Of a stretch of 64,000 nucleotides of DNA, positions 1 through 64,000 are shown in pieces. The position numbers were made by a program, and so were the translations under genes. Under the pieces are notes generated by a model that was not told the DNA's origin, made no database searches, and saw nothing but the letters and a program-made list of their open reading frames with translations. How positions within the stretch are numbered: the stretch's first letter is position 1; the number at the start of each line of letters is the position of its first letter. This DNA is from Dokdonella sp. (GTDB lineage Bacteria; Pseudomonadota; Gammaproteobacteria; Xanthomonadales; Rhodanobacteraceae). The DNA is taken from the NCBI GenBank assembly GCA_019634795.1, contig JAHCAR010000002.1:124001-188000 (forward strand). Direction: 5' to 3'.

Positions 1-1
1 A

Positions 2-805
2 CCGGCGCGCGTGGCCGCCCACGTCAACCTCAAGCGTGCCGACGTGCGCGGCATCCACATGTCGCGCCTGTACCTGCATGTCGACCGGCACCTGTCCAGT
101 GAGCCACTGACCCCGTGTTCGCTGCGCCGCCTGTTGCGCGATTTTCTCGAATCGCATGCCGATCTGTCGGACCGCGCGCGGATCAGTGTGCGCTTCGACC
201 ACATGATCCGGCGCGCGGCCCTGGCCAGCGACAACAGCGGCTGGAAGACCTATCCGGTGGTCATCAACGCGAGCATGCAGGACGCTGCGTTCGCCTTCGA
301 ACTCGAAACCGAGGTCCTTTATTCGAGCACCTGTCCGTGCTCGGCGGCGCTCGCCCGGCAGCTGATCCAGGAGCAGTTCGAAGCGGACTTCGGCAAGGAC
401 GGGCCGCTCGATCGTGGCGCCGTCCTCGAATGGCTCGGCAGCGAATCGGGAATCCGGGCCACGCCGCACAGCCAGCGCAGCAGCGCGCGCGTGCGCGTGC
501 GCCTGGCCAGCGGTTTCGAATTCCCGATCGTCGACCTGATCGACCTCGTCGAGAACGCGCTGCAAACGCCCGTGCAGACGGCGGTCAAGCGCGAGGACGA
601 ACAGGCCTTCGCCCTGCTCAACGGCCAGAACCTGATGTTCTGCGAGGACGCCGCGCGACGCATGCAGCGCGCCCTCGACGGCGACGAGCGCATCGTCGAC
701 TTCTGGCTGCGCGCGGCGCACCTCGAAAGCCTGCATCCGCATGATGCAGTCGCCTACGCGACCAAGGGTGTCGAAGGCGGCTACAGCGCCGACAGCGCTC
801 TCTGA
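2..805 (+). CDS. folE2: GTP cyclohydrolase FolE2 (type IB), 5'-truncated
   Basis: FolE2 converts GTP to 7,8-dihydroneopterin triphosphate, the first step of folate and pterin synthesis, in the cytoplasm. The frame is open to the window edge, so the true start lies upstream; 267 codons are visible, most of a protein that is usually 260-310 residues. Family marks are GIHMSRL near the visible N-terminus, the cysteine-rich SSTCPCSAAL segment that holds the metal-binding cysteine, and an HSQRSSARV stretch after it. FolE2 is the metal-flexible alternative to the zinc enzyme FolE. A pterin-4a-carbinolamine dehydratase gene lies elsewhere in the window at 34.7-35.0 kb. Nothing in the visible part suggests damage. 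Confidence 0.93.
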   Translation, partial: PARVAAHVNLKRADVRGIHMSRLYLHVDRHLSSEPLTPCSLRRLLRDFLESHADLSDRARISVRFDHMIRRAALASDNSGWKTYPVVINASMQDAAFAFELETEVLYSSTCPCSAALARQLIQEQFEADFGKDGPLDRGAVLEWLGSESGIRATPHSQRSSARVRVRLASGFEFPIVDLIDLVENALQTPVQTAVKREDEQAFALLNGQNLMFCEDAARRMQRALDGDERIVDFWLRAAHLESLHPHDAVAYATKGVEGGYSADSAL

Positions 806-841
806 CAGAGCCTCACGCGTCCGCCCCGATGTGTTGATCCG

Positions 842-862
842 CGGCAGCCATTGCGGCTGCCG
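842..862. terminator. Hairpin between convergent folE2 and helicase genes
   Basis: An 8-bp perfect stem (CGGCAGCC at 842-849, GGCTGCCG at 855-862) with a 5-nt loop lies in the 146-bp gap between two convergent genes. There is no T-run on either side, so an intrinsic terminator is only a guess from position. Confidence 0.3.
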
Positions 863-951
863 GCAACGGGCGATGAATGCGAAACACTTCGTCGGCTCTT
901 GCGTGTCCTTCTACCGCTGGCGGTACGCTTCGTTGACGACCGCCCGGCCCC

Positions 952-2913
952 TCAGTATTTCTTGCGCGGCTTGTCGTGGCCACCGCCGCTGCGGGCGAAG
1001 TGCTTCGGTTTGGCACCGGTTCGCGGCGCTCGCGGGCCGCGTTGGCCGGTCGCTTCGTCGCGCTCGCCATGCGGCTCGCCGGCGGTGCCGCGGCTGATGC
1101 GCAGGCGCTGACCGGCAACCCAGGCCTTTTTCAGGTGCTGGAGGATTTCCGGGGGCATGCCTTCGGGCAGGTCGACCAGGCTGTGATCTTCGCGGATCGT
1201 GATGCGGCCGATGTGCTTGCTGTCGAGCTCGGCTTCGTTGGCGATCGCGCCGACGATGTTGCCGGGCTTGACCCCGTGCATGTGACCGACCTCGACGCGG
1301 AAGGTTTCCATGCCCGGCTCCGCTGGCCGGTGCTCCGAGGCGGCGTGCGCGCGCGGTTCGCGCGTTTCGGGCACGCGCTTGCGACCGTCTTCGGCCGGAT
1401 TGCTGAAGGCTTCCGTGCGCGCGGCGCGCGGATGCGGCGGACGGTCGGCGCGTGGCCGTTCGCTGCGCTCGGCGCGGTGCGGCCGCTCGTCGCGACCGCG
1501 CTCGCTGCGATTGGCGAAATCCTTGCGCTCGCGGCTCGCGGTCGGGTCGAACTCGCGCCGCTCGGGCTTGGCCTTGGCCTCGAGCAGCAAAGGCTTGTCG
1601 CCCTGGGCCAGACGCGCCAGGGCTGCCGCGATCTCGATCGCCGGCACGTCGTGTTCGGCCTCGTACTGCTCGATCAGGCTGCGGAACAGTCCGAGATCGC
1701 TGGCCGCCAGCGCCGTGGTGATGCGGTCCTTGAAACGCGTGATGCGCAGGTCGTTGACCGTCTGCACCGAGGGCAATTCCATGATCTCGATCGGCTGGCG
1801 CGTGGCGCGTTCGATCTGGCGCAGCATGTTGCGCTCGCGTGGCGTCACGAACAGGATCGCATCGCCCTCGCGACCAGCGCGGCCGGTGCGGCCGATGCGG
1901 TGCACGTAGGACTCGGTGTCGTAGGGAATGTCGTAGTTCAGCACGTGGCTGATGCGCTCGACGTCGAGGCCGCGCGCGGCGACGTCGGTGGCGACGAGGA
2001 TGTCGAGCTTGCCGTCCTTGAGCTGCTGGATCGCGCGCTCGCGCTGGGCCTGGGCGAGGTCGCCGTTGATCGCGGCGGCGGCGAGTCCGCGCGCCTGCAG
2101 GCGTTCGGCCAGTTCCTCGGTGGCGACCTTGGTGCGCGCGAAGATGATCATCGCATCGAACGGTTCGGCCTCGAGGATGCGGGTCAGTGCGTCGAGCTTG
2201 TGCATGCCGCTGACCAGCCAGTAGCGCTGGCGCGTCTTCGCCGCCGTCGTGGTCTTCGACTTGATCGTGATCTCGACCGGCTCGCGCAGGTGGGTCTGGG
2301 CGATGCGCCGGATCTGGGTCGGCATGGTCGCCGAGAACAGGGCGATCTGGCGGGTCGGCGGGGTCTTCTTGAGCACCGCTTCGACATCGTCGATGAAGCC
2401 CATGCGCAGCATTTCGTCGGCTTCGTCGAGGACGAGGCAGGTCAGTTCGGAAAGATCGAGCGAACCGCGTTCGAGGTGATCGATGACGCGGCCCGGCGTG
2501 CCGACGACGACGTGCACGCCGCGGCGCAGGCCAGCGAGCTGCGGACCGTAGGCCTGGCCCCCGTAGATCGGCAGCACGTGGAAGCCCGGGATATGCGTGG
2601 CATAGCGCTGGAAGGCTTCGGCGACCTGGATCGCGAGCTCGCGCGTCGGCGCCAGCACGAGGGCCTGCGGCCTGGTCTTGCGCAGGTCGAGCCGGTTCAG
2701 GATCGGCAGGGCGAACGCGGCGGTCTTGCCGGTGCCGGTCTGGGCCTGGCCGAGCAGGTCCTTGCCGTCGATCAGGTGCGGAATCGTCGCCGCCTGGATC
2801 GGCGAGGGCGATTCATAGCCGACTTCGGCGAGGACGCGTTGCAAGGGCTCGCTCAGGGCGAGTTCCTTGAAGGTGGGTATGGCGGGCGTGACGTCGGTCG
2901 CCGTGCTGGACAT
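952..2913 (-). CDS. deaD: DEAD-box ATP-dependent RNA helicase, CsdA/DeaD type
   Basis: This 653-residue protein is a cytoplasmic ATP-dependent RNA helicase. Helicase motifs appear in order: AQTGTGKT (motif I), LAPTREL (Ia), LDEADEML (II), FSATMP (III) and HRIGRTGRAGRE (VI). After the two RecA-like domains comes an Arg/Glu-rich linker, then a DbpA-type RNA-binding domain beginning METFRVEVGHMHG, then a basic tail ending KPRKKY. This architecture matches CsdA (DeaD), which helps assemble the 50S subunit and remodels mRNA at low temperature. I chose the ATG at 2913, giving MSSTATD, because the helicase core begins shortly after it. The frame stays open far upstream, but that extension is low-complexity and unlike the family. 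Downstream it converges on folE2. Confidence 0.93.
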   Translation of the reverse strand: MSSTATDVTPAIPTFKELALSEPLQRVLAEVGYESPSPIQAATIPHLIDGKDLLGQAQTGTGKTAAFALPILNRLDLRKTRPQALVLAPTRELAIQVAEAFQRYATHIPGFHVLPIYGGQAYGPQLAGLRRGVHVVVGTPGRVIDHLERGSLDLSELTCLVLDEADEMLRMGFIDDVEAVLKKTPPTRQIALFSATMPTQIRRIAQTHLREPVEITIKSKTTTAAKTRQRYWLVSGMHKLDALTRILEAEPFDAMIIFARTKVATEELAERLQARGLAAAAINGDLAQAQRERAIQQLKDGKLDILVATDVAARGLDVERISHVLNYDIPYDTESYVHRIGRTGRAGREGDAILFVTPRERNMLRQIERATRQPIEIMELPSVQTVNDLRITRFKDRITTALAASDLGLFRSLIEQYEAEHDVPAIEIAAALARLAQGDKPLLLEAKAKPERREFDPTASRERKDFANRSERGRDERPHRAERSERPRADRPPHPRAARTEAFSNPAEDGRKRVPETREPRAHAASEHRPAEPGMETFRVEVGHMHGVKPGNIVGAIANEAELDSKHIGRITIREDHSLVDLPEGMPPEILQHLKKAWVAGQRLRISRGTAGEPHGERDEATGQRGPRAPRTGAKPKHFARSGGGHDKPRKKY

Positions 2914-3043
2914 GGGGAATACTCGATGCGCCGACGGCCGGAATCCGGCAGGCCAGCGGGGAAGGAAGGGCTGCCATTGTAACGATTTGGCGGCAGCCCC
3001 GCGCATACGAGCCGATCCCGCAGTGCCCGCGCTAGCGAACCAT

Positions 3044-3235
3044 TCAGGATTTCCCGGGGTGCTTGCCGCGCCCCGAACCGGATTTGTTGCCGCCGCCGTC
3101 CTCCTTGTTGACCGTGGCCCAGGCGCGCTTTTCGGCTTCCTCCTTCGATACGCCCTTTTCGAGATAGCCCTCTTCGATGTGTTCGGCCTTGCGCTTCTGC
3201 TTGTCGGTATAGGCGGACTTGTCTCCACGGGACAT
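3044..3235 (-). CDS. Small conserved charged protein, unknown function
   Basis: A 63-residue, very hydrophilic protein that starts MSRGDKSAYTDKQKRKAEHI and ends in a glycine/serine/lysine-rich tail. I recognise the pattern (YTDKQKRKAEHIEE, then KRAWATVNKEDGGG) from short proteobacterial proteins, some annotated as plasmid-stabilisation proteins without direct support. A strong AGGAGG ribosome site lies 6 nt before the ATG, and the coding pattern is convincing. It lies 130 bp upstream of the helicase gene on the same strand and could share its promoter. No enzymatic motif or membrane segment is visible. Confidence 0.8.
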   Translation of the reverse strand: MSRGDKSAYTDKQKRKAEHIEEGYLEKGVSKEEAEKRAWATVNKEDGGGNKSGSGRGKHPGKS

Positions 3236-3347
3236 GGCTTGCCTCCTGGTTGCGGACGAGCCCCTATCCTGCCTCGGCAGTGCTGACTCCCCGGGTAACA
3301 GATGACTCCTTTAATCGTAGATAAATCAGTAGCTTGCTTGCCTCGAG

Positions 3348-3376
3348 CTTGTATCGCCCGGCGACCGCCCCCATAC
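3348..3376 (+). promoter_or_regulatory. Candidate sigma-32 (heat-shock) promoter for tldD
   Basis: CTTGTAT at 3348-3354 is followed 14 nt later by CCCCAT at 3369-3374. This resembles the RpoH consensus (CTTGAAA, 11-16 nt, CCCCATNT). It lies about 35 bp before the tldD ATG. The match is by eye; a small CCCC/GGGG hairpin overlaps the -10 element and could be the real reason for the pattern. Confidence 0.35.
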
Positions 3377-3409
3377 GGGGTGATCTTCCCATCCGCTGAA
3401 CCCGACGAT

Positions 3410-4852
<1,443 letters not shown>

Positions 4853-4858
4853 GCGCGC

Positions 4859-5395
4859 TCAGGCGGAGGCGGATGGATCCGATGCGGCCTGCAGTTCGCG
4901 CAGCGTGCGAAACAATTCGCGTGAGGCGCGCGGCGGTTTCTGCTTCTTCGCTTCGCTGTTGGCCTGGCGGATCAGGTTGCGGAAATGTTGGCGGTCCGCG
5001 CCGGGATGCACGAGCAGCAGTTCGTCGAGCGCACTGTCGCCCTCGGCGACCAGGCGGTCACGCCAGGCTTCGAGCTGGTGCAGCGCGGCGGTCTCGCGGT
5101 TGGATTGCTGGCGGTCGCTGTCGAGCACGGTGCGAACGGCGGCGATTTCCTCGTCTTCGAGGCGCCGCAACAGCTTGGCCAGGTACTGGGTCTGGCGTTT
5201 GCGTGCGATCGGCTGCGGAATCGCGCGGGTACGGCGGACCTCCTCGATCAATGCGGGTTCGAGCGGAATGCGGACCAGCTGGGCGTCGGAAAGCGTGGCC
5301 AGGGTCTCGGCCATCTTGAAGATGGCCATGGCCTCGCGACGCAGCTGGCTACGGCTCGGGCCATCGAAGGCATCATCGGTTTCATCGTGGGACAT
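4859..5395 (-). CDS. darP: Ribosome biogenesis factor DarP (YjgA)
   Basis: A 178-residue, highly charged, helical protein of the DUF615 (YjgA) family, close to the 183 residues of E. coli YjgA. DarP associates with late 50S precursors and helps the peptidyl-transferase centre mature. Family segments are SRSQLRREA near the N-terminus, then KRQTQYLAKLLRR, then a C-terminal region ending in an RELFRTLREL helix. It starts at the ATG at 5395, 67 bp from the divergent tldE start, and its stop lies 6 bp from the tldD stop, so it is packed between the two tld genes. The adjacency of yjgA and pmbA (tldE) is also seen in E. coli. Confidence 0.9.
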   Translation of the reverse strand: MSHDETDDAFDGPSRSQLRREAMAIFKMAETLATLSDAQLVRIPLEPALIEEVRRTRAIPQPIARKRQTQYLAKLLRRLEDEEIAAVRTVLDSDRQQSNRETAALHQLEAWRDRLVAEGDSALDELLLVHPGADRQHFRNLIRQANSEAKKQKPPRASRELFRTLRELQAASDPSASA

Positions 5396-5462
5396 CGGCA
5401 ATCTGCAGGTAGGGGCCCGTTCGAACGGACAGGGCGCAGGCAATGGATCCAGAGGATAAGGC

Positions 5463-6818
5463 GTGAACCAGGCAATCACCAATCGCGACGACAGTATCGC
5501 CGAGCTCGACCGGCTGGCGACGCTGACCGAGGACGTCCTGCGGCGCTGCCGCAGCAAGGGTGCCAGTGAAGTCGATGTCGGCGTCGGCGTCGACGTCGGC
5601 CTCGAAGTCAGTGTGCGCCTCGGCGAGGTCGAAGCGATAGAGCACACTCGCGACCGCGGACTCTCGCTGACCGTCTATTTCGGCAAGCGCAAGGGATCGG
5701 CGAGTACCGCCGACCTCAATCCGGATTCGATCGAGAAGACCATCGATCACGCCTGCGCGATCGCGCGCCACACCGAGGAAGACCCGTGCAACGGGCTGGC
5801 CGATGCGGACCTGCTCGCCCACGACTTCCCCGATCTCGATCTCTGGCATCCATGGGACATCACCACCGAGGAAGCCACCGACCTGGCGCTGCGCTGCGAG
5901 GCGGCTGGCCGCGCCTTCGATCCGCGCATCAGCAATTCCGAGGGCGCCACCGTGCAGGTAGGATCCTCGCTCGCGGTCGGTGCCACTTCGAACGGCTTCT
6001 TCTCGCGCGAGCGCGACACCCGGCACATGATTTCCGCGGCCCTGCTGGCCGAGGACGCGTCCGGCATGCAGCGCGACTACTGGTACGAGTCGGTGCGCTG
6101 CGCCGATGATTTCCCCGACGTCGAATCGATCGGTCGCAAGGCCGCCGAACGCACGGTCGCGCGCCTAGGCGCACGCAAGCTCGATACCCGGCAGTGCCCG
6201 GTGCTGTTCACGCCGCCGGTGGCGCGCAGCCTGATCGGGAACTTCCTTTCGGCGATCAGCGGTGGCGCCCTGTACCGGCGCGCGAGTTTTCTCGTCGATC
6301 ACATCGGCAAACCGGTCTTCCCGGAATTCGTGCAGATCGTCGAGCGTCCGCATATCCGGCGCGGCCCGGGATCGGCTGCGTTCGACATCGAAGGCGTGGC
6401 CACGCGCGACTCCGACGTGGTCAGCAACGGTCGCCTGGCCCGTTACCTGCTCGGCAGCTATTCGGCGCGCAAGCTCGGCATGCGCAGCACCGGCAATGCC
6501 GGCGGCGTGCACAACATCATCGTCAGCAACGGCGACGAGGATTTCGCAGCGCTGCTGCGACGCATGGGCAGCGGACTGGTGGTCACCGAGCTGATGGGGC
6601 AGGGTGTTTCCCTCGTCACCGGCGACTACTCGCGCGGCGCCAGCGGATTCTGGGTCGAAAATGGCGAGATCGCCTACCCGGTCGAGGAAATCACCATTGC
6701 ATCCAACCTGCGCGAGATGCTGGCGAACATCGTTGCGGTCGGCAGCGACGTCGATCGACGTTCGCATGTCATGACCGGCTCGATCCTGCTCGATCGCCTG
6801 ACCGTGGCCGGGGCATGA
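5463..6818 (+). CDS. pmbA: Metalloprotease-associated subunit TldE (PmbA)
   Basis: TldE (PmbA) is the non-catalytic partner of TldD; the heterodimer forms a hollow protease that admits only unfolded peptides. This 451-residue protein matches the family length and has the paired N-terminal alpha/beta and C-terminal beta domains. Recognisable segments are GLSLTVYFGKRKGSA near the N-terminus and ISGGALYRRASFL plus NAGGVHNIIVSNG in the C-terminal half. The HExxxH motif of TldD is absent, as expected. Upstream it is divergent from darP, and downstream it is followed at 70 bp by a small membrane protein gene. Confidence 0.94.
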   Translation: MNQAITNRDDSIAELDRLATLTEDVLRRCRSKGASEVDVGVGVDVGLEVSVRLGEVEAIEHTRDRGLSLTVYFGKRKGSASTADLNPDSIEKTIDHACAIARHTEEDPCNGLADADLLAHDFPDLDLWHPWDITTEEATDLALRCEAAGRAFDPRISNSEGATVQVGSSLAVGATSNGFFSRERDTRHMISAALLAEDASGMQRDYWYESVRCADDFPDVESIGRKAAERTVARLGARKLDTRQCPVLFTPPVARSLIGNFLSAISGGALYRRASFLVDHIGKPVFPEFVQIVERPHIRRGPGSAAFDIEGVATRDSDVVSNGRLARYLLGSYSARKLGMRSTGNAGGVHNIIVSNGDEDFAALLRRMGSGLVVTELMGQGVSLVTGDYSRGASGFWVENGEIAYPVEEITIASNLREMLANIVAVGSDVDRRSHVMTGSILLDRLTVAGA

Positions 6819-6888
6819 CCTCCTGCCCTTGACTCGCCGCCGCGGCGATCCCACTGTGATCATGCAAGTTGGGTAATGGAGAACACGC

Positions 6889-7296
6889 ATGAACGTCGAA
6901 GTCGAACCGCAGGTCCCCGTGCATGACGACGTCGCGCCGGTCGGCGACGAGCGCACCTGGGCGCTGCTGGGCCATCTTTCCGCATTCAGTGCCTTCATCG
7001 TGACCGGCCTCGGCTGCGTACTGGGTCCGCTGATCATCTGGCTGATCAAGCGCGACACCCTGCCGTTCGCCGGCGATCAGGCGAAGGAAGCGCTCAACTT
7101 CAACATCACCGTGCTGCTCGCTGCGCTCGGGCTCTGGATCATCACCATCATCACGCTCGGGCTCGGCCTGCTGCTGACGATTCCGCTCGGGCTGGCCCTG
7201 TTCGTCTACTGGATCGTGTTCACGATCATCGCCGCGGTCAACGCCAACAATGGCATCCGCTACCGCTATCCGTTCACGCTGCGCCTGATCAAATAG
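6889..7296 (+). CDS. DUF4870 family small membrane protein
   Basis: A 135-residue protein with a soluble N-terminus and hydrophobic segments at about residues 25-50 and 70-118. The WALLGHLSAFSAF opening, the GPLIIWLIKRD loop and the AKEALNFNITV segment are typical of DUF4870 (Tic20-like small membrane proteins). Members sit in the inner membrane; no biochemical function is established. It follows tldE by 70 bp on the same strand with its own start at 6889, so co-transcription is possible but not shown. Confidence 0.85.
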   Translation: MNVEVEPQVPVHDDVAPVGDERTWALLGHLSAFSAFIVTGLGCVLGPLIIWLIKRDTLPFAGDQAKEALNFNITVLLAALGLWIITIITLGLGLLLTIPLGLALFVYWIVFTIIAAVNANNGIRYRYPFTLRLIK

Positions 7297-7846
7297 GTCC
7301 TGCAGTCGCTCGGCCCGGTCGGCCGCCGGTCAGTTCGGGCGGGTCTGTGGATGGCTCGGCCGAGGGCGTCTGCCCTCGCTGGATTGTCCGCCCGTCGGTG
7401 TCGGGAATGGGCTGCGCCGGCAGGAATCGAGGTGGCGAATTGAGACGGCGCGGCGTGAGACGCGGTTTCGTCTTCCCGTGACTTTCTCCGGGTGACGCTG
7501 GTTGCCCTGGCACGTCATTGCCCGCAGTCGCAAGACGCAGTGAATACATCCCGCACGAATTCCCGGAAGCTCCAGGCGGATCTTGCTTCATGCGTTGCCA
7601 TCCCTGGGGTTCTGTGTTCACCTTTCCAAAGTTGGCGGTTGTGGGCCGGGCTGCACGTCTGCTGACCGGCGGCCCGGGACGATGAGGGCATGCCAACTTG
7701 AGTGTCGCCGCGGTCGTTGCTGTGATGCCGAGGCATCGGTGGCCAATCGCAGCCTTGCGCATCGACCCCAGTGGGGCGGTTGCGGCGGCCGCCTGTTTTC
7801 TCCGAGAATCACCGCTTGGCGAATACGAATGGGAAAAGGAGACCAC
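7297..7846. other. Intergenic region without a recognisable gene
   Basis: 550 bp between the DUF4870 gene and the lipoprotein gene. Frames on both strands look like chance openings with no plausible ribosome site or family resemblance. The only clear signal is the AAAGGAG ribosome site at 7834-7840, which serves the next gene. I see no promoter, repeat or RNA gene I can defend. Confidence 0.5.
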
Positions 7847-8395
7847 ATGTTTCGTAACTTGATGGCGGCGCTGTTGTTCGTCCTGTTGCTGGCCGGCTGT
7901 GGAATGCAGTACAAGGCCGTCCGAGTGAATGCCGATACCGGTTATCTGGGCAGCGGTGAGATGGCCGAAGTCCTGACCAGTAAACAGGTTTCGCTGTCAA
8001 AGTTCGACGGGACGATCTTTGTTTCCGGAGGGCAGTATCCGATCGAGCAAATGCGTGAGCTCGGAATCTTCAAGACCGTGCTCGACTCGGATGATCTTCA
8101 GAAGATCGTGATCCAGAACAACCTGCAGGACAAGATCCAGACACTCGGTGAGCCCATCGGACTCAGCAACCTCTACCGCCTCTACAAACCCTACCTCTGG
8201 ATTCATTTCAAGCGGCTCAACGAAGGATCGACGCATAAGTGGCAGTTGATCGTGACCGATCCGGAGTCGTTGAACGATTTGTTCATCTGCCAGACAAGAT
8301 TCAATGAGTGGACCAGTCTCAACATCAACGACGAAAAGATGCTGCATCCGCTCTTCAACGCGCTGATCGCCTGGACCAAGACCAATGGCACCTGA
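7847..8395 (+). CDS. Predicted lipoprotein of unknown function, low GC
   Basis: A 182-residue protein whose N-terminus (MFRNLMAALLFVLLLAGC) is a signal peptide with a lipobox LLAGC, so Cys18 would be lipid-modified and the protein anchored in the envelope. A strong AAAGGAG ribosome site 6 nt upstream fixes the ATG at 7847. The mature part is mixed alpha/beta with no motif I recognise. Base composition is near 53% G+C in the parts I counted, clearly below the neighbours, and codon use is less GC-rich at third positions. This suggests recent acquisition or a poorly expressed gene. It converges on ispA. Confidence 0.8.
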   Translation: MFRNLMAALLFVLLLAGCGMQYKAVRVNADTGYLGSGEMAEVLTSKQVSLSKFDGTIFVSGGQYPIEQMRELGIFKTVLDSDDLQKIVIQNNLQDKIQTLGEPIGLSNLYRLYKPYLWIHFKRLNEGSTHKWQLIVTDPESLNDLFICQTRFNEWTSLNINDEKMLHPLFNALIAWTKTNGT

Positions 8396-8428
8396 CCGTT
8401 GCTGCGCCCGCTCGGAATCTGACTGGAA

Positions 8429-9268
8429 TCAGGATTCGCGTTCGGCGATGAATCGGGCGAGATCGCGTAGGTCGGTACCCCGTTCGCCGAGCGGGGCAAG
8501 CATGCCGATCGCTTCCTCGGTAAGTTCGGCGAGCAGTGCCGAGGACGCATGCAGGCCCAGAATCGCAGGATAGGTGGGCTTGGACTGCGCGGCGTCCTTG
8601 CCGAGGGTCTTGCCGATGCGATCGACCTCGCCTTCGACATCGAGGATGTCGTCGCGAATCTGGAAGGCCAGGCCGATGCAATGGCCGTAGCGTTCGAGGG
8701 CAGCGAGCATGGACGGATCGCTGCAGCCTGCAGCCAAGGCGCCGAGGCGCACCGAAGCGCGGATCAGGGCGCCGGTCTTGTGCACGTGCATGCGTTCGAG
8801 GTCATGGACACGGAGAATCTTGCCGACCGCGGCGAGGTCTAGGGCCTGGCCGCCGGCCATGCCTTGCGAACCGCAGGCATGGCCGAGCACGCGCAGCATC
8901 TCGAGGCGGGTCCGTGCGTCGATGCCGGCGATCGAGTCATTCGCCAGCACCTCGAAGGCAAGGGCCTGAAGCGCGTCGCCGGCAAGTATCGCCATCGCTT
9001 CGCCGAACTCGATGTGGCAGGTCGGGCGCCCGCGGCGCAGGTCGTCATCGTCCATGGCCGGCAGGTCGTCATGGACCAGCGAATAGGCGTGGATGATCTC
9101 GACTGCCACGGCGCAGGCATCGAGGCGTTCGAGAGGCGCGCCGAAGGCGCTGCCGGTGGCATAGACGAGCAGCGGACGCATGCGCTTGCCGCCGCCCATC
9201 ACCGCATAGTGCATGGCCCGGTGCAGTTCCACGGGTGGTTGTTGCACGGCCGGCAGGGCGCGGGCCAA
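8429..9268 (-). CDS. ispA: (2E,6E)-farnesyl diphosphate synthase IspA
   Basis: IspA condenses isopentenyl diphosphate with dimethylallyl and geranyl diphosphate to make farnesyl diphosphate, the precursor of quinones and undecaprenyl phosphate. The chain has GGGKRMRPLLVYATG, the first aspartate-rich motif HDDLPAMDDDDLRRG, HKTGALIRA, and the second motif FQIRDDILD. The coordinates use the only standard start in frame, a TTG at 9268, giving 279 residues. This is short of E. coli IspA (299), and similarity of the ...LRAFAAHADTAL... type continues upstream in frame. An ATC at 9340, preceded by AGGA, would give 303 residues (see findings). It follows xseB on the same strand, the usual xseB-ispA pair; dxs is not next to it. 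Confidence 0.92.
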   Translation of the reverse strand: MARALPAVQQPPVELHRAMHYAVMGGGKRMRPLLVYATGSAFGAPLERLDACAVAVEIIHAYSLVHDDLPAMDDDDLRRGRPTCHIEFGEAMAILAGDALQALAFEVLANDSIAGIDARTRLEMLRVLGHACGSQGMAGGQALDLAAVGKILRVHDLERMHVHKTGALIRASVRLGALAAGCSDPSMLAALERYGHCIGLAFQIRDDILDVEGEVDRIGKTLGKDAAQSKPTYPAILGLHASSALLAELTEEAIGMLAPLGERGTDLRDLARFIAERES

Positions 9269-9393
9269 GGCCGTGTCGGCATGGGCGGCGAACGCGCGCA
9301 GCGTCGGCGTCAGTTCGATGGCGGTCTTGGAAGGATTGATGGCGGATTCCTGCGCGGACGTCGGGGCATGTCCGCGTTTGACGATGGCCGGTG

Positions 9394-9648
9394 CTACGGC
9401 GTGTCGGGTTCGAAGGGCTCGGCCGACTCCGGCTTGCCCGGATCCAGCAGTTGCCTGACCCGCAGTTCGGCCTGCTCGAGCGCGCTCTGGCAGTTGCGGT
9501 AGAGGGCGACGCCACGCTCGAACGACTTGAGCGATTCGTCGAGCCCCATTTCGCTGTCTTCCATGCGCGCAACGAGCTTCTCGAGCTCATCGAGGGACTG
9601 CTCGAATTCGGCGACCTTGTCGGGGCTTTCGGGACTGGTGGCGGACAT
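9394..9648 (-). CDS. xseB: Exodeoxyribonuclease VII small subunit
   Basis: An 84-residue protein of the XseB family. Several copies bind the large subunit XseA to form exonuclease VII, which degrades single-stranded DNA. The family core is visible: [17 protein letters not shown], then [20 protein letters not shown], then [12 protein letters not shown]. The length matches the usual 70-85 residues. It lies between tilS (24 bp upstream) and ispA; its stop at 9394 overlaps the region where the ispA N-terminus should begin, so the two are probably translationally coupled. xseA is not in the window. Confidence 0.93.
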
Positions 9649-9672
9649 GCGGCGAAGGCTAGCCTGCCGCCA

Positions 9673-11001
9673 TCAAGCGGTCAATGCATGGTTCCAGCGC
9701 AACTGGCATTTAAGCCGGGTGAACAGCGAGCGTCCCGAATCGCTGAGCCAGAGGTCGCCGACGCCGAGAAGCTCGCCATGGTCGTCGAGAACGATCGGAA
9801 TCCTGCCGCGTTCCCAGGGTGGAATGCCGGCCTCCTGGAACAGATCGCGCAATTCGCGGCGGTGTGTTCCGGCAGCGAGCCGCAGGGCCTCGCCGCCACG
9901 GCGAAAGCGCACGCGCAGGCGCAGGTCGTCCGTCAGTGGCCGGCTTTCTCCGTCCGCGCCGGCGAGGCTCAGGGTGCCGAGCGAAGCCGGCAACTCGAGC
10001 ACGCTGCCGTCCCATTCGTGCTCCCAGTCGGCGGTCGGCACGTGCAGCGGGCGCAGTGCATGCACGAGCGCGCGATAGCGACGCAATTCGGCACCGGGCC
10101 AGCGGATGCACGGCAGCTTGTCCTCGCCGGCTTCGGCCAGTTGGCGGACCAGCTCGGCGACCTGGTACTGATTCGGCTCGGGCAGGTCGATGCTACGCAG
10201 CCAGCGCCGCAAGACCGGGTCGCGCAGGGCTTCGGGCAGCTCCAGCCAGTCGCGATAGCGCAGCGTGTTCGGGTCCAGTCCCTGCACACGCGCCAGGGCA
10301 CGTGCCGATTCGGCCTCGATGAAATCGGCGGCGGCACGCACCCAGCTCGCGCTCTGCACGATGCTGGCATCGGCATCGGGCCAGCGCGCCCGCAGGCGCG
10401 GCAGGATGTCGATGCGAAGAAAGTTGCGGTCGATCAGGGTGTCGGCATTGCTCGGGTCGCTGATCCAGTTCAGCCGCTGCGCATCGGCGTAGCTGCGCAA
10501 CAATGATCGCGAAATGCCGAGCAGCGGCCGCCAGGCGAGGAAATTGCCGAGTCGCCGCAGCGTGCGCATGGCGCCGAGACCCTCGGGACCGGCACCGCGC
10601 AGGAGCTTGAGCAATACCGTTTCTGCCTGGTCGTCGCGATGGTGCGCGAAGGCGACGATTTCGTCGTCCTCGAGCGCGGCCCGCAGGGCGGCAAAGCGGG
10701 CCCGCCGTGCCGCGGCCTCGAGGCCATGGCCGGCACGTTCGACCTCGGTGCGCAGCACGGTCAGGGGCACGTCGCAATCGGCGCAGGTCTGGGCGCAGCG
10801 TGCCGACCACTGCCCGCTGTCGGCGTGCAAGCCGTGATCGACGTGGATGGCGCGCAAGCCACGTGCGCGCGCCTCTGGCAGGCTGCCCAGCAGATGCAGC
10901 AGCACCGAGGAATCGAGGCCGCCGCTCAGGGCCACGGCGATCGGGCCCGGCGGCAGCGAGCCCAGCGCGTTGCGCAAGTGCTCGCGCAGTCGACCGGGCA
11001 T
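9673..11001 (-). CDS. tilS: tRNA(Ile)-lysidine synthetase
   Basis: TilS attaches lysine to C34 of the tRNA-Ile with anticodon CAU, changing both its decoding (AUG to AUA) and its charging. The 442-residue protein has the PP-loop SGGLDSS at residues 26-32, the HVDHGLHADS motif, FAHHRDDQAET for ATP and metal contact, and SDPSNADTLIDRNFLR. The C-terminal TilS domains follow, ending with a GDLWLSDSGR segment. It appears to head a tilS-xseB-ispA transcription unit. In many gammaproteobacteria tilS sits beside accA instead, so this arrangement differs from E. coli. Confidence 0.95.
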   Translation of the reverse strand: MPGRLREHLRNALGSLPPGPIAVALSGGLDSSVLLHLLGSLPEARARGLRAIHVDHGLHADSGQWSARCAQTCADCDVPLTVLRTEVERAGHGLEAAARRARFAALRAALEDDEIVAFAHHRDDQAETVLLKLLRGAGPEGLGAMRTLRRLGNFLAWRPLLGISRSLLRSYADAQRLNWISDPSNADTLIDRNFLRIDILPRLRARWPDADASIVQSASWVRAAADFIEAESARALARVQGLDPNTLRYRDWLELPEALRDPVLRRWLRSIDLPEPNQYQVAELVRQLAEAGEDKLPCIRWPGAELRRYRALVHALRPLHVPTADWEHEWDGSVLELPASLGTLSLAGADGESRPLTDDLRLRVRFRRGGEALRLAAGTHRRELRDLFQEAGIPPWERGRIPIVLDDHGELLGVGDLWLSDSGRSLFTRLKCQLRWNHALTA

Positions 11002-11044
11002 GGCGGGTCTCAGGGCGCCCCGAATCGGCGGCGATTTTGCCGGG

Positions 11045-12079
11045 TCAGTTCCATGAGCAGACGACCTTGCCGCAATGTCCCGATTCCATCAATTCGAAGC
11101 CCTTCTGAAAATCGTCGATCGGAATCTGGTGGGTGAGCACCTTCTGCAGCGGAAATCCGCTGAGCACCATCTGCGTCATCTTGTACCAGGTTTCATACAT
11201 GCGGCGTCCGTAGATGCCCTGCACGGTAAGGCCCTTGAAGATGATCTTGTCCCAGTCGACGCCGGCGCCACGCGGCAGGATGCCGAGCAGGGCGATCTTG
11301 CCGCCGTGGTACATGCACTCGAGCATGTCGTTGAAGGCGCGCGGGTTGCCGCTCATCTCCATGCCGACATCGAACCCCTCGATGTGCAGGTCCTTGACCA
11401 CGTCGAGCAGGGATTGCTTTGAGACGTTGACGACGCGGGTCGCGCCCATGTCGGCGGCGAGCTTGAGGCGGTAGTCATTGACGTCGGTGACGACGACGTT
11501 GCGCGCGCCGACGTGCTTGGCGATGCCGGCGGCGATGATGCCGATCGGGCCGGCGCCGGTGATCAGGACGTCCTCGCCGATCAGGTCGAATTCGAGCGCG
11601 ACATGCGCGGCATTGCCGTAAGGATCGAAGAAGGCGGCCAGCTCGGACGGGATCTGGTCGGGGATCGGCCACAGGTTGGAAGCCGGGACGGCGACGTATT
11701 CGGCGAACGCGCCGGCGCGATTGACGCCGATGCCGACCGTGTGCGGGCACAGATGCTGCTTGCCGGCACGACAGTTGCGGCAGACGCCGCAGACGATGTG
11801 GCCTTCGGCGGAGACGCGCTGGCCGATCTCGTAGCCGCGCACACCGGGCCCGATCTCGACGATGCGGCCGACGAATTCGTGGCCGATCACGAGCCCGGGC
11901 TTGATCGTGCGTTGCGACCACTCGTCCCAGAGGTAGATGTGCAGGTCGGTGCCGCAGATCGCGGTCTTCTCGAGCTTGACGAGGACGTCGTTCGGTCCGA
12001 TCTCGGGCAGCGGCACCTGTTCCATCCAGATGCCCTTGGCCGCTTCTCGCTTGACCAGCGCCTTCATCGTGTTCGACAT
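11045..12079 (-). CDS. tdh: L-threonine 3-dehydrogenase
   Basis: Tdh oxidises L-threonine with NAD+ to 2-amino-3-ketobutyrate, the first step of threonine breakdown to glycine and acetyl-CoA. The 344-residue protein is a zinc-dependent medium-chain dehydrogenase very close to E. coli Tdh (341 residues). It has the catalytic-zinc segments [12 protein letters not shown] and [12 protein letters not shown], the structural-zinc cysteines in [15 protein letters not shown], and the NAD-binding motif [18 protein letters not shown] used the ATG at 12079 (MSNTMKAL); a second ATG four codons later matches the E. coli start. The partner kbl is not in the window. Confidence 0.95.
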
Positions 12080-12184
12080 GTCCTGATACCTGAAAAACCG
12101 GAGCCGCATTATACGGGTTCGGCGGCGACCCACGGCTGCCCTGGCGGGCGGGTCGTTCAGGCGGCCATCACCTCGGCGGCGTTT

Positions 12185-14224
12185 TCAGGAAACCGGCAGC
12201 TGGCGGGCTTCGACGGCCGGCTCGCCCAGCCGAAGCAGGTCGATGACCGCCTCCTGGGTCATCGAGCGATGGAAGTGGAAGCCCTGCAGGCGATCGCAGC
12301 CGGCCGACTGGAACCAGGCCAGCTGCGCCGCCGTCTCGATGCCTTCGGCGACGACTTCGAGGCCGAGGCTGTGGGCCAGCGACAGCATGGCGCGCACGAT
12401 CGCCGCATCGCGCGGATCGATCAGCACGTCGACGACGAAGCTGTGGTCGATCTTGAGTCCGTCGAAGGGCAGCTGGCGCAGGTGCTTGAGCGAGGAGAAG
12501 CCGGTGCCGAAGTCGTCCAGCATGACGCGAACGCCGAGGTCGCGCAGGCGGTCGATGCTCAATGCCGCATGCTCGGGGTGCCCGAGCGCGATCGATTCGA
12601 TGATTTCGATTTCGAGGCAGGCTGCGGCGAGGCCGGTGCGCTCGAGCAGGGAATGGATCATGTCGGGAAACGAACGGCGCTGGAAGCTGTAGGCCGATAC
12701 GTTGACCGCCACCGTCAGTGCCTCGCGGTCGGGTCGCTGCCACTTGCGCGCGCAGATGCAGGCCTGTTCGAGCACCCAGATGTCGAGCGCCTCGACCAGG
12801 CCGAGTGGCTCGAGCTGGCCGATGAAGGCGTCGGGAGCGAGCAGGCCACGTTGCGGATGCTGCCAGCGCACCAGCGCTTCGAAGCCGCAGATCTCGAGGC
12901 TCCAGCCATCCAGGATCGGCTGGAACTCGAGCACGAATTCATTGCTGACGAAGGCGGTCCGCAACTCGGACTGCAAGGCCAACCGGCTGCGAGCGGCGGC
13001 ATCGAGGTCGGGCGCATAAAATCGATAGCGCATGGCGCCCTCGGCCTGTGCGCGTGCACGCGCCATCTCGGCGCAAGACTGCAGGGCATCAGCGGTGACC
13101 GCATCCTTCGGCGCCAGGGCGACGCCGACGCTGGCCTCGAGGGCAATCTCGCGGCCGTTCCAGAACACCGGCAAGGCCAGTGCGGCAAGCACCTTTTCGG
13201 CGATCCGCTGGGCGATCGTCTCGCTGCCCACGTCGGCGCCGTGCAGGGCGATATGGTCGGCACCCGGTCGCGCCGCGACCATGCCGTTGGCCCGGGCCAC
13301 TTCCTCGATCCGTTCGGCGCTGGTCGCCAGGGCGATATCGACACCGTCCATGCCGGTGGCAACGGCGATGTTGCCGAGGTTGTCGAGGCGCACGAGCAGC
13401 AGGGCGGCCCCGTTCGGGTGCTGCATCTGCTGGCCGAGATGGCCGAGCATCTGCGAGCGGTTGGGCAGACCGGTCAATTGGTCGAACAGGCGCAGGCGTT
13501 CGGCGGCATCGGTTGCGCTTTCGGCGCGGTCGCGTTCGTTCTCGAGCAGCCAGATGACGAGGCCGTAGCCTATGAAGAGCTGGGTGATCAGGCTGAACAC
13601 GTTGGTGAACTTGGCCCAAGGCCAGTTGCTGCCGCCGCTGGCGACCAGGGCGTAGGAGGAAAATACGTGCAGCTGGTCGAAGCCGTACAGGGTCAGGGCG
13701 ACCGCGGTCAGCTGCTGGCCGAGCCGTCCGCGCGGCCAGACCCGGGCGATCGCGATCCCCATGCCGAGCGCGGCCAGTCCGGTGATCAGGTAACGCAGTC
13801 CGACGCGCAGGAAATGCCGTTCCTGGGCGTATTGGGGATCGAATGCGAAGGCCAGGCCGCTGAGAAGTCCGAACAGGCCGGCGAGCATCAGCGCCTGTCC
13901 GATCTGCATCCGCGTCCAGCGCCGGGTCCGCCAGATCGCCATCGTACCCATGATCAGGGCCGCCACCTGGGTGTAGGCGGCAACCAGTGACAGGCAGGAG
14001 AGTCCGAGACGGAAAGGATGCCCGGAAGGCATCGCGCTCATGAGCATCCAGGAAGCGCCCGAAGCGGCAAGATAGACCGACAGCGACAGGAAGCTCACCG
14101 ACCACAGCAGCAGGTGGTCGCGCCGGAACAGGCGAAAATAGTGGGCAAAGACGATCGCCTGGGTCAGGGCGACGAGCGACCCGACGAAATACACCACCAG
14201 GTCGAGGATCGACCAGTCGTTCAT
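12185..14224 (-). CDS. Membrane-bound GGDEF-EAL protein, probable c-di-GMP phosphodiesterase
   Basis: A 679-residue inner-membrane protein. Residues 1 to about 230 hold seven or so hydrophobic segments that form an integral sensor region. A GGDEF domain follows (LFDQLTGLPNRSQMLGHL at its start), but the signature is replaced by PGADH, so cyclase activity is unlikely. The EAL domain has the catalytic motifs FEALVRWQHP (near residue 446), DDFGTGFSSL, KIDHSFV and VVAEGIET, so hydrolysis of c-di-GMP is expected. The degenerate GGDEF may bind GTP and regulate. It is divergent from miaA with a 162-bp gap. An active diguanylate cyclase lies at 59.6-61.4 kb. Confidence 0.88.
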   Translation of the reverse strand: MNDWSILDLVVYFVGSLVALTQAIVFAHYFRLFRRDHLLLWSVSFLSLSVYLAASGASWMLMSAMPSGHPFRLGLSCLSLVAAYTQVAALIMGTMAIWRTRRWTRMQIGQALMLAGLFGLLSGLAFAFDPQYAQERHFLRVGLRYLITGLAALGMGIAIARVWPRGRLGQQLTAVALTLYGFDQLHVFSSYALVASGGSNWPWAKFTNVFSLITQLFIGYGLVIWLLENERDRAESATDAAERLRLFDQLTGLPNRSQMLGHLGQQMQHPNGAALLLVRLDNLGNIAVATGMDGVDIALATSAERIEEVARANGMVAARPGADHIALHGADVGSETIAQRIAEKVLAALALPVFWNGREIALEASVGVALAPKDAVTADALQSCAEMARARAQAEGAMRYRFYAPDLDAAARSRLALQSELRTAFVSNEFVLEFQPILDGWSLEICGFEALVRWQHPQRGLLAPDAFIGQLEPLGLVEALDIWVLEQACICARKWQRPDREALTVAVNVSAYSFQRRSFPDMIHSLLERTGLAAACLEIEIIESIALGHPEHAALSIDRLRDLGVRVMLDDFGTGFSSLKHLRQLPFDGLKIDHSFVVDVLIDPRDAAIVRAMLSLAHSLGLEVVAEGIETAAQLAWFQSAGCDRLQGFHFHRSMTQEAVIDLLRLGEPAVEARQLPVS

Positions 14225-14386
14225 TGAGTAGTGCCCGCCCTTGCGCTCGCAGACGGGTATGTGAGCCTAGTGGAGGCGCATTTGTCAAAGATTTTGCCGC
14301 GAAGTATCGAATGCACCGGTGACTGGCCGTGACGCATCGGCCGGCTGATGCCGCCATGCCTGGGCGGCGTGGACTAGAATCGCCCG

Positions 14387-15331
14387 ATGAATCGCGAAGA
14401 CAGTCGACCGCGCATCATCTTCCTGATGGGGCCGACCGCTTCGGGCAAGACCCGGCTCGCCTGCGCTCTCGCCGCGGAACATCGGTTTGACCTGGTCAGC
14501 GTCGATTCGGCCCTGGTTTATCGCGGCATGGATATCGGCACGGCCAAGCCCGATGCGCGGGAACTGGCCGAACACCCGCACCGGCTGATCGACATCCGCG
14601 ATCCCGACCAGCCCTATTCGGCGGCCGACTTCCGCGACGATGCGCTCGCGGCGATCGGCGAGATCGTCGCGGCCGGACGGGTACCCCTGCTGGTCGGCGG
14701 AACCGGCCTCTACTTCCGCGCGCTGGAGCGCGGGCTGTCTCCGTTGCCGCAGGCCGATGCGGTTCTGCGCAACGACCTCGCGGAGGAGGCCGCCCGTCTC
14801 GGCAAGGCGCACATGCACGAGCGCCTGGCCCGTCTCGATCCGGTCACGGCGGCGCGACTCGACCGCAATGACAGTCAGCGCGTGCAGCGCGCGCTCGAGG
14901 TCATCGCGCTGAGTGGCAAGCCGCTCTCGATCCAGCACGGCGAGGTTCGGTCCCGATTGCCGTATCGGGTACTCAAGCTGGCCCTGCTGCCGCGCGATCG
15001 GGCGCCGCTGCATGCGCGCATCGCGGCCCGCTTCGACGCCATGCTCGAGGTCGGACTGGTCGACGAACTGCGCAGATTGCGTGGCCTGGCGAGTGTCTCG
15101 GCGGACCTTCCATCGATGCGCGCGGTCGGTTACCGGCAGGGCTGGGCCTACCTCGACGGCAGGATCGGGCTCGAGCAGTTCCGGCTCGATGCCATCCACG
15201 CGACCCGGCAGCTGGCCAAGCGCCAGATCACCTGGCTGCGCTCCGAACTCGATGCGCGCCTGCTCGACCCCGACGCGGCGGAGGCCCCTGATCGACTTGA
15301 AAGGGCGGTGCGGGACTTTCTCGGCAGCTGA
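14387..15331 (+). CDS. miaA: tRNA dimethylallyltransferase MiaA
   Basis: MiaA transfers the dimethylallyl group to N6 of A37 in tRNAs that read codons starting with U. The 314-residue protein opens with the P-loop FLMGPTASGKTRLAC, then SVDSALVYRGMDIGTAKP, GGTGLYFRALERG, and, near the C-terminus, YRQGWAYLDG and RQLAKRQITWLR, all family signatures. It heads the miaA-hfq-hflX-hflK-hflC cluster that is conserved in gammaproteobacteria. mutL and amiB, which precede it in E. coli, are absent; a divergent GGDEF-EAL gene occupies that side. A 162-bp gap before hfq carries a structured element. Confidence 0.96.
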   Translation: MNREDSRPRIIFLMGPTASGKTRLACALAAEHRFDLVSVDSALVYRGMDIGTAKPDARELAEHPHRLIDIRDPDQPYSAADFRDDALAAIGEIVAAGRVPLLVGGTGLYFRALERGLSPLPQADAVLRNDLAEEAARLGKAHMHERLARLDPVTAARLDRNDSQRVQRALEVIALSGKPLSIQHGEVRSRLPYRVLKLALLPRDRAPLHARIAARFDAMLEVGLVDELRRLRGLASVSADLPSMRAVGYRQGWAYLDGRIGLEQFRLDAIHATRQLAKRQITWLRSELDARLLDPDAAEAPDRLERAVRDFLGS

Positions 15332-15751
<420 letters not shown>

Positions 15752-15756
15752 ACGAA

Positions 15757-17097
15757 CTGTTCGATCGATCAAAAAAAGGCGAACGTGCCCTGCTGTTGCA
15801 GGCGCAGCCGCCCGGGCAGCACGATCCGGCGCTGCTCGAGGAATTCGCGGAACTCGCGCGCTCGGCAGGCGCCGGCGTGGTCGGTACGCTCAATGCGCGA
15901 CTCGACAAGCCCAATCCGCGCTATTTCGTCGGCACCGGCAAGGCCGAGGAGCTGAAGGCGCAGAAGCAGGCGCTCGACGCCGACCTGATCCTGGTCAACC
16001 ACACGCTGAGTCCGGTCCAGGAACGCAACCTCGAGAAGTTCACCGAGTGCCGGGTGGTCGACCGCACCGGCCTGATTCTCGACATCTTCGCCCAGCGGGC
16101 ACGCTCGCATGAGGGCAAGTTGCAGGTCGAACTGGCCCAGCTGAAGCACCTTTCGACGCGCCTGGTCCGTGGCTGGACCCATCTCGAACGCCAGCGCGGC
16201 GGTGCGATCGGTCTGCGTGGTCCTGGCGAGACCCAGCTCGAAATCGACCGCCGCTTGCTCGGTGCCCGCGTCAAGCAGTTGCAGAAGCGCCTCGACAAGG
16301 TCGAAGTGCAGCGCGCCCAGGCGCGCCGTTCGCGTGAACGCAGCGCGCTGCCGCTGGTAGCCCTGGTCGGCTACACGAATGCCGGCAAGTCGACCCTGTT
16401 CAACGCGATGACCGGAGCCGGCGTCTATGCCGCCGACCAGCTCTTCGCCACGCTCGACCCGACCTTGCGGCGCATCGACGGACTCGAGTGCGGGCCGATC
16501 GTGCTTGCCGATACCGTGGGCTTCATCCGCGACCTGCCGCACGACCTCGTCGCCGCCTTCCGTTCGACCCTGGCCGAGGCGCGCGAAGCGGATCTGCTCC
16601 TGCATGTCATCGATGCCTCGGACCCCGAGCGCGATACGCGCGTCGCCGACGTCGAGCGCGTGCTCGCCGAGATCGGCGCCGCCGACCTGCCCCAGGTGCT
16701 GGTCTACAACAAGATCGACCGCTTGCAGTCCGATGTGCCGCGGACCGAGCACTTCGAACGCGACGGACCCCTGCGGGCCTGGGTCTCGGCCCGTGACGGC
16801 ATCGGCATCGAATCCCTGCTCGAAGCGGTCGGCCAGGCCCTGGCCAGCGAGCGCGTGCACCGGACCCTGCAGGTGCCGGCCAGCTCGGGACGCCTGCGCG
16901 CGAGGCTGCACGAACTCGGCATGGTGGCGTCCGAACAGGCCGACGAAAGCGGCTGGCGCATCGAGATCGACGCACCGCGTTCGCTGATCGAACCATTGTT
17001 CGGCATGCCCGGTGGCCAGGGCGCATGGTTGAAAGGCGCCTTGCTTGCCCCGACTGAAGGGGCTACCTACAATCATCCGGAAGATTCGCATCCTTGA
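15757..17097 (+). CDS. hflX: Ribosome-associated GTPase HflX
   Basis: HflX is a GTPase that binds the 50S subunit, splits stalled ribosomes after stress and can rescue them. The G-domain shows GYTNAGKSTLFN (G1), DTVGFIRDLP (G3) and NKID (G4), preceded by the HflX-specific domain with RTGLILDIFAQRA and RGPGETQLEIDRR. The conserved family N-terminus (FDRSKKGERALLLQA) is present, but no ATG, GTG or TTG precedes it in frame. The likely start is the CTG at 15757, 5 bp after the hfq stop, giving 446 residues. A TTG at 15796 is the first standard start and would remove this conserved part. Confidence 0.93.
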   Translation: MFDRSKKGERALLLQAQPPGQHDPALLEEFAELARSAGAGVVGTLNARLDKPNPRYFVGTGKAEELKAQKQALDADLILVNHTLSPVQERNLEKFTECRVVDRTGLILDIFAQRARSHEGKLQVELAQLKHLSTRLVRGWTHLERQRGGAIGLRGPGETQLEIDRRLLGARVKQLQKRLDKVEVQRAQARRSRERSALPLVALVGYTNAGKSTLFNAMTGAGVYAADQLFATLDPTLRRIDGLECGPIVLADTVGFIRDLPHDLVAAFRSTLAEAREADLLLHVIDASDPERDTRVADVERVLAEIGAADLPQVLVYNKIDRLQSDVPRTEHFERDGPLRAWVSARDGIGIESLLEAVGQALASERVHRTLQVPASSGRLRARLHELGMVASEQADESGWRIEIDAPRSLIEPLFGMPGGQGAWLKGALLAPTEGATYNHPEDSHP

Positions 17098-17230
17098 AGC
17101 GCCCCCGCGGCAGTCCCGTCGCGGCTATCCTTCGGCAAGGCGCTTGGCATCAGCTCTCCGTCCCCGGCGCATGGTTCCCCCCGGAATTGGCGATCGAGTG
17201 GCGCGGCAGGGTCCACACAGGAATGGCTCA

Positions 17231-18358
17231 ATGGCTTGGAATGAACCCGGTAGCGGCAAACAGCGCGATCCATGGAAAGACAATGGGGGCGGTGGAAAGA
17301 ACGATCTCGACGACGCCATCCAGCGCATCAAGGACACCTTCGGACGGCTGTTCGGCGGTGGTGGTGGCGGTGCCTCGGGTGGCGACCGCGGCCGCAACGG
17401 AGGCGTCCTGCTCGCGATCATCGGCCTGCTGATTGCCTGGGTCCTGTTCGACTCCTGGGTCCAGGTGAACGCCGGCAAGGAAGCGGTCGTGCTGCGCTTC
17501 GGCCAGTATGCGCGAACCATGCCGCCGGGCTTCAACCTGAAGTGGCCGCGCCCGATCGAGAGCGCCACCGAGGTCAACGTTCAGGAAGTGCGCAATATCT
17601 CGGATACCGTGCGCATGCTGACGCGGGACGAAAACATCGTCCAGGTCGAGTTCAACGTCCAGTACGAAGTCGCCGATTCGACCCTGTTCCTGTATGCAAC
17701 CCGCGATCCGGATCAGACCCTCAAGCAGGCCGCCGAAAGCGCCGTGCGCGAGGTCATCGGCACCAGCAAGCTCGATGCGATCATGCCGGACCAGCGGGTC
17801 GAGCCGCTCGAGGGCGAAAAGCCGGTCGCCAATCCGAGTGCAGAACTGGCTCAGCAGGCGAAGAAAGTGCTCCAGCAGACCCTCGAGCGCTACCACGCCG
17901 GCTTGCAGGTCAATGACCTCAACTTCCAGAACGTGCGGCCGCCACAGGAAGTGAAGGATTCCTTCGACGACGCGATCAGCGCCCGCGAGGACCGCCAGCG
18001 GGCGAGCAACATCGCCGATGCCTATGCCAAGCGGGTCGTTCCCGAGGCACGCGGCGAAGCGGCACGCATCCTTGCCGAGGCGCAAGGCTACAAGGCCGAG
18101 CGTATCGCCAGGGCCGAGGGCGACGCGCAGCGCTTCGACCTGATCGCCAGCCAGTACCGGGCGGCCCCGGAAGTGACGCGCAAGCGGCTTTATATCGAGA
18201 CCATGCAGCAGGTCGTCAGCGGCACGCCCAAGGTCATCGACTTCACCGGGGGCAAGAACCTGTTGCAGATCCCGGTGCCTGCGGCCGGCTCAGCGCCGCC
18301 GGCCGCCGACGCTGCGGCAGCCATGAGCGCTGCCGAATCCGACAAGGGAGGCCACTGA
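17231..18358 (+). CDS. hflK: FtsH modulator HflK
   Basis: HflK and HflC form a large membrane cage around the FtsH protease on the periplasmic side and regulate its access to substrates. The 375-residue protein has a glycine-rich cytoplasmic N-terminus (FGRLFGGGGGG), one membrane segment at about residues 58-78 (GGVLLAIIGLLIAWVLF), then a SPFH/band-7 domain beginning at EAVVLRFGQY and a long helical region. An AGGAA ribosome site precedes the ATG at 17231. It follows hflX by 133 bp, and hflC begins 1 bp after its stop, so hflK and hflC are translated together. Confidence 0.95.
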   Translation: MAWNEPGSGKQRDPWKDNGGGGKNDLDDAIQRIKDTFGRLFGGGGGGASGGDRGRNGGVLLAIIGLLIAWVLFDSWVQVNAGKEAVVLRFGQYARTMPPGFNLKWPRPIESATEVNVQEVRNISDTVRMLTRDENIVQVEFNVQYEVADSTLFLYATRDPDQTLKQAAESAVREVIGTSKLDAIMPDQRVEPLEGEKPVANPSAELAQQAKKVLQQTLERYHAGLQVNDLNFQNVRPPQEVKDSFDDAISAREDRQRASNIADAYAKRVVPEARGEAARILAEAQGYKAERIARAEGDAQRFDLIASQYRAAPEVTRKRLYIETMQQVVSGTPKVIDFTGGKNLLQIPVPAAGSAPPAADAAAAMSAAESDKGGH

Positions 18359-18359
18359 C

Positions 18360-19220
18360 ATGCGCCCGATCGTGAGCATCCTCATCGCCGGCGTGATCCT
18401 GCTGGCAATCAATTGCGTGTTCATCGTGCGCGAAGGGCAGACCGGCATCCTCCTGCAGTTCGGACGCATCGTCGAATCGGGTTACAAGCCCGGCCTGCAT
18501 TTCAAGATTCCGCTGATGCAGCAGGCGCTGCGTTTCGACAGCCGCCTGCAGACCCTCGATGCGGCCGCCGAACGCTACCTGACCTCGGAGAAGAAGGACG
18601 TCAACGTCGACTTCGTGGTCAAGTGGAAGATCTCCGATCCGACCCGCTTCTATACCGCCGTGGCCGGCGACCAGGATCGTGCCCAGCAGCGACTCGCGCC
18701 GACGGTCAAGGACGGCATGCGCACGGCGATCAACTCGCGCACGCTCAAGGATGTCGTATCGAGCGCGCGCTCGGACCTGACCGATACCCTGGTCGAGAAT
18801 GCCAACCTGAAGACGCGCAATCTCGGCATCGAGATCATCGACGTGCGCATCAAGCGGGTCGATCTGCCGGAAGCCAGTTCGGTATTGCGCTCGGTTTACG
18901 AACGCATGCGCTCGGAGCGCAAGCAGGTCGCCGACGCGCTGCGTGCGGAAGGCAACGAGGCGGCCGAACGGATCCGTTCGGATGCCGATCGCCAGGTCCA
19001 GATCATCAAGGCCGAGGCCTATCGCGAGGCCCAGACCGGGCGCGGCGAGGGCGATGCGAAGGCCGCCGAGATCTATGCCTCGGCTTATGGCAAGGACGCG
19101 GAGTTCTATGCGTTCTATCGCAGCCTCGAGGCCTACCGTGAAGCCTTCCAGGCCGACAACGGCGTGCTCGTCCTCGATCCGAAATCCGAGTTCCTGCGCT
19201 ACCTGCAAGACAGCAAGTAG
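18360..19220 (+). CDS. hflC: FtsH modulator HflC
   Basis: HflC is the second SPFH subunit of the HflKC cage that surrounds FtsH. The 286-residue protein has one N-terminal membrane segment (IVSILIAGVILLAINCVFIV), the band-7 domain starting at VREGQTGILLQFGRIV, and a C-terminal helical stalk rich in Ala, Glu and Arg (EAYREAQTGRGEGDAKAAEI) that is typical of HflC. Its start lies immediately after the hflK stop. The yjeT-like DUF2065 gene follows after 7 bp, and purA comes after that, the same order as in E. coli. Confidence 0.95.
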   Translation: MRPIVSILIAGVILLAINCVFIVREGQTGILLQFGRIVESGYKPGLHFKIPLMQQALRFDSRLQTLDAAAERYLTSEKKDVNVDFVVKWKISDPTRFYTAVAGDQDRAQQRLAPTVKDGMRTAINSRTLKDVVSSARSDLTDTLVENANLKTRNLGIEIIDVRIKRVDLPEASSVLRSVYERMRSERKQVADALRAEGNEAAERIRSDADRQVQIIKAEAYREAQTGRGEGDAKAAEIYASAYGKDAEFYAFYRSLEAYREAFQADNGVLVLDPKSEFLRYLQDSK

Positions 19221-19227
19221 GCACGGC

Positions 19228-19413
19228 ATGCCGGTCGAGCTCGTTTCGGCGCTGTGCCTGGTCGTGGTCATCGAGGGGCTGTTCCTGTTCGCCGCCCCCG
19301 GCGCCTGGAAACGCATGGCCGAGCGCATCCAGCAGATCGACGAGCGCACCCTGCGCATCGTCGGTGGAATCATGATGGGCTGCGGCCTGGTGGCCTTGAG
19401 GTTGGTGCATTAG
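19228..19413 (+). CDS. DUF2065 (YjeT-like) small membrane protein
   Basis: A 61-residue protein with two hydrophobic helices (LVSALCLVVVIEGLFLFAAP and IVGGIMMGCGLVALRLV) separated by a short charged loop (MAERIQQIDERTLR). This is the DUF2065/YjeT family, which is found between hflC and purA in many gammaproteobacteria. Its function is unknown, and inner-membrane location is predicted from the helices. It starts 7 bp after hflC and is clearly part of the operon. Confidence 0.88.
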   Translation: MPVELVSALCLVVVIEGLFLFAAPGAWKRMAERIQQIDERTLRIVGGIMMGCGLVALRLVH

Positions 19414-19417
19414 GAGA

Positions 19418-19511
19418 CGGGAATGGGGAATGGGGAATGGGGAATCGGCAACAGCAGGAGCGGCTTTGGAATCTGCTTGAACCATTCCCTATTCTCCATT
19501 CTCAATTCCCG
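19418..19511. repeat. GGGAATGGGGAAT tandem/inverted repeat
   Basis: Four head-to-tail copies of GGGAATG (19419-19448) face an imperfect inverted set (ATTCCC, ATTCTCC, ATTCTC, ATTCCC) at 19483-19511, so the segment can fold into one hairpin. I associate this pattern with dispersed repeats in Xanthomonadaceae genomes. A related but solo copy (GGGATTGGGGATT) lies after purA. Confidence 0.6.
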
Positions 19512-19519
19512 CTCCATCC

Positions 19520-19600
19520 ACATCGCCCCAATACGGGGTCCGCAAACGAACAAGAGAACATCATGGGTAATTCGGTAGTAATTCTGGGTGCGCAGTGGGG
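19520..19600 (+). repeat. Direct repeat copy 1: duplicated purA leader and start
   Basis: These 81 bp are identical to 19719-19799. They contain the purA leader, its ribosome region (CAAGAGAACATC) and its first 13 codons. The upstream copy is followed by unrelated sequence. Confidence 0.9.
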
Positions 19601-19631
19601 GCGATCCGGGAGCTTTTGCCTGATGCGTTGA
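19563..19631 (+). pseudogene. Truncated purA start (22 codons)
   Basis: The duplicated purA start reads the first 13 residues of PurA ([13 protein letters not shown]), then nine unrelated codons from the inserted element to a TGA at 19629-19631. It keeps the same ribosome region as real purA, so it may be translated as a short leader peptide. I treat it as a fragment created by the duplication. Confidence 0.7.
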
Positions 19632-19718
19632 AGCGCATCAGGCACCCGGAGCGCGCCGCAGGCAGGATGCCGGAGGCCGGGTGACTTGGTGAGCGATGGA
19701 TCGCGAACCTAGTCACTG
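19601..19718. repeat. 118-bp two-hairpin insert between the purA repeats (REP-like)
   Basis: The insert holds a perfect 11-bp stem (TGCCTGATGCG at 19617-19627, CGCATCAGGCA at 19634-19644) and a second hairpin at 19681-19716 (GTGACTTGGT with ACCTAGTCAC, one mismatch, and an inner GCGAT/ATCGC). GCGATCC at its left edge is inverted as GGATCGC at 19698-19704. Two hairpins in a short non-coding unit resemble REP doublets (REPINs). No transposase is present. Confidence 0.65.
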
Positions 19719-21054
<1,336 letters not shown>

Positions 21055-21062
21055 GTGTGGCC

Positions 21063-21083
21063 GGGATTGGGGATTGGGGATTC
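21063..21083 (+). repeat. GGGATTGGGGATT repeat
   Basis: Three tandem copies of GGGATTG just after the purA stop. It is the same style of repeat as at 19418-19448 but without an inverted partner. Confidence 0.5.
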
Positions 21084-21183
21084 GGCAGGGCAGATCCGGC
21101 GTGACCGGGCACCCTCGGTAGCGCGAATCACTGATTGGCTCGCCCGAATACAATGGCGCGTACCGGACGCCGAGACATGGGCG

Positions 21184-21209
21184 AAAAAAAACCGCCTTGC
21201 GGCGGTTTT
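21184..21209. terminator. Bidirectional intrinsic terminator (purA / tRNA-Leu)
   Basis: A 9-bp stem AAAACCGCC (21188-21196) / GGCGGTTTT (21201-21209) with a TTGC loop. There are eight A on the left, giving a U-tract on the minus strand, and TTTTCTTTC on the right. It can end tRNA-Leu transcripts and purA transcripts. Confidence 0.85.
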
Positions 21210-21218
21210 CTTTCGATG

Positions 21219-21303
<85 letters not shown>

Positions 21304-21472
21304 AAATCCCGGCGCGCTGTCGCCACCGGGGGCGCGAAAGATACGTGGGCCATGGCAGACTGTCAATGATCCAGCGCGCACAATGACTCCGAATTCATCG
21401 CTGGTCGATGAATCCGCCTGAACTCCAGGCTCCAACCCTGCCCAGCGCAGGCACGAAACAGGACACGTCCCA

Positions 21473-23833
21473 GTGCGAAAGAAAACTTCCGGAACTCCCA
21501 AGACCGGACCGAAAAAGACCGCGAAATCCAAGCTGCCGCCGTGGATGCCGCAGAGCGCGGCAGCCTCGCCCCAGGCCGGAAAGCGCGGCGGCCCGGGCAA
21601 ACCAGGCAAGCGCGGATCGGCTGCCGGTCACGGATCATCGCGGCCGCAAAGGCCCAGCGACCCGTTTGCCCAGCGCGAAGCGCAGCGCTACGAACGCCCG
21701 ATTCCGAGCAGGGAGGCGATCATGAGCCTGCTCGCCGAACAGGCGTCCCTGCTCAAGACCGAGGCCGTGGCTGCCGCCCTCGGCCTGCGCAGCGAACAGG
21801 ACATCGATGCGCTGACCAAGCGCCTGGCGGCCATGGTTCGCGATGGCCAGTTGCTGCAGAACCGTCGCGGCGGCTACGGCGTCGCCCAGAAGCTCGACCT
21901 CATTCCCGGCGTCGTCATCGCCAATGCCGAGGGCTTCGGTTTCCTCAAGCCCGATGAGGGCGGCGACGACCTGTATCTGTCGCCGGCGCAGATGCGCACG
22001 GTCCTGCATGGCGATCGCGTGCTCGGCAGCGTGGTCGGCGTCGATCGGCGCGGTCGCCGGCAGGGGGCCATCGTCGAAGTCCTCGAACGACGCCCGTCAC
22101 GCCTGGTCGGGCGCGTCATCGTCGAGGACGGCCTGACCCTGGTCGCACCGGACGACCGGCGCGTCCACCAGGACATCCTGATCCGGCCAGGCGATGACAA
22201 GGGCGCCCGCGCGGGGCAGATCGTGATCGCCGAGATCAGCGATCCGCCGACCCAGCACCGCGGACCGATGGGGCGCATCCTCGCCGTACTCGGCGAGCGC
22301 CTGACCCCGTCGATCATCGTCGAGATGGCGATCGCCAGCCACAACCTGCCCAATGCCTGGCCCGAGGCGGTCACCCGCCAGGCCGCCGAGGTCGATCCGC
22401 AGGTGCTGGCCTCCGAAATCAAGGGGCGCGTCGACCTGCGTGCGCTGCCGCTGGTCACGATCGACGGTGAGGATGCGCGCGACTTCGACGATGCGGTCTA
22501 TGCCGAGGCGAACGCACAGGGCTTCCGTCTGATCGTCGCCATTGCCGACGTCTCGCACTATGTGAAGACCGGCAGCGTGCTCGACGAGGAAGCCTACCTG
22601 CGTTCCACCTCGGTCTATTTCCCCGGTTTCGTCGTGCCGATGCTGCCGGAGACGCTGTCCAACGGAATCTGTTCGCTGAATCCCAAGGTCGACCGCCTGT
22701 GCATGGTCTGCGACATGCAGGTCGATCGCGCCGGCGAGGTGGTCTCTTCGAAGTTCTACGAGGCGGTGATGCGCTCGCATGCGCGCCTGACCTACACCCG
22801 GGTCTGGGAGGCGGTTGGCGAAAGGGATGCCGATGCGCGCGCCGAACTGGCCGACCTGATGCCGCGTCTCGACAGCCTGCACCAGCTCTACAAGCAGTTG
22901 GCCAAGGCTCGCCAGAAGCGCGGCTCGATCGATTTTGAAAGCACCGAAGTCAAGTTCCGCCTGGCTGCCTCGGGCGAGGTCATCCAACTCGGCTCGGAGC
23001 CGCGCAACGACGCCCACAAGCTGATCGAGGAATGCATGATCGCGGCGAACGTCGAGGCGGCGAAGTTTCTGCTCAGGAAGCGCGTCCCGGCCCCGTATCG
23101 CGTGCATGAGCCGCCACCGGCGTCGAAGTACGATGACCTGCTCGAGTTCCTGCGCGAGTTCAAGCTCAAGCTTCCGCCAGCCGGCGAGGTCAAGCCTGCC
23201 GATTTCGCCGCGTTGCTGCGCAAGATCCGCAACCGGCCGGACGTCAGCCTGATCGAGTCGGTGATCCTGCGCTCGCAGAGCATGGCCGTCTACCAGCCCG
23301 AGAACACCGGGCATTTCGGCTTGGCCCTGGATGCCTACGCGCACTTCACTTCGCCGATCCGCCGCTATCCGGACCTGCTCGTGCACCGCGCGATCCGCTA
23401 TGCGATCACTGGCGGCAAGCCGGCCAGCTATGTCTATTCACCGACCCAGATGTCGTCGATGTCGGTGCACTGTTCGCACAATGAGCGCCGCGCCCAGGAA
23501 GCCGAGCGCGACGTCGACGAGCGTTACAAGTGCGCGTGGATGGAAAAGCACGTTGGCAGCGAGTTCGACGGCGTCGTGTCGGGAGTCACTTCGTTCGGCT
23601 TGTTCGTCGAACTCAGCGAATCGAAGATCAACGGTCTTGTGCACATCACCCAGTTGCCGAACGATTACTACCACTTCGATCCGAAGCGCCACCTGCTCAG
23701 TGGCGAACGCCGGGGCCTGTCCTTCCGCCTCGGCGACCCGGTCCGCATCCAGGTATTGCGTGCCAGCCTCGAGGATCGCAAGATTGATTTTCGCCTGGTT
23801 GCCGAACAGGCATCGACCAAGGGGCATCGCTAG
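21473..23833 (+). CDS. rnr: Ribonuclease R
   Basis: RNase R is a processive 3'-5' exoribonuclease that degrades structured RNA, takes part in rRNA quality control and works with tmRNA. The 786-residue protein starts at a GTG and opens with a Lys/Pro-rich segment of about 75 residues. An HTH-like domain follows (SLLAEQASLLKTEAVAAALG), then two cold-shock domains, the RNB catalytic domain with DGEDARDFDDAVYAE (Asp cluster), and a C-terminal S1 domain (GVVSGVTSFGLFVELSE). The RNB end motif HFTSPIRRYPDLLVHRA is intact. rlmB lies two genes downstream, as in E. coli, where rnr and rlmB are adjacent. Confidence 0.96.
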   Translation: MRKKTSGTPKTGPKKTAKSKLPPWMPQSAAASPQAGKRGGPGKPGKRGSAAGHGSSRPQRPSDPFAQREAQRYERPIPSREAIMSLLAEQASLLKTEAVAAALGLRSEQDIDALTKRLAAMVRDGQLLQNRRGGYGVAQKLDLIPGVVIANAEGFGFLKPDEGGDDLYLSPAQMRTVLHGDRVLGSVVGVDRRGRRQGAIVEVLERRPSRLVGRVIVEDGLTLVAPDDRRVHQDILIRPGDDKGARAGQIVIAEISDPPTQHRGPMGRILAVLGERLTPSIIVEMAIASHNLPNAWPEAVTRQAAEVDPQVLASEIKGRVDLRALPLVTIDGEDARDFDDAVYAEANAQGFRLIVAIADVSHYVKTGSVLDEEAYLRSTSVYFPGFVVPMLPETLSNGICSLNPKVDRLCMVCDMQVDRAGEVVSSKFYEAVMRSHARLTYTRVWEAVGERDADARAELADLMPRLDSLHQLYKQLAKARQKRGSIDFESTEVKFRLAASGEVIQLGSEPRNDAHKLIEECMIAANVEAAKFLLRKRVPAPYRVHEPPPASKYDDLLEFLREFKLKLPPAGEVKPADFAALLRKIRNRPDVSLIESVILRSQSMAVYQPENTGHFGLALDAYAHFTSPIRRYPDLLVHRAIRYAITGGKPASYVYSPTQMSSMSVHCSHNERRAQEAERDVDERYKCAWMEKHVGSEFDGVVSGVTSFGLFVELSESKINGLVHITQLPNDYYHFDPKRHLLSGERRGLSFRLGDPVRIQVLRASLEDRKIDFRLVAEQASTKGHR

Positions 23834-23979
23834 TCCTTGTCGCACCTGCCTGCGGCGCCGGGGTTGCCGTGCGCTGCAGGGCCTGGCGTCGTCATCGCAG
23901 GTCTGTCGCGCCGGCGGCTCGAGTTGCAAATTTGCAGACGCTGCCGGGTTTGGGTCATCGGTCGGGAGGGTGGCTGCGT

Positions 23980-24546
23980 ATGAGCAAGCACATGTTCGAG
24001 GCGTCGTTGGTCGAAGGACGCGACAACGAAATGGCGAAGTGGGTCGGCGAATGGCAGTGCACCACGCGGGTCTGGTTAGAGCCCGGCAAGCTCGGCAAGC
24101 TCGGCGACGAGGTGCCGATCCGTGGCCGCATTCGCAGCACCCTCGGTGGACCTTGCCTCGTGCACGAGTACGAGACCCGGTTCATGGGTGAACCGGAGCA
24201 GGGCAGCGCGCTGCTGACCTGGCACATCGATCGCCAATGCCATGAATGCGCAGGGATCGACAGCGCGCATGGCGGGACCCGGAACCTGTGTTCGCAAGGC
24301 ACTCGCGATCAGGGTCGCTTTTCGGTGCTCGGAAGCTGCGACGGCCGCGACGGCGATCCGCCATGGGCCTGGCGTACCGAGATCGATGTGCCCGATCAGC
24401 ATCATCCGGGAATCGTCGCCGTCGACATTTCAGTCGAGGGCGAGGAACCCAGGGCCACCGGGATCGCCCATGTGCGACTGCGCGGCTGGTCGGCCGCGTC
24501 GCAAGGCGTCACACTGTGCATTGACCCCGCAAATGATTTCCGATGA
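23980..24546 (+). CDS. DUF1579 family protein
   Basis: A 188-residue protein of the DUF1579 type; the opening MAKWVGEWQCTTRVW and the later LLTWHIDRQ segment fit beta-barrel, lipocalin-like proteins of unknown role. A GGGAGGG ribosome site (23964-23970) supports the ATG at 23980. It has no signal peptide or membrane segment. Its stop overlaps the rlmB start (ATGA at 24543-24546), so the two are translationally coupled and sit between rnr and rlmB. I cannot assign a function. Confidence 0.78.
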   Translation: MSKHMFEASLVEGRDNEMAKWVGEWQCTTRVWLEPGKLGKLGDEVPIRGRIRSTLGGPCLVHEYETRFMGEPEQGSALLTWHIDRQCHECAGIDSAHGGTRNLCSQGTRDQGRFSVLGSCDGRDGDPPWAWRTEIDVPDQHHPGIVAVDISVEGEEPRATGIAHVRLRGWSAASQGVTLCIDPANDFR

Positions 24547-25283
24547 GCACTGAATTGCTGTTTGGTATCCATTCGATCGAAGCCGCGCTGAACTACGATG
24601 CCGGCAACATCGCCGAACTCTATGTCGAGTCCGGCCAGCAGAATCCGCGCGTGCGCGATCTCGCCGAGCGCGCGCGCGACATGGGCATCAAGCCGCATGC
24701 GCGCGATCGTGCGGACCTCGACCGCATGACGGGCGGGGCGCGTCACCAGGGCATCGCCGCCATGTACAAGGCGCCTCCGCCACGCAACGAGAGCGAATTG
24801 CCCGCCCTGGTCGAGGGCGCCGGGCAGGAGGCCTTGTTCCTGATCCTCGATGGGGTCACCGATCCGCACAATCTGGGCGCCTGCCTGCGCAGCGCCGAGG
24901 CGGCCGGTGTCACTGCGGTGATCGTGCCGAAGGACAAGGCCGTCGGCATCACGCCGACGGTTCGCCGCGCATCGGCCGGGGCCGCCGACCGCGTGCCGTT
25001 CTTCGCCGCAACCAATCTGGCGCGCAGCCTGAAGGTGCTCAAGGACGCCGGCGTCTGGCTGACCGGCTTCGCCGGCGACGCCACCCAGTCGCTGTATGCC
25101 GGCGACTTCAAGGGTCCGGTGGGTATCGTCATCGGCAGTGAAGGGGAGGGCATGCGTCGCCTGACCCGCGAAGCCTGTGACTTCGTTGCCCGCATTCCGA
25201 TGCGCGGCAGCGTCGAGAGCCTCAATGTGTCGGTCGCTACCGGGATCGTGCTCTTCGAGGTCCTGCGCCAGCGATCATCGTGA
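24543..25283 (+). CDS. rlmB: 23S rRNA (guanosine-2251-2'-O)-methyltransferase RlmB
   Basis: RlmB methylates the ribose of G2251 in the P-loop of 23S rRNA. The 246-residue SPOUT protein has an N-terminal L30e-like substrate-binding domain (LLFGIHSIEAAL) and the trefoil-knot catalytic domain with LDGVTDPHNLGACLRSAEAAG, GIVIGSEGEGMRRLTR and IPMRGSVESLNVSVA, the three SpoU motifs. Length and motif spacing fit E. coli RlmB (243). It overlaps the DUF1579 stop by 4 bp and ends 13 bp before an acyltransferase gene. Confidence 0.95.
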   Translation: MSTELLFGIHSIEAALNYDAGNIAELYVESGQQNPRVRDLAERARDMGIKPHARDRADLDRMTGGARHQGIAAMYKAPPPRNESELPALVEGAGQEALFLILDGVTDPHNLGACLRSAEAAGVTAVIVPKDKAVGITPTVRRASAGAADRVPFFAATNLARSLKVLKDAGVWLTGFAGDATQSLYAGDFKGPVGIVIGSEGEGMRRLTREACDFVARIPMRGSVESLNVSVATGIVLFEVLRQRSS

Positions 25284-25296
25284 GGGAGGGCTGGAT

Positions 25297-26373
25297 ATGC
25301 GCATGCCCGGACTTGACCTGTTGCGGATTGTCGCCGGCCTCGCCCTGATCGTCTGCCACGGTGGGTACTGGCTTGCACCGTTCCGGTTTCCGGACACACT
25401 CTGGATGCTGCTCGGACACATGGGAGTCGAGCTGTTCCTCGTCTCTTCCGGGTTCCTGCTCGCCGAGCGTGCGTTGCGGGCGACCCCGCCGCCCGCCGTT
25501 GCGCAGACATGGCTGAAGACGCTGCTGCGCCTGTGGCCACTGTATGCGGTGTTCCTGTTCTGCAACCTCGCCCTGCTGCCGGCCGACTCCGGGCGACCGC
25601 CATTGATTGCCTACCTGACCCTGACCCAGAACCTCGCCTGGCCCCACCCGCGATTTTTCGGCGAAGCATGGATCGTCACGGCGGCTGCGATGGTCGCCCT
25701 GACCGTCACGATCACCTGTCGCATGCTGCGCCTGTTGGGGTTCCGCACGGGATTGCTGGTGATTCTCGGCTTGCTGCTTGCCGGTCATGCGCTGCGCGGC
25801 CTGCTGGTGGCGCTCGGTGATCCCCCGTTCGACGAAGGCGTGCGCAAGATCCTGATCGCACGCCTGGACCTGCCGTTCTATGGCGTGCTCGTGGCCTGGC
25901 TCTGGGTTCACCGCTACGCGGCCATCATGCGCTGGCGTGGATTGCTGGCCGTGATGTCGCTCTGCATGCTCGTGGCCACGGCGACGGTCCACCTCAGGGT
26001 CCCGCTCGACACGTCGCTGGCGGCCCGGATACTCCTGTTCCCGCTGGGTGATCTCGCCTGGGCGGCACTGTTGCCCTGGGTGTGCTCGATCGACATGCGC
26101 GACGCCATCGCGAAGCCGGCAAAGGTGATCGCGGCCAGCGCCTACTCCGGACTGCTGACCCACATGACCCTGCTTCGTCTCGCCGATACCAGGGGCCTGT
26201 CGATGACCGCGACCGAACCCGCGACCGGCGTGCTGCTACTCCTGTCCTACGTGCTGCTCTCGGTCGGAGTGGCCCTGCTGGTCAGTCTTGCGCTCGACCG
26301 CAACGCGCTCGATCTTGTTGGCCGCCGATTCGCGCCGGCGGCGGAACATGGTGTGCCAGTCGCGGAACGGTGA
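25297..26373 (+). CDS. Acyltransferase 3 family membrane protein
   Basis: A 358-residue integral membrane protein with about ten hydrophobic helices. The opening GLDLLRIVAGLALIVCHGGYW carries the conserved N-terminal histidine of acyltransferase-3 (OafA/NodX/OpgC-like) enzymes, followed by MGVELFLVSSGFLLAERAL. Such enzymes transfer acyl groups, often acetyl or succinyl, to surface polysaccharides or glucans; the substrate here is unknown. A GGGAGGG ribosome site (25284-25290) sits directly after the rlmB stop, so it probably belongs to the rlmB unit. Its last 138 bp overlap the end of the convergent hydroxylase gene. Confidence 0.85.
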   Translation: MRMPGLDLLRIVAGLALIVCHGGYWLAPFRFPDTLWMLLGHMGVELFLVSSGFLLAERALRATPPPAVAQTWLKTLLRLWPLYAVFLFCNLALLPADSGRPPLIAYLTLTQNLAWPHPRFFGEAWIVTAAAMVALTVTITCRMLRLLGFRTGLLVILGLLLAGHALRGLLVALGDPPFDEGVRKILIARLDLPFYGVLVAWLWVHRYAAIMRWRGLLAVMSLCMLVATATVHLRVPLDTSLAARILLFPLGDLAWAALLPWVCSIDMRDAIAKPAKVIAASAYSGLLTHMTLLRLADTRGLSMTATEPATGVLLLLSYVLLSVGVALLVSLALDRNALDLVGRRFAPAAEHGVPVAER

Positions 26374-27177
26374 CAGGGTTGCCCTGAGCGGGCCGTTCAG
26401 GTCTTCGGCCGAATGCAGCCCCGTAGCCGGGTATTCCCCCTTCCGGGGCCTGCAATAGGTGCCGAACACGAGGTCGAAAACGGGAAACAGCGAGGCGAAG
26501 TTGCGATCCTTGTGCTGCGGTTCGACCGAATGGTGGATTCGATGCCACTGCGGCCCCGCGATGACCGGAGTCAGCGGGCCGAGCGGCAGCCGGATGTTGA
26601 GGTGCACGTAGTAGCCGACCAGCATCATGGCGCTGGCGATCCAGCCGACGGTGACCGGCTTCTGGTCGAACAACAGGCCCATCGGCAGCAGGATCAGCCA
26701 GATCCGCAAGGGTTCCTCCAGCCAGTGATGGCGCAGCGTCGTGGTGATGTTCACCGACACTTCGGAATGATGAAGTTTGTGCAGCGGCCAGGCGATCGCG
26801 AGCGTGTGCTGGGCTCGGTGGAACCAGTAATAGAAGAAATCAAAGATGAAGAAGAACGCGAGCGCCTGCAGCACCTGCCAGCCGGCACCGTCCGGGAAGG
26901 CCAGTGGAATGGCGAGGCCGTGCGCGCGGACGATCGGCTGCATCAGGGCCATCAAGGGCGGCAGGATCAGCGTATTGAGGAAGATGACAAACGCGACGTA
27001 GCCCAGGTTGAAGGCGATGTGGCGAAGCGGCTGCTTGCGCTGTGCCGGCAACAGTCTCTCGATCAGCAGTCCGATCAGAAAGACGACCGCGACGATCTTC
27101 AGGTTCACCCAGGACTGGGCAAATGCGTCGGCGAGTCGTTGCATGAAATTGGGTGTTTCCTGTTGGTGGGCATGCAT
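26236..27177 (-). CDS. Sterol desaturase / fatty acid hydroxylase family protein
   Basis: A 313-residue membrane protein with four or five hydrophobic helices and the di-iron histidine clusters of the fatty-acid-hydroxylase superfamily: HRAQH, HKLHHSE with a following LRHH, and HRIHHSVEPQHK. Members oxidise lipids with O2 at the inner membrane; the substrate is not determined. The start is uncertain: ATGs at 27177 and 27144 are both plausible, and 27177 is used here. The C-terminus runs 138 bp into the convergent acyltransferase gene, and the last 40 residues are charged and unlike the family, so an extended tail is likely. Confidence 0.85.
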   Translation of the reverse strand: MHAHQQETPNFMQRLADAFAQSWVNLKIVAVVFLIGLLIERLLPAQRKQPLRHIAFNLGYVAFVIFLNTLILPPLMALMQPIVRAHGLAIPLAFPDGAGWQVLQALAFFFIFDFFYYWFHRAQHTLAIAWPLHKLHHSEVSVNITTTLRHHWLEEPLRIWLILLPMGLLFDQKPVTVGWIASAMMLVGYYVHLNIRLPLGPLTPVIAGPQWHRIHHSVEPQHKDRNFASLFPVFDLVFGTYCRPRKGEYPATGLHSAEDLNGPLRATLSPFRDWHTMFRRRRESAANKIERVAVERKTDQQGHSDREQHVGQE

Positions 27178-27420
27178 TCCCTGCGCGCCACGGGATGCCA
27201 TCGCGCATCGTTGCGCCGCCGGAATTATAGCGCTGTGCCGGAGCGTCGTCGCAGTTCCGTTGGATCGGCGGACGCGACGCCAGGTCTGGCCTTGAGCACT
27301 CTCGAAGCCTTGCCGTGAGCGCGAAGCGGTGCACGAATCGGACGCGTGCGCGACCGCCAATACTTGTCTGTGCTGGCTGAACAGGACAGACTCGTCCTTG
27401 CAGTCACAGGGGAACAGGGA

Positions 27421-28068
27421 ATGATTCGAATCGTCCTCATCGACGACCATGAGCTGGTGCGCACGGGATTCCGCATGATCCTCGAGCAGCAGGCGGACAT
27501 CGAGATCGTGGGGGAGGCGCCGGACGGGGAGCTCGGCCTGGCCCTGCTCAAGAAGCTGAAGCCCGACCTGGCCCTGGTTGATGTGCACATGCCCGGGGTC
27601 AGTGGCATCGAGGTCACTGAACGCGTGCGCAAGCTCAAGCTGAAGACGCGCATCGTGATCGTGACGATGGTCAGCGAGTCGCCGTTTCCGCGTCGCCTGC
27701 TCGAGGCCGGCGCCAGCGGCTACATCACCAAGGCCTGTCCGTCACCGGAGCTGCTGCGCGCGGTGCGCCAGGTCGCCGACGGTCGGCGCTACCTGGCTCC
27801 CGGGATCGCCGAAGCCATGGCGCTGGAAATCGTCGATGGATCCGGCCAGTCACCGTTCGAAAGCCTGTCGACCCGCGAACTCGAGGTCGCGCTACTGCTC
27901 GCGCGCGGGCAGCCGATGCCATTGATTGCGGAACGGCTCAGCCTGAGCAGCAAGACCGTGGCCACTTACAAGTACCGCCTGTTCGAGAAACTGGCGATCG
28001 ACAATTCGGTCACCCTGGCGCACATGGCGGGTCTGCACGGCCTGCTCGATGCCAAGGGCACGGGTTGA
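27421..28068 (+). CDS. LuxR-type response regulator, GacA/UvrY-like
   Basis: A 215-residue response regulator. The receiver domain has the acidic pair IDDHELVRTG, the phosphorylation aspartate in LALVDVHMPG, and the conserved TM and K residues (VTMVSES, GYITKAC). The C-terminal LuxR HTH shows LSTRELEVALLLARG and SLSSKTVATYKYRLFEKL. The N-terminus MIRIVLIDDHELVRTGFR closely matches GacA/UvrY, the activators of csr-type small RNAs that oppose CsrA. uvrC, often beside gacA, is absent here, so orthology is likely but not certain. The sensor kinase is not in the window. It converges on rne. Confidence 0.88.
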   Translation: MIRIVLIDDHELVRTGFRMILEQQADIEIVGEAPDGELGLALLKKLKPDLALVDVHMPGVSGIEVTERVRKLKLKTRIVIVTMVSESPFPRRLLEAGASGYITKACPSPELLRAVRQVADGRRYLAPGIAEAMALEIVDGSGQSPFESLSTRELEVALLLARGQPMPLIAERLSLSSKTVATYKYRLFEKLAIDNSVTLAHMAGLHGLLDAKGTG

Positions 28069-28096
28069 CCATTCCAGTTGCTGGAGAGGCTTGTGT

Positions 28097-28130
28097 GCGA
28101 GACGCGACAGCATGCGCCGTCGCGTCTCGC
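28097..28130. terminator. Strong hairpin between response regulator and rne
   Basis: A 12-bp perfect stem (GCGAGACGCGAC at 28097-28108, GTCGCGTCTCGC at 28119-28130) with a 10-nt loop lies in the 69-bp gap between convergent genes. There is no clear T-run, but position and strength suggest a shared terminator or 3'-end stabiliser. Confidence 0.6.
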
Positions 28131-28137
28131 GCTCATT

Positions 28138-31100
28138 TCACGATTCGTCGGCCGGCGACTTTTCAGCGTTTTCCTTGACCGGCTGTTTCACGGTCTTTTC
28201 GGCGGGCGCGGTCGAAGTGCCTGCCTCGGGGCTTGTCGCAAACGACTTCGCCACCTCGGCAGCGACCTGCGGCTGCATGGCGAGGATCGGCGACGGCGCC
28301 GTGATCGGCAGCTCCGAGCGGCTACGCGACGCGCCTGAGGGAACTGAAAACAGGTCCTGAACTGGCGCCGGACCCTGCGCTCGAGCTGGTTGCGTCGCGG
28401 GCTTGGGCTCGGGCGTGCTTGCTGCGGCCGATACCGGAGCAGGTGCCGGCGCGCGAACCGGAGCGGCCGTCTGCATCGGAGCAAGCGTCTGTTCCGGTGC
28501 CGGCGTCCGGGCCGGAGCCGGAGTCTGCGCCGGAGCCGAAGTCTGGGCCGGAGCCGGAGTCTGCGCCGGAGCCGAAGTCTGGGCCGGAGCCGGAGTCTGG
28601 GCCGGAGCCGAAGTCTGCGCCGGAGCCGAAGTCTGGGCCGGAGCCGAAGTCTGGGCCGGAGCCGAAGTCTGGGCCGGAGCCGGAGTCTGGGCCGGAGCCG
28701 GAGTCTGCGCCGGAGCCGAAGTCTGCGCCGGAGCCGAAGTCTGCGCCGGAGCCGAAGTCTGCGCCGGAGCCGAAGTCTGCGCCGGAGCCGAAGTCTGCGC
28801 CGGAGCCGGAGTCTGCGCCGGAGCCGGAGTCTGCGCCGGAGCCGCAGTCTGGGCCGGAGCCGAAGTCTGCGCCGGAGCCGAAGTCTGCGCCGGGGCCGAA
28901 GTCTGCGCCGGGGCCGAAGTCTGCGCCGGGGCCGAAGTCTGCGCCGGGGCCGAAGTCTGCGCCGGGGCCGAAGTCTGGGCCGGGGCCGAAGTCTGGGCCG
29001 GAGCCGAAGTCTGGGCCGGAGCCGAAGTCTGGGCCGGAGCCGAAGTCTGGGCCGGAGCCGAAGTCTGCGCCGGGGCCGAAGTCTGCGCCGGGGCCGAAGT
29101 CTGCGCCGGGGCCGAAGTCTGCGCCGGGGCCGCCTCGTTCGATGCCGGCTTCAATTCGGTCGAAGGCGATGCCTGCCTCGTCGTTCCTGACGTGGCATCG
29201 TCTGCATCGCTTGTCTGGGCCGCGGACCTGTCGCCGCCCTGCGCGGCATCCTTCCTCGAGCGGCCGCCTCGGTTGCGGTTGCCGGTATTGCGATGGTCGG
29301 CATCCTCGTCGTCGAATTCCTCATGGGCGACCCGGGCCTCGGCAACGCCAGCTACCGCAGATGCGGCACTGTCGGAATCGGCGTCGCCCTTGCGGCGGCG
29401 ACGGCCTCCGCGGCGACCGCGGCGACGCTTGCTGCTCGAACCGCTGCTGTCGGCCGTTGATGGCGTGGTGTCCGTGGCAACGCCGGATGTCCCGGCACCC
29501 TGCAACTTCTTTTCCTCGGCTACCGAATCGGTCGGGGCGGCCACCGCCTGCTCGGCTTTCGCTGCGGGCTTCGGACGAGCCGGTTGCGCGGCAGCAGCCG
29601 GTTGTGGCTTGCGACCGTCACGCGGAGTCCGTTGCGCGGAATCGCCGCGTTGCGATTTCTGTTGCTGCGACTTGCGTCCATCGCGCGACTCGCCGCGACC
29701 GCCTTCCTTGCGCGCCGAGTCGCCGCGTGATCCGCGGGCCTGCGACTGCGGCCGTTGTCCACCACTGCGCGCGTCGCGGGACTCGCGCTGCTCGCGTCCA
29801 CCCTGGGAGCCGCCCTGACGGGTGGCGGGGGCGGCTGTCTTCGCAGCCGGGCCGGCGCCGAACAGGCGACCGAGCCAGGCCATGAAGCCGCCGCTTGCGG
29901 GCGCAGGCTTTTCGGCCTCCGGTTCGACGACCACCTCGGTCTTGACCGGTGCGGGGCTGGCCGGCACGACCCGGCTCACCGCCGGCTGCTCGGGTTCGTC
30001 GCCGGGCTGGGCGAGCTGTGGCAGTGGCGTGGATTCGACCGGTGTCAGGCGCTGGTAGCTCGGCTTGGTGTCCTCGCCGACATCGGCGGCACGGATACGC
30101 TCGATGTGCAGGTGCGGGGTCTCGAGCTTGTCGTCGGCGACGACGATCAGCTGGACTTCCTGGCGCTGCTCGATCTCGCTGAGCTGGCGGCGCTTCTCGT
30201 TGACCAGGAAGTTGGCTACGGCGGGCGGTGCCTGGACCAGCACCTGCCCGGTGTTTTCCTTCATCGCATGTTCTTCGACGAGGCGCAGTGCGGACAGCGA
30301 CAGCGACTCGACGCTGCGGATGCGGCCATGGCCGTCGCAACGCGGGCAGACGATCTGGGTCGCTTCGCCGAGCGACGGACGCAGACGCTGGCGCGACAGT
30401 TCGAGCAGGCCGAAACGCGAAATGCGACCGATCTGCACGCGTGCGCGATCGACGCGCATGGCGTCCTTGAGCTTGTCCTCGACCTCGCGCTGGTGGCGCG
30501 GGCTGTCCATGTCGATGAAGTCGATGACGATCAGGCCGCCTGCGTCGCGGATGCGCAACTGGCGGGCGATTTCCGCAGCGGCTTCCAGATTGGTATGGAA
30601 CGCCGTTTCCTCGATGTCGCTACCCTTGGTCGCCTTCGACGAGTTGATGTCGATCGCGGTCAGCGCTTCGGTCTGGTCGATAACGATCGAGCCGCCTGCG
30701 GGCAGGCGCACGGTGCGCTCGAACGCATTTTCGATCTGCGTCTCGATCTGGAAGCGCGAGAACAGCGGCACCGTGTCCTGGTACAGCTTGAGCTTGCGCA
30801 GGTTGTTCGGCATGACCTGCTGGACGAACTCGCGGGCGTCGTTGTAGAGCTCCTCGTGGTCGATGAGGATCTCGCCGATGTCGTTGCGCAGGTAGTCGCG
30901 CAGGGCGCGGATGATCAGTTTCGATTCCTGGTAGATCAGGAACGGGGCCGGGCGCGACGTGGCCGCCTCGGCAATGGCTTTCCACAGCTGCAGCAGGTAA
31001 TCGAGGTCCCACTGCAGTTCCTCGGCATCGCGGCCCATGCCGGCGGTACGGATGATCAGGCCCATTTCATCGGGCAACTGCAGTTCATCCATGGTGTCCT

Positions 31101-31551
31101 TGAGGCTCTGCCGGTCCTCGCCTTCGATGCGTCGCGAGACGCCGCCGGCACGCGGATTGTTCGGCATCAGCACGAGGTAGCGGCCGGCCAGGCTGATGAA
31201 GGTGGTCAGGGCCGCGCCCTTGTTGCCGCGTTCTTCCTTGTCGACCTGGACGACGATGGTCTGGCCTTCCTTGATCAGCTCGCGGATGCCGGCCTTGTTC
31301 GGATCGACGCCTGGCGTGAAGTACTGCCTGGAGATTTCCTTCATCGGCAGGAAGCCGTGGCGCTCTCCGCCGTATTCGACGAAGCAGGCTTCCAGCGAGG
31401 GTTCGACCCGGGTGATGCGGCCGAGATAGATGTTCGACTTCTTCTGTTCGCGGGAGGGGATCTCGACGTCGAGATCGAACAGGGTCTGGCCATCCACGAT
31501 AGCCACGCGCAACTCTTCACGCTGAGTTGCGTTGATCAACATGCGCTTCAT
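28138..31551 (-). CDS. rne: Ribonuclease E with a long PAQTSA repeat tract
   Basis: RNase E is the essential endonuclease that starts mRNA decay, matures rRNA and tRNA, and scaffolds the degradosome. The 1137-residue protein has the S1 domain ([22 protein letters not shown]), the DNase-I-like catalytic region with [14 protein letters not shown] and [14 protein letters not shown], and the zinc-link CPRC near residue 400. The scaffold half begins after about residue 480 with a probable membrane-targeting helix ([10 protein letters not shown], near 555). Arg-rich RNA-binding stretches follow ([30 protein letters not shown]). Residues 806-1014 are a Pro/Ala/Gln/Thr/Ser hexapeptide repeat that I have not seen in this protein. 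The start at 31551 has an AAGGA site. rluC is divergent, as in E. coli. Confidence 0.96.
28511..29134 (-). repeat. 18-bp tandem repeat, 34 units, inside rne
   Basis: The word GTCTG recurs exactly every 18 bp from 28523 to 29117, 34 times without interruption. Each unit encodes APAQT plus S, P or A. Units differ mainly at GGAGCC versus GGGGCC and GCG versus CCG-type positions, and like variants are grouped in runs (for example around 28890-28985 and 29060-29140). That is the pattern expected from slippage or unequal exchange. Degenerate copies continue on the low-coordinate side. Confidence 0.95.
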
Positions 31552-32093
31552 TGTAGTGATTCCTTCGCAGGCTCTCGAACCGCTGCCGCGCGTGAACGCG
31601 CTGCCCGGAGGCTTCGCGCCGCGCGATCCGACTGGACCGGAGTACCGGCCGCGGGAGCGCCTGATCTTGTTAAATTGCCGACGCTTTCCGGGCGCCAGCG
31701 CTCATTTGGTGCATGCGATTCCGGCGACCCTTTGCCACCGCAAAGGCGACAAGCAATCTCCGATTCGAACCGTTACGATGTCCGGGCTTTTCGAACCTGC
31801 ATACCCCTCAACCTGAGATCGGGCACCAGGGCACGGACGGACGTGACGGACGAATGCGCCTAGATAATGTCTCCGGCTCTCGGAATCGAGGGCCGGATGA
31901 CGGCGCGATACGCCGACGCAGTGTAGCAGTCGACTCCGGATTTATTCAATGAAGACACGCACTTCGGGCAACTTTGCAGAAGCCGTCTTGGCTGGCTCCG
32001 ATCTCTGGGGCAGGGCCGGATTGGCGCCGTTCAGGCCGTTCGGGATGGCTGTCCGGGGCCATTCGCGCGGCTCCCGCGTGGCGGAGTCCGCCC
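31552..32093. other. Divergent rne / rluC control region
   Basis: 542 bp between the divergent rne and rluC starts. It holds the rne ribosome site (AAGGA, minus strand, about 31562-31567) and the rluC ribosome site (GGAG, about 32083-32086). In E. coli the long rne leader folds and mediates autoregulation by RNase E; the same is possible here, but I did not identify the E. coli hairpins. No gene is convincing in this stretch. Confidence 0.5.
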
Positions 32094-33023
32094 ATGCGAC
32101 CTGAGGTGCAACTCGTCAAGGTTGACGAGGACCGTGACGGGCAGCGTATCGACAACTTCCTTTCCGGACGCCTGAAAGGGGTGCCGCGCAGCCTTGTCTA
32201 CCGGATCCTGCGCACCGGGGAAGTCCGCGTCAACGGGCGCCGGGCCAAACCCGATACGCGCCTCAGCGCGGGTGACGAAGTCCGCATTCCGCCGGTTCGC
32301 GTGGCTGAGCGCGGGGAGCCCGAACGGCCGGCCAGCGGACAGATGAACCGGATCGAAGAGGCGATCGTCCACGAGGACCGCGAGTTCCTGGTCCTCGACA
32401 AGCCCAGTGGCGTGGCCAGCCATGGCGGTAGCGGAATCAGCTTCGGCGCGATCGAACTGCTGCGCGCATCGCGACCCAGGGACAGCCTGGAACTGGTCCA
32501 TCGACTCGATCGCGATACCTCCGGCGTGCTCGTGTTCGCACGCAAACGTTCGGCCCTGACCGCGCTGCAGGCGGTCATCCGCGAGGGTCGGGCGACCAAG
32601 CATTACCTGGCCCTGCTGCATGGGCGCCTGGAGCAGGCCCGCATCACCGTCGACCAGCCCTTGCGCAAATCGATCCTGCAGGGCGGCGAACGCATGGTTC
32701 GCGTCGATCCGTCGGGCAAGCCGTCGGTCTCGCACCTGATCCGTCTCGAGTCGTTTGCCGATGCCACGTTTTGCGAGGTCGCCATCGAAACCGGTCGAAC
32801 GCATCAGATTCGCGTGCATGCCGCCCATGTCGGCCATGCGGTCGCCGGTGACGAGAAATACGGCGAACGCGCATTCAACCAGGCCATGCGCAAACATGGC
32901 CTGAAACGTCTGTTCCTGCACGCGGCGCGCTTCGAATTCGAAATCGGCGAGCGGCGCTACGCGTTCAGCGCGCCGTTGCCGCCGGAGTTGCGAAAGGTGC
33001 TCGATTCGCTGGACCCATCCTGA
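32094..33023 (+). CDS. rluC: 23S rRNA pseudouridine synthase RluC
   Basis: RluC converts uridines 955, 2504 and 2580 of 23S rRNA to pseudouridine. The 309-residue protein has an N-terminal S4 RNA-binding domain (GQRIDNFLSGRLKGVPRSLV) and the catalytic RluA-type domain with LVHRLDRDTSGVLVFARK, which includes the catalytic Asp, and IETGRTHQIRVHAAHVGH. The start at 32094 (MRPEVQLVKVDED) has a GGAG site 8 nt upstream. It is divergent from rne, the same neighbourhood as in E. coli, and converges on a CPBP-family gene. Confidence 0.94.
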   Translation: MRPEVQLVKVDEDRDGQRIDNFLSGRLKGVPRSLVYRILRTGEVRVNGRRAKPDTRLSAGDEVRIPPVRVAERGEPERPASGQMNRIEEAIVHEDREFLVLDKPSGVASHGGSGISFGAIELLRASRPRDSLELVHRLDRDTSGVLVFARKRSALTALQAVIREGRATKHYLALLHGRLEQARITVDQPLRKSILQGGERMVRVDPSGKPSVSHLIRLESFADATFCEVAIETGRTHQIRVHAAHVGHAVAGDEKYGERAFNQAMRKHGLKRLFLHAARFEFEIGERRYAFSAPLPPELRKVLDSLDPS

Positions 33024-33075
33024 TCCGGCTGCAGGCCGCTACCCGGCGTCGACAGACGCGCTGGCGAAGGCAGGA

Positions 33076-34671
33076 TCAGGAACCCCCGAGCAGGAAGAAT
33101 CGCGCGCTGACTTCGGCCGAGTGCAACCATTCCCTCGGCAGGGACTGGGTCAGCAGCAATCCGCAGGCGGCATGCGCGACCATGTTGGCCAGCAGGGCAC
33201 GATGGCGCTGCCAGTTCCAGACCCAGATCAGCCCGGCAACGAAGGTCAGCTGCATGAGCATCGCGTTGGGTGCGTGCAACAGGCTGAAGACCAGCGCTGC
33301 ACCGAGCAGCCCCCAGGCGGGGGAGCCGAGCACGCGCTCGAATCGTTCGGCGACGATCACGCAGATCAGAAATTGCTGGATCGCGGCCCAGGCGGCGTAA
33401 TGCAGGATTCGCGATGGCTGTGGCAGCTGCCCGGGCAGTTTGCCGTCGGTCATGTAGAGGACGACGCCAAGGGTCAGGGCAAACGAGCCGAGGGCCACCC
33501 ACCAGCCCCGCTTGAGCGTTCGCGCCGAGGGTTGTGCCGGCGCGCCACCGAACAGCAGGCTCAGGGCAAACAGCAGGGTGATCGCACAGGCGGCCAGGTG
33601 CAATGGATCGATGTCGTCGCCGATGAAGCCGCCGACGACCAGGCCCAGCGGCACGGCCGTGACACCGATCAATTCGAGCAGTGCACGCAGGCGATAGTCG
33701 AGTGGCGGGCGCAGCCTGAGCACGAGCAGCAGCACGGTATAGATGCCGAGTAGGGTCGCGGGCAGCGCGACGGACGCGCGCTTGTCAGGCGTTGCCTTCC
33801 AGAGTCGCGCCTGAGCGGCGACGCGCGCGAAGTCGCCGCTGGCGACGATTACGGCATCCGGCATTGCGGCGACGATCTTGTCGCGCGCGACGAGAATCTG
33901 TTCGACGCGTCCCTCGAAAGGCAACTGCAGGACTGGCCAGGAGTCATGGCGACTGTTCAGCGCGACGCGTGCCAGGGCGCGATCGAAGGCGTGCGACTCG
34001 CGCGGCGAAGGCAGCAGCGGAAGCTCGAGCTGCTCGAGTGCTTCGACCGTGATCGGCGAGGCCGGCCTGGCCTCGACTTCGAGCAGGGTCAGGCGCGCAG
34101 GCGACGGCAGTTCCACGCGCAAGCGCAGCATCGCTGCCCGCGTCGGCGCCGCGGCCGGTTTGCCTTCACAGGCCCAGCCGAGACGATCGAGCGGCATGCT
34201 GATGCGGGACTCGGCGGCGCCGAAAGCCGTGCCCGTGCTGATGCAGAGCGGCCCGTCGAGGTTCTCGCGGGCGAGGAACGACAGCGTGCCCGGCTGCTCG
34301 GCATCGAGTCCGATCTCGAACTCGGAGAACCGGTCCAGGTCGATTGCGCCGGCGATGACGAGGCCGATATCGACCGGTTGCCCGGACGAGCGTACGCGAA
34401 AGCCGTTCGCCACGAATGCGGCGTCGTCCGATCCGAACGCGCGTGCGGCGACGATGTCGGCAGGCAGCCGTGGCGACCAGTGATGCGGCGTTCCAGCATG
34501 GACCAGCGCGCCGAGGGTTGCCGCGGCGGTCTCATCAAGATGACGGCGAAGCTGGAACCGGGGCAGTTGCACGAGCACGACCACGGCGATTACCGCCGTG
34601 GTCAGGAATACGGCGGCATGCGCGAGCTTGCGTGCGGCCGAAGTGCCGCTGTCGCGCTCAATGCTGGCCAA
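33076..34671 (-). CDS. CPBP-family membrane protein with altered catalytic motif
   Basis: A 531-residue protein: one N-terminal membrane segment (about residues 15-35), a large soluble, probably periplasmic part (to about 290), then about eight membrane helices. The C-terminal part resembles CPBP/Abi glutamic intramembrane proteases: AAIQQFLICVIVAERF sits where the EExxxR motif should be, then FSLLHAPNAM (second motif, histidine) and LLANMVAHA (third motif). The paired glutamates are replaced by QQ, so proteolysis is doubtful. The start is a TTG at 34671, overlapping the phhB stop by 14 bp, so coupling to phhB is likely. Its function is unknown. Confidence 0.72.
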   Translation of the reverse strand: MASIERDSGTSAARKLAHAAVFLTTAVIAVVVLVQLPRFQLRRHLDETAAATLGALVHAGTPHHWSPRLPADIVAARAFGSDDAAFVANGFRVRSSGQPVDIGLVIAGAIDLDRFSEFEIGLDAEQPGTLSFLARENLDGPLCISTGTAFGAAESRISMPLDRLGWACEGKPAAAPTRAAMLRLRVELPSPARLTLLEVEARPASPITVEALEQLELPLLPSPRESHAFDRALARVALNSRHDSWPVLQLPFEGRVEQILVARDKIVAAMPDAVIVASGDFARVAAQARLWKATPDKRASVALPATLLGIYTVLLLVLRLRPPLDYRLRALLELIGVTAVPLGLVVGGFIGDDIDPLHLAACAITLLFALSLLFGGAPAQPSARTLKRGWWVALGSFALTLGVVLYMTDGKLPGQLPQPSRILHYAAWAAIQQFLICVIVAERFERVLGSPAWGLLGAALVFSLLHAPNAMLMQLTFVAGLIWVWNWQRHRALLANMVAHAACGLLLTQSLPREWLHSAEVSARFFLLGGS

Positions 34672-35002
34672 GGAGGCTCTCTACCCGGGCCGCACAGATG
34701 AAATCGTTGAGGGAAAGCCCGCCGACATCGTGGGTCGAGTAGTGCAGCTCGCAACTCGGATAGCTGACCTTGAAGTCCGGATGATGGTCCTCGACATGGG
34801 CAATCCAGGCGACCGCATTGACGAAGGCCATGGTGCGGTGGAAGTCATCGAAGCGATAGGTCTTGTCGATGCCCTTGCCGTCGGCGCTGAGGATCCAGCC
34901 GGGCAGATGGGCGAGATAGCGCTCTACTTCGGCAGCCGCCAATGCATGCTCCTCGCCTTTGCGTGGCGTGCAGTGGGCGCTGGCCAGTTCATCGGGTTTC
35001 AT
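34658..35002 (-). CDS. phhB: 4a-hydroxytetrahydrobiopterin dehydratase (PCD/DCoH)
   Basis: A 114-residue pterin-4a-carbinolamine dehydratase that regenerates the tetrahydropterin cofactor of phenylalanine hydroxylase; members also act in folate metabolism. The active-site pattern is visible: KTYRFDDFHRTMAFVNAVAWIAHVEDHHPDFKVSY broken by its conserved histidines, with the HVEDHHPD core, and HDVGGLSLNDFICA at the C-terminus. The start is the ATG at 35002. A phenylalanine hydroxylase gene is not in the window. It overlaps the CPBP-family gene downstream. Confidence 0.92.
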   Translation of the reverse strand: MKPDELASAHCTPRKGEEHALAAAEVERYLAHLPGWILSADGKGIDKTYRFDDFHRTMAFVNAVAWIAHVEDHHPDFKVSYPSCELHYSTHDVGGLSLNDFICAARVESLLGQH

Positions 35003-35073
35003 GCGGCACTCCGGGGCGACGATGGGACTGCCAAGTATAAGTGCGGATGCACGAAACACGATTGAGGACTAGA

Positions 35074-35697
35074 ATGGTGCTGATTAAACCGGACGGCAAG
35101 GCCATGATCGAGTTGAGTGAATCCGCCGCGGAACATTTCCGCGCCCTGATCGAAAGCCAGAATTCCCCTGGCCTCGGCATACGCCTGCGCGCGATTGCGC
35201 CCGGAACGCCGCAGGGCGACTGCCAGCTCGAGTTCTGCGAACCGGCGGATCTGTCCGGAGACGAGTGGGAGATCGAGTGCAGCGGCTTCTCGCTGTACGT
35301 CACGGCCGACAGCGCGCAGTTCCTCGACGGCGCCAACATCGATTTTGCGCGCGACGCGACCGGTGGCCAGCTCTCGATCAAGGCCCCGAAACTTCGCGGC
35401 GCGCCACCGGACGAGAACGCCAGCGTGGTCGAACGCGTGCGCTACCTGATCGACGCCGAGATCAATCCGCAGTTGGCTTCGCACGGCGGCCGCGTGAGCC
35501 TGCGCGAGATCACCGCCGATGGCATCGTCGTTTTGCAGTTCGGCGGTGGCTGCCACGGTTGCGGCATGGTCGACGTGACCCTGCGCAACGGCATCGAAAA
35601 AACGCTTTCCGAGAAGATTCCCGAGGTGACCGGCGTGCGCGATGTCACCGATCACGAAAAGGGCCAGAAACCCTATTACGAACGCAAGGCGGTCTGA
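35074..35697 (+). CDS. nfuA: Fe/S biogenesis protein NfuA
   Basis: NfuA carries a [4Fe-4S] cluster to target enzymes, including under oxidative stress or iron limitation. The 207-residue protein has the N-terminal degenerate A-type domain (ELSESAAEHFRALIESQ) and the C-terminal Nfu domain with INPQLASHGGRVSLREI and the cluster ligands in GGGCHGCGMVDVTL (CxxC). A GAGGA ribosome site 7 nt upstream supports the ATG at 35074; an internal ATG at 35104 matches the E. coli start. A strong bidirectional terminator follows. Confidence 0.95.
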   Translation: MVLIKPDGKAMIELSESAAEHFRALIESQNSPGLGIRLRAIAPGTPQGDCQLEFCEPADLSGDEWEIECSGFSLYVTADSAQFLDGANIDFARDATGGQLSIKAPKLRGAPPDENASVVERVRYLIDAEINPQLASHGGRVSLREITADGIVVLQFGGGCHGCGMVDVTLRNGIEKTLSEKIPEVTGVRDVTDHEKGQKPYYERKAV

Positions 35698-35703
35698 ACG
35701 ACG

Positions 35704-35734
35704 AAAAAAATCCCGGGCTGGCCGGGATTTTTTT
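35704..35734. terminator. Bidirectional intrinsic terminator after nfuA
   Basis: Seven A, TCCCGG (35711-35716), loop GCTGG, CCGGGA (35722-35727), then seven T. It ends nfuA transcripts on the plus strand and the cytochrome transcripts on the minus strand. Confidence 0.92.
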
Positions 35735-35769
35735 CAATCGTGACTCGCGATTTGCTGCAGTGGATGCCG

Positions 35770-36123
35770 TTATTTCGGCTCCATGTGCCCGTGCAGGTCG
35801 TCGAGCTTGCCGGGCATGGCCGAAAAGTACGCGGCCAGGTCGAGGATGTCCTGGTCCGAAAGCTTCTCGACGTAAACCGCCATGATCGGATTGACGCGGC
35901 CGCCGTCACGGTATTCGTGCAGGGCGCGGGCAAGGTAGTCGGCATACTGGCCGGCAAGGCGCGGATAGATCGGCGCGGTCGAGTTGCCATCGGCGCCGTG
36001 GCAGGCCTGACATGGCTGGGCCAGGGCCTTGCCTGCAGCGGCATTGCCGGGCGTGCCGGCGAGGGCAGCGGTCGAGAGCGAGGTCAGGGCGAGCAGGGCG
36101 AGGGAAGCGAAAGGCTTGATCAT
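35770..36123 (-). CDS. Small periplasmic cytochrome c (second of a pair)
   Basis: A 117-residue class I c-type cytochrome with a Sec signal peptide (MIKPFASLALLALTSLSTAA) and one haem site CQACH near residue 40. A downstream methionine in the NPIMAVYVEKLS region is a likely sixth ligand. AGGA 6 nt before the ATG at 36123 supports this start; a GTG at 36150 overlapping the preceding stop is an alternative. It should carry electrons in the periplasm. The pair with the next gene suggests partner or duplicated cytochromes; the oxidase or reductase they serve is not in the window. Confidence 0.88.
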   Translation of the reverse strand: MIKPFASLALLALTSLSTAALAGTPGNAAAGKALAQPCQACHGADGNSTAPIYPRLAGQYADYLARALHEYRDGGRVNPIMAVYVEKLSDQDILDLAAYFSAMPGKLDDLHGHMEPK

Positions 36124-36146
36124 GGAAATCCTGTTCATCACTCGAC

Positions 36147-36473
36147 TCACTCCGCGCTATTGATGCTGGAAAGGAAGGCGGCGATATCACGGATATCGGC
36201 ATCGCTCATGCTCTCGCCCTGGGCGCGCATGGTCGGGTGGTTGCGCGCGCCATTCTTGTACTCGGTCAATGCGGCGACGATGTAGTCGTAGTTTTGACCG
36301 CCGATGCGCGGCACATGGTAATTCGGGTAGGCATTCTTCCAGCCGGTGATGCCGTGGCAGCCGGTGCAGGTATAGGCCTTGAGGCGGCCTTCGACGGGAT
36401 CGCCCTTGGTCTCCTGGGCAAAAACCAGGCTGGCGGGCAACAGGGCAAGGACGAACAGCAGCGCTCGGGTCAT
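36147..36473 (-). CDS. Small periplasmic cytochrome c (first of a pair)
   Basis: A 108-residue class I cytochrome c with a signal peptide (MTRALLFVLALLPASLVFA) and a single haem motif CTGCH near residue 38. HPTMRAQGESMSD further on supplies candidate methionine ligands. It has the same layout as the next gene (a CxxCH, GGQ/AGQ plus tyrosines, then SD.DI.D.AA), so the two look like an ancient tandem duplication. Its stop overlaps the alternative start of the downstream gene (GTGA), consistent with co-translation. Confidence 0.88.
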   Translation of the reverse strand: MTRALLFVLALLPASLVFAQETKGDPVEGRLKAYTCTGCHGITGWKNAYPNYHVPRIGGQNYDYIVAALTEYKNGARNHPTMRAQGESMSDADIRDIAAFLSSINSAE

Positions 36474-36892
36474 CTCGAAGGTTCCGGATCCGGCTGAGTG
36501 GGAAAAGGGGGTCAGTGGCAAGCCCCGGAGTATAGCGAGTTGCCGCGTCGAGGTCAGCGGTCACTCCTGCGGCGCAGCGGCGCACACCGGTCAGGCCAGC
36601 GGCGCGCGATGGCGACGTCGATGCGGATCCGACGGGCCACGGCCGGCGCCGGCGACAGGAGATCGGCGGCCGGACTGCGGGCGCGTGACTATTGGCTCAA
36701 GACAGGCACCGACAGGCTGCGTAGGCTGCGCGGACAGAATGGCGGAAGGCTGCCGGGGTCCGGTGGGGGCGACGGCTGCCGTATCGAACTTGCAGCGCTC
36801 ATTCCTGTGTGCCGCCCTGTGCGAGGCAACCAGACGCGTTCCCGACGTATCCATGACTGCACGGCCTGAGGCCAGGGGCTTGCCGTCCTATA
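36474..36892. other. Intergenic region upstream of cytochromes and RND operon
   Basis: About 420 bp between the divergent cytochrome pair and the efflux operon. Frames present here do not look like genes: arginine-rich composition, no family resemblance and no ribosome site. Promoters for both sides must lie here; the only one I can point to is for the efflux operon at the right end. Confidence 0.5.
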
Positions 36893-36914
36893 GTGTTATG
36901 GTCTAGTATAACAC
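36880..36914 (+). promoter_or_regulatory. Promoter with overlapping palindromic operator for the RND operon
   Basis: TTGCCG (36880-36885), 18 nt, TAGTAT (36904-36909) fits a sigma-70 promoter. A perfect 7-bp inverted repeat, GTGTTAT (36893-36899) and ATAACAC (36908-36914), lies across the -10 region, where a repressor would block polymerase. TetR- or MarR-type regulators of efflux pumps often bind such sites. The regulator gene is not adjacent. Confidence 0.5.
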
Positions 36915-36936
36915 CATGTCAATTAGAGGCTGCGTA

Positions 36937-38130
36937 ATGCGCTCATTTCCCAGCGGTTTTCGGCTGCGCTTCCCGGCGCATCTATTCCTTGGTCTGGCAA
37001 TACTGACCCAGATGGCCTCCTGCGGCGGTGATCACGGCGGGGCCAAGGCCGAAGAAGCGGCTGCCGACACCTCGGTACCGGTGGAAGCGGTGCCGGTTTC
37101 GCGTCGCTCGATCAGTGCCAGCTATTCCGGCACGGCCACGCTCGAGCCCGAGAGCGAAGCGCAGGTCGCGGCCAAGGTCAGTGGCGTCCTGCTCAAGCTG
37201 CTGGTCGAGGAGGGCGACCAGGTCAAGGCCGGGCAGGTGCTGGCCAAGCTCGATGACGAGAATCCGCGGCTCAACGTGGCCAAGGCGCAAGCGACCCTGC
37301 GCAAGCTCGAAAACGACTACCGCCGATCGAGCGAGATGTTCGAGCGCAAGCTGCTCAGCGTCGAACAGAACGACAAGATCCGTTACGACCTCGAAACCCA
37401 GCGCGCGACCTACGACCTCGCCCGCCTCGAGCTTTCCTACACAGATATCGTGGCCCCGATCAGCGGCGTCATTTCGCGCCGCCTGGTCAAGGTCGGCAAC
37501 TTCATCCAGGTCAACCAGGCGCTGTTCCAGATCGACAATTTCGATCCGTTGCTGGCCGTGCTCAATGTGCCGGAGCGCGAACTGAACACGCTGCGTGCGG
37601 GCCAGCTCGTCAACATGCGCGTCGATTCGATTCCCGACCATGTGTTCGAGGGGCGCATCCAGCGCATCAGTCCGGTGGTCGATTCGACGACCGGCACGTT
37701 CCGCGTGACCTGCGAATTCCGTGACGCCTCGGGGCGCCTGAAGTCCGGCATGTTCGGACGCCTCGAGATCGTCTATGCCAAGCATGACGACGTGCTGACC
37801 ATTCCGCGCGCCGCCCTGATCGAGGAAGACGGCGAAACCGCTGTGTTCCAGGTCGTGGCCGGCTCGAGTTTGAGCGCCGAGGACAAGGAAAAGCTGATCA
37901 AGGCGAAGCAGGATGAGAAGAAGGATGACGCGAAGAAGGCCGAGCCCGGCAAGGACAAGCCGCCATTGCCGGCGTTCGTCGCCAAGCGTCGCCTGATCAA
38001 GGTCGGCTACGGCGATTCCGGCTTCGTGGAGATCCTCGACGGGCTCGAAGAAGGCGATCGCGTCGTCACCCTCGGCCGCTCGGCCGTGCGTGACGGCACC
38101 GCGGTGCAGGTGCTGGAGGGCGTGCAGTGA
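36937..38130 (+). CDS. RND efflux periplasmic adaptor (membrane fusion protein)
   Basis: A 397-residue adaptor that would link the inner-membrane RND pumps to an outer-membrane channel. The N-terminus has a signal peptide with a possible lipobox (TQMASC, Cys29). The lipoyl halves are visible (GVLLKLLVEEGDQVKAGQVL and IVAPISGVISRRLVKVGNFI), with a short alpha-hairpin between, then the beta-barrel (VNMRVDSIPDHVFEGRI) and a C-terminal membrane-proximal domain. A charged Lys/Asp/Glu insertion at about 315-350 is unusual. The ATG at 36937 has an AGAGG site; an ATG at 36916 would begin inside the operator. Its stop overlaps the GTG of the permease gene. Confidence 0.9.
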   Translation: MRSFPSGFRLRFPAHLFLGLAILTQMASCGGDHGGAKAEEAAADTSVPVEAVPVSRRSISASYSGTATLEPESEAQVAAKVSGVLLKLLVEEGDQVKAGQVLAKLDDENPRLNVAKAQATLRKLENDYRRSSEMFERKLLSVEQNDKIRYDLETQRATYDLARLELSYTDIVAPISGVISRRLVKVGNFIQVNQALFQIDNFDPLLAVLNVPERELNTLRAGQLVNMRVDSIPDHVFEGRIQRISPVVDSTTGTFRVTCEFRDASGRLKSGMFGRLEIVYAKHDDVLTIPRAALIEEDGETAVFQVVAGSSLSAEDKEKLIKAKQDEKKDDAKKAEPGKDKPPLPAFVAKRRLIKVGYGDSGFVEILDGLEEGDRVVTLGRSAVRDGTAVQVLEGVQ

Positions 38131-41100
38131 ACATCGTCGACTTCGCCACCCGCCGGCGTGTCACCATCGGCATGACCACCCTGACACTGGTCCTGTTCGG
38201 GCTAATCGCGCTGTCCGGGCTCAAGGTCAACCTGTTGCCGGATCTGTCCTATCCGACCCTGACCGTGCGCACCGAGTACGAGGGCGCGGCGCCGATCGAG
38301 ATCGAGAACCTGATCTCGCAACCGGTCGAGGAAGCGCTCGGCGTGGTCAAGAACGTGCGCAAGATCCACTCGGTCTCGCGCACCGGCCAGTCCGACGTGA
38401 TCCTCGAGTTCACCTGGGGCACGGACATGGAGCAGGCCAGCCTCGAAACGCGCGACAAGCTCGACATCCTGAGCCTGCCGCTGGAGGCGAAGAAGCCGAT
38501 CCTGCTGCGCTTCAACCCGTCCACCGATCCGATCATCCGGCTCGGACTCAGCGGTTCGGGCGCCGCTGCCGGTTCGAGCGAGGCAGAACTCAAGCAGCTG
38601 CGCCGCTTCGCCGACGACGAACTGAAGAAGCGTCTCGAACCAGTCGCCGGCGTCGCCGCGGTCAAGGTCGGCGGCGGCCTCGAAGACGAGATCGACGTAT
38701 CCCTGGACCAGCAGAAGCTGGCCCAGCTGAACCTCCGCGTCAGCGACGTCGTCGACCGCCTGCGCAACGAGAACGTCAATGTCTCGGCCGGGCGCATCGA
38801 GGAAGGCAGCCAGCGTTACCTCGTGCGCACGATCAACCAATTCTCCAACCTCGACCAGATGCGCGAGATGCTGGTCAAGGTCGAGAACGGCGTGCCGGTC
38901 CGGCTCAAGGACATCGCCGATGTGCGCCAGGGCTACAAGGAACGCGAAGGCATCGTCCGCATCGACGCGCACGAGGCCATCGAACTGGCGGTGTACAAGG
39001 AAGGCGACGGCAATACCGTGGCCGTGGCCAACGCCGTCAACAAGGCCCTCGAAAAACTCAAGTCGACCCTGCCGCCGGGCGCGAGCCTGACCACCATCGA
39101 CGACCAGTCGGTGTTCATCCAGCACTCGCTCGACGACGTCCGCAACGACGCCCTGATCGGCGGCACGCTGGCGATCCTGATGATCTTCTTCTTCCTCGGC
39201 CATGGCCGCAGCACCTTCATCATTTCGCTGTCGCTGCCGATCTCGCTGATCGCCACGTTCTTCTTCATGGGCCAGGCCGATCTGAGCCTCAACGTGATGT
39301 CGCTGGGCGGCCTGGCACTCGCCACGGGCATGGTCGTCGACGATTCGATCGTCGTGCTCGAGAACATCGCGCGGCTGCGCGAGGAAGGGCATTCCATCCT
39401 CGATGCCACGGTCAAGGGCGCCAGCGAGGTCAGCATGGCGGTGACCGCATCGACCCTGACCACGGTAGCCGTGTTCTTTCCGCTCGTGTTCGTCGAAGGC
39501 GTCGCCGGCCAGCTGTTCCGCGACCAGTCGCTGACGATCACCTTCGCCATGCTCATTTCGCTGGTCGTGGCGATGACCCTGATTCCGATGATGGCCTCGC
39601 TGCAGGGGCGCTCGCCGCTGGCCTTCCGCGACGAGCCCCCGAAAGCGCCGAAGCCGCTGCCAAGAAACGTGCTGCTGCGCGTTCCGGTGCGCATCCTGCG
39701 CGCGATCGGCGAGGGCCTGTTCCAGATCCTGCCGCGCCTGATCGTGGTCGTCGTCGGATTCGTGGCCAAGCTGTTCAACTGGACCATCGGCGCCGCGCTG
39801 CGCTGGATCGGCCGACGCGTCGTCGGCACCTATGACCGTTCCGCGCGGCTCTACCACCGCATGCTGCCCGGTGCGATGGATCGGCCGTGGCTGGTCCTCG
39901 GTACCGCGGCGCTGGCCTTCGCGATCAGCATCGCTATCATCCCCAGCCTCGGCATGGACCTGATCCCGAGCCTGGCCCAGGGCCGCTTCGAGACGACCAT
40001 CAAGCTGCCACCCGGCACTCCGCTGGCCGAGACCGATGCCCTCGTCACCCAGATCGAGCGCCAGCATGCGCGCGATCCGAACATCGCCTCGATCTATGGC
40101 GTCGCCGGAACCGGCACCCGCCTCGACGCGACGCCGACCGAATCGGGCGAGAACATCGCGCGCCTGCTGGTCACCCTCAAGCCGGGCTCCGGCGATCGCG
40201 AGGAAGCCGCGGCCATGAATGCCTTGCGGGCGACCCTGGCGACGCGCTCGGACGCCGAGGTGAAGTTCGCGCGGCCGGCACTGTTCAGCTTCTCGACGCC
40301 GCTGGAAATCGAGATTCGCGGCTATGACCTCGATGCGCTGACCACGGCCGGCAAGAAGCTCGGCACGCTGCTCGGTGAATCCGATCGTTTCGCCGACATC
40401 AAGTCGACCGTCGAGGACGGTTATCCGGAAGTGCAGATCCGCTTCGACCAGGACCGCGCTGCCGCGCTCGGCCTGACCACGCGGCAGATTTCCGACGCCG
40501 TGGTCACCAAGGTCCGCGGCGAGGTGGCCACGCGCTACAACTTCCGCGACCGCAAGATCGACGTGCTGGCCCGTGTCCGCGAATCCGACCGCGCCAGCGT
40601 CGAGGACATCCGCAACCTGATCGTCAACCCGGGCGCCGACCGCCCGATCCGCCTGTCCGCGGTGGCCGAAGTCACCGCCAGCGAAGGCCCGAGCGAGATC
40701 CACCGCGTCGACCAGGAGCGCGTCGCGATCATCTCGGCGAATCTGCGCCATGGCGATCTCGGCAGCGCGGTCAGCGAAGTCAGGTCGATCCTGGCACGCA
40801 CGCCGCTGGCCGCCGGCGTTTCCGTGCACATCGGCGGGCAGGGCGAGGAGATGGACGCCTCGACCCGCTCGATGCTGTTCGCCTTCGGCCTCGCGATCTT
40901 CCTCGTCTACCTGGTCATGGCTTCGCAGTTCGAATCGCTGGTCCATCCGTTCGTCATCATGTTCTCGATCCCGCTGGCTCTGGTCGGCGCGGTGCTCGCG
41001 CTCAAGCTGACCGGTACGCCGATATCGGTGGTCGTCTTCATCGGCCTGATCATGCTGGCCGGCATCGTGGTCAAGAACGCGATCGTGCTGATCGACCGCG

Positions 41101-41450
41101 TCAACCAGCTGCGCGAGGAGGGTCACGCCAAGCGCGAGGCGATCATCCTCGCCGCCGAATCGCGCCTGCGTCCGATCGCGATGACCACGTTGGCGACCCT
41201 GCTCGGATTCCTGCCGCTGGCGATCGGTCTCGGCGAGGGCTCGGAAGTGCGCTCGCCGATGGCGATCACGGTTATCGGCGGTCTCGCCGTGTCGACCCTG
41301 CTGACCCTGGTGGTCATCCCTATCGTCTATGAACTGGTCGACCGCAAGCCCGATGCCTATTACGTCGAACGCGCGGCGCGCAAGGCGAGCAAGGTCGCGG
41401 GTGACGATGCGACGCCGGATTCGGCGGTTTTGGCCGAGGCGCACTCGTGA
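38127..41450 (+). CDS. RND efflux transporter permease, first subunit
   Basis: A 1107-residue inner-membrane proton-driven pump of the AcrB/MdtB (HAE1) type with twelve expected helices and two large periplasmic loops. The proton-relay residues are intact: TGMVVDDSIVVLENI in TM4 (Asp pair near 403-404) and GIVVKNAIVLIDRVNQ in TM10 (Lys near 983). An extra stretch at about residues 493-571, between TM6 and TM7, contains proline-rich and hydrophobic segments (LPRLIVVVVGFVAKLFNWTI), longer than usual. The start is a GTG overlapping the adaptor stop with GGAGG upstream. The substrate is unknown. Confidence 0.92.
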   Translation: MNIVDFATRRRVTIGMTTLTLVLFGLIALSGLKVNLLPDLSYPTLTVRTEYEGAAPIEIENLISQPVEEALGVVKNVRKIHSVSRTGQSDVILEFTWGTDMEQASLETRDKLDILSLPLEAKKPILLRFNPSTDPIIRLGLSGSGAAAGSSEAELKQLRRFADDELKKRLEPVAGVAAVKVGGGLEDEIDVSLDQQKLAQLNLRVSDVVDRLRNENVNVSAGRIEEGSQRYLVRTINQFSNLDQMREMLVKVENGVPVRLKDIADVRQGYKEREGIVRIDAHEAIELAVYKEGDGNTVAVANAVNKALEKLKSTLPPGASLTTIDDQSVFIQHSLDDVRNDALIGGTLAILMIFFFLGHGRSTFIISLSLPISLIATFFFMGQADLSLNVMSLGGLALATGMVVDDSIVVLENIARLREEGHSILDATVKGASEVSMAVTASTLTTVAVFFPLVFVEGVAGQLFRDQSLTITFAMLISLVVAMTLIPMMASLQGRSPLAFRDEPPKAPKPLPRNVLLRVPVRILRAIGEGLFQILPRLIVVVVGFVAKLFNWTIGAALRWIGRRVVGTYDRSARLYHRMLPGAMDRPWLVLGTAALAFAISIAIIPSLGMDLIPSLAQGRFETTIKLPPGTPLAETDALVTQIERQHARDPNIASIYGVAGTGTRLDATPTESGENIARLLVTLKPGSGDREEAAAMNALRATLATRSDAEVKFARPALFSFSTPLEIEIRGYDLDALTTAGKKLGTLLGESDRFADIKSTVEDGYPEVQIRFDQDRAAALGLTTRQISDAVVTKVRGEVATRYNFRDRKIDVLARVRESDRASVEDIRNLIVNPGADRPIRLSAVAEVTASEGPSEIHRVDQERVAIISANLRHGDLGSAVSEVRSILARTPLAAGVSVHIGGQGEEMDASTRSMLFAFGLAIFLVYLVMASQFESLVHPFVIMFSIPLALVGAVLALKLTGTPISVVVFIGLIMLAGIVVKNAIVLIDRVNQLREEGHAKREAIILAAESRLRPIAMTTLATLLGFLPLAIGLGEGSEVRSPMAITVIGGLAVSTLLTLVVIPIVYELVDRKPDAYYVERAARKASKVAGDDATPDSAVLAEAHS

Positions 41451-41475
41451 ACTCGGCGCTTCGCTCTGTGCCTCG

Positions 41476-41532
41476 TGTAGGAGCGCCCCTTGGACTGGGC
41501 TCAGGACAGGCTTCAGGCGCGATGCTTTCGCG
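41476..41532. repeat. GTAGGAGCG...CGCGATGC REP-like unit, interrupted
   Basis: TGTAGGAGCG (41476-41485) and GCTTCAGGCGCGATGCTTTC (from 41510) are the two ends of a dispersed repeat I associate with Xanthomonadaceae. Here about 24 bp containing GGGCTCAGGACAGG lie between them, as if another repeat had inserted. Confidence 0.5.
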
Positions 41533-41556
41533 CAGGGTGCAACGTTTGAAATCGTC

Positions 41557-41609
41557 GTCCCGGCCCTTCGGCAGGCTCAGGACCGGCCGGACTCTGTCCG
41601 GGCCGGGAC
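41557..41609. repeat. CTTCGGCAGGCTCAGGA repeat within a 10-bp stem
   Basis: GTCCCGGCCC (41557-41566) and GGGCCGGGAC (41600-41609) form a perfect stem around CTTCGGCAGGCTCAGGACC, a dispersed motif type common in several proteobacteria. A related GCTCAGGACAGGC lies at 41499-41511. Confidence 0.5.
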
Positions 41610-41671
41610 CCAGCTCCTCGCTTCTTTCTAATCTGGACATCGCTTCGCGGCGCATTCTTGGTGCAAGGAGC

Positions 41672-42256
41672 AAGGCTTTCACTCGCCTTTGGCGAGCGAG
41701 TCACTTTTCTTTGCGTGCTCAAAGAAAAGTAACCAAAAGAAAGAGCACCCCGATGCAGCGGTCTCCGGGCATCCTGCCCTGCGACTTCGCGCAGCGGCTC
41801 CGGGGTTGGCTGACAGTCCATCCCTGGACTGGCAGCCAACTGGCTCGCATCCCTGCGAGCCACCCTTCGGGCCTTTTCTCCGCCACTGCGCCACTGCATA
41901 GGGGCCCCATTCACTGCGCATCCTGCGCAGCCAAGACGGAGCGGCTTACTGCACGCTCCAGTTTCGGCTTTGGCATTGGCTTTGCTCTTCGCTTTGGCGC
42001 GCAGGATGCGCGCTACAAGGGTCCCGTAAGCGGTGGCGGCAGGGCGCAGGAAAGGCCCGCAGGGTGGGCGCGAGGGATCGCGCCCAGTTCGCTGCCAGCA
42101 CACGGAGGTGCTGTCAGCGAACCCCCGGAGTCCTGCCGCGCAGTCGCAGGACAGGAGTCCGGAGACCACCGCTTTGGGGTGGCCTTCTCTTTGCCTACTT
42201 TTCTCTTGGCCACGCAAGAGAAAGTAGGTCGCTCGCCGAAGGCGAGTGAAAGCTTG
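41672..42256. repeat. 585-bp inverted repeat made of paired hairpin modules
   Basis: Two arms of about 290 bp run head to head with their centre at 41963-41965. Each arm carries the same series of small hairpins. Left: 41681-41696, 41703-41730, 41805-41840, 41842-41861, 41914-41930. Right: 41997-42013, 42066-42085, 42087-42122, 42195-42227 and an end stem near 42231-42247. Loops are conserved (TCC, TCCC read in module direction), while stems differ between arms by compensating pairs. No protein product is plausible. It separates two RND permease genes. The type is undescribed to me. Confidence 0.9.
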
Positions 42257-42290
42257 GCGGTGAATCCACTCTGGTTGCGCAACGACCACC

Positions 42291-42335
42291 CAAAGCGAAG
42301 TGACTCGCTCGCTCAAAGGCGAGTGAAGGCTTTGC
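42291..42335 (-). repeat. Solo third copy of the hairpin element's end
   Basis: Read on the minus strand, this segment (GCAAAGCCTTCACTCGCC, then GAGCGAGCGAGTCACTTCGC) matches the outer end of the inverted repeat at 41672-41706. It lies 35 bp beyond the right end and is not followed by the inner hairpins, so it is a truncated third copy. Confidence 0.7.
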
Positions 42336-42456
42336 ACTTTGAATACGTCGCGAATCGGGTTGGCGGTCCGGATCAGTCCAACCTTCGGTTGATGTCGCTC
42401 GCGCGTCAAACCGTTGTTCTCGCGAAACCGACAAGAAGAATTCCCGGAGTCCACCC

Positions 42457-45400
42457 ATGACCCTCGCCGAACTCAGCCTCAAGCGCCCGGTGACGGCGGT
42501 CATGTTCTTCGTCTCGATGACGGTGATCGGGCTGCTCGCGGCGTTTCGCCTGCCGCTCGAATACATGCCCGACATCCAGGCCCCGTTCCTGTTCATCGAC
42601 GTGCCGTATCCGGGCTCGACGCCGGCCGAGATCGAGCGGACCATCGCGCGTCCGATCGAAGAGGCGCTGTCCACGCTGACCGGCATCCAGTCGATGAATT
42701 CGAGTTCGCGTGCCGACGGTGCGCAGCTGTTCCTCGAGTTCAAGTGGGGGCAGGATGTTTCCTCGAAGGCGGTCGAGGCGCGCGACAAGATCGATGCGAT
42801 CCGCGCCGATCTGCCCGACGACCTGCAGCGCTTCTTCGTGTTCAAGTTCTCGACTTCGGACCAGCCGGTCCTGCAGTTGCGTATCTCGAGCGACGGCGAC
42901 CTTTCCAATTCCTACGAGCTGCTCGATCGCAAGCTCAAGCGTCCGCTCGAGCGCCTGCCGGGCGTGGCCAAGGTCACGATCCAGGGTGTGGCGCCGCCGG
43001 AAGTACAGATCGAACTGTCCTCGGATCGGCTGAGCGCGCACAACATCAACCTCAACGACCTGGCCAAGTCGCTGCGCGAGGCCAATTTCTCGACTTCGGC
43101 AGGATTGATCCACGACGGCGGCATGCGCTATCGCGTGCAACCGCAGGGCGAATGGCGGTCGCTGGACGAAATCCGCAATCTCGTCATCAACGATACCGGC
43201 CTGCGCCTCGGCGACGTCGCCGACGTCCAGCTGCGACCGGCGCGGCTCGACTACCAGCGTCGCCTCGACCAGCGACCGGCGGTCGCCATCGACATCAGTC
43301 GCGAGCGCAGCGCCAACCTGGTCGAGGTCGGCCGGGTCGTGCTGGCCGAGGTGGCGCGGGCGTCGAAGGAGCCGGAACTGAAGGGCCTGACCCTCTATTT
43401 CCTGCAGAACCAGGCCAAGGGCGTCACCGATTCGCTGCGCGAACTCGGCAAGGCCGGCATCGAGGGCACGGTGCTTTCGGTCCTCGTGCTGTTCTTCTTC
43501 CTGCGCGACTGGCGCGCCACGGCGATGGTGTCGCTGGCCATTCCGATCTGCTTCGTGATCACCCTGGGCTGCATGTACTTCTTCGGCATCAGTCTCAATA
43601 TCCTCTCGATGATGGGCCTGCTGCTGGCCGTCGGCATGCTCGTCGACAACGCCGTGGTCGCGGTCGAGAGCATCTACCAGTATCGCGAGCGCTACCCGGA
43701 CAAGCCCTGGTACAGCGCCGTGGAAGGCACGCGTGCGGTCGGTACGGCGATCACGGCCGGAACCCTGACCAGCATCATCGTGTTCCTGCCGAACGTATTC
43801 GGCGAACGCACGCCGATCGCGATCTACCTGACCCAGGTGGCGATATCGATGGCGATCGCGCACATCGCGTCGTGGCTGGTCGCGGTCAGCCTGATTCCGA
43901 TGCTCGCCGCCAAGCTGCCGCCGCCGAAGTTCATCGGCCGCGAGAATGCGGTCACGCGCCTGCAGCATCGCTATGGACGCCTCGTCGACTGGTCGCTGCG
44001 CAATCGCGGCAAGACCATGCTCGGCCTGCTCTGCCTTCTGCTGCTGAGCTTCGTGCCGATGTCGCAGACCAAGTCCGACATGTTCCCGGCTGGCGACACC
44101 CGTGAAATGCAGTTGCGCTACGAGCTCAACGGCAACTACCGCCTGCCGCAGCTCGAGCAGTCGGTCAGCAAGGTCGAGCAGTACCTGACCGAGCACAAGA
44201 AGGAATTCGAGATACGCAACATCTACAGCTATTTCGATGAGCGCGGCAATGCGCAGACCAATATCCTGCTGACCGAAGACGACGATGCGATTCGCCCGGC
44301 CAGCGAGATCATCGACGACATCCGCAAGGGCCTGCCGAAGCTGGCCATCGGGTCGGTCAGTTTCGACCGCAATGGCGGCAGCAACAACAACGGCATCAAG
44401 CTGTCCCTGGTCGGTGATTCGACCGACGTCCTGCGCGATCAGTCGGCTACCGTGATCGCCGTGCTCAGTCGCGTCCCGGGGCTGCACGACGTGCGCCTGG
44501 TCGAGAACTCGGAGGAGCGCGAAATCGCCGTGCACATCGACCGCGAACGTGCCCGCTACTACGGGTTCAGTGCGGCGGACGTCGCTCAATACGTCTCGAT
44601 CGCGCTGCGCGGTGCGCAGCTCAAGGACTTCCGCCGCGGTGATACGCAGATCCCGACCTGGGTGCGCTTCCAGAATGCCGATGCGCAAAGCATCAACGAC
44701 ATGTCCGACTACAAGCTGCGCGCGCCGGATGGCAGCCAGATTCCGCTGATGGCGATGGTCGACGTGCGCACCCAGGGCGCGGCCTCGACGATCCAGCGCG
44801 AGAACCGCCAGACCTCGTTGCAGATCCAGACCAACCTGGACAGTGACACGACGTCCGACGAGGCGCGCAAGCGCATCGAGACGGCGATGGCCAACGTGTC
44901 GCTGCCGGCGGGCTACCGCTGGACCTTCGGCACCTCGTTCCGTGATGCCGACGAAACCGGCCAGCGCATGATGTTCAACATCATCATCGCCCTGGTCCTG
45001 GTCTACGTGGTCATGTGCGCGATGTTCGAGTCACTGATCTACCCGGCCGCGATCATGACCACCTTCATCTTCTCGGTGTTCGGCGTTTTTTGGCTGTTCT
45101 GGATCACCGGTACCACGTTCTCGTTCATGGCGATGATCGGCATACTGATATTGATGGGCGTGGTCGTGAACAACGGCATCGTCATGCTCATGCACATCAA
45201 CCAGCTCAGGCACGAGGGCCTGCTGCGGACCGAAGCGCTGGTGCGTGGCAGCAAGGACCGCCTGCGACCGGTGCTGATGACCATGGGTACGGCGATCCTG
45301 GCCATGGTGCCGCTGTGCATCGGCACCGTGCAGGTCGGTGGCGATGGCCCCCCTTACTTCCCGATGGCGCGCGCAATCGTCGGCGGCCTGATGTTCTCGA

Positions 45401-45531
45401 CCATCGTCACCCTGATGGCGCTGCCGGTGATCTATTCGCTGCTCGACGATGCACGCCTGTGGGTGCGCAAGGTCGGCAGCGACGGCCGCGCAGGCAGGCT
45501 GCTGCGGCAGCGTCCGGTCGCCTCATCGTGA
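42457..45531 (+). CDS. RND efflux transporter permease, second subunit
   Basis: A 1024-residue RND permease with the same overall fold as the first (start MTLAELSLKRPVTAVMFFVS, TM4 near 395, TM10 near 905). Two proton-relay positions differ from AcrB: TM4 reads GMLVDNAVVAVES (one Asp, the second replaced by Asn) and TM10 reads VVVNNGIVMLMHIN (Asn where AcrB has Lys940). It may act with the first permease in a mixed trimer, as MdtB and MdtC do, or use another coupling route. CGGAG 8 nt before the ATG supports the start. It lies 1 kb after the first permease gene, beyond the repeat cluster; no outer-membrane channel gene follows. Confidence 0.9.
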   Translation: MTLAELSLKRPVTAVMFFVSMTVIGLLAAFRLPLEYMPDIQAPFLFIDVPYPGSTPAEIERTIARPIEEALSTLTGIQSMNSSSRADGAQLFLEFKWGQDVSSKAVEARDKIDAIRADLPDDLQRFFVFKFSTSDQPVLQLRISSDGDLSNSYELLDRKLKRPLERLPGVAKVTIQGVAPPEVQIELSSDRLSAHNINLNDLAKSLREANFSTSAGLIHDGGMRYRVQPQGEWRSLDEIRNLVINDTGLRLGDVADVQLRPARLDYQRRLDQRPAVAIDISRERSANLVEVGRVVLAEVARASKEPELKGLTLYFLQNQAKGVTDSLRELGKAGIEGTVLSVLVLFFFLRDWRATAMVSLAIPICFVITLGCMYFFGISLNILSMMGLLLAVGMLVDNAVVAVESIYQYRERYPDKPWYSAVEGTRAVGTAITAGTLTSIIVFLPNVFGERTPIAIYLTQVAISMAIAHIASWLVAVSLIPMLAAKLPPPKFIGRENAVTRLQHRYGRLVDWSLRNRGKTMLGLLCLLLLSFVPMSQTKSDMFPAGDTREMQLRYELNGNYRLPQLEQSVSKVEQYLTEHKKEFEIRNIYSYFDERGNAQTNILLTEDDDAIRPASEIIDDIRKGLPKLAIGSVSFDRNGGSNNNGIKLSLVGDSTDVLRDQSATVIAVLSRVPGLHDVRLVENSEEREIAVHIDRERARYYGFSAADVAQYVSIALRGAQLKDFRRGDTQIPTWVRFQNADAQSINDMSDYKLRAPDGSQIPLMAMVDVRTQGAASTIQRENRQTSLQIQTNLDSDTTSDEARKRIETAMANVSLPAGYRWTFGTSFRDADETGQRMMFNIIIALVLVYVVMCAMFESLIYPAAIMTTFIFSVFGVFWLFWITGTTFSFMAMIGILILMGVVVNNGIVMLMHINQLRHEGLLRTEALVRGSKDRLRPVLMTMGTAILAMVPLCIGTVQVGGDGPPYFPMARAIVGGLMFSTIVTLMALPVIYSLLDDARLWVRKVGSDGRAGRLLRQRPVASS

Positions 45532-45613
45532 TCCTGGGTCGAAGCAGCGAAGGAAAGTACCGAACGCGCTTGCCCGGTGCCCGTGGCGCTCGCCGGCTTG
45601 CACCCGACCCGGC

Positions 45614-46645
45614 TTACTCGCCGGGTTCGGGCTTCTCCGCTTCATCGGCGTCGGCATAGATCGCCACATGCGCCTTGCCGTCCGCGCCGATCCAGGCGCG
45701 GAACATGCCGTCGGTGTTGAAGGGCATGGCCATGTGCCCGTCGGCGCCGAGGACGATCGCGCCGCCATTACCGCCGAGCTTGGGGATGTCCTTGTTGATG
45801 ACCTGTTCGGCGGCCTCGGCGAGTGCTTGCCCGAGCAGGCCGACGCGCATGCAGATCGAATGCGCGGCCACCGTGCGCAGGTAGAACTCGCCCCATCCGG
45901 TCGCCGAGACCGCACAGTTCGCGTCGGCATAGGTGCCGGCCCCGATCACCGGCGAGTCGCCGATGCGCCCGTAGCGCTTGTCGGTCATGCCGCCGGTCGA
46001 CGTGCCGGCAGCCAGGTGCCCGTTGCGATCGAGGGCGACCGCTCCGACCGTGCCGAAATGCTTCGCCGTTTCGAGGTCGGCGTGGGCCATGCCGGCCTTG
46101 TCTTCGGCCAATGCCTTCTGCAACTGCTGCCAGCGCCGCTCGGTGCGGAAGTAGGCGGGATCGACGAGGCTGATGCCGCTTTCGCCGGCGAAGGCTTCGG
46201 CACCTCTGCCGGCCAGCATGACATGGGGCGATTTCTCCATCACCGCACGGGCGAGCAGGATCGGGTTGCGCACGGTGCGCACGCCGGCCACGGCGCCGGC
46301 CTTGAGGCTGGCGCCGTCCATGATCGCCGAGTCGAGTTCGTTGTGGCCGTCATGGGTGAATACCGCTCCCTTGCCGGCATTGAAGTTGGGGTCGTCCTCG
46401 AGCACGGTGATCGCCGCGGTGACCGCATCGAGGGCGGGCTTCCCGGCCTTGAGCTCGGCGTAGCCGCGATTGACCGCTGCGAGCAGGGTCGCGCGCACCG
46501 CCTTCTCGATCTCGGGCGTCATGCTGGCGCGGATGACTCCTGCGCCACCGTGGATCACGAGGGCGGGCTGGCGCGGCGCTTCGGCATGGGCCTGCGCACA
46601 GAGCAGGAGCAGCACGGGCAGGCCGAGCCGGTTCAGTCGATTCAT
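45614..46645 (-). CDS. Isoaspartyl peptidase / L-asparaginase, exported
   Basis: A 343-residue Ntn-hydrolase of the plant-type asparaginase (IaaA) family that removes isoaspartyl residues from peptides and hydrolyses asparagine. It has a signal peptide (NRLGLPVLLLLCAQAHA), ALVIHGGAGVIRASM, the NFNAGKGAVFTHDG region, and the autocleavage site GTVGAVALD, where Thr (near residue 198) becomes the catalytic N-terminus; TSTGGMTDKRYGRIGDSPVIGAGTY completes the site. Maturation into two subunits is expected. It follows the M19 dipeptidase by 44 bp on the same strand, so the two probably form a peptide-scavenging operon in the periplasm. Confidence 0.92.
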   Translation of the reverse strand: MNRLNRLGLPVLLLLCAQAHAEAPRQPALVIHGGAGVIRASMTPEIEKAVRATLLAAVNRGYAELKAGKPALDAVTAAITVLEDDPNFNAGKGAVFTHDGHNELDSAIMDGASLKAGAVAGVRTVRNPILLARAVMEKSPHVMLAGRGAEAFAGESGISLVDPAYFRTERRWQQLQKALAEDKAGMAHADLETAKHFGTVGAVALDRNGHLAAGTSTGGMTDKRYGRIGDSPVIGAGTYADANCAVSATGWGEFYLRTVAAHSICMRVGLLGQALAEAAEQVINKDIPKLGGNGGAIVLGADGHMAMPFNTDGMFRAWIGADGKAHVAIYADADEAEKPEPGE

Positions 46646-46689
46646 CGGATTTCCTCCGTATTCAAGGCGGCCCGGACGGGCCGGGCTGA

Positions 46690-47913
46690 TCAGGGTTGCC
46701 TGGCTGCCTCGACCGCGCGCATCACGCGCAGCAGGTTGCCGCCGAGGACGCCACGAACCTGATCCTCGCTGTAGCCCTCGCGCAGCAGGCGCTCGGTGAT
46801 CTTCGGCAGGCTCGTGACATCGATCATGCCGCTGACCCCGCCGCCGCCGTCCCAGTCGGCGCCGAGGCCGACATGTTCGGGTCCGGCCACCTCGAGGATA
46901 TGCAGCATGTGCTTCATGTAGTCTTCGAACGTTGCCTTCGGCGTCGGGTATTTCGCCTCGATCTCGCGGTAAAGCTGCATGGCCTGCTTGCGCCTTTCTG
47001 CGCTCAGTGCGGCACCGTCCTCGATCATTGCGAAGAAGCGGTCGACCTCGGCATCGCGCTCGGCGTTGTCCGGCACCTTGATCAGAAACTGGTTGACCGA
47101 ATTGACCTGGATCACGCCGCCCGTCGCGGCCAGCTTGCGCAGCCGCGCATCGTCGATATTGCGCGGATGGGCGTTGAGCGCGGCCGATGCGGTGTGCGAG
47201 AGCACCACCGGCGTCTTCGAGAGCTCGACGACCTGGTCGAATACGGCGTTGCTGGCATGCGAAAGATCGATGATCAGGCCGAGCCGGTTCGCTTCGGCGA
47301 CCAGGGCCCGGCCCTTGTCGCTGAGTCCGTTGAATTCGGGGCCGCCCGGATTGGTCGAGGAATCGGCGAAGTCGTCGTTGGACGAATGGACCAGGCCGAG
47401 CATGCGCAGGCCCAGGTCATAGTAGGCGCCGAGCAGGCTCGGGTCGCTCGCCAGTGGCGACGCGTTCTCCATGCTGATGTAGACGATGCGCTTGCCGGCC
47501 TTCTTGATGCGTGCCGCATCGTCCGCGCTCAGGGCGATCTCGAAGCGGTCGGCATTGGCGGCGACCATCTCGCGGATCTCGACCAGCCGCTTCAGTCCGA
47601 AGTCGCGCGCCGCCCGGTTGCCGGCCGCCGTGCGCTCGCCCTGCGGCGTGTAGATCACCCAAAAGCCGCCATCGAGTCCGCCCTCGACCATGCGCGGATA
47701 GTCGACCTGGGAGAAGTCCGCATCGAAGCTGTGGCGGTCGCCGATGCGCCAGTCGGGGCGCGCGAACAGCATCGGCGTGTCGAGATGGGTATCGAGCACG
47801 ATCGCACTGTTGTGCAGGGCCGTGGCGCGTTGCTCGAGGGTTTCGGCTGGCGCAGCCAGCGCGGGTCGGAGCAGAAAAGCACAGAGCAGCAAGGCGATGG
47901 CGGTTGATTTCAT
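46690..47913 (-). CDS. Membrane dipeptidase (peptidase M19), exported
   Basis: A 407-residue zinc dipeptidase of the renal-dipeptidase family with a Sec signal peptide (MKSTAIALLLCAFLLRPALA). Metal-site segments are IVLDTHLDTPML (HxD), the bridging Glu in VYISMENASPL, LGLVHSSNDDFADS, LIIDLSHASNAVF and VVLSHTASAALN, with HVGLGADWDGGGG near the C-terminus. It cleaves dipeptides, including unusual ones, in the periplasm. The ATG at 47913 gives the best signal peptide; an in-frame ATG seven codons upstream is possible. It is divergent from the 3HB-oligomer hydrolase gene. Confidence 0.92.
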   Translation of the reverse strand: MKSTAIALLLCAFLLRPALAAPAETLEQRATALHNSAIVLDTHLDTPMLFARPDWRIGDRHSFDADFSQVDYPRMVEGGLDGGFWVIYTPQGERTAAGNRAARDFGLKRLVEIREMVAANADRFEIALSADDAARIKKAGKRIVYISMENASPLASDPSLLGAYYDLGLRMLGLVHSSNDDFADSSTNPGGPEFNGLSDKGRALVAEANRLGLIIDLSHASNAVFDQVVELSKTPVVLSHTASAALNAHPRNIDDARLRKLAATGGVIQVNSVNQFLIKVPDNAERDAEVDRFFAMIEDGAALSAERRKQAMQLYREIEAKYPTPKATFEDYMKHMLHILEVAGPEHVGLGADWDGGGGVSGMIDVTSLPKITERLLREGYSEDQVRGVLGGNLLRVMRAVEAARQP

Positions 47914-48038
47914 GGTCTGAATGGCTCGAGGCATCGGTGTCCGATGACACCACAGCGGGCATTCGACGGCAATGCGCGGGGCCGGGCTAGTACCTTGGTC
48001 CCGATGACAGGGCATTCGCCAGTTGCTACGGTGGCGGC

Positions 48039-49880
48039 ATGAACAGAACGGTCATTCACGGTTGCGGCGTGCTTGCCGCCTTGATGCTCGGCGCGTGCGC
48101 GAGTGCGCCGCGCGGTTTGGAGAAAGCGGTCATGTCCGACGGGCTCGTCAGCGGGATCAGGGTCACCCGACACGAGGGCGCCGACGACCTGCTCAGCGCC
48201 GGCCTCGGGCTCGCGGGCTTGCGTGGGCCGGCGCCGGCCTTCGTCGATGCCCAGGCGCCGACCCCGGCCGAGTTGCGGCGTCGGGCGATCTACACGAGCT
48301 GGCGCGGCATCGCCGACCTCGGCCCGCTCGGCGGCTATGGCGAGATCTACGGTGGCGTGCCCGTGGTCAGCGGGCGCGAGTTCAGCGCCTTCGCGAAGCT
48401 GCCCGAAGCGCGCTCGCCGCATCGTGTCCTGTTGCAGGTGCCCGACCTGTTCGATCGCGACAAGCGCTGCGTCATCGTCGCCCCTTCCTCGGGGTCGCGC
48501 GGCGTCTACGGCGCAATCTCGCTGGCCGGCGCCTGGGGCCTGCCGCGCGGCTGCGCCGTGGCCTACACCGACAAGGGAGCCGGCAGCGGTTATTTCGACG
48601 TCGCCAGCAACACCGGCGTCAGCCTCGATGGCACGCGCGCCGAGCGCGGCACCGCAGCGCTCGAATTCGCGCCCGAGGACGATGATGTACCCGGCCCGCT
48701 CAATGCCGTGCTGGTCAAGCATGCACATTCCGGCGACAACCCGGAGGCCTCGTGGGGACGCCACGTCATCCAGGCCGCAAGGTTCGCCCTGCACGCGCTC
48801 GACCAGGCCTTCCCAGACCAGGCGCCTTTCACCGCCGGCAACACGCGCATCATCGCCGCGAGCCTGTCCAACGGTGGCGGTGCCGTGTTGCGCGCCGCGG
48901 AAAACGACGCCGGCCTGCTCGATGGCGTGGTCGCGGTCGAGCCCAATATCCTCGCCGGCGAGGGCGGGCGCAGCCTGTACGACTACGCCACCGAAGCGGC
49001 CCTGCTGACGCCCTGCGCGCTGCTCGAGTCGCGCTTCGACGAGACGCCGTTCGCGCGTGTCAACGGCGCCCATCCGCCGGCCTGGGTCACGCGTTGCGCG
49101 ACGCTGCACGAGCGCGGCGAATTGATCGCGGAGGATTTGCAGACCCAGGCTGCCGAAGCACTGGCCCGCCTGCATGTTTCGGGCTGGACCGACACCGCGC
49201 TGCGCAGTGTCGCGGCGAGCACGGCCCTCGATCTCTGGCGCGCGGTCGCGGTGACCTATGCCGCGGCGTATGCGCGGACAGGAACGGGCCCGATGCCCTG
49301 CGGCTATGGCCTGGCCGGCATGGACCCCGGCGCGGCCCCGCGACTCTCGACGCCTGCCGAGCGCGCGGCGTGGTGGTCCGACGCTTCGGGCATTGCACCC
49401 GGCGCCGGCGTGGGTGTCGTCGATGGCATGGCGACAGGCAAGGACGCGAGCTGGCCCGGTGTCGAGTGCCTTCGTCAGTTGTGGAACACGAAGGACGAGC
49501 CTGGCCAACGCCTGGCCACGGGCGTAGAGGCAACCCGTGCAGCATTGCCACGCGCCGACCTGCCGATCATTATCGTGCATGGCCAGGCCGATGGCCTCGT
49601 GCCGGTCGCCTTCAGCACCGATCCCTATGTGCGCTGGCTCGAGGCCCATGAGCGTCACCCGGTCCTGTGGCGGGTCGCGCATGCCCAGCACTTCGATGCC
49701 TTCCTGGCCTTCCCGGGATTCGGCGACCGGCACGTTCCGCTGTTGCCGTTCGCCTACGCGGCCCTGGACCGCATGTGGGCGCACCTGTTTGCCGGCGAGG
49801 CCTTGCCGCCGAGCCGCGATATCGCGACCACGCCGCGCGGAAGCGGTCCGCTTGGTGCGATCCAGCTGGATATTCCCTGA
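48039..49880 (+). CDS. D-(-)-3-hydroxybutyrate oligomer hydrolase, lipoprotein
   Basis: A 613-residue protein of the 3HB-oligomer hydrolase (3HBOH) family, which cuts oligomers released from poly(3-hydroxybutyrate) into monomers. It begins with a lipoprotein signal (LAALMLGAC, Cys20), so it is envelope-anchored or exported and probably acts on extracellular oligomers. The serine nucleophile lies in IIAASLSNGGGAVL, and the C-terminal half has IIIVHGQADGLVP and VAHAQHFDAFLAFP, which supply acid and histidine. It stands directly upstream of phaE-phaC (146-bp gap, same strand), tying PHB use to PHB storage. Confidence 0.9.
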   Translation: MNRTVIHGCGVLAALMLGACASAPRGLEKAVMSDGLVSGIRVTRHEGADDLLSAGLGLAGLRGPAPAFVDAQAPTPAELRRRAIYTSWRGIADLGPLGGYGEIYGGVPVVSGREFSAFAKLPEARSPHRVLLQVPDLFDRDKRCVIVAPSSGSRGVYGAISLAGAWGLPRGCAVAYTDKGAGSGYFDVASNTGVSLDGTRAERGTAALEFAPEDDDVPGPLNAVLVKHAHSGDNPEASWGRHVIQAARFALHALDQAFPDQAPFTAGNTRIIAASLSNGGGAVLRAAENDAGLLDGVVAVEPNILAGEGGRSLYDYATEAALLTPCALLESRFDETPFARVNGAHPPAWVTRCATLHERGELIAEDLQTQAAEALARLHVSGWTDTALRSVAASTALDLWRAVAVTYAAAYARTGTGPMPCGYGLAGMDPGAAPRLSTPAERAAWWSDASGIAPGAGVGVVDGMATGKDASWPGVECLRQLWNTKDEPGQRLATGVEATRAALPRADLPIIIVHGQADGLVPVAFSTDPYVRWLEAHERHPVLWRVAHAQHFDAFLAFPGFGDRHVPLLPFAYAALDRMWAHLFAGEALPPSRDIATTPRGSGPLGAIQLDIP

Positions 49881-50026
49881 GCGCAGCGTCCTGTGCATCT
49901 CATGTCCCACGGGCGCCTGTCAGGGCGGGCTGAAGGGCGACGATTCGCCGCTGTAACGCGCGCACCGCTATCATGTGCGGCATGCGGCGACCGTGCCGCC
50001 CGCTGACCCGAATCGGAGATCGCGCC

Positions 50027-51502
50027 ATGAGCGAACCGCTGGATGTAGCCCAATGGGCAAAGAACTGGGAGGCGATGGCGCGTCAGGCGCAGGCCGCCCT
50101 CGGCGCAAACCCGGGCCAGGCACCCTGGGGTGTCGGCTCCGCGAACGCCGGCTGGGCCGATGCGCTCGGCAAGGCCAATCCGTTTGCCGATGGCAAGCAG
50201 CAGAACGAGGCCATGGAGCGCATGCTCAGTGGTGCCCAGGGCTACCTCGGCATGCTGCAAAGCCTGGCCGCTGCTGCGGCCGGCCAGAGCGGTGGTGGTG
50301 AGAGTCTCGCCGACGCGTTCCGCAACGGCCTGTTTCCCGGCGCGTTTTCGTCTTCGACGATGGGCAATCCGATGGCCGCCGCGATGCGCGGACTGGCCGG
50401 ATCAGGAGCGCGCGGCTTCGACCAGATGATGGAGCAGTTCGCCGCGGCGGCGGGACCGATGTTCGACAAGGCCCGTGGTGCCCTGCACCAGCCGGCCTTC
50501 GGTTTCCTGCGCGAAAAACAGGAAAACCTGCAGAAGACCGCGCAGGTCTTCATCGACTACCAGGAGCAGAGCGCACGCTACGACCGTCTCATGCTCAAGG
50601 TCGGCGAGCAGAGCTTCGCCCGCTTCCAGCTCAAGCTCGCCGAGCGCGAGGAGCCCGGTCGCCAGATCGAATCGGCGCGCGCCCTGTACGACCTCTGGAT
50701 CGATGCGGCCGAGGAAGCCTATGCCGAGATCGCCCTGTCCGAGGAATTCCGCGAGGTCTACGCCGCCGTGGTCGATGCGCAGATGCGCGTGCGCCAGCAG
50801 GTGCAGGGCGAGATCGAGCGCTACTGCAACGAGCTCGGCATGCCGACGCGCAGCGAGGTCGACAGTATCGGCCAGCGTCTGCAGGCCCTGCGCCGCGAGT
50901 TCCGCAACCTGCACGAAAACGACGCCGGACACCAGGCGCTGCTGGCCGAGATCGAGGTCTTGCGCAACGAGGTAGCGGCACTCAAGTCGCAGCCAGGCGC
51001 GCATGCCGGCAGCGCCACGACCGCCGCACCGGCACGCGCAGCCAGGTCCAGCACGCCCAGGACGTCGAAAAAGGCCAGGCAAGCTGCAACCAGTTCCACG
51101 CGTGGCAAGAACGCTGGCAGCAAGGCCGACGCTGCGCCGACGCGCGGCGTCGAGAAGGGCGAAGGCAAGGGCAAGCGCACGCAGGACGCGCAGTCGGTGA
51201 GCCCGACAGTTGCCGGGCCAGTGAAGGCCAAGCCGTCCAAGGCCAAGACGCGGCGCAAGCCGGTCGCCACGTCGAGCGCCAAGCGTCGGGCCAAGCGCAG
51301 CCGCTCGGAAGCCGGGAAATCGGTGGCTGCGGCCGGCGCCGCAGTGAAATCGACAGCGCAGGGAGGCGGCAAGGGCAAGCCGAAGGGCAACAGCTTCGCC
51401 GCCAGCATCGCGCGGTTCGCGCGCAAGTCGAAGACGGCAAGCGCCGGCCATGTCGCGCAATCGCGCAAGGTCGGATCCGGCAAGCGTGGAGGTGACCGCT
51501 GA
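50027..51502 (+). CDS. phaE: Class III PHA synthase subunit PhaE with histone-like tail
   Basis: PhaE is the non-catalytic partner of class III PHA synthase; it activates PhaC and tethers it to granules. Residues 1 to about 325 fit the family: MSEPLDVAQWAKNWEAMARQ, the repeated-helix region with FGFLREKQENLQKTAQ, LYDLWIDAAEEAYAEIALSE, and a C-terminal coiled coil (LRREFRNLHENDAGHQALLA). The remaining 165 or so residues form a Lys/Arg/Ala/Ser tail with about 41 basic and 6 acidic residues, which resembles the DNA-binding tails of PhaF and histone H1-like proteins. PhaE is usually near 360 residues. GGAG 8 nt upstream supports the ATG, and its TGA overlaps the phaC ATG. Confidence 0.92.
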   Translation: MSEPLDVAQWAKNWEAMARQAQAALGANPGQAPWGVGSANAGWADALGKANPFADGKQQNEAMERMLSGAQGYLGMLQSLAAAAAGQSGGGESLADAFRNGLFPGAFSSSTMGNPMAAAMRGLAGSGARGFDQMMEQFAAAAGPMFDKARGALHQPAFGFLREKQENLQKTAQVFIDYQEQSARYDRLMLKVGEQSFARFQLKLAEREEPGRQIESARALYDLWIDAAEEAYAEIALSEEFREVYAAVVDAQMRVRQQVQGEIERYCNELGMPTRSEVDSIGQRLQALRREFRNLHENDAGHQALLAEIEVLRNEVAALKSQPGAHAGSATTAAPARAARSSTPRTSKKARQAATSSTRGKNAGSKADAAPTRGVEKGEGKGKRTQDAQSVSPTVAGPVKAKPSKAKTRRKPVATSSAKRRAKRSRSEAGKSVAAAGAAVKSTAQGGGKGKPKGNSFAASIARFARKSKTASAGHVAQSRKVGSGKRGGDR

Positions 51503-52566
51503 TGGGCCCGCTCAATATCGCGGCATCGGAACTGTTCGAGGAAGCGGTGCGCTTCCAGAGGAAGATGAGCCGCGGTGCCGAAGTGCTGCGCACGCTCGAT
51601 GACGTCGATTTCGGCATCACCCCGAAAGACGAGGTCTACCGCGAGGACAAGCTCGTCGTCTATCGCTTCCGCGGCGAGAAGAAGCCGACCGCGAAGACGC
51701 CGATCCTGATCGTCTACGCACTGGTCAACCGGCCCTACATGGTCGACCTGCAGGCGGACAAGTCGCTGGTCCGCAACCTGCTGGCCCAGGGTGAGGATGT
51801 CTACCTGATCGACTGGGGCTACCCGGATCGCGCCGATCGCTGGCTGACTCTCGACGACTACATCAACGGCTACATCCGGCGCAGCGTCGACGCGGTGGCG
51901 AAACATGCCGGCGTGGCGAAGATCAACCTGCTCGGCATCTGCCAGGGCGGCGCGTTCTCGCTGTGTTTCACGGCCATGCATCCGCACAAGGTCAAGAACC
52001 TGATCACGATGGTGACCCCGGTCGATTTCCACACCCCAGACAACATGCTGTCGAACTGGACCCGCAACATGGACGCCGACCTGTTCGTCGACACGATCGG
52101 CAACGTGCCGGCCGACCTTATGAACTGGTGCTACCTGATGCTCAAGCCGATGCGCCTGCTGCAGCAGAAGTACGTCGGCATGGTCGACATCCTCGACAAC
52201 AAGGAAGAGCTCGAGAATTTCCTGCGCATGGAAAAGTGGATTTTCGATTCGCCCGACCAGGCCGGCGAGGCCTTCCGCGAATTCATGCGGGACTTCTACC
52301 AGGGCAACAAGCTGGTCAAGGGTGGACTGTCCATCGGCGACCGGACCGTCGATCTCGGCAGGATCACGATGCCGGTGCTCAACATCTTCGCCGAACAGGA
52401 TCATCTGGTTCCGCCCGACTCCTCGCGCGCGCTGCAGGCCGCCGTCGGCAGCAAGGACTACACCCAGATCGCGTTCAAGGGCGGGCACATCGGCATCTAC
52501 GTGTCCGGTCGTGCCCAGCGCGAGGTCCCGCCGGCGATCCACGACTGGCTCAAGGCACGCAGCTGA
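51502..52566 (+). CDS. phaC: Class III poly(3-hydroxyalkanoate) synthase PhaC
   Basis: PhaC polymerises (R)-3-hydroxyacyl-CoA into polyester at the granule surface. The 354-residue length is that of class III synthases, which need PhaE. The lipase-like box GICQGG places the catalytic Cys at 147; Asp300 (FAEQDHLVPP) and His329 (FKGGHIGIYVSG) complete the triad, two positions from those of the Allochromatium enzyme. The N-terminus FEEAVRFQRKMSRGAEVL and VYALVNRPYMVDLQ are typical. It overlaps phaE by one base (TGATG), so the two subunits are made together. phaA and phaB are not in the window. Confidence 0.96.
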   Translation: MGPLNIAASELFEEAVRFQRKMSRGAEVLRTLDDVDFGITPKDEVYREDKLVVYRFRGEKKPTAKTPILIVYALVNRPYMVDLQADKSLVRNLLAQGEDVYLIDWGYPDRADRWLTLDDYINGYIRRSVDAVAKHAGVAKINLLGICQGGAFSLCFTAMHPHKVKNLITMVTPVDFHTPDNMLSNWTRNMDADLFVDTIGNVPADLMNWCYLMLKPMRLLQQKYVGMVDILDNKEELENFLRMEKWIFDSPDQAGEAFREFMRDFYQGNKLVKGGLSIGDRTVDLGRITMPVLNIFAEQDHLVPPDSSRALQAAVGSKDYTQIAFKGGHIGIYVSGRAQREVPPAIHDWLKARS

Positions 52567-52728
52567 CCGATCCGGCAGGCAGGCGCCGACAGGCCGCCTG
52601 CCTCGCAGTGCCTGGTGTGACCTGGCTGGGCGCGCAAGCGTCGATGAGCGGGCGCGTGCCAGCCCAGCCGGGGCCCGTGGCTCCGACAGGATAGAATGCG
52701 ACACCCTCTCACTTGGTGCCGCAGCGCA

Positions 52729-53037
52729 ATGAACGAAGTCCTGTTCAACATCCACAGCATCGGCGTGACGCCCTGGAAGCTGATCGGCTATTGCGGCGTC
52801 CTGCTCTTCACCAGCCGCTGGTTCGTGCAGATGTACGCGACCAAGAAGCTGCGCCGCGTGCACATGCCACGGGCGTTCTGGTGGCTGTCGATCCTCGGCA
52901 GCCTGATGCTGGTCAGCTATTTCACCTTCGGCAAGAACGACTCGGTCGGCATCCTTTCGAACGCATTTCCGGCCTTCGTCTCGATCTACAACCTGGTCGT
53001 GGACCTGCGCCATCGCCGCGAGTGGAAGGAAAGCTGA
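52729..53037 (+). CDS. Lipid A biosynthesis N-terminal domain (LAB_N) protein
   Basis: A 102-residue inner-membrane protein with three hydrophobic helices. WKLIGYCGVLLFTSRWFVQM, RAFWWLSILGSLMLVSYFTF and the ending GKNDSVGILSNAFPAFVSIY are hallmarks of the LAB_N family, which is often fused or adjacent to glycosyltransferases of lipid A or undecaprenyl-linked sugars. No such partner lies here. I chose the ATG at 52729 because homologues start MNxxLF; an ATG at 52696 has a better AGGA site and would add 11 residues. It follows phaC by 162 bp. Confidence 0.85.
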   Translation: MNEVLFNIHSIGVTPWKLIGYCGVLLFTSRWFVQMYATKKLRRVHMPRAFWWLSILGSLMLVSYFTFGKNDSVGILSNAFPAFVSIYNLVVDLRHRREWKES

Positions 53038-53119
53038 ATGGATGCACCTGGGCCGGCTTCATGCCAGAATCCGCCCGGCCAGGCGCCCGCCTGGCGATCA
53101 TCCTCGGGGAGAGGCAAGC

Positions 53120-53371
53120 ATGGAAAATCGTAGCAGTGCACCGGTCATGTCGCTCGGCGACTGGATCATCACCTTCATTGTCCTTGCAATTCCGCTGGTC
53201 AACATCGTCATGTTGTTCGTCTGGGCTTTCTCGAGCGGAACGAATCCGAACAAGGCCAACTTCTGCAAGGCCTACCTGATTCTTGCCCTGGTCGCCATCG
53301 TGCTGTTCTTCATATTCGGCGGCATGGCCTTCATGTCGGCCATGAGCGGCGCGGGTTCATCGGGAATGTAG
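53120..53371 (+). CDS. Small two-helix membrane protein, unknown function
   Basis: An 83-residue protein with two hydrophobic segments (WIITFIVLAIPLVNIVMLFV and YLILALVAIVLFFIFGGMAF) joined by a polar loop containing NPNKANFCKA. A GAGG ribosome site 6 nt before the ATG and good codon use support it as real. The loop pattern SSGTNPNKANFCKAYL recurs in small membrane proteins of many bacteria without known role. It follows the LAB_N gene by 82 bp and ends at a strong palindrome. Confidence 0.78.
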   Translation: MENRSSAPVMSLGDWIITFIVLAIPLVNIVMLFVWAFSSGTNPNKANFCKAYLILALVAIVLFFIFGGMAFMSAMSGAGSSGM

Positions 53372-53378
53372 TTGTCGG

Positions 53379-53404
53379 CGCGCCTGCCGGATCCGGCAGG
53401 CGCG
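53379..53404. terminator. 26-bp perfect palindrome between convergent genes
   Basis: CGCGCCTGCCG and CGGCAGGCGCG flank GATC with no mismatch. It lies between the stop of the small membrane protein and the stop of metH on the opposite strand, so it probably serves as a bidirectional terminator, although no T-run follows. Confidence 0.6.
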
Positions 53405-53426
53405 TCACCCCGGCCTCGGATGCTCG

Positions 53427-56128
<2,702 letters not shown>

Positions 56129-56132
<4 letters not shown>

Positions 56133-57208
56133 GCGGCCAGGTCCCTGACCGGCAGGCGCCGCGGCGCAAGGCCGCGCACCGCATCGGCAATGGCGCGGAT
56201 GTGCGCCGGAGTCGTGCCGCAGCAGCCACCGACCAGGTTGAGCAGGCCCGAGGTGGCGAATTCGCGCAGGGTCGAGGCCATTTCCTCCGGCGTTTCGTCG
56301 TATTCACCGAACGCATTCGGCAGGCCGGCATTCGGGTGCGCGCTGACGAAGCTGCGGCAGACCCGGGCCAGGGTTTCGACGTGCTCGCGCATGTCGGCCG
56401 CACCGAGCGCGCAGTTCAGGCCGAACGCGAGCGGGCGGCTGTGCGCAAGCGAAGCATGGAAGGCTTCGGCGGTCTGGCCGGACAGGGTCCGGCCCGAGCG
56501 GTCGGTGATCGTGCCCGAGATCATGATCGGCAGGCGTCCGCCGCGTTGCTCGAAGACTTCGCCGATGGCGAACAGGGCGGCCTTGGCGTTCAGCGTATCG
56601 AAGATCGTTTCGACCATGAGCACATCGGCACCGCCGTCGATCAGGCCTTCGGTGGCCTCGCGATAGGTTGCGCGCAGTTCGTCGAAGCTGGTATTGCGGA
56701 AGCCCGGGTCGTTGACGTCGGGACTGATCGAAGCGGTGCGGCTGGTCGGTCCGAGCACGCCGATCACGAAGCGCGGCTTTTCCGGCGTCTTCGCGCTGTA
56801 GGCATCGCAGGCGGCGCGGGCCAGCCGCGCGCCTTCGCGATTCAGCTCGTAGACGATGTGTTCGAGGTGGTAGTCGGACTGGCTGATCGCGGTGGCGTTG
56901 AAGGTATTGGTTTCGACGAGGTCCGCACCGGCGTCCAGATAGGCCTCATGCACGCCGCTGATGATGTCGGGGCGGGTCAGCGAAAGCAGGTCATTGTTGC
57001 CCTTGAGGTCGTGCGAACAGCCCTCGCCGTGCGCGTGGCCGGAATCGTGGCCGTCGACGAAGCGCTCGCCGCGGTAGTCGGTCTCGTCGAGGCGATGGCT
57101 CTGGATCATCGTGCCCATGGCGCCGTCGATGACCAGGATGCGCTGGTCGAGCGCACGCTCGAGCATCTCGACACGCTGCGGATGCAGCCAGGGCAGGGGC
57201 GCGCTCAT
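56129..57208 (-). CDS. Methionine synthase, separate homocysteine-binding subunit
   Basis: A 359-residue homocysteine S-methyltransferase domain equal to the first module of Met[21 protein letters not shown] and the zinc cysteines in GLNCALGA and [12 protein letters not shown] are intact, and [15 protein letters not shown] and [12 protein letters not shown] follow the MetH pattern. It should take the methyl group from methylcobalamin bound to the C-terminal partner. The split is natural: both halves have their own starts with ATGA overlaps and no decay, and I recall split metH in Xanthomonadaceae. Its start overlaps the stop of the ArsR-methyltransferase gene (57205-57208). Confidence 0.93.
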
Positions 57209-58131
57209 GGCTTGCGTGCCAGCAGGGTGAGCACTTCGAAGTGCGGGGCCTTGCTCTCGCGCGTGATGCGCTCGCACTTGAGCACCTCGAGTCCGGCGTT
57301 CTCGGCGAAACCGCGCAGGTCGGCCGGCCGGAAGCCGAGATTGCGATGGTCGAAGGGCTCGACCGCGCCGTGATGGGCATGCTTGCCGAGCGTCGCGGCG
57401 AGCAGTCGACCGCCCTTGGCCAGCACGCGCGCAGCCTCGGCGACGACGGTAGCCGGCTTTTCGCTGTAGGTCAGGGCATGCATGAGCAGAACCAGGTCGA
57501 AGCGCCTGCGGCCGAGATCGAGGGCATGCATGTCGCCGGTGACGACTTCGACATTGGCGAAGCACTTGAGCCGTTCGCGCGCGGCCGTGACCACGCGCGG
57601 GCTGGCATCGACGCAGACGATCGAGCGCGCGCGCGGCGCCAGCAGTTCGGCGAGGACACCGTCGCCGGAGGCAATGTCGAGGACATCGCCCGGATCGACC
57701 AGTTGGGTCATGGCGCGGGCCAGGGTTTCCCAGGTGCGACCGGGCGAGTAGTGGCGTTCCATGTCGCCGGCAACCGTGTCGGCCCAGCCCTCGGCGCGGG
57801 CGCGCTTGGCCAGCACCCCGGGCAGGCGGTGTTCGTCGTCCCGCAGCAGGGCGTCGTCGACGGCCTCCTTGAGGGCGTGCAGGAGGGCACTCTCGCGTGG
57901 CGCGAGTTCGCCGTTGAAGCGGTAATAGGACGACACCCCGGCCCGGCGGTCGCGGACCAGGCCGGCTTCCTTGAGCTTGGCCAGGTGGGTCGAAACGCGG
58001 GGCTGGGCCAGGCGCAGGATCGCCGACAGTTCGGCCACGGTCAGTTCCTCGCGCTCGAGCAGGGCCAGCAGGCGCACCCGGGTCGGGTCGGAAAGCAGCC
58101 GGAGCAGGGCGGAGGTGGCAGTCAGATCCAC
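57205..58131 (-). CDS. ArsR-family regulator fused to a SAM-binding methyltransferase domain
   Basis: A 308-residue two-domain protein. Residues 1 to about 90 are an ArsR winged helix ([47 protein letters not shown]). Residues 110-300 are a class I methyltransferase fold with [17 protein letters not shown] (SAM motif I), then [16 protein letters not shown]. As the first gene of the split metH operon it is probably a sensor of SAM or S-adenosylhomocysteine, like the ArsR-family SahR regulators. The start is a GTG with AAAGGA 6 nt upstream. A palindrome overlaps its leader, so autoregulation is likely. Whether the domain methylates anything is unknown. Confidence 0.88.
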
Positions 58132-58140
58132 GTATTATCC

Positions 58141-58164
58141 TTTCATCTTGATCAAAAGATGGAA
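58141..58164 (-). promoter_or_regulatory. Candidate operator of the methionine operon
   Basis: CATCTT (58144-58149), 6 nt, AAGATG (58156-58161) form an inverted repeat, extended imperfectly to TTTCATCTT / AAAGATGGAA, with TTGATCAA at its centre. It begins 10 bp upstream of the GTG start, overlapping the ribosome site region, where binding would block transcription or translation. It is the best candidate site for the encoded ArsR-type regulator. Confidence 0.5.
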
Positions 58165-58312
58165 GTGCAGCGTAGCCAGACCTTGCGACGGCGTCAACGC
58201 GGACCCGATCCGTGGGCCCTGCGTGTGCCCAGCGGGCTTTTTGTCGCTGGCGGGCGGAAATCCGTCCGACGCGATAAAATCGCCGGCCGCCCCACGCTGC
58301 AAAGGATGACCC

Positions 58313-59473
58313 ATGGATTTTCGCTTCAGCGACGACCAGCTCTCGATCCAGTCCATCGCCCGCGAGTTCGCGCAGAAGCGCATCGCGCCGGTTGCCGCGG
58401 AGCTCGACGCCTCGGGCAAGTTCCCGCTCGAGAACATCCGCGAGATGGGCCAGCTCGGCCTGATGGGCATCGAGGTTCCGGTGGAGTACGGCGGCGCCGG
58501 CATGGATCCGGTCGCCTATGCCCTGGCCATGATCGAGATCGGCGCCGCCGACACCGCGCATTCGACGATCATGTCGGTGAACAACTCGCTGTACTGCAAC
58601 GGCATCCTGCAGCACGGCACCGAGGAGCAGAAGCAGAAGTACGTGCGTGCGATCGCTTCGGGCGAGCACATCGGCGCCTACGCGCTGACCGAACCGCAGT
58701 CCGGATCCGACGCCTCGGCCATGCATACCCAGGCATCGAAGAACGCGGATGGCGACTGGGTCATCAACGGCAAGAAGAGCTGGATCACCTCGGGTCCGGT
58801 GGCCAAGTACATCATCCTGTTCGCGATCACGACGCCCGGCATCGGGGCCAAGGGCATCTCCGCCTTCATCATCGACACCGATCGCCCCGGTTTCCATGCC
58901 GGCAAGGTCGAACCGAAGCTCGGCATCCGCGCCTCGGCCACCTGCGAGATCGAATTCCACGATTACGTGTGTCCGGCCGCCGACATGCTCGGTCCGCAGG
59001 GCAAGGGTTTCGGCATCGCCATGGGCGTGCTCGATGCCGGTCGCATCGGCATCGCCTCGCAGGCGGTCGGCTTGTGCCGCGCGGCCTACCAGGCCAGCAT
59101 CGCCTACGTGCAGGAGCGCAAGGCATTCGGCCATGCGATCGGCTCGTTCCAGATGATCCAGGCCAAGATCGCCGACATGAAGTGCCGGCTCGATGCGGCC
59201 GAACTGCTGACCCTGCGCGCGGCATTCGCCAAGGGCGAGGCCGACCGCACCGGCGGCCGTTTCAGTACCGAGGCGGCCGTGGCCAAGCTGTATGCCTCGG
59301 AAGCGGCGATGTGGGTGACCCACCAGGCCGTGCAGATCCATGGCGGCATGGGCTATTCGAAGGAAATGCCGCTCGAGCGCTATTTCCGTGATGCCAAGAT
59401 CACCGAGATCTACGAGGGCACGAGCGAGATCCAGCGCCTCGTCATTGCGCGCAACGAGACCGGTCTGCGCTGA
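58313..59473 (+). CDS. Acyl-CoA dehydrogenase (short-chain type)
   Basis: A 386-residue FAD enzyme that oxidises acyl-CoA to trans-2-enoyl-CoA. The sequence has [14 protein letters not shown] (FAD/acyl contact), [36 protein letters not shown] and [22 protein letters not shown]. The catalytic Glu is in IYEGTSEIQ (Glu368), the position used by short-chain and butyryl-CoA dehydrogenases. It passes electrons to ETF in the cytoplasm. It is divergent from the methionine operon with a 181-bp gap. It may supply or consume C4 units connected with the PHB genes, but that is only an inference from proximity. Confidence 0.93.
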
Positions 59474-59474
59474 G

Positions 59475-59492
59475 GCCGGAAGGCCTTCCGGC
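59475..59492. terminator. Short palindrome after the acyl-CoA dehydrogenase
   Basis: GCCGGAAG and CTTCCGGC around a 2-nt centre, directly after the stop. It is a compact GC-rich stem without a T-run; a terminator role is only suggested by position between convergent genes. Confidence 0.35.
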
Positions 59493-59560
59493 ATCGGCCA
59501 GGCGACGGCGAGGGCGCTTGCGTGGGCCGGCCGGGATTTCGGGGCGCAGGGTGGCTGTGC

Positions 59561-61378
59561 TCAGCTGGCCTTGCTGGTGCTGCCGAAGCGCGAAACGCTG
59601 GCCAGTGACAGCGTGGTCCTGGGCTCGGTTTTCGGATGCAGCACCTCGGCCAGCATGGCCCGGTCGCGGCCGCTGTTCTTGGCCATGTAGAGGGCATTGT
59701 CGGCATTGCGCATGAGTTCCTCGGCCGACTTGCCGTGTTCGCCATACGTTGCCACGCCGATCGAGACGGTGACCTGGCCGAGCGACAGATTGCGGTGCTG
59801 GACGTCGAGGTTGCGTACCGCAGTGCAGATTTCCTCGGCGCGCAACAAAGCCTGCTCCGCATCGGCCTCGGGCATCAGGATGGTGAATTCCTCGCCGCCA
59901 TAGCGGCAGCTGACGTCCTCGCTGCGCACGGTGCGCGCGAGCAGGGCGCCGAACTGGGAGAGCAGCGTATCGCCGGCTTCGTGCCCGTGAGTGTCGTTGA
60001 AGCGCTTGAAATGATCGACGTCGAGCATCAGCACGCTGAGCGGCAACTGGCGGCGTTCGGCGCGCTGGATCTCGCGCTCGAACGAAGCCTCGAGGTAGCG
60101 CCGGTTGAACAGTCCGGTCAGAGGATCACGCAGGGATTGGGTCCGCAGCGTGTCCTGCAGGCGCAGGTTGGCCATGGCCAGGGAGATCTGCTCGCTGGCC
60201 GCGATCGCGATTTCGCGATTCTCCGCACTGATGTCCTCGTCGCTGGTGACGGTCAGCACGCCGAGCATCTCGCCCTGGGCAACCATCGGTACGCAGAGGT
60301 GGCGCCGGTCGCCGTGGATGCCCGTGTCTGCGTCCGAATGCAGGTGGCGGCAGGTAAACGACGGCAGCGTTCCGGTTGCCGGATGGATATGGCCACGGCG
60401 CAGTGCCCAGCAGTCATTGGGCGAAAACACGAGGTTGTCGGCGGCAATGCCTGTGCCCCAGGCGGCGATCGGCTCGAGCAGGTTTTTCGAGGCGTTGATC
60501 AGGCTGATCGAACCGGAGGTTTCCGAGAGCAGATGCGGCAGTGAAATCTGCAGGCTGCCGGTGGCCTCTTCCATGCTGCGGCAACCCTGCAGCATCTCGC
60601 CGAGTTCCGACAGCTGGCGCAGGGTCCGGGCCAGATCCTGCGACTTGTTGAGGCTCGTGGTCAGCTCGACATTCGCCGATTTCACGCGCGCATCGCTGAT
60701 CAGGCGCCGGCGCTCCTCACGCAGCAACGCGATCAGGGCCAGGCTCAGGATCAGCAGGCAGACCAGGACGGCGCCGGTGGTCAGCATCGTGGTCAGGCCG
60801 GCCTTTTCCTCCATGCGTTTCTCACGCTGGGCCAGCAAGGCGTCTTCGTTGCGAATCATGGACTTGCCGAGCGCATCGATGCGATGGTCTTCGTCCAGCG
60901 AACGGGCGACGTGGAGGGATCTCCGCACGGCGTCGATGCCGCCCGTGGCGTACTGGGTCAGAACCGCATTGATGCCATCGATGCGCTGCTGGATCACGTC
61001 GCGCAACTGGACAGCGTTGGCTGCCTGTTGCGGGTCGTTGGCGACCAGATCGGCCAGGCGCTCGCTGTGCTCCATGGCGCGCGGAAAGTCGCGGTAGTAG
61101 TCCTCGAGCCGCTCGAGCTTGCCGGAGATGATGTAGGCCCGCTGGCTGGCCTCGATATCGTGCAGGGAGGCCAGGGTCAGGGTGATTTCCTGCTTGACTT
61201 CGAGCGAGTGCGTGACCCAGTGGTTGGTGGCGACGAATTCGCCCACGGCCCGGTAAACCTGCACGGCGACGGCGGCGAGGATCAGGGCGAGGACCAGGAA
61301 CGAGGCGACCAGCCGCTGGCTGTATCGCCGGTTCCATGCGCTTGCCGCGCCAGAGAGTCGGGTACCGCTGGGTTTCAT
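59561..61378 (-). CDS. Diguanylate cyclase with CHASE3-like and GAF domains
   Basis: A 605-residue membrane protein. One N-terminal helix (LVASFLVLALILAAVAVQVY) is followed by a CHASE3-like periplasmic helical domain (LHDIEASQRAYIISG, residues 40-185), then a second helix (TTGAVLVCLLILSLALIALL), a GAF domain (about 250-400, with HLCVPMVAQGEMLGVLTV), and a GGDEF domain. The cyclase site is YGGEEF (near 494-498), and RSED lies five residues upstream as a feedback inhibitory I-site, so c-di-GMP synthesis with product inhibition is expected. I chose the ATG at 61378. It is divergent from gdh. Confidence 0.9.
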   Translation of the reverse strand: MKPSGTRLSGAASAWNRRYSQRLVASFLVLALILAAVAVQVYRAVGEFVATNHWVTHSLEVKQEITLTLASLHDIEASQRAYIISGKLERLEDYYRDFPRAMEHSERLADLVANDPQQAANAVQLRDVIQQRIDGINAVLTQYATGGIDAVRRSLHVARSLDEDHRIDALGKSMIRNEDALLAQREKRMEEKAGLTTMLTTGAVLVCLLILSLALIALLREERRRLISDARVKSANVELTTSLNKSQDLARTLRQLSELGEMLQGCRSMEEATGSLQISLPHLLSETSGSISLINASKNLLEPIAAWGTGIAADNLVFSPNDCWALRRGHIHPATGTLPSFTCRHLHSDADTGIHGDRRHLCVPMVAQGEMLGVLTVTSDEDISAENREIAIAASEQISLAMANLRLQDTLRTQSLRDPLTGLFNRRYLEASFEREIQRAERRQLPLSVLMLDVDHFKRFNDTHGHEAGDTLLSQFGALLARTVRSEDVSCRYGGEEFTILMPEADAEQALLRAEEICTAVRNLDVQHRNLSLGQVTVSIGVATYGEHGKSAEELMRNADNALYMAKNSGRDRAMLAEVLHPKTEPRTTLSLASVSRFGSTSKAS

Positions 61379-61862
61379 GACTCGCTCGATTCCAGGGGGA
61401 ATGCACTGAAGGAAACTGCAAGCTGCGTGCCAGTGCTCTGCGCAAGGTGCGGATTTTGCCAACTCGCGCAGATTCCGGGATAAAAAGCTCGATGAAGTTC
61501 ACAAAGTTACCGGTGTATACGCATGCGGACCCTGCCGGCGAGCGGGACAGGCGGGGCCATGCGTCTGCCTGAACAGCCGGTTCAGCGCCGGAAATGACAA
61601 AACCGGCGTGTCTGCTGCCGCGGCCCTAGCGTTCGGGAATGACCCGCCCATGCCGGTGCAGGGCAAGCTCGAGGCATCGGCAGGGTCGGCCGAGGCGCCG
61701 TGTCGAGCCAGCCGCAGGAGGCAGGGGAAACTCCGCCCGTGCCGTGCTTGCGCAGGCCGGGCCGTTCCGTGCGCGGAGGCTCGCGAGCCCCCGCCGCGGT
61801 GGATTCCGCATGGGGTGGAGCGTATCCTCCGCGCCCACCGCCACCGACCCCGAAGAATCGGA
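61379..61862. other. Divergent control region of cyclase and glutamate dehydrogenase
   Basis: 484 bp between divergent starts. Frames here are short and unconvincing. I looked for a riboswitch or clear promoter and could not defend one; several GC-rich inverted repeats occur by composition. The sequence directly before the gdh ATG lacks a strong ribosome site. Confidence 0.45.
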
Positions 61863-64000
61863 ATGAATGCCCAAAGCGTTGCCAGCGAATCCAAGCGTCT
61901 CGAGCCGATCCTGAACCAGATTTCCAGCCAGGGCGGTGCCGCCCGCCAGCGCGATACGCAGGCTTTTGCTGCCCACTTCTTCCGCCACGTGCCGGCCGAC
62001 GACATCGGCGGGCGGGATCCTGCCGAATGGGCACGGATCGCCCAGTACATGTTCGAGTACTTGCGCCAGCGCACGCCGCATACGGCGAAGATCCGGGTCT
62101 TCAATCCGCAGGCCGCCGAGGAAGGCTTCGACAGCAGTCACACCATGATTGCGATCGCCACCGATGACATGCCGTTCCTGGTCGACTCGGTCTCGATGGC
62201 AATCAACCAGGCGAGTCTCGCCACGCACGCGGTCATCCATCCGATCTTCTGTGTCGAGCGTGATCCGGGCGGCCATATCCTGGCCTTCGGCGACGAACAG
62301 AGCGGCCGCGGCGCGGCCGAGTCGGTCATGCTGTTCGAGATCGAGCGGGTCAGCGACGCCAATGAGATAGAGGCATTGCGCAAGAACATTGCAGCGGCGG
62401 TCGAGGACGTGCGCGCGGCGGTCTCTGACTGGCCGAAGATGAAGGCGAAAATGCTCGAGATCGCCGACCAGCTGCCGACCCTCAATCTTCCGTTCGACCA
62501 GGCCAGCCTCGACGAGGCCCAGGAGTTCCTCAAGTGGATCGCCGACGATCACTTCACCTTCGTCGGCTATCGCGAATACCGCGTGGTCGAGGAAGGTGGC
62601 GATGAATTGCTCAAGCCGATCGAGAACACGGGTCTCGGCATCATGCGCGGATCCGAAAAGGGCTTTCCGGCGCGCTCACTGAAAACCCTGGCAGCCAGCG
62701 ATCTCGAGAAGTCCGGCTCGGTCGGCGCCCTGATCCTGACCAAGACCAACTCGCGTTCGCGCGTGCACCGGCCCGGTCACATGGACTACCTCTCGGTGCT
62801 CGGCTTCGACGCGAGCGGCAAGCCGGTCCTCGAACAGCGTTTCCTCGGACTGCTGACCTCTTCGGCGTACATGACGCCGCCGCGCCAGGTGCCGCTGCTG
62901 CGCAAGAACTACGACACCATCCTGACCCGCTCGGGGCTCAAGCGCGACTCGCATTCGGGCAAGGCGCTGCGGCACATCCTCGATACCCTTCCGCGCGACG
63001 AAGTCTTCCAGTGCTCGACCGACGAACTCTACGAGATCGCCATGGCCGTGCTCGACCTGCGCGAGCGCGCACGCACGCGCCTGTTCGTGCGACGGGACCG
63101 CTACGGCCGGTTTTTCTCGATGCTCGCCTATGTGCCGCGCGACCGCTTCAATACCGAAGTGCGCGAGCGTATCGAGGCCATGCTCAGGGACTATTTCCGC
63201 GCCGAACGCATCGACTCGACCGTACTCCTCGACGAGTCGCCGCTGGCCCGCGTGCACATGATCGTGCGTCCGAATCCGGGTGAGCGCCCGGCCTGGAACG
63301 TCGCCGAGCTCGAAGCCAATATCGCCGAGATCGTGCGCAACTGGCACGACGACCTGCGCGAGATCCTCGTCGCCAGCCACGGCGAGGAGCGCGGCAGCAA
63401 GCTTGCCAACCGCTACGGCAAGGCCTTGCCGGCCGGCTACATCGAGAAGGTCACGCCGCAGAACGCGGCTGCGGACGTCGAACTGGCCGCCGCCCTGGCC
63501 GATGCCGATGACATCCAGCTCAACCTGTACCCTTCGCAGAAACAGGATGGCGTGCTGCACTTCAAGGTGTTCCGGCTCGGCGCCGACATCACCTTGTCCG
63601 AAGTCATCCCGCTGCTCGAGAACCTCGGTCTCAGCGTGCTCACGGAGAACCTCTACGAGATCCGCAACAGCGGCAACGCGATCACCATCCAGGACATCCT
63701 GGTCCGGCCCGGTCGCCTCGCCTTCGACCTGAAGAACGTGCGCGACCTGTTCCAGGTGGCCTTCGAGCGCATCTGGCGCGGCGATGCCGAGAACGACGGT
63801 TTCAACAAGCTCGTGCTCGCCGCCCAGCTGGACTGGCGCCAGGTCAGCATCCTGCGCGGCTACTGCAAATACCTGCTGCAGACCGGCGTGCCATTCTCGC
63901 AGGCCTACATGGAGCAGACCCTGGCCAACTATCCCGACATGGCTGGCCTGCTCGTCGAGTTGTTCGAAGCCAAGTTCGATCCGCATCGCCTCGACGCCGG
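61863..64000 (+). CDS. gdh: NAD-specific glutamate dehydrogenase (large GDH), 3'-truncated
   Basis: The first 712 codons of a GDH-180-type enzyme, usually about 1600 residues, that deaminates glutamate to 2-oxoglutarate with NAD+. The frame is open to the window end. Family features in the N-terminal regulatory part are TDDMPFLVDSVSMAINQAS, HPIFCVERDPGG, LKWIADDHFTFVGYREY, LTKTNSRSRVHRPGHMDYL, and, further on, RDRYGRFFSMLAYVPRDRFN and RDYFRAERIDST. The catalytic domain lies beyond the window. The start chosen is the ATG at 61863 (MNAQSVASES). Such enzymes are common in Xanthomonadales and pseudomonads. Confidence 0.95.
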   Translation, partial: MNAQSVASESKRLEPILNQISSQGGAARQRDTQAFAAHFFRHVPADDIGGRDPAEWARIAQYMFEYLRQRTPHTAKIRVFNPQAAEEGFDSSHTMIAIATDDMPFLVDSVSMAINQASLATHAVIHPIFCVERDPGGHILAFGDEQSGRGAAESVMLFEIERVSDANEIEALRKNIAAAVEDVRAAVSDWPKMKAKMLEIADQLPTLNLPFDQASLDEAQEFLKWIADDHFTFVGYREYRVVEEGGDELLKPIENTGLGIMRGSEKGFPARSLKTLAASDLEKSGSVGALILTKTNSRSRVHRPGHMDYLSVLGFDASGKPVLEQRFLGLLTSSAYMTPPRQVPLLRKNYDTILTRSGLKRDSHSGKALRHILDTLPRDEVFQCSTDELYEIAMAVLDLRERARTRLFVRRDRYGRFFSMLAYVPRDRFNTEVRERIEAMLRDYFRAERIDSTVLLDESPLARVHMIVRPNPGERPAWNVAELEANIAEIVRNWHDDLREILVASHGEERGSKLANRYGKALPAGYIEKVTPQNAAADVELAAALADADDIQLNLYPSQKQDGVLHFKVFRLGADITLSEVIPLLENLGLSVLTENLYEIRNSGNAITIQDILVRPGRLAFDLKNVRDLFQVAFERIWRGDAENDGFNKLVLAAQLDWRQVSILRGYCKYLLQTGVPFSQAYMEQTLANYPDMAGLLVELFEAKFDPHRLDA

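Follow-up and report, generated by a model that had tools for sequence, protein, structure and literature searches.

The window, a stretch of 64,000 nucleotides from Dokdonella sp., contains two co-directional genes, named by eye as RND efflux genes, one with its stop at 41450 and the next with its start at 42457. Between them lie two mirrored modules of about 260 bases, A at 41675-41935 on the plus strand and B at 41992-42254 on the minus strand, which scored 236.6 and 211.0 bits respectively in nhmmer with the family profile. The 56 bases that separate them (41936-41991) vary among copies. A preliminary description of this DNA had reported two arms mirroring each other about 41963-41965, and this was borne out, with A and B symmetric about 41964.5. 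Read outward from the centre, the GGA-loop strand is the minus strand for A and the plus strand for B, the latter running toward the RND gene at 42457. A protein-coding element was rejected, as five ORFs spanning it had no Pfam match up to an E-value of 1.

In module direction the parts follow in the order P1, pseudoknot (S1, then the loop-to-downstream stem S2), multibranch domain and P8. The multibranch domain is closed by a CCCC../..GGGG stem and contains P3 together with stem P4, which encloses P5, P6 and P7. In module A (plus strand) the outer hairpin P1 occupies 41677-41701, the pseudoknot 41705-41748, the multibranch domain 41748-41904 (closing strands 41748-41759 and 41893-41904; P4 41789-41797 / 41882-41891) and the inner hairpin P8 41914-41930. 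Within the domain lie P3 (41760-41786), P5 with its conserved A-G mismatch (41805-41840), P6 (41841-41862) and the small hairpin P7 (41863-41871); P3, P5, P6 and P8 have TCC loops, which read GGA on the outward strand. In module B (minus strand) P8 lies at 41997-42013, the multibranch domain at 42023-42179 (P3 42142-42167; P5 42087-42122; P6 42065-42086; P7 42056-42064; P4 42132-42139 / 42036-42044), the pseudoknot at 42179-42223 and P1 at 42227-42251. In A, P1 was placed by alignment covariation and mapped positions, P3, P5 and P6 by loop counts and covariation, P7 by covariation and P8 by its loop count; in B, the multibranch domain was placed by covariation, and P8 and P1 by mapped position. 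An additional degenerate P1 outer end lies past module B (42285-42341, minus strand), found in the repeat listing and as an nhmmer match.

On the other side, the element adjoins a repeat at 41477-41530 of the window, GTAGGAGCGCC...TTCAGGCGCGATGC, which was seen by eye, which we take to be REP-like and which is apparently split by an insert. Matches to this stretch also adjoin several other element copies.

The hairpin pairs described previously are all present. Those of P8 and P5 have the two compensated pairs and the retained A-G mismatch, respectively, that had been noted, and the P6 pair has five compensated pairs, not four, between GGCTCGCA and GGGCGCGA. The closing stem, P3, the multibranch stem P4, the pseudoknot with its third strand and the shared loop motif go beyond that description.

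Covariation was measured in an alignment of 65 non-redundant, diverse modules. The consensus fold has 61 pairs, 52 of them with double changes. With four pseudoknot pairs added, double changes occurred in 55 of 65 pairs, compared with 43.2 when shuffled and no more than 33 when slid. Double-change cells numbered 962 (299 shuffled, at most 172 slid) and 94.2% of cells were paired (71.3% shuffled, at most 46.1% slid), while the count of further pair types was no higher than in shuffles (127 vs 124.5). The preliminary description had inferred selection for a folded single strand and proposed a covariation test; with double changes far above both controls, the alignment supports this very strongly.

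The pseudoknot and its third strand

In module A, S1 pairs 41705-41713 with 41720-41728 and S2 pairs 41715-41719 with 41744-41748, and the candidate third strand lies at 41735-41743. The corresponding parts of module B are 42215-42223 with 42200-42208 (S1), 42209-42213 with 42179-42183 (S2) and 42184-42192 (third strand). Stem covariation and third-strand tests define the structure. S2 of at least 5 nt was found in 50 of 65 modules (17.8 when dealt anew among sequences, maximum 28) and in 17 of 29 distant modules (4.3, maximum 9). The signature was absent from 323 kb of other sequence (a total over both strands).

S1 and S2 are separated by a purine strand that mirrors the 3' strand of S1. Exact mirrors were seen in 57 of the 65 modules (mean 19.7 and maximum 28 when dealt anew) and in 24 of 29 distant modules (10.4, maximum 16; 30 were given, one of them without S1), counts in which the stem's leading C, assigned to the flanking A-C/G-T pairs, was dropped post hoc, after the null count. 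With the leading C kept, exact mirrors fell to 7 of 65 (mean 3.8, maximum 7) and to 0 of 29 in the distant set, and a third-strand count over stems including the flanking pairs gave no signal. In the 53 modules whose stems are asymmetric, a mirror was the better fit in 48 and a direct repeat in 2, with 3 ties.

Two tests are independent of the leading-C choice. The column triples 39-61-76, 40-59-77, 41-58-78, 42-57-79 and 43-56-80 alternate in concert between T-A and C-G types, with 95-100% agreement. Third-strand double-change cells numbered 104, compared with 39.8 shuffled and 50 at best slid, in a column test that counted four pairs only and in which two of five measures, double-change pairs (4 vs 3.4) and types (7 vs 8), were not above shuffles. 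The complementary strand is an H-type pseudoknot in which the pyrimidine loop and the stem's purine strand run parallel, and stem and third strand vary together in the manner of base triples, as in a triple-helix H-type pseudoknot. From these sequence patterns, the third strand probably pairs with S1 as a triple-helix pseudoknot. As a separate observation, an insert of roughly 65 bases, GC-rich and related among copies, is found in the pseudoknot of several modules (L022, L024, L025 and L305), in its linker or its loop.

Copies, paired modules and occupied sites

The host genome has 30 matches to arm A, which resolve into ten loci, the window's among them, plus one short fragment; at one of these loci a B arm stands by itself, and two others are incomplete. 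The whole element was matched in 34 of 60 related genomes, host included. With about nine further host loci and this spread among relatives, the alternative of a purely local inverted duplication, raised in the preliminary description, is refuted. The covariance model R1 matched in at least 64 of 398 genomes of the phylum and at least 44 of 212 genera, both lower bounds as R1 was built from capped modules and five candidates were scored per genome. Within the host's class these matches extend over numerous families; beyond it, a single family gave only weak ones. In a plasmid collection we found matches in 7 Burkholderia records, 2 Pseudoalteromonas records and an Aeromonas record of chromosome size. 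An origin from phage, E. coli or viral contigs was rejected, as none of these gave a match (blastn; one exact pattern for one of these). Papers listed for CsrA, repeats and pseudoknots, most of them covered without full text, included no description of this element, and the pseudoknot sequence terms did not occur in the literature searched.

A set of 75 loci held 119 full-length modules, and 33 of these loci had one full-length module only. Adjacent full-length pairs faced each other in 41 of 44 cases, with 2 in the same direction and 1 divergent, in a non-random sample of loci taken from the best matches and with an IS-split pair counted as facing. Distant loci with two modules were facing in 14 of 16 cases, and those in genomes without csrA in 6 of 7 (by eye, weak partial matches left out). 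Among the 38 facing pairs with other copies in the same genome, both partners were closer to modules elsewhere than to each other in 36 (a tree was also made). This makes A and B two lineages maintained as a hetero-pair.

The window's site was informative in 8 of 10 Dokdonella genomes. It is occupied in four (G000, G002, G003 and G004) and is a shorter, module-free spacer in four others (G005, G007, G008 and G009). G002, in which a contig break divides the site, has the modules in reverse order, B then A, and G004 has a single module. Gene-like ORFs flanking 21 loci were co-directional at 11, convergent at 7 and divergent at 3. The element also lies between a second tandem RND gene pair in at least five Dokdonella genomes (G000 C6, G001 C3, G006 C1, G007 C29 and G008 C55), so one insertion may be ancient and retained. 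At the G003 site orthologous to that of the window (L303, about 400-730), at least nine units of 33 bases, arrayed in tandem, lead into the module. Each unit contains a P1 hairpin, so P1 alone can multiply. In another copy (G000 C1:304516-306450; L019, about 1390-2640) the inter-module spacer carries an IS3-like insert with a CTC duplication, seen by eye. Judged by eye from its sequence and ORFs, this looks like an ordinary IS3-type element, and it was rejected as an autonomous version of the repeat.

GGA loops, TwoAYGGAY and csrA

TCC loops are found in P3 (46/63), P5 (63/65), P6 (59/65) and P8 (37/45), and in 12 of 65 P1 hairpins. The commonest shared form is CA-TCC(N)-TG, so that the outward strand has CA(N)GGATG, a motif resembling CsrA/RsmA sites. 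Outward reading (A on minus, B on plus) thus gives four (N)GGA-capped hairpins per module, in line with the several GGA hairpins of Csr/Rsm sRNAs. The window reached no Rfam family at gathering; its best match, to RsmW and on the strand of module B that carries the GGA loops, was non-significant (25.5 bits, E 0.048, gathering 52). Clan CL00106 holds RsmW, RsmY and TwoAYGGAY.

TwoAYGGAY is Rfam family RF01731 (Weinberg 2010, PMC2864571), for which CsrA binding has been predicted (PMC4333381). It is characterised by two adjacent (AY)GGA(Y)-type hairpins on one strand, which P5 and P6 provide in outward reading. One Pseudoalteromonas module scored 70.9 bits with R1 and, on the opposite strand, 65.1 bits with RF01731 (gathering 43). 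RF01731 matches to modules were above gathering in Pseudoalteromonas and just below it in Aeromonas; the relatives L234, L235 and L209 reach the cut-off, and at L233, L234 and L235 the two models matched opposite strands wherever both matched. The window itself had no RF01731 match at gathering (43 bits), nor was RF01731 among the matches listed at E<=10 for 41500-42400, from which an overlapping match with a lower score, belonging to the same clan, had been dropped. None was found among the 6 of 155 candidates scored in the host genome, or at E 1e-3 in ten genomes of the host's order with six candidates scored each. Of 30 loci with an RF01731 match, 8 had a strict pseudoknot beside it (the arm being just five Ts in three of these), and 5 more had a shorter one visible by eye. 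At 5 of the 30 the signature lay upstream on the other strand, in the place expected for a facing partner. The element looks like a much larger relative of TwoAYGGAY, a homology shown through the relatives that both models match.

A csrA gene (PF02599) was detected in 220 of 398 genomes, including the host, and all 34 genomes with RF01731 are among them. By contrast, 19 of 64 R1 carriers had no PF02599 match (17 listed as 100% complete, two incomplete and with weak R1 matches), and CsrA as a universal explanation was rejected. Of 37 carriers entered in a test of the caps, 35 were scored. Canonical caps, of a form NTCC(N)T fixed post hoc after a looser definition, were found in 32 of 59 pseudoknot copies from 22 genomes with csrA and in 0 of 42 from 13 genomes without it, with 0 in a reversed-cap control. 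By genome this is 15/22 vs 0/13 (Fisher p 6e-5, which ignores shared ancestry) and by family, more weakly, 6/10 vs 0/5 (p 0.044). Under the looser definition a TCC hairpin was present in 35 of 60 copies with csrA and 10 of 55 without. As 7 of the 22 csrA genomes had no caps, csrA is insufficient for them. The pseudoknot is kept in both sets of genomes and thus persists without CsrA, which cannot explain this core. CsrA binding by the outward strand is the best-supported function that sequence comparison suggests for the inner domain.

Interpretation and comparison with known systems

With moderate confidence, we read the element as a non-autonomous repeat dispersed between genes. Its arms would be RNAs read outward, bearing hairpins that bind CsrA in genomes that have this protein and, close to the 3' end, a triple-helix pseudoknot. 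The directly supported parts of this reading are the covarying pairing, the pseudoknot and third-strand covariation, the pair architecture, the occupied and empty sites, and the TwoAYGGAY homology through relatives. The element would be a facing pair of two related, distinct modules, each a structured RNA when read outward from the centre, presumably the functional strand. Such an RNA would comprise, in order, up to four (N)GGA hairpins in or beside the multibranch domain, the H-type pseudoknot and a last hairpin. In the pseudoknot, the pyrimidine loop would follow the major groove of the pyrimidine-purine stem and form with it a triple helix of U.A-U / C+.G-C type. A transcript crossing from either side would show one module outward, so the pair may work in both orientations. 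The GGA hairpins may bind CsrA/RsmA dimers, the repeats acting as scattered CsrA-binding sites or sponges, and the triple-helix pseudoknot and P1 might protect the RNA against 3' decay.

The composition of the stems bears on whether RNA or DNA is folded. Of 3766 cells, 1.0% were G.U in module orientation and 1.8% A.C, equivalent to outward-strand G.U, figures that omit two near-constant G.T columns (4.2% module G.U with them included). RNase P from the same genome set had 14.7% G.U (26 sequences, in a folded alignment of only 27 pairs). A neutral hairpin scan gave a smaller contrast, with GT 0.9% and AC 1.9-2.1% in modules compared with 2.0-2.8% and 1.1-1.5% in RNase P. Such scarce G-U pairs are odd for RNA and leave room for a constraint at the DNA level. 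An outward-strand bias by position was non-significant (17 vs 9 positions, p 0.17). Consensus scans at the element found no promoter-like sites of sigma-70 type and 1 terminator-like site, compared with 1.2 by chance.

It is unlikely that the module is instead selected as single-stranded DNA, a transposable unit whose hairpins and outer-end pseudoknot are recognised by an enzyme as in REPINs or IS200/IS605, with loops as protein contacts. Local hairpins do contain 11 GT and 34 AC pairs vs 3454 Watson-Crick pairs, as expected if both strands or DNA pair, and the hetero-pairs, with 36 of 38 having both partners closer to modules at other loci, and the occupied and empty orthologous sites are also in keeping with it. 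However, the only enzyme family searched, PF01797, does not track the module, the caps go with csrA, and the third-strand topology and the RF01731 match suit RNA better. A RAYT requirement was rejected: 8 of 34 module-bearing genomes had no PF01797 match at E 1e-3, near-complete genomes with many module matches among them, and the 1.5-kb flanks of both RAYT-like genes of the host had no module matches. Separately, a relative without module matches (G025, C1) has 18 PF01797 matches, most with identical or near-identical score, probably a recently spread IS200-like family.

The preliminary description had offered a non-coding RNA family or a non-autonomous element, with a linked transposase or RAYT as the thing to look for. 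The RNA family is favoured because of the outward-strand homology to RF01731, the restriction of canonical caps to csrA genomes among those scored and an outward pseudoknot topology compatible with a triple helix. A non-autonomous repeat is also supported, by the hetero-pairs and the occupied and empty orthologous sites, but the RAYT link is not.

We think it improbable that both apply in the form of a mobile DNA repeat with outer P1-pseudoknot ends for propagation and an inner domain that is optional CsrA-binding RNA cargo; genomes without csrA do keep the pseudoknot and facing loci (6 of 7 with two modules) while lacking canonical caps, but no propagation enzyme was found in the family searched, PF01797. 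Very improbable is perfection of the hairpins by template-switch (quasipalindrome) correction during replication, rather than functional selection, since despite the scarcity of one-sided intermediates, stems enclosing about 100 bases or more (P4, the outer stem) also covary, simple hairpin correction cannot yield a pseudoknot with a parallel third strand, and the loops are conserved.

Returning to the outward-reading RNA repeat, we tentatively suggest a broader possibility: a class-wide mobile intergenic family with a universal triple-helix pseudoknot core and an optional CsrA-binding domain only in lineages with CsrA. These would be selfish repeats that feed, and maybe buffer, a global post-transcriptional regulator, with an inverted hetero-pair that works either way. 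New here are the third-strand pseudoknot, the A/B hetero-pairs at a site empty in sister species and the four outward GGA caps per module. The analysis ties an orphan, little-known Rfam family to a far larger structured repeat across many gammaproteobacterial families, supplies an evolutionary test of the CsrA role proposed for TwoAYGGAY and offers a candidate triple-helix pseudoknot from bacteria that comes with natural sequence variation. Should the repeats indeed bind CsrA, models of Csr/Rsm in such genomes would need to include the scattered copies, which amount to tens of matches in some of them.

Among known systems, TwoAYGGAY is similar in that a common stem carries two neighbouring hairpins whose loops are of the CA(N)GGATG type. 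The module differs in its length of about 260 bases, four capped hairpins, third-strand pseudoknot, outer hairpin, facing pairs and many copies. The sponge RNAs CsrB, RsmY, RsmZ and RsmW likewise repeat GGA in hairpin loops. They are single-locus sRNA genes with promoter and terminator, whereas the element occurs as an intergenic pair in many copies, and no promoter was recognised in it. REPINs, which are mobilised by RAYT, are intergenic inverted pairs of palindromic units. The element shares the intergenic inverted pairs but is much larger, forms hetero-pairs with a pseudoknot and occurs without PF01797 in 8 of 34 carriers. MITEs have terminal inverted repeats for a known transposase and target-site duplications; here the arms are inverted and some orthologous sites are empty. 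U.A-U and C+.G-C triples with the geometry proposed for the pseudoknot occur in telomerase RNA. Major-groove triple-helix pseudoknots of that type share the H-type fold and a pyrimidine loop that runs parallel to the stem's purine strand, whereas the present case is a bacterial repeat in which the triple is inferred from covariation alone.
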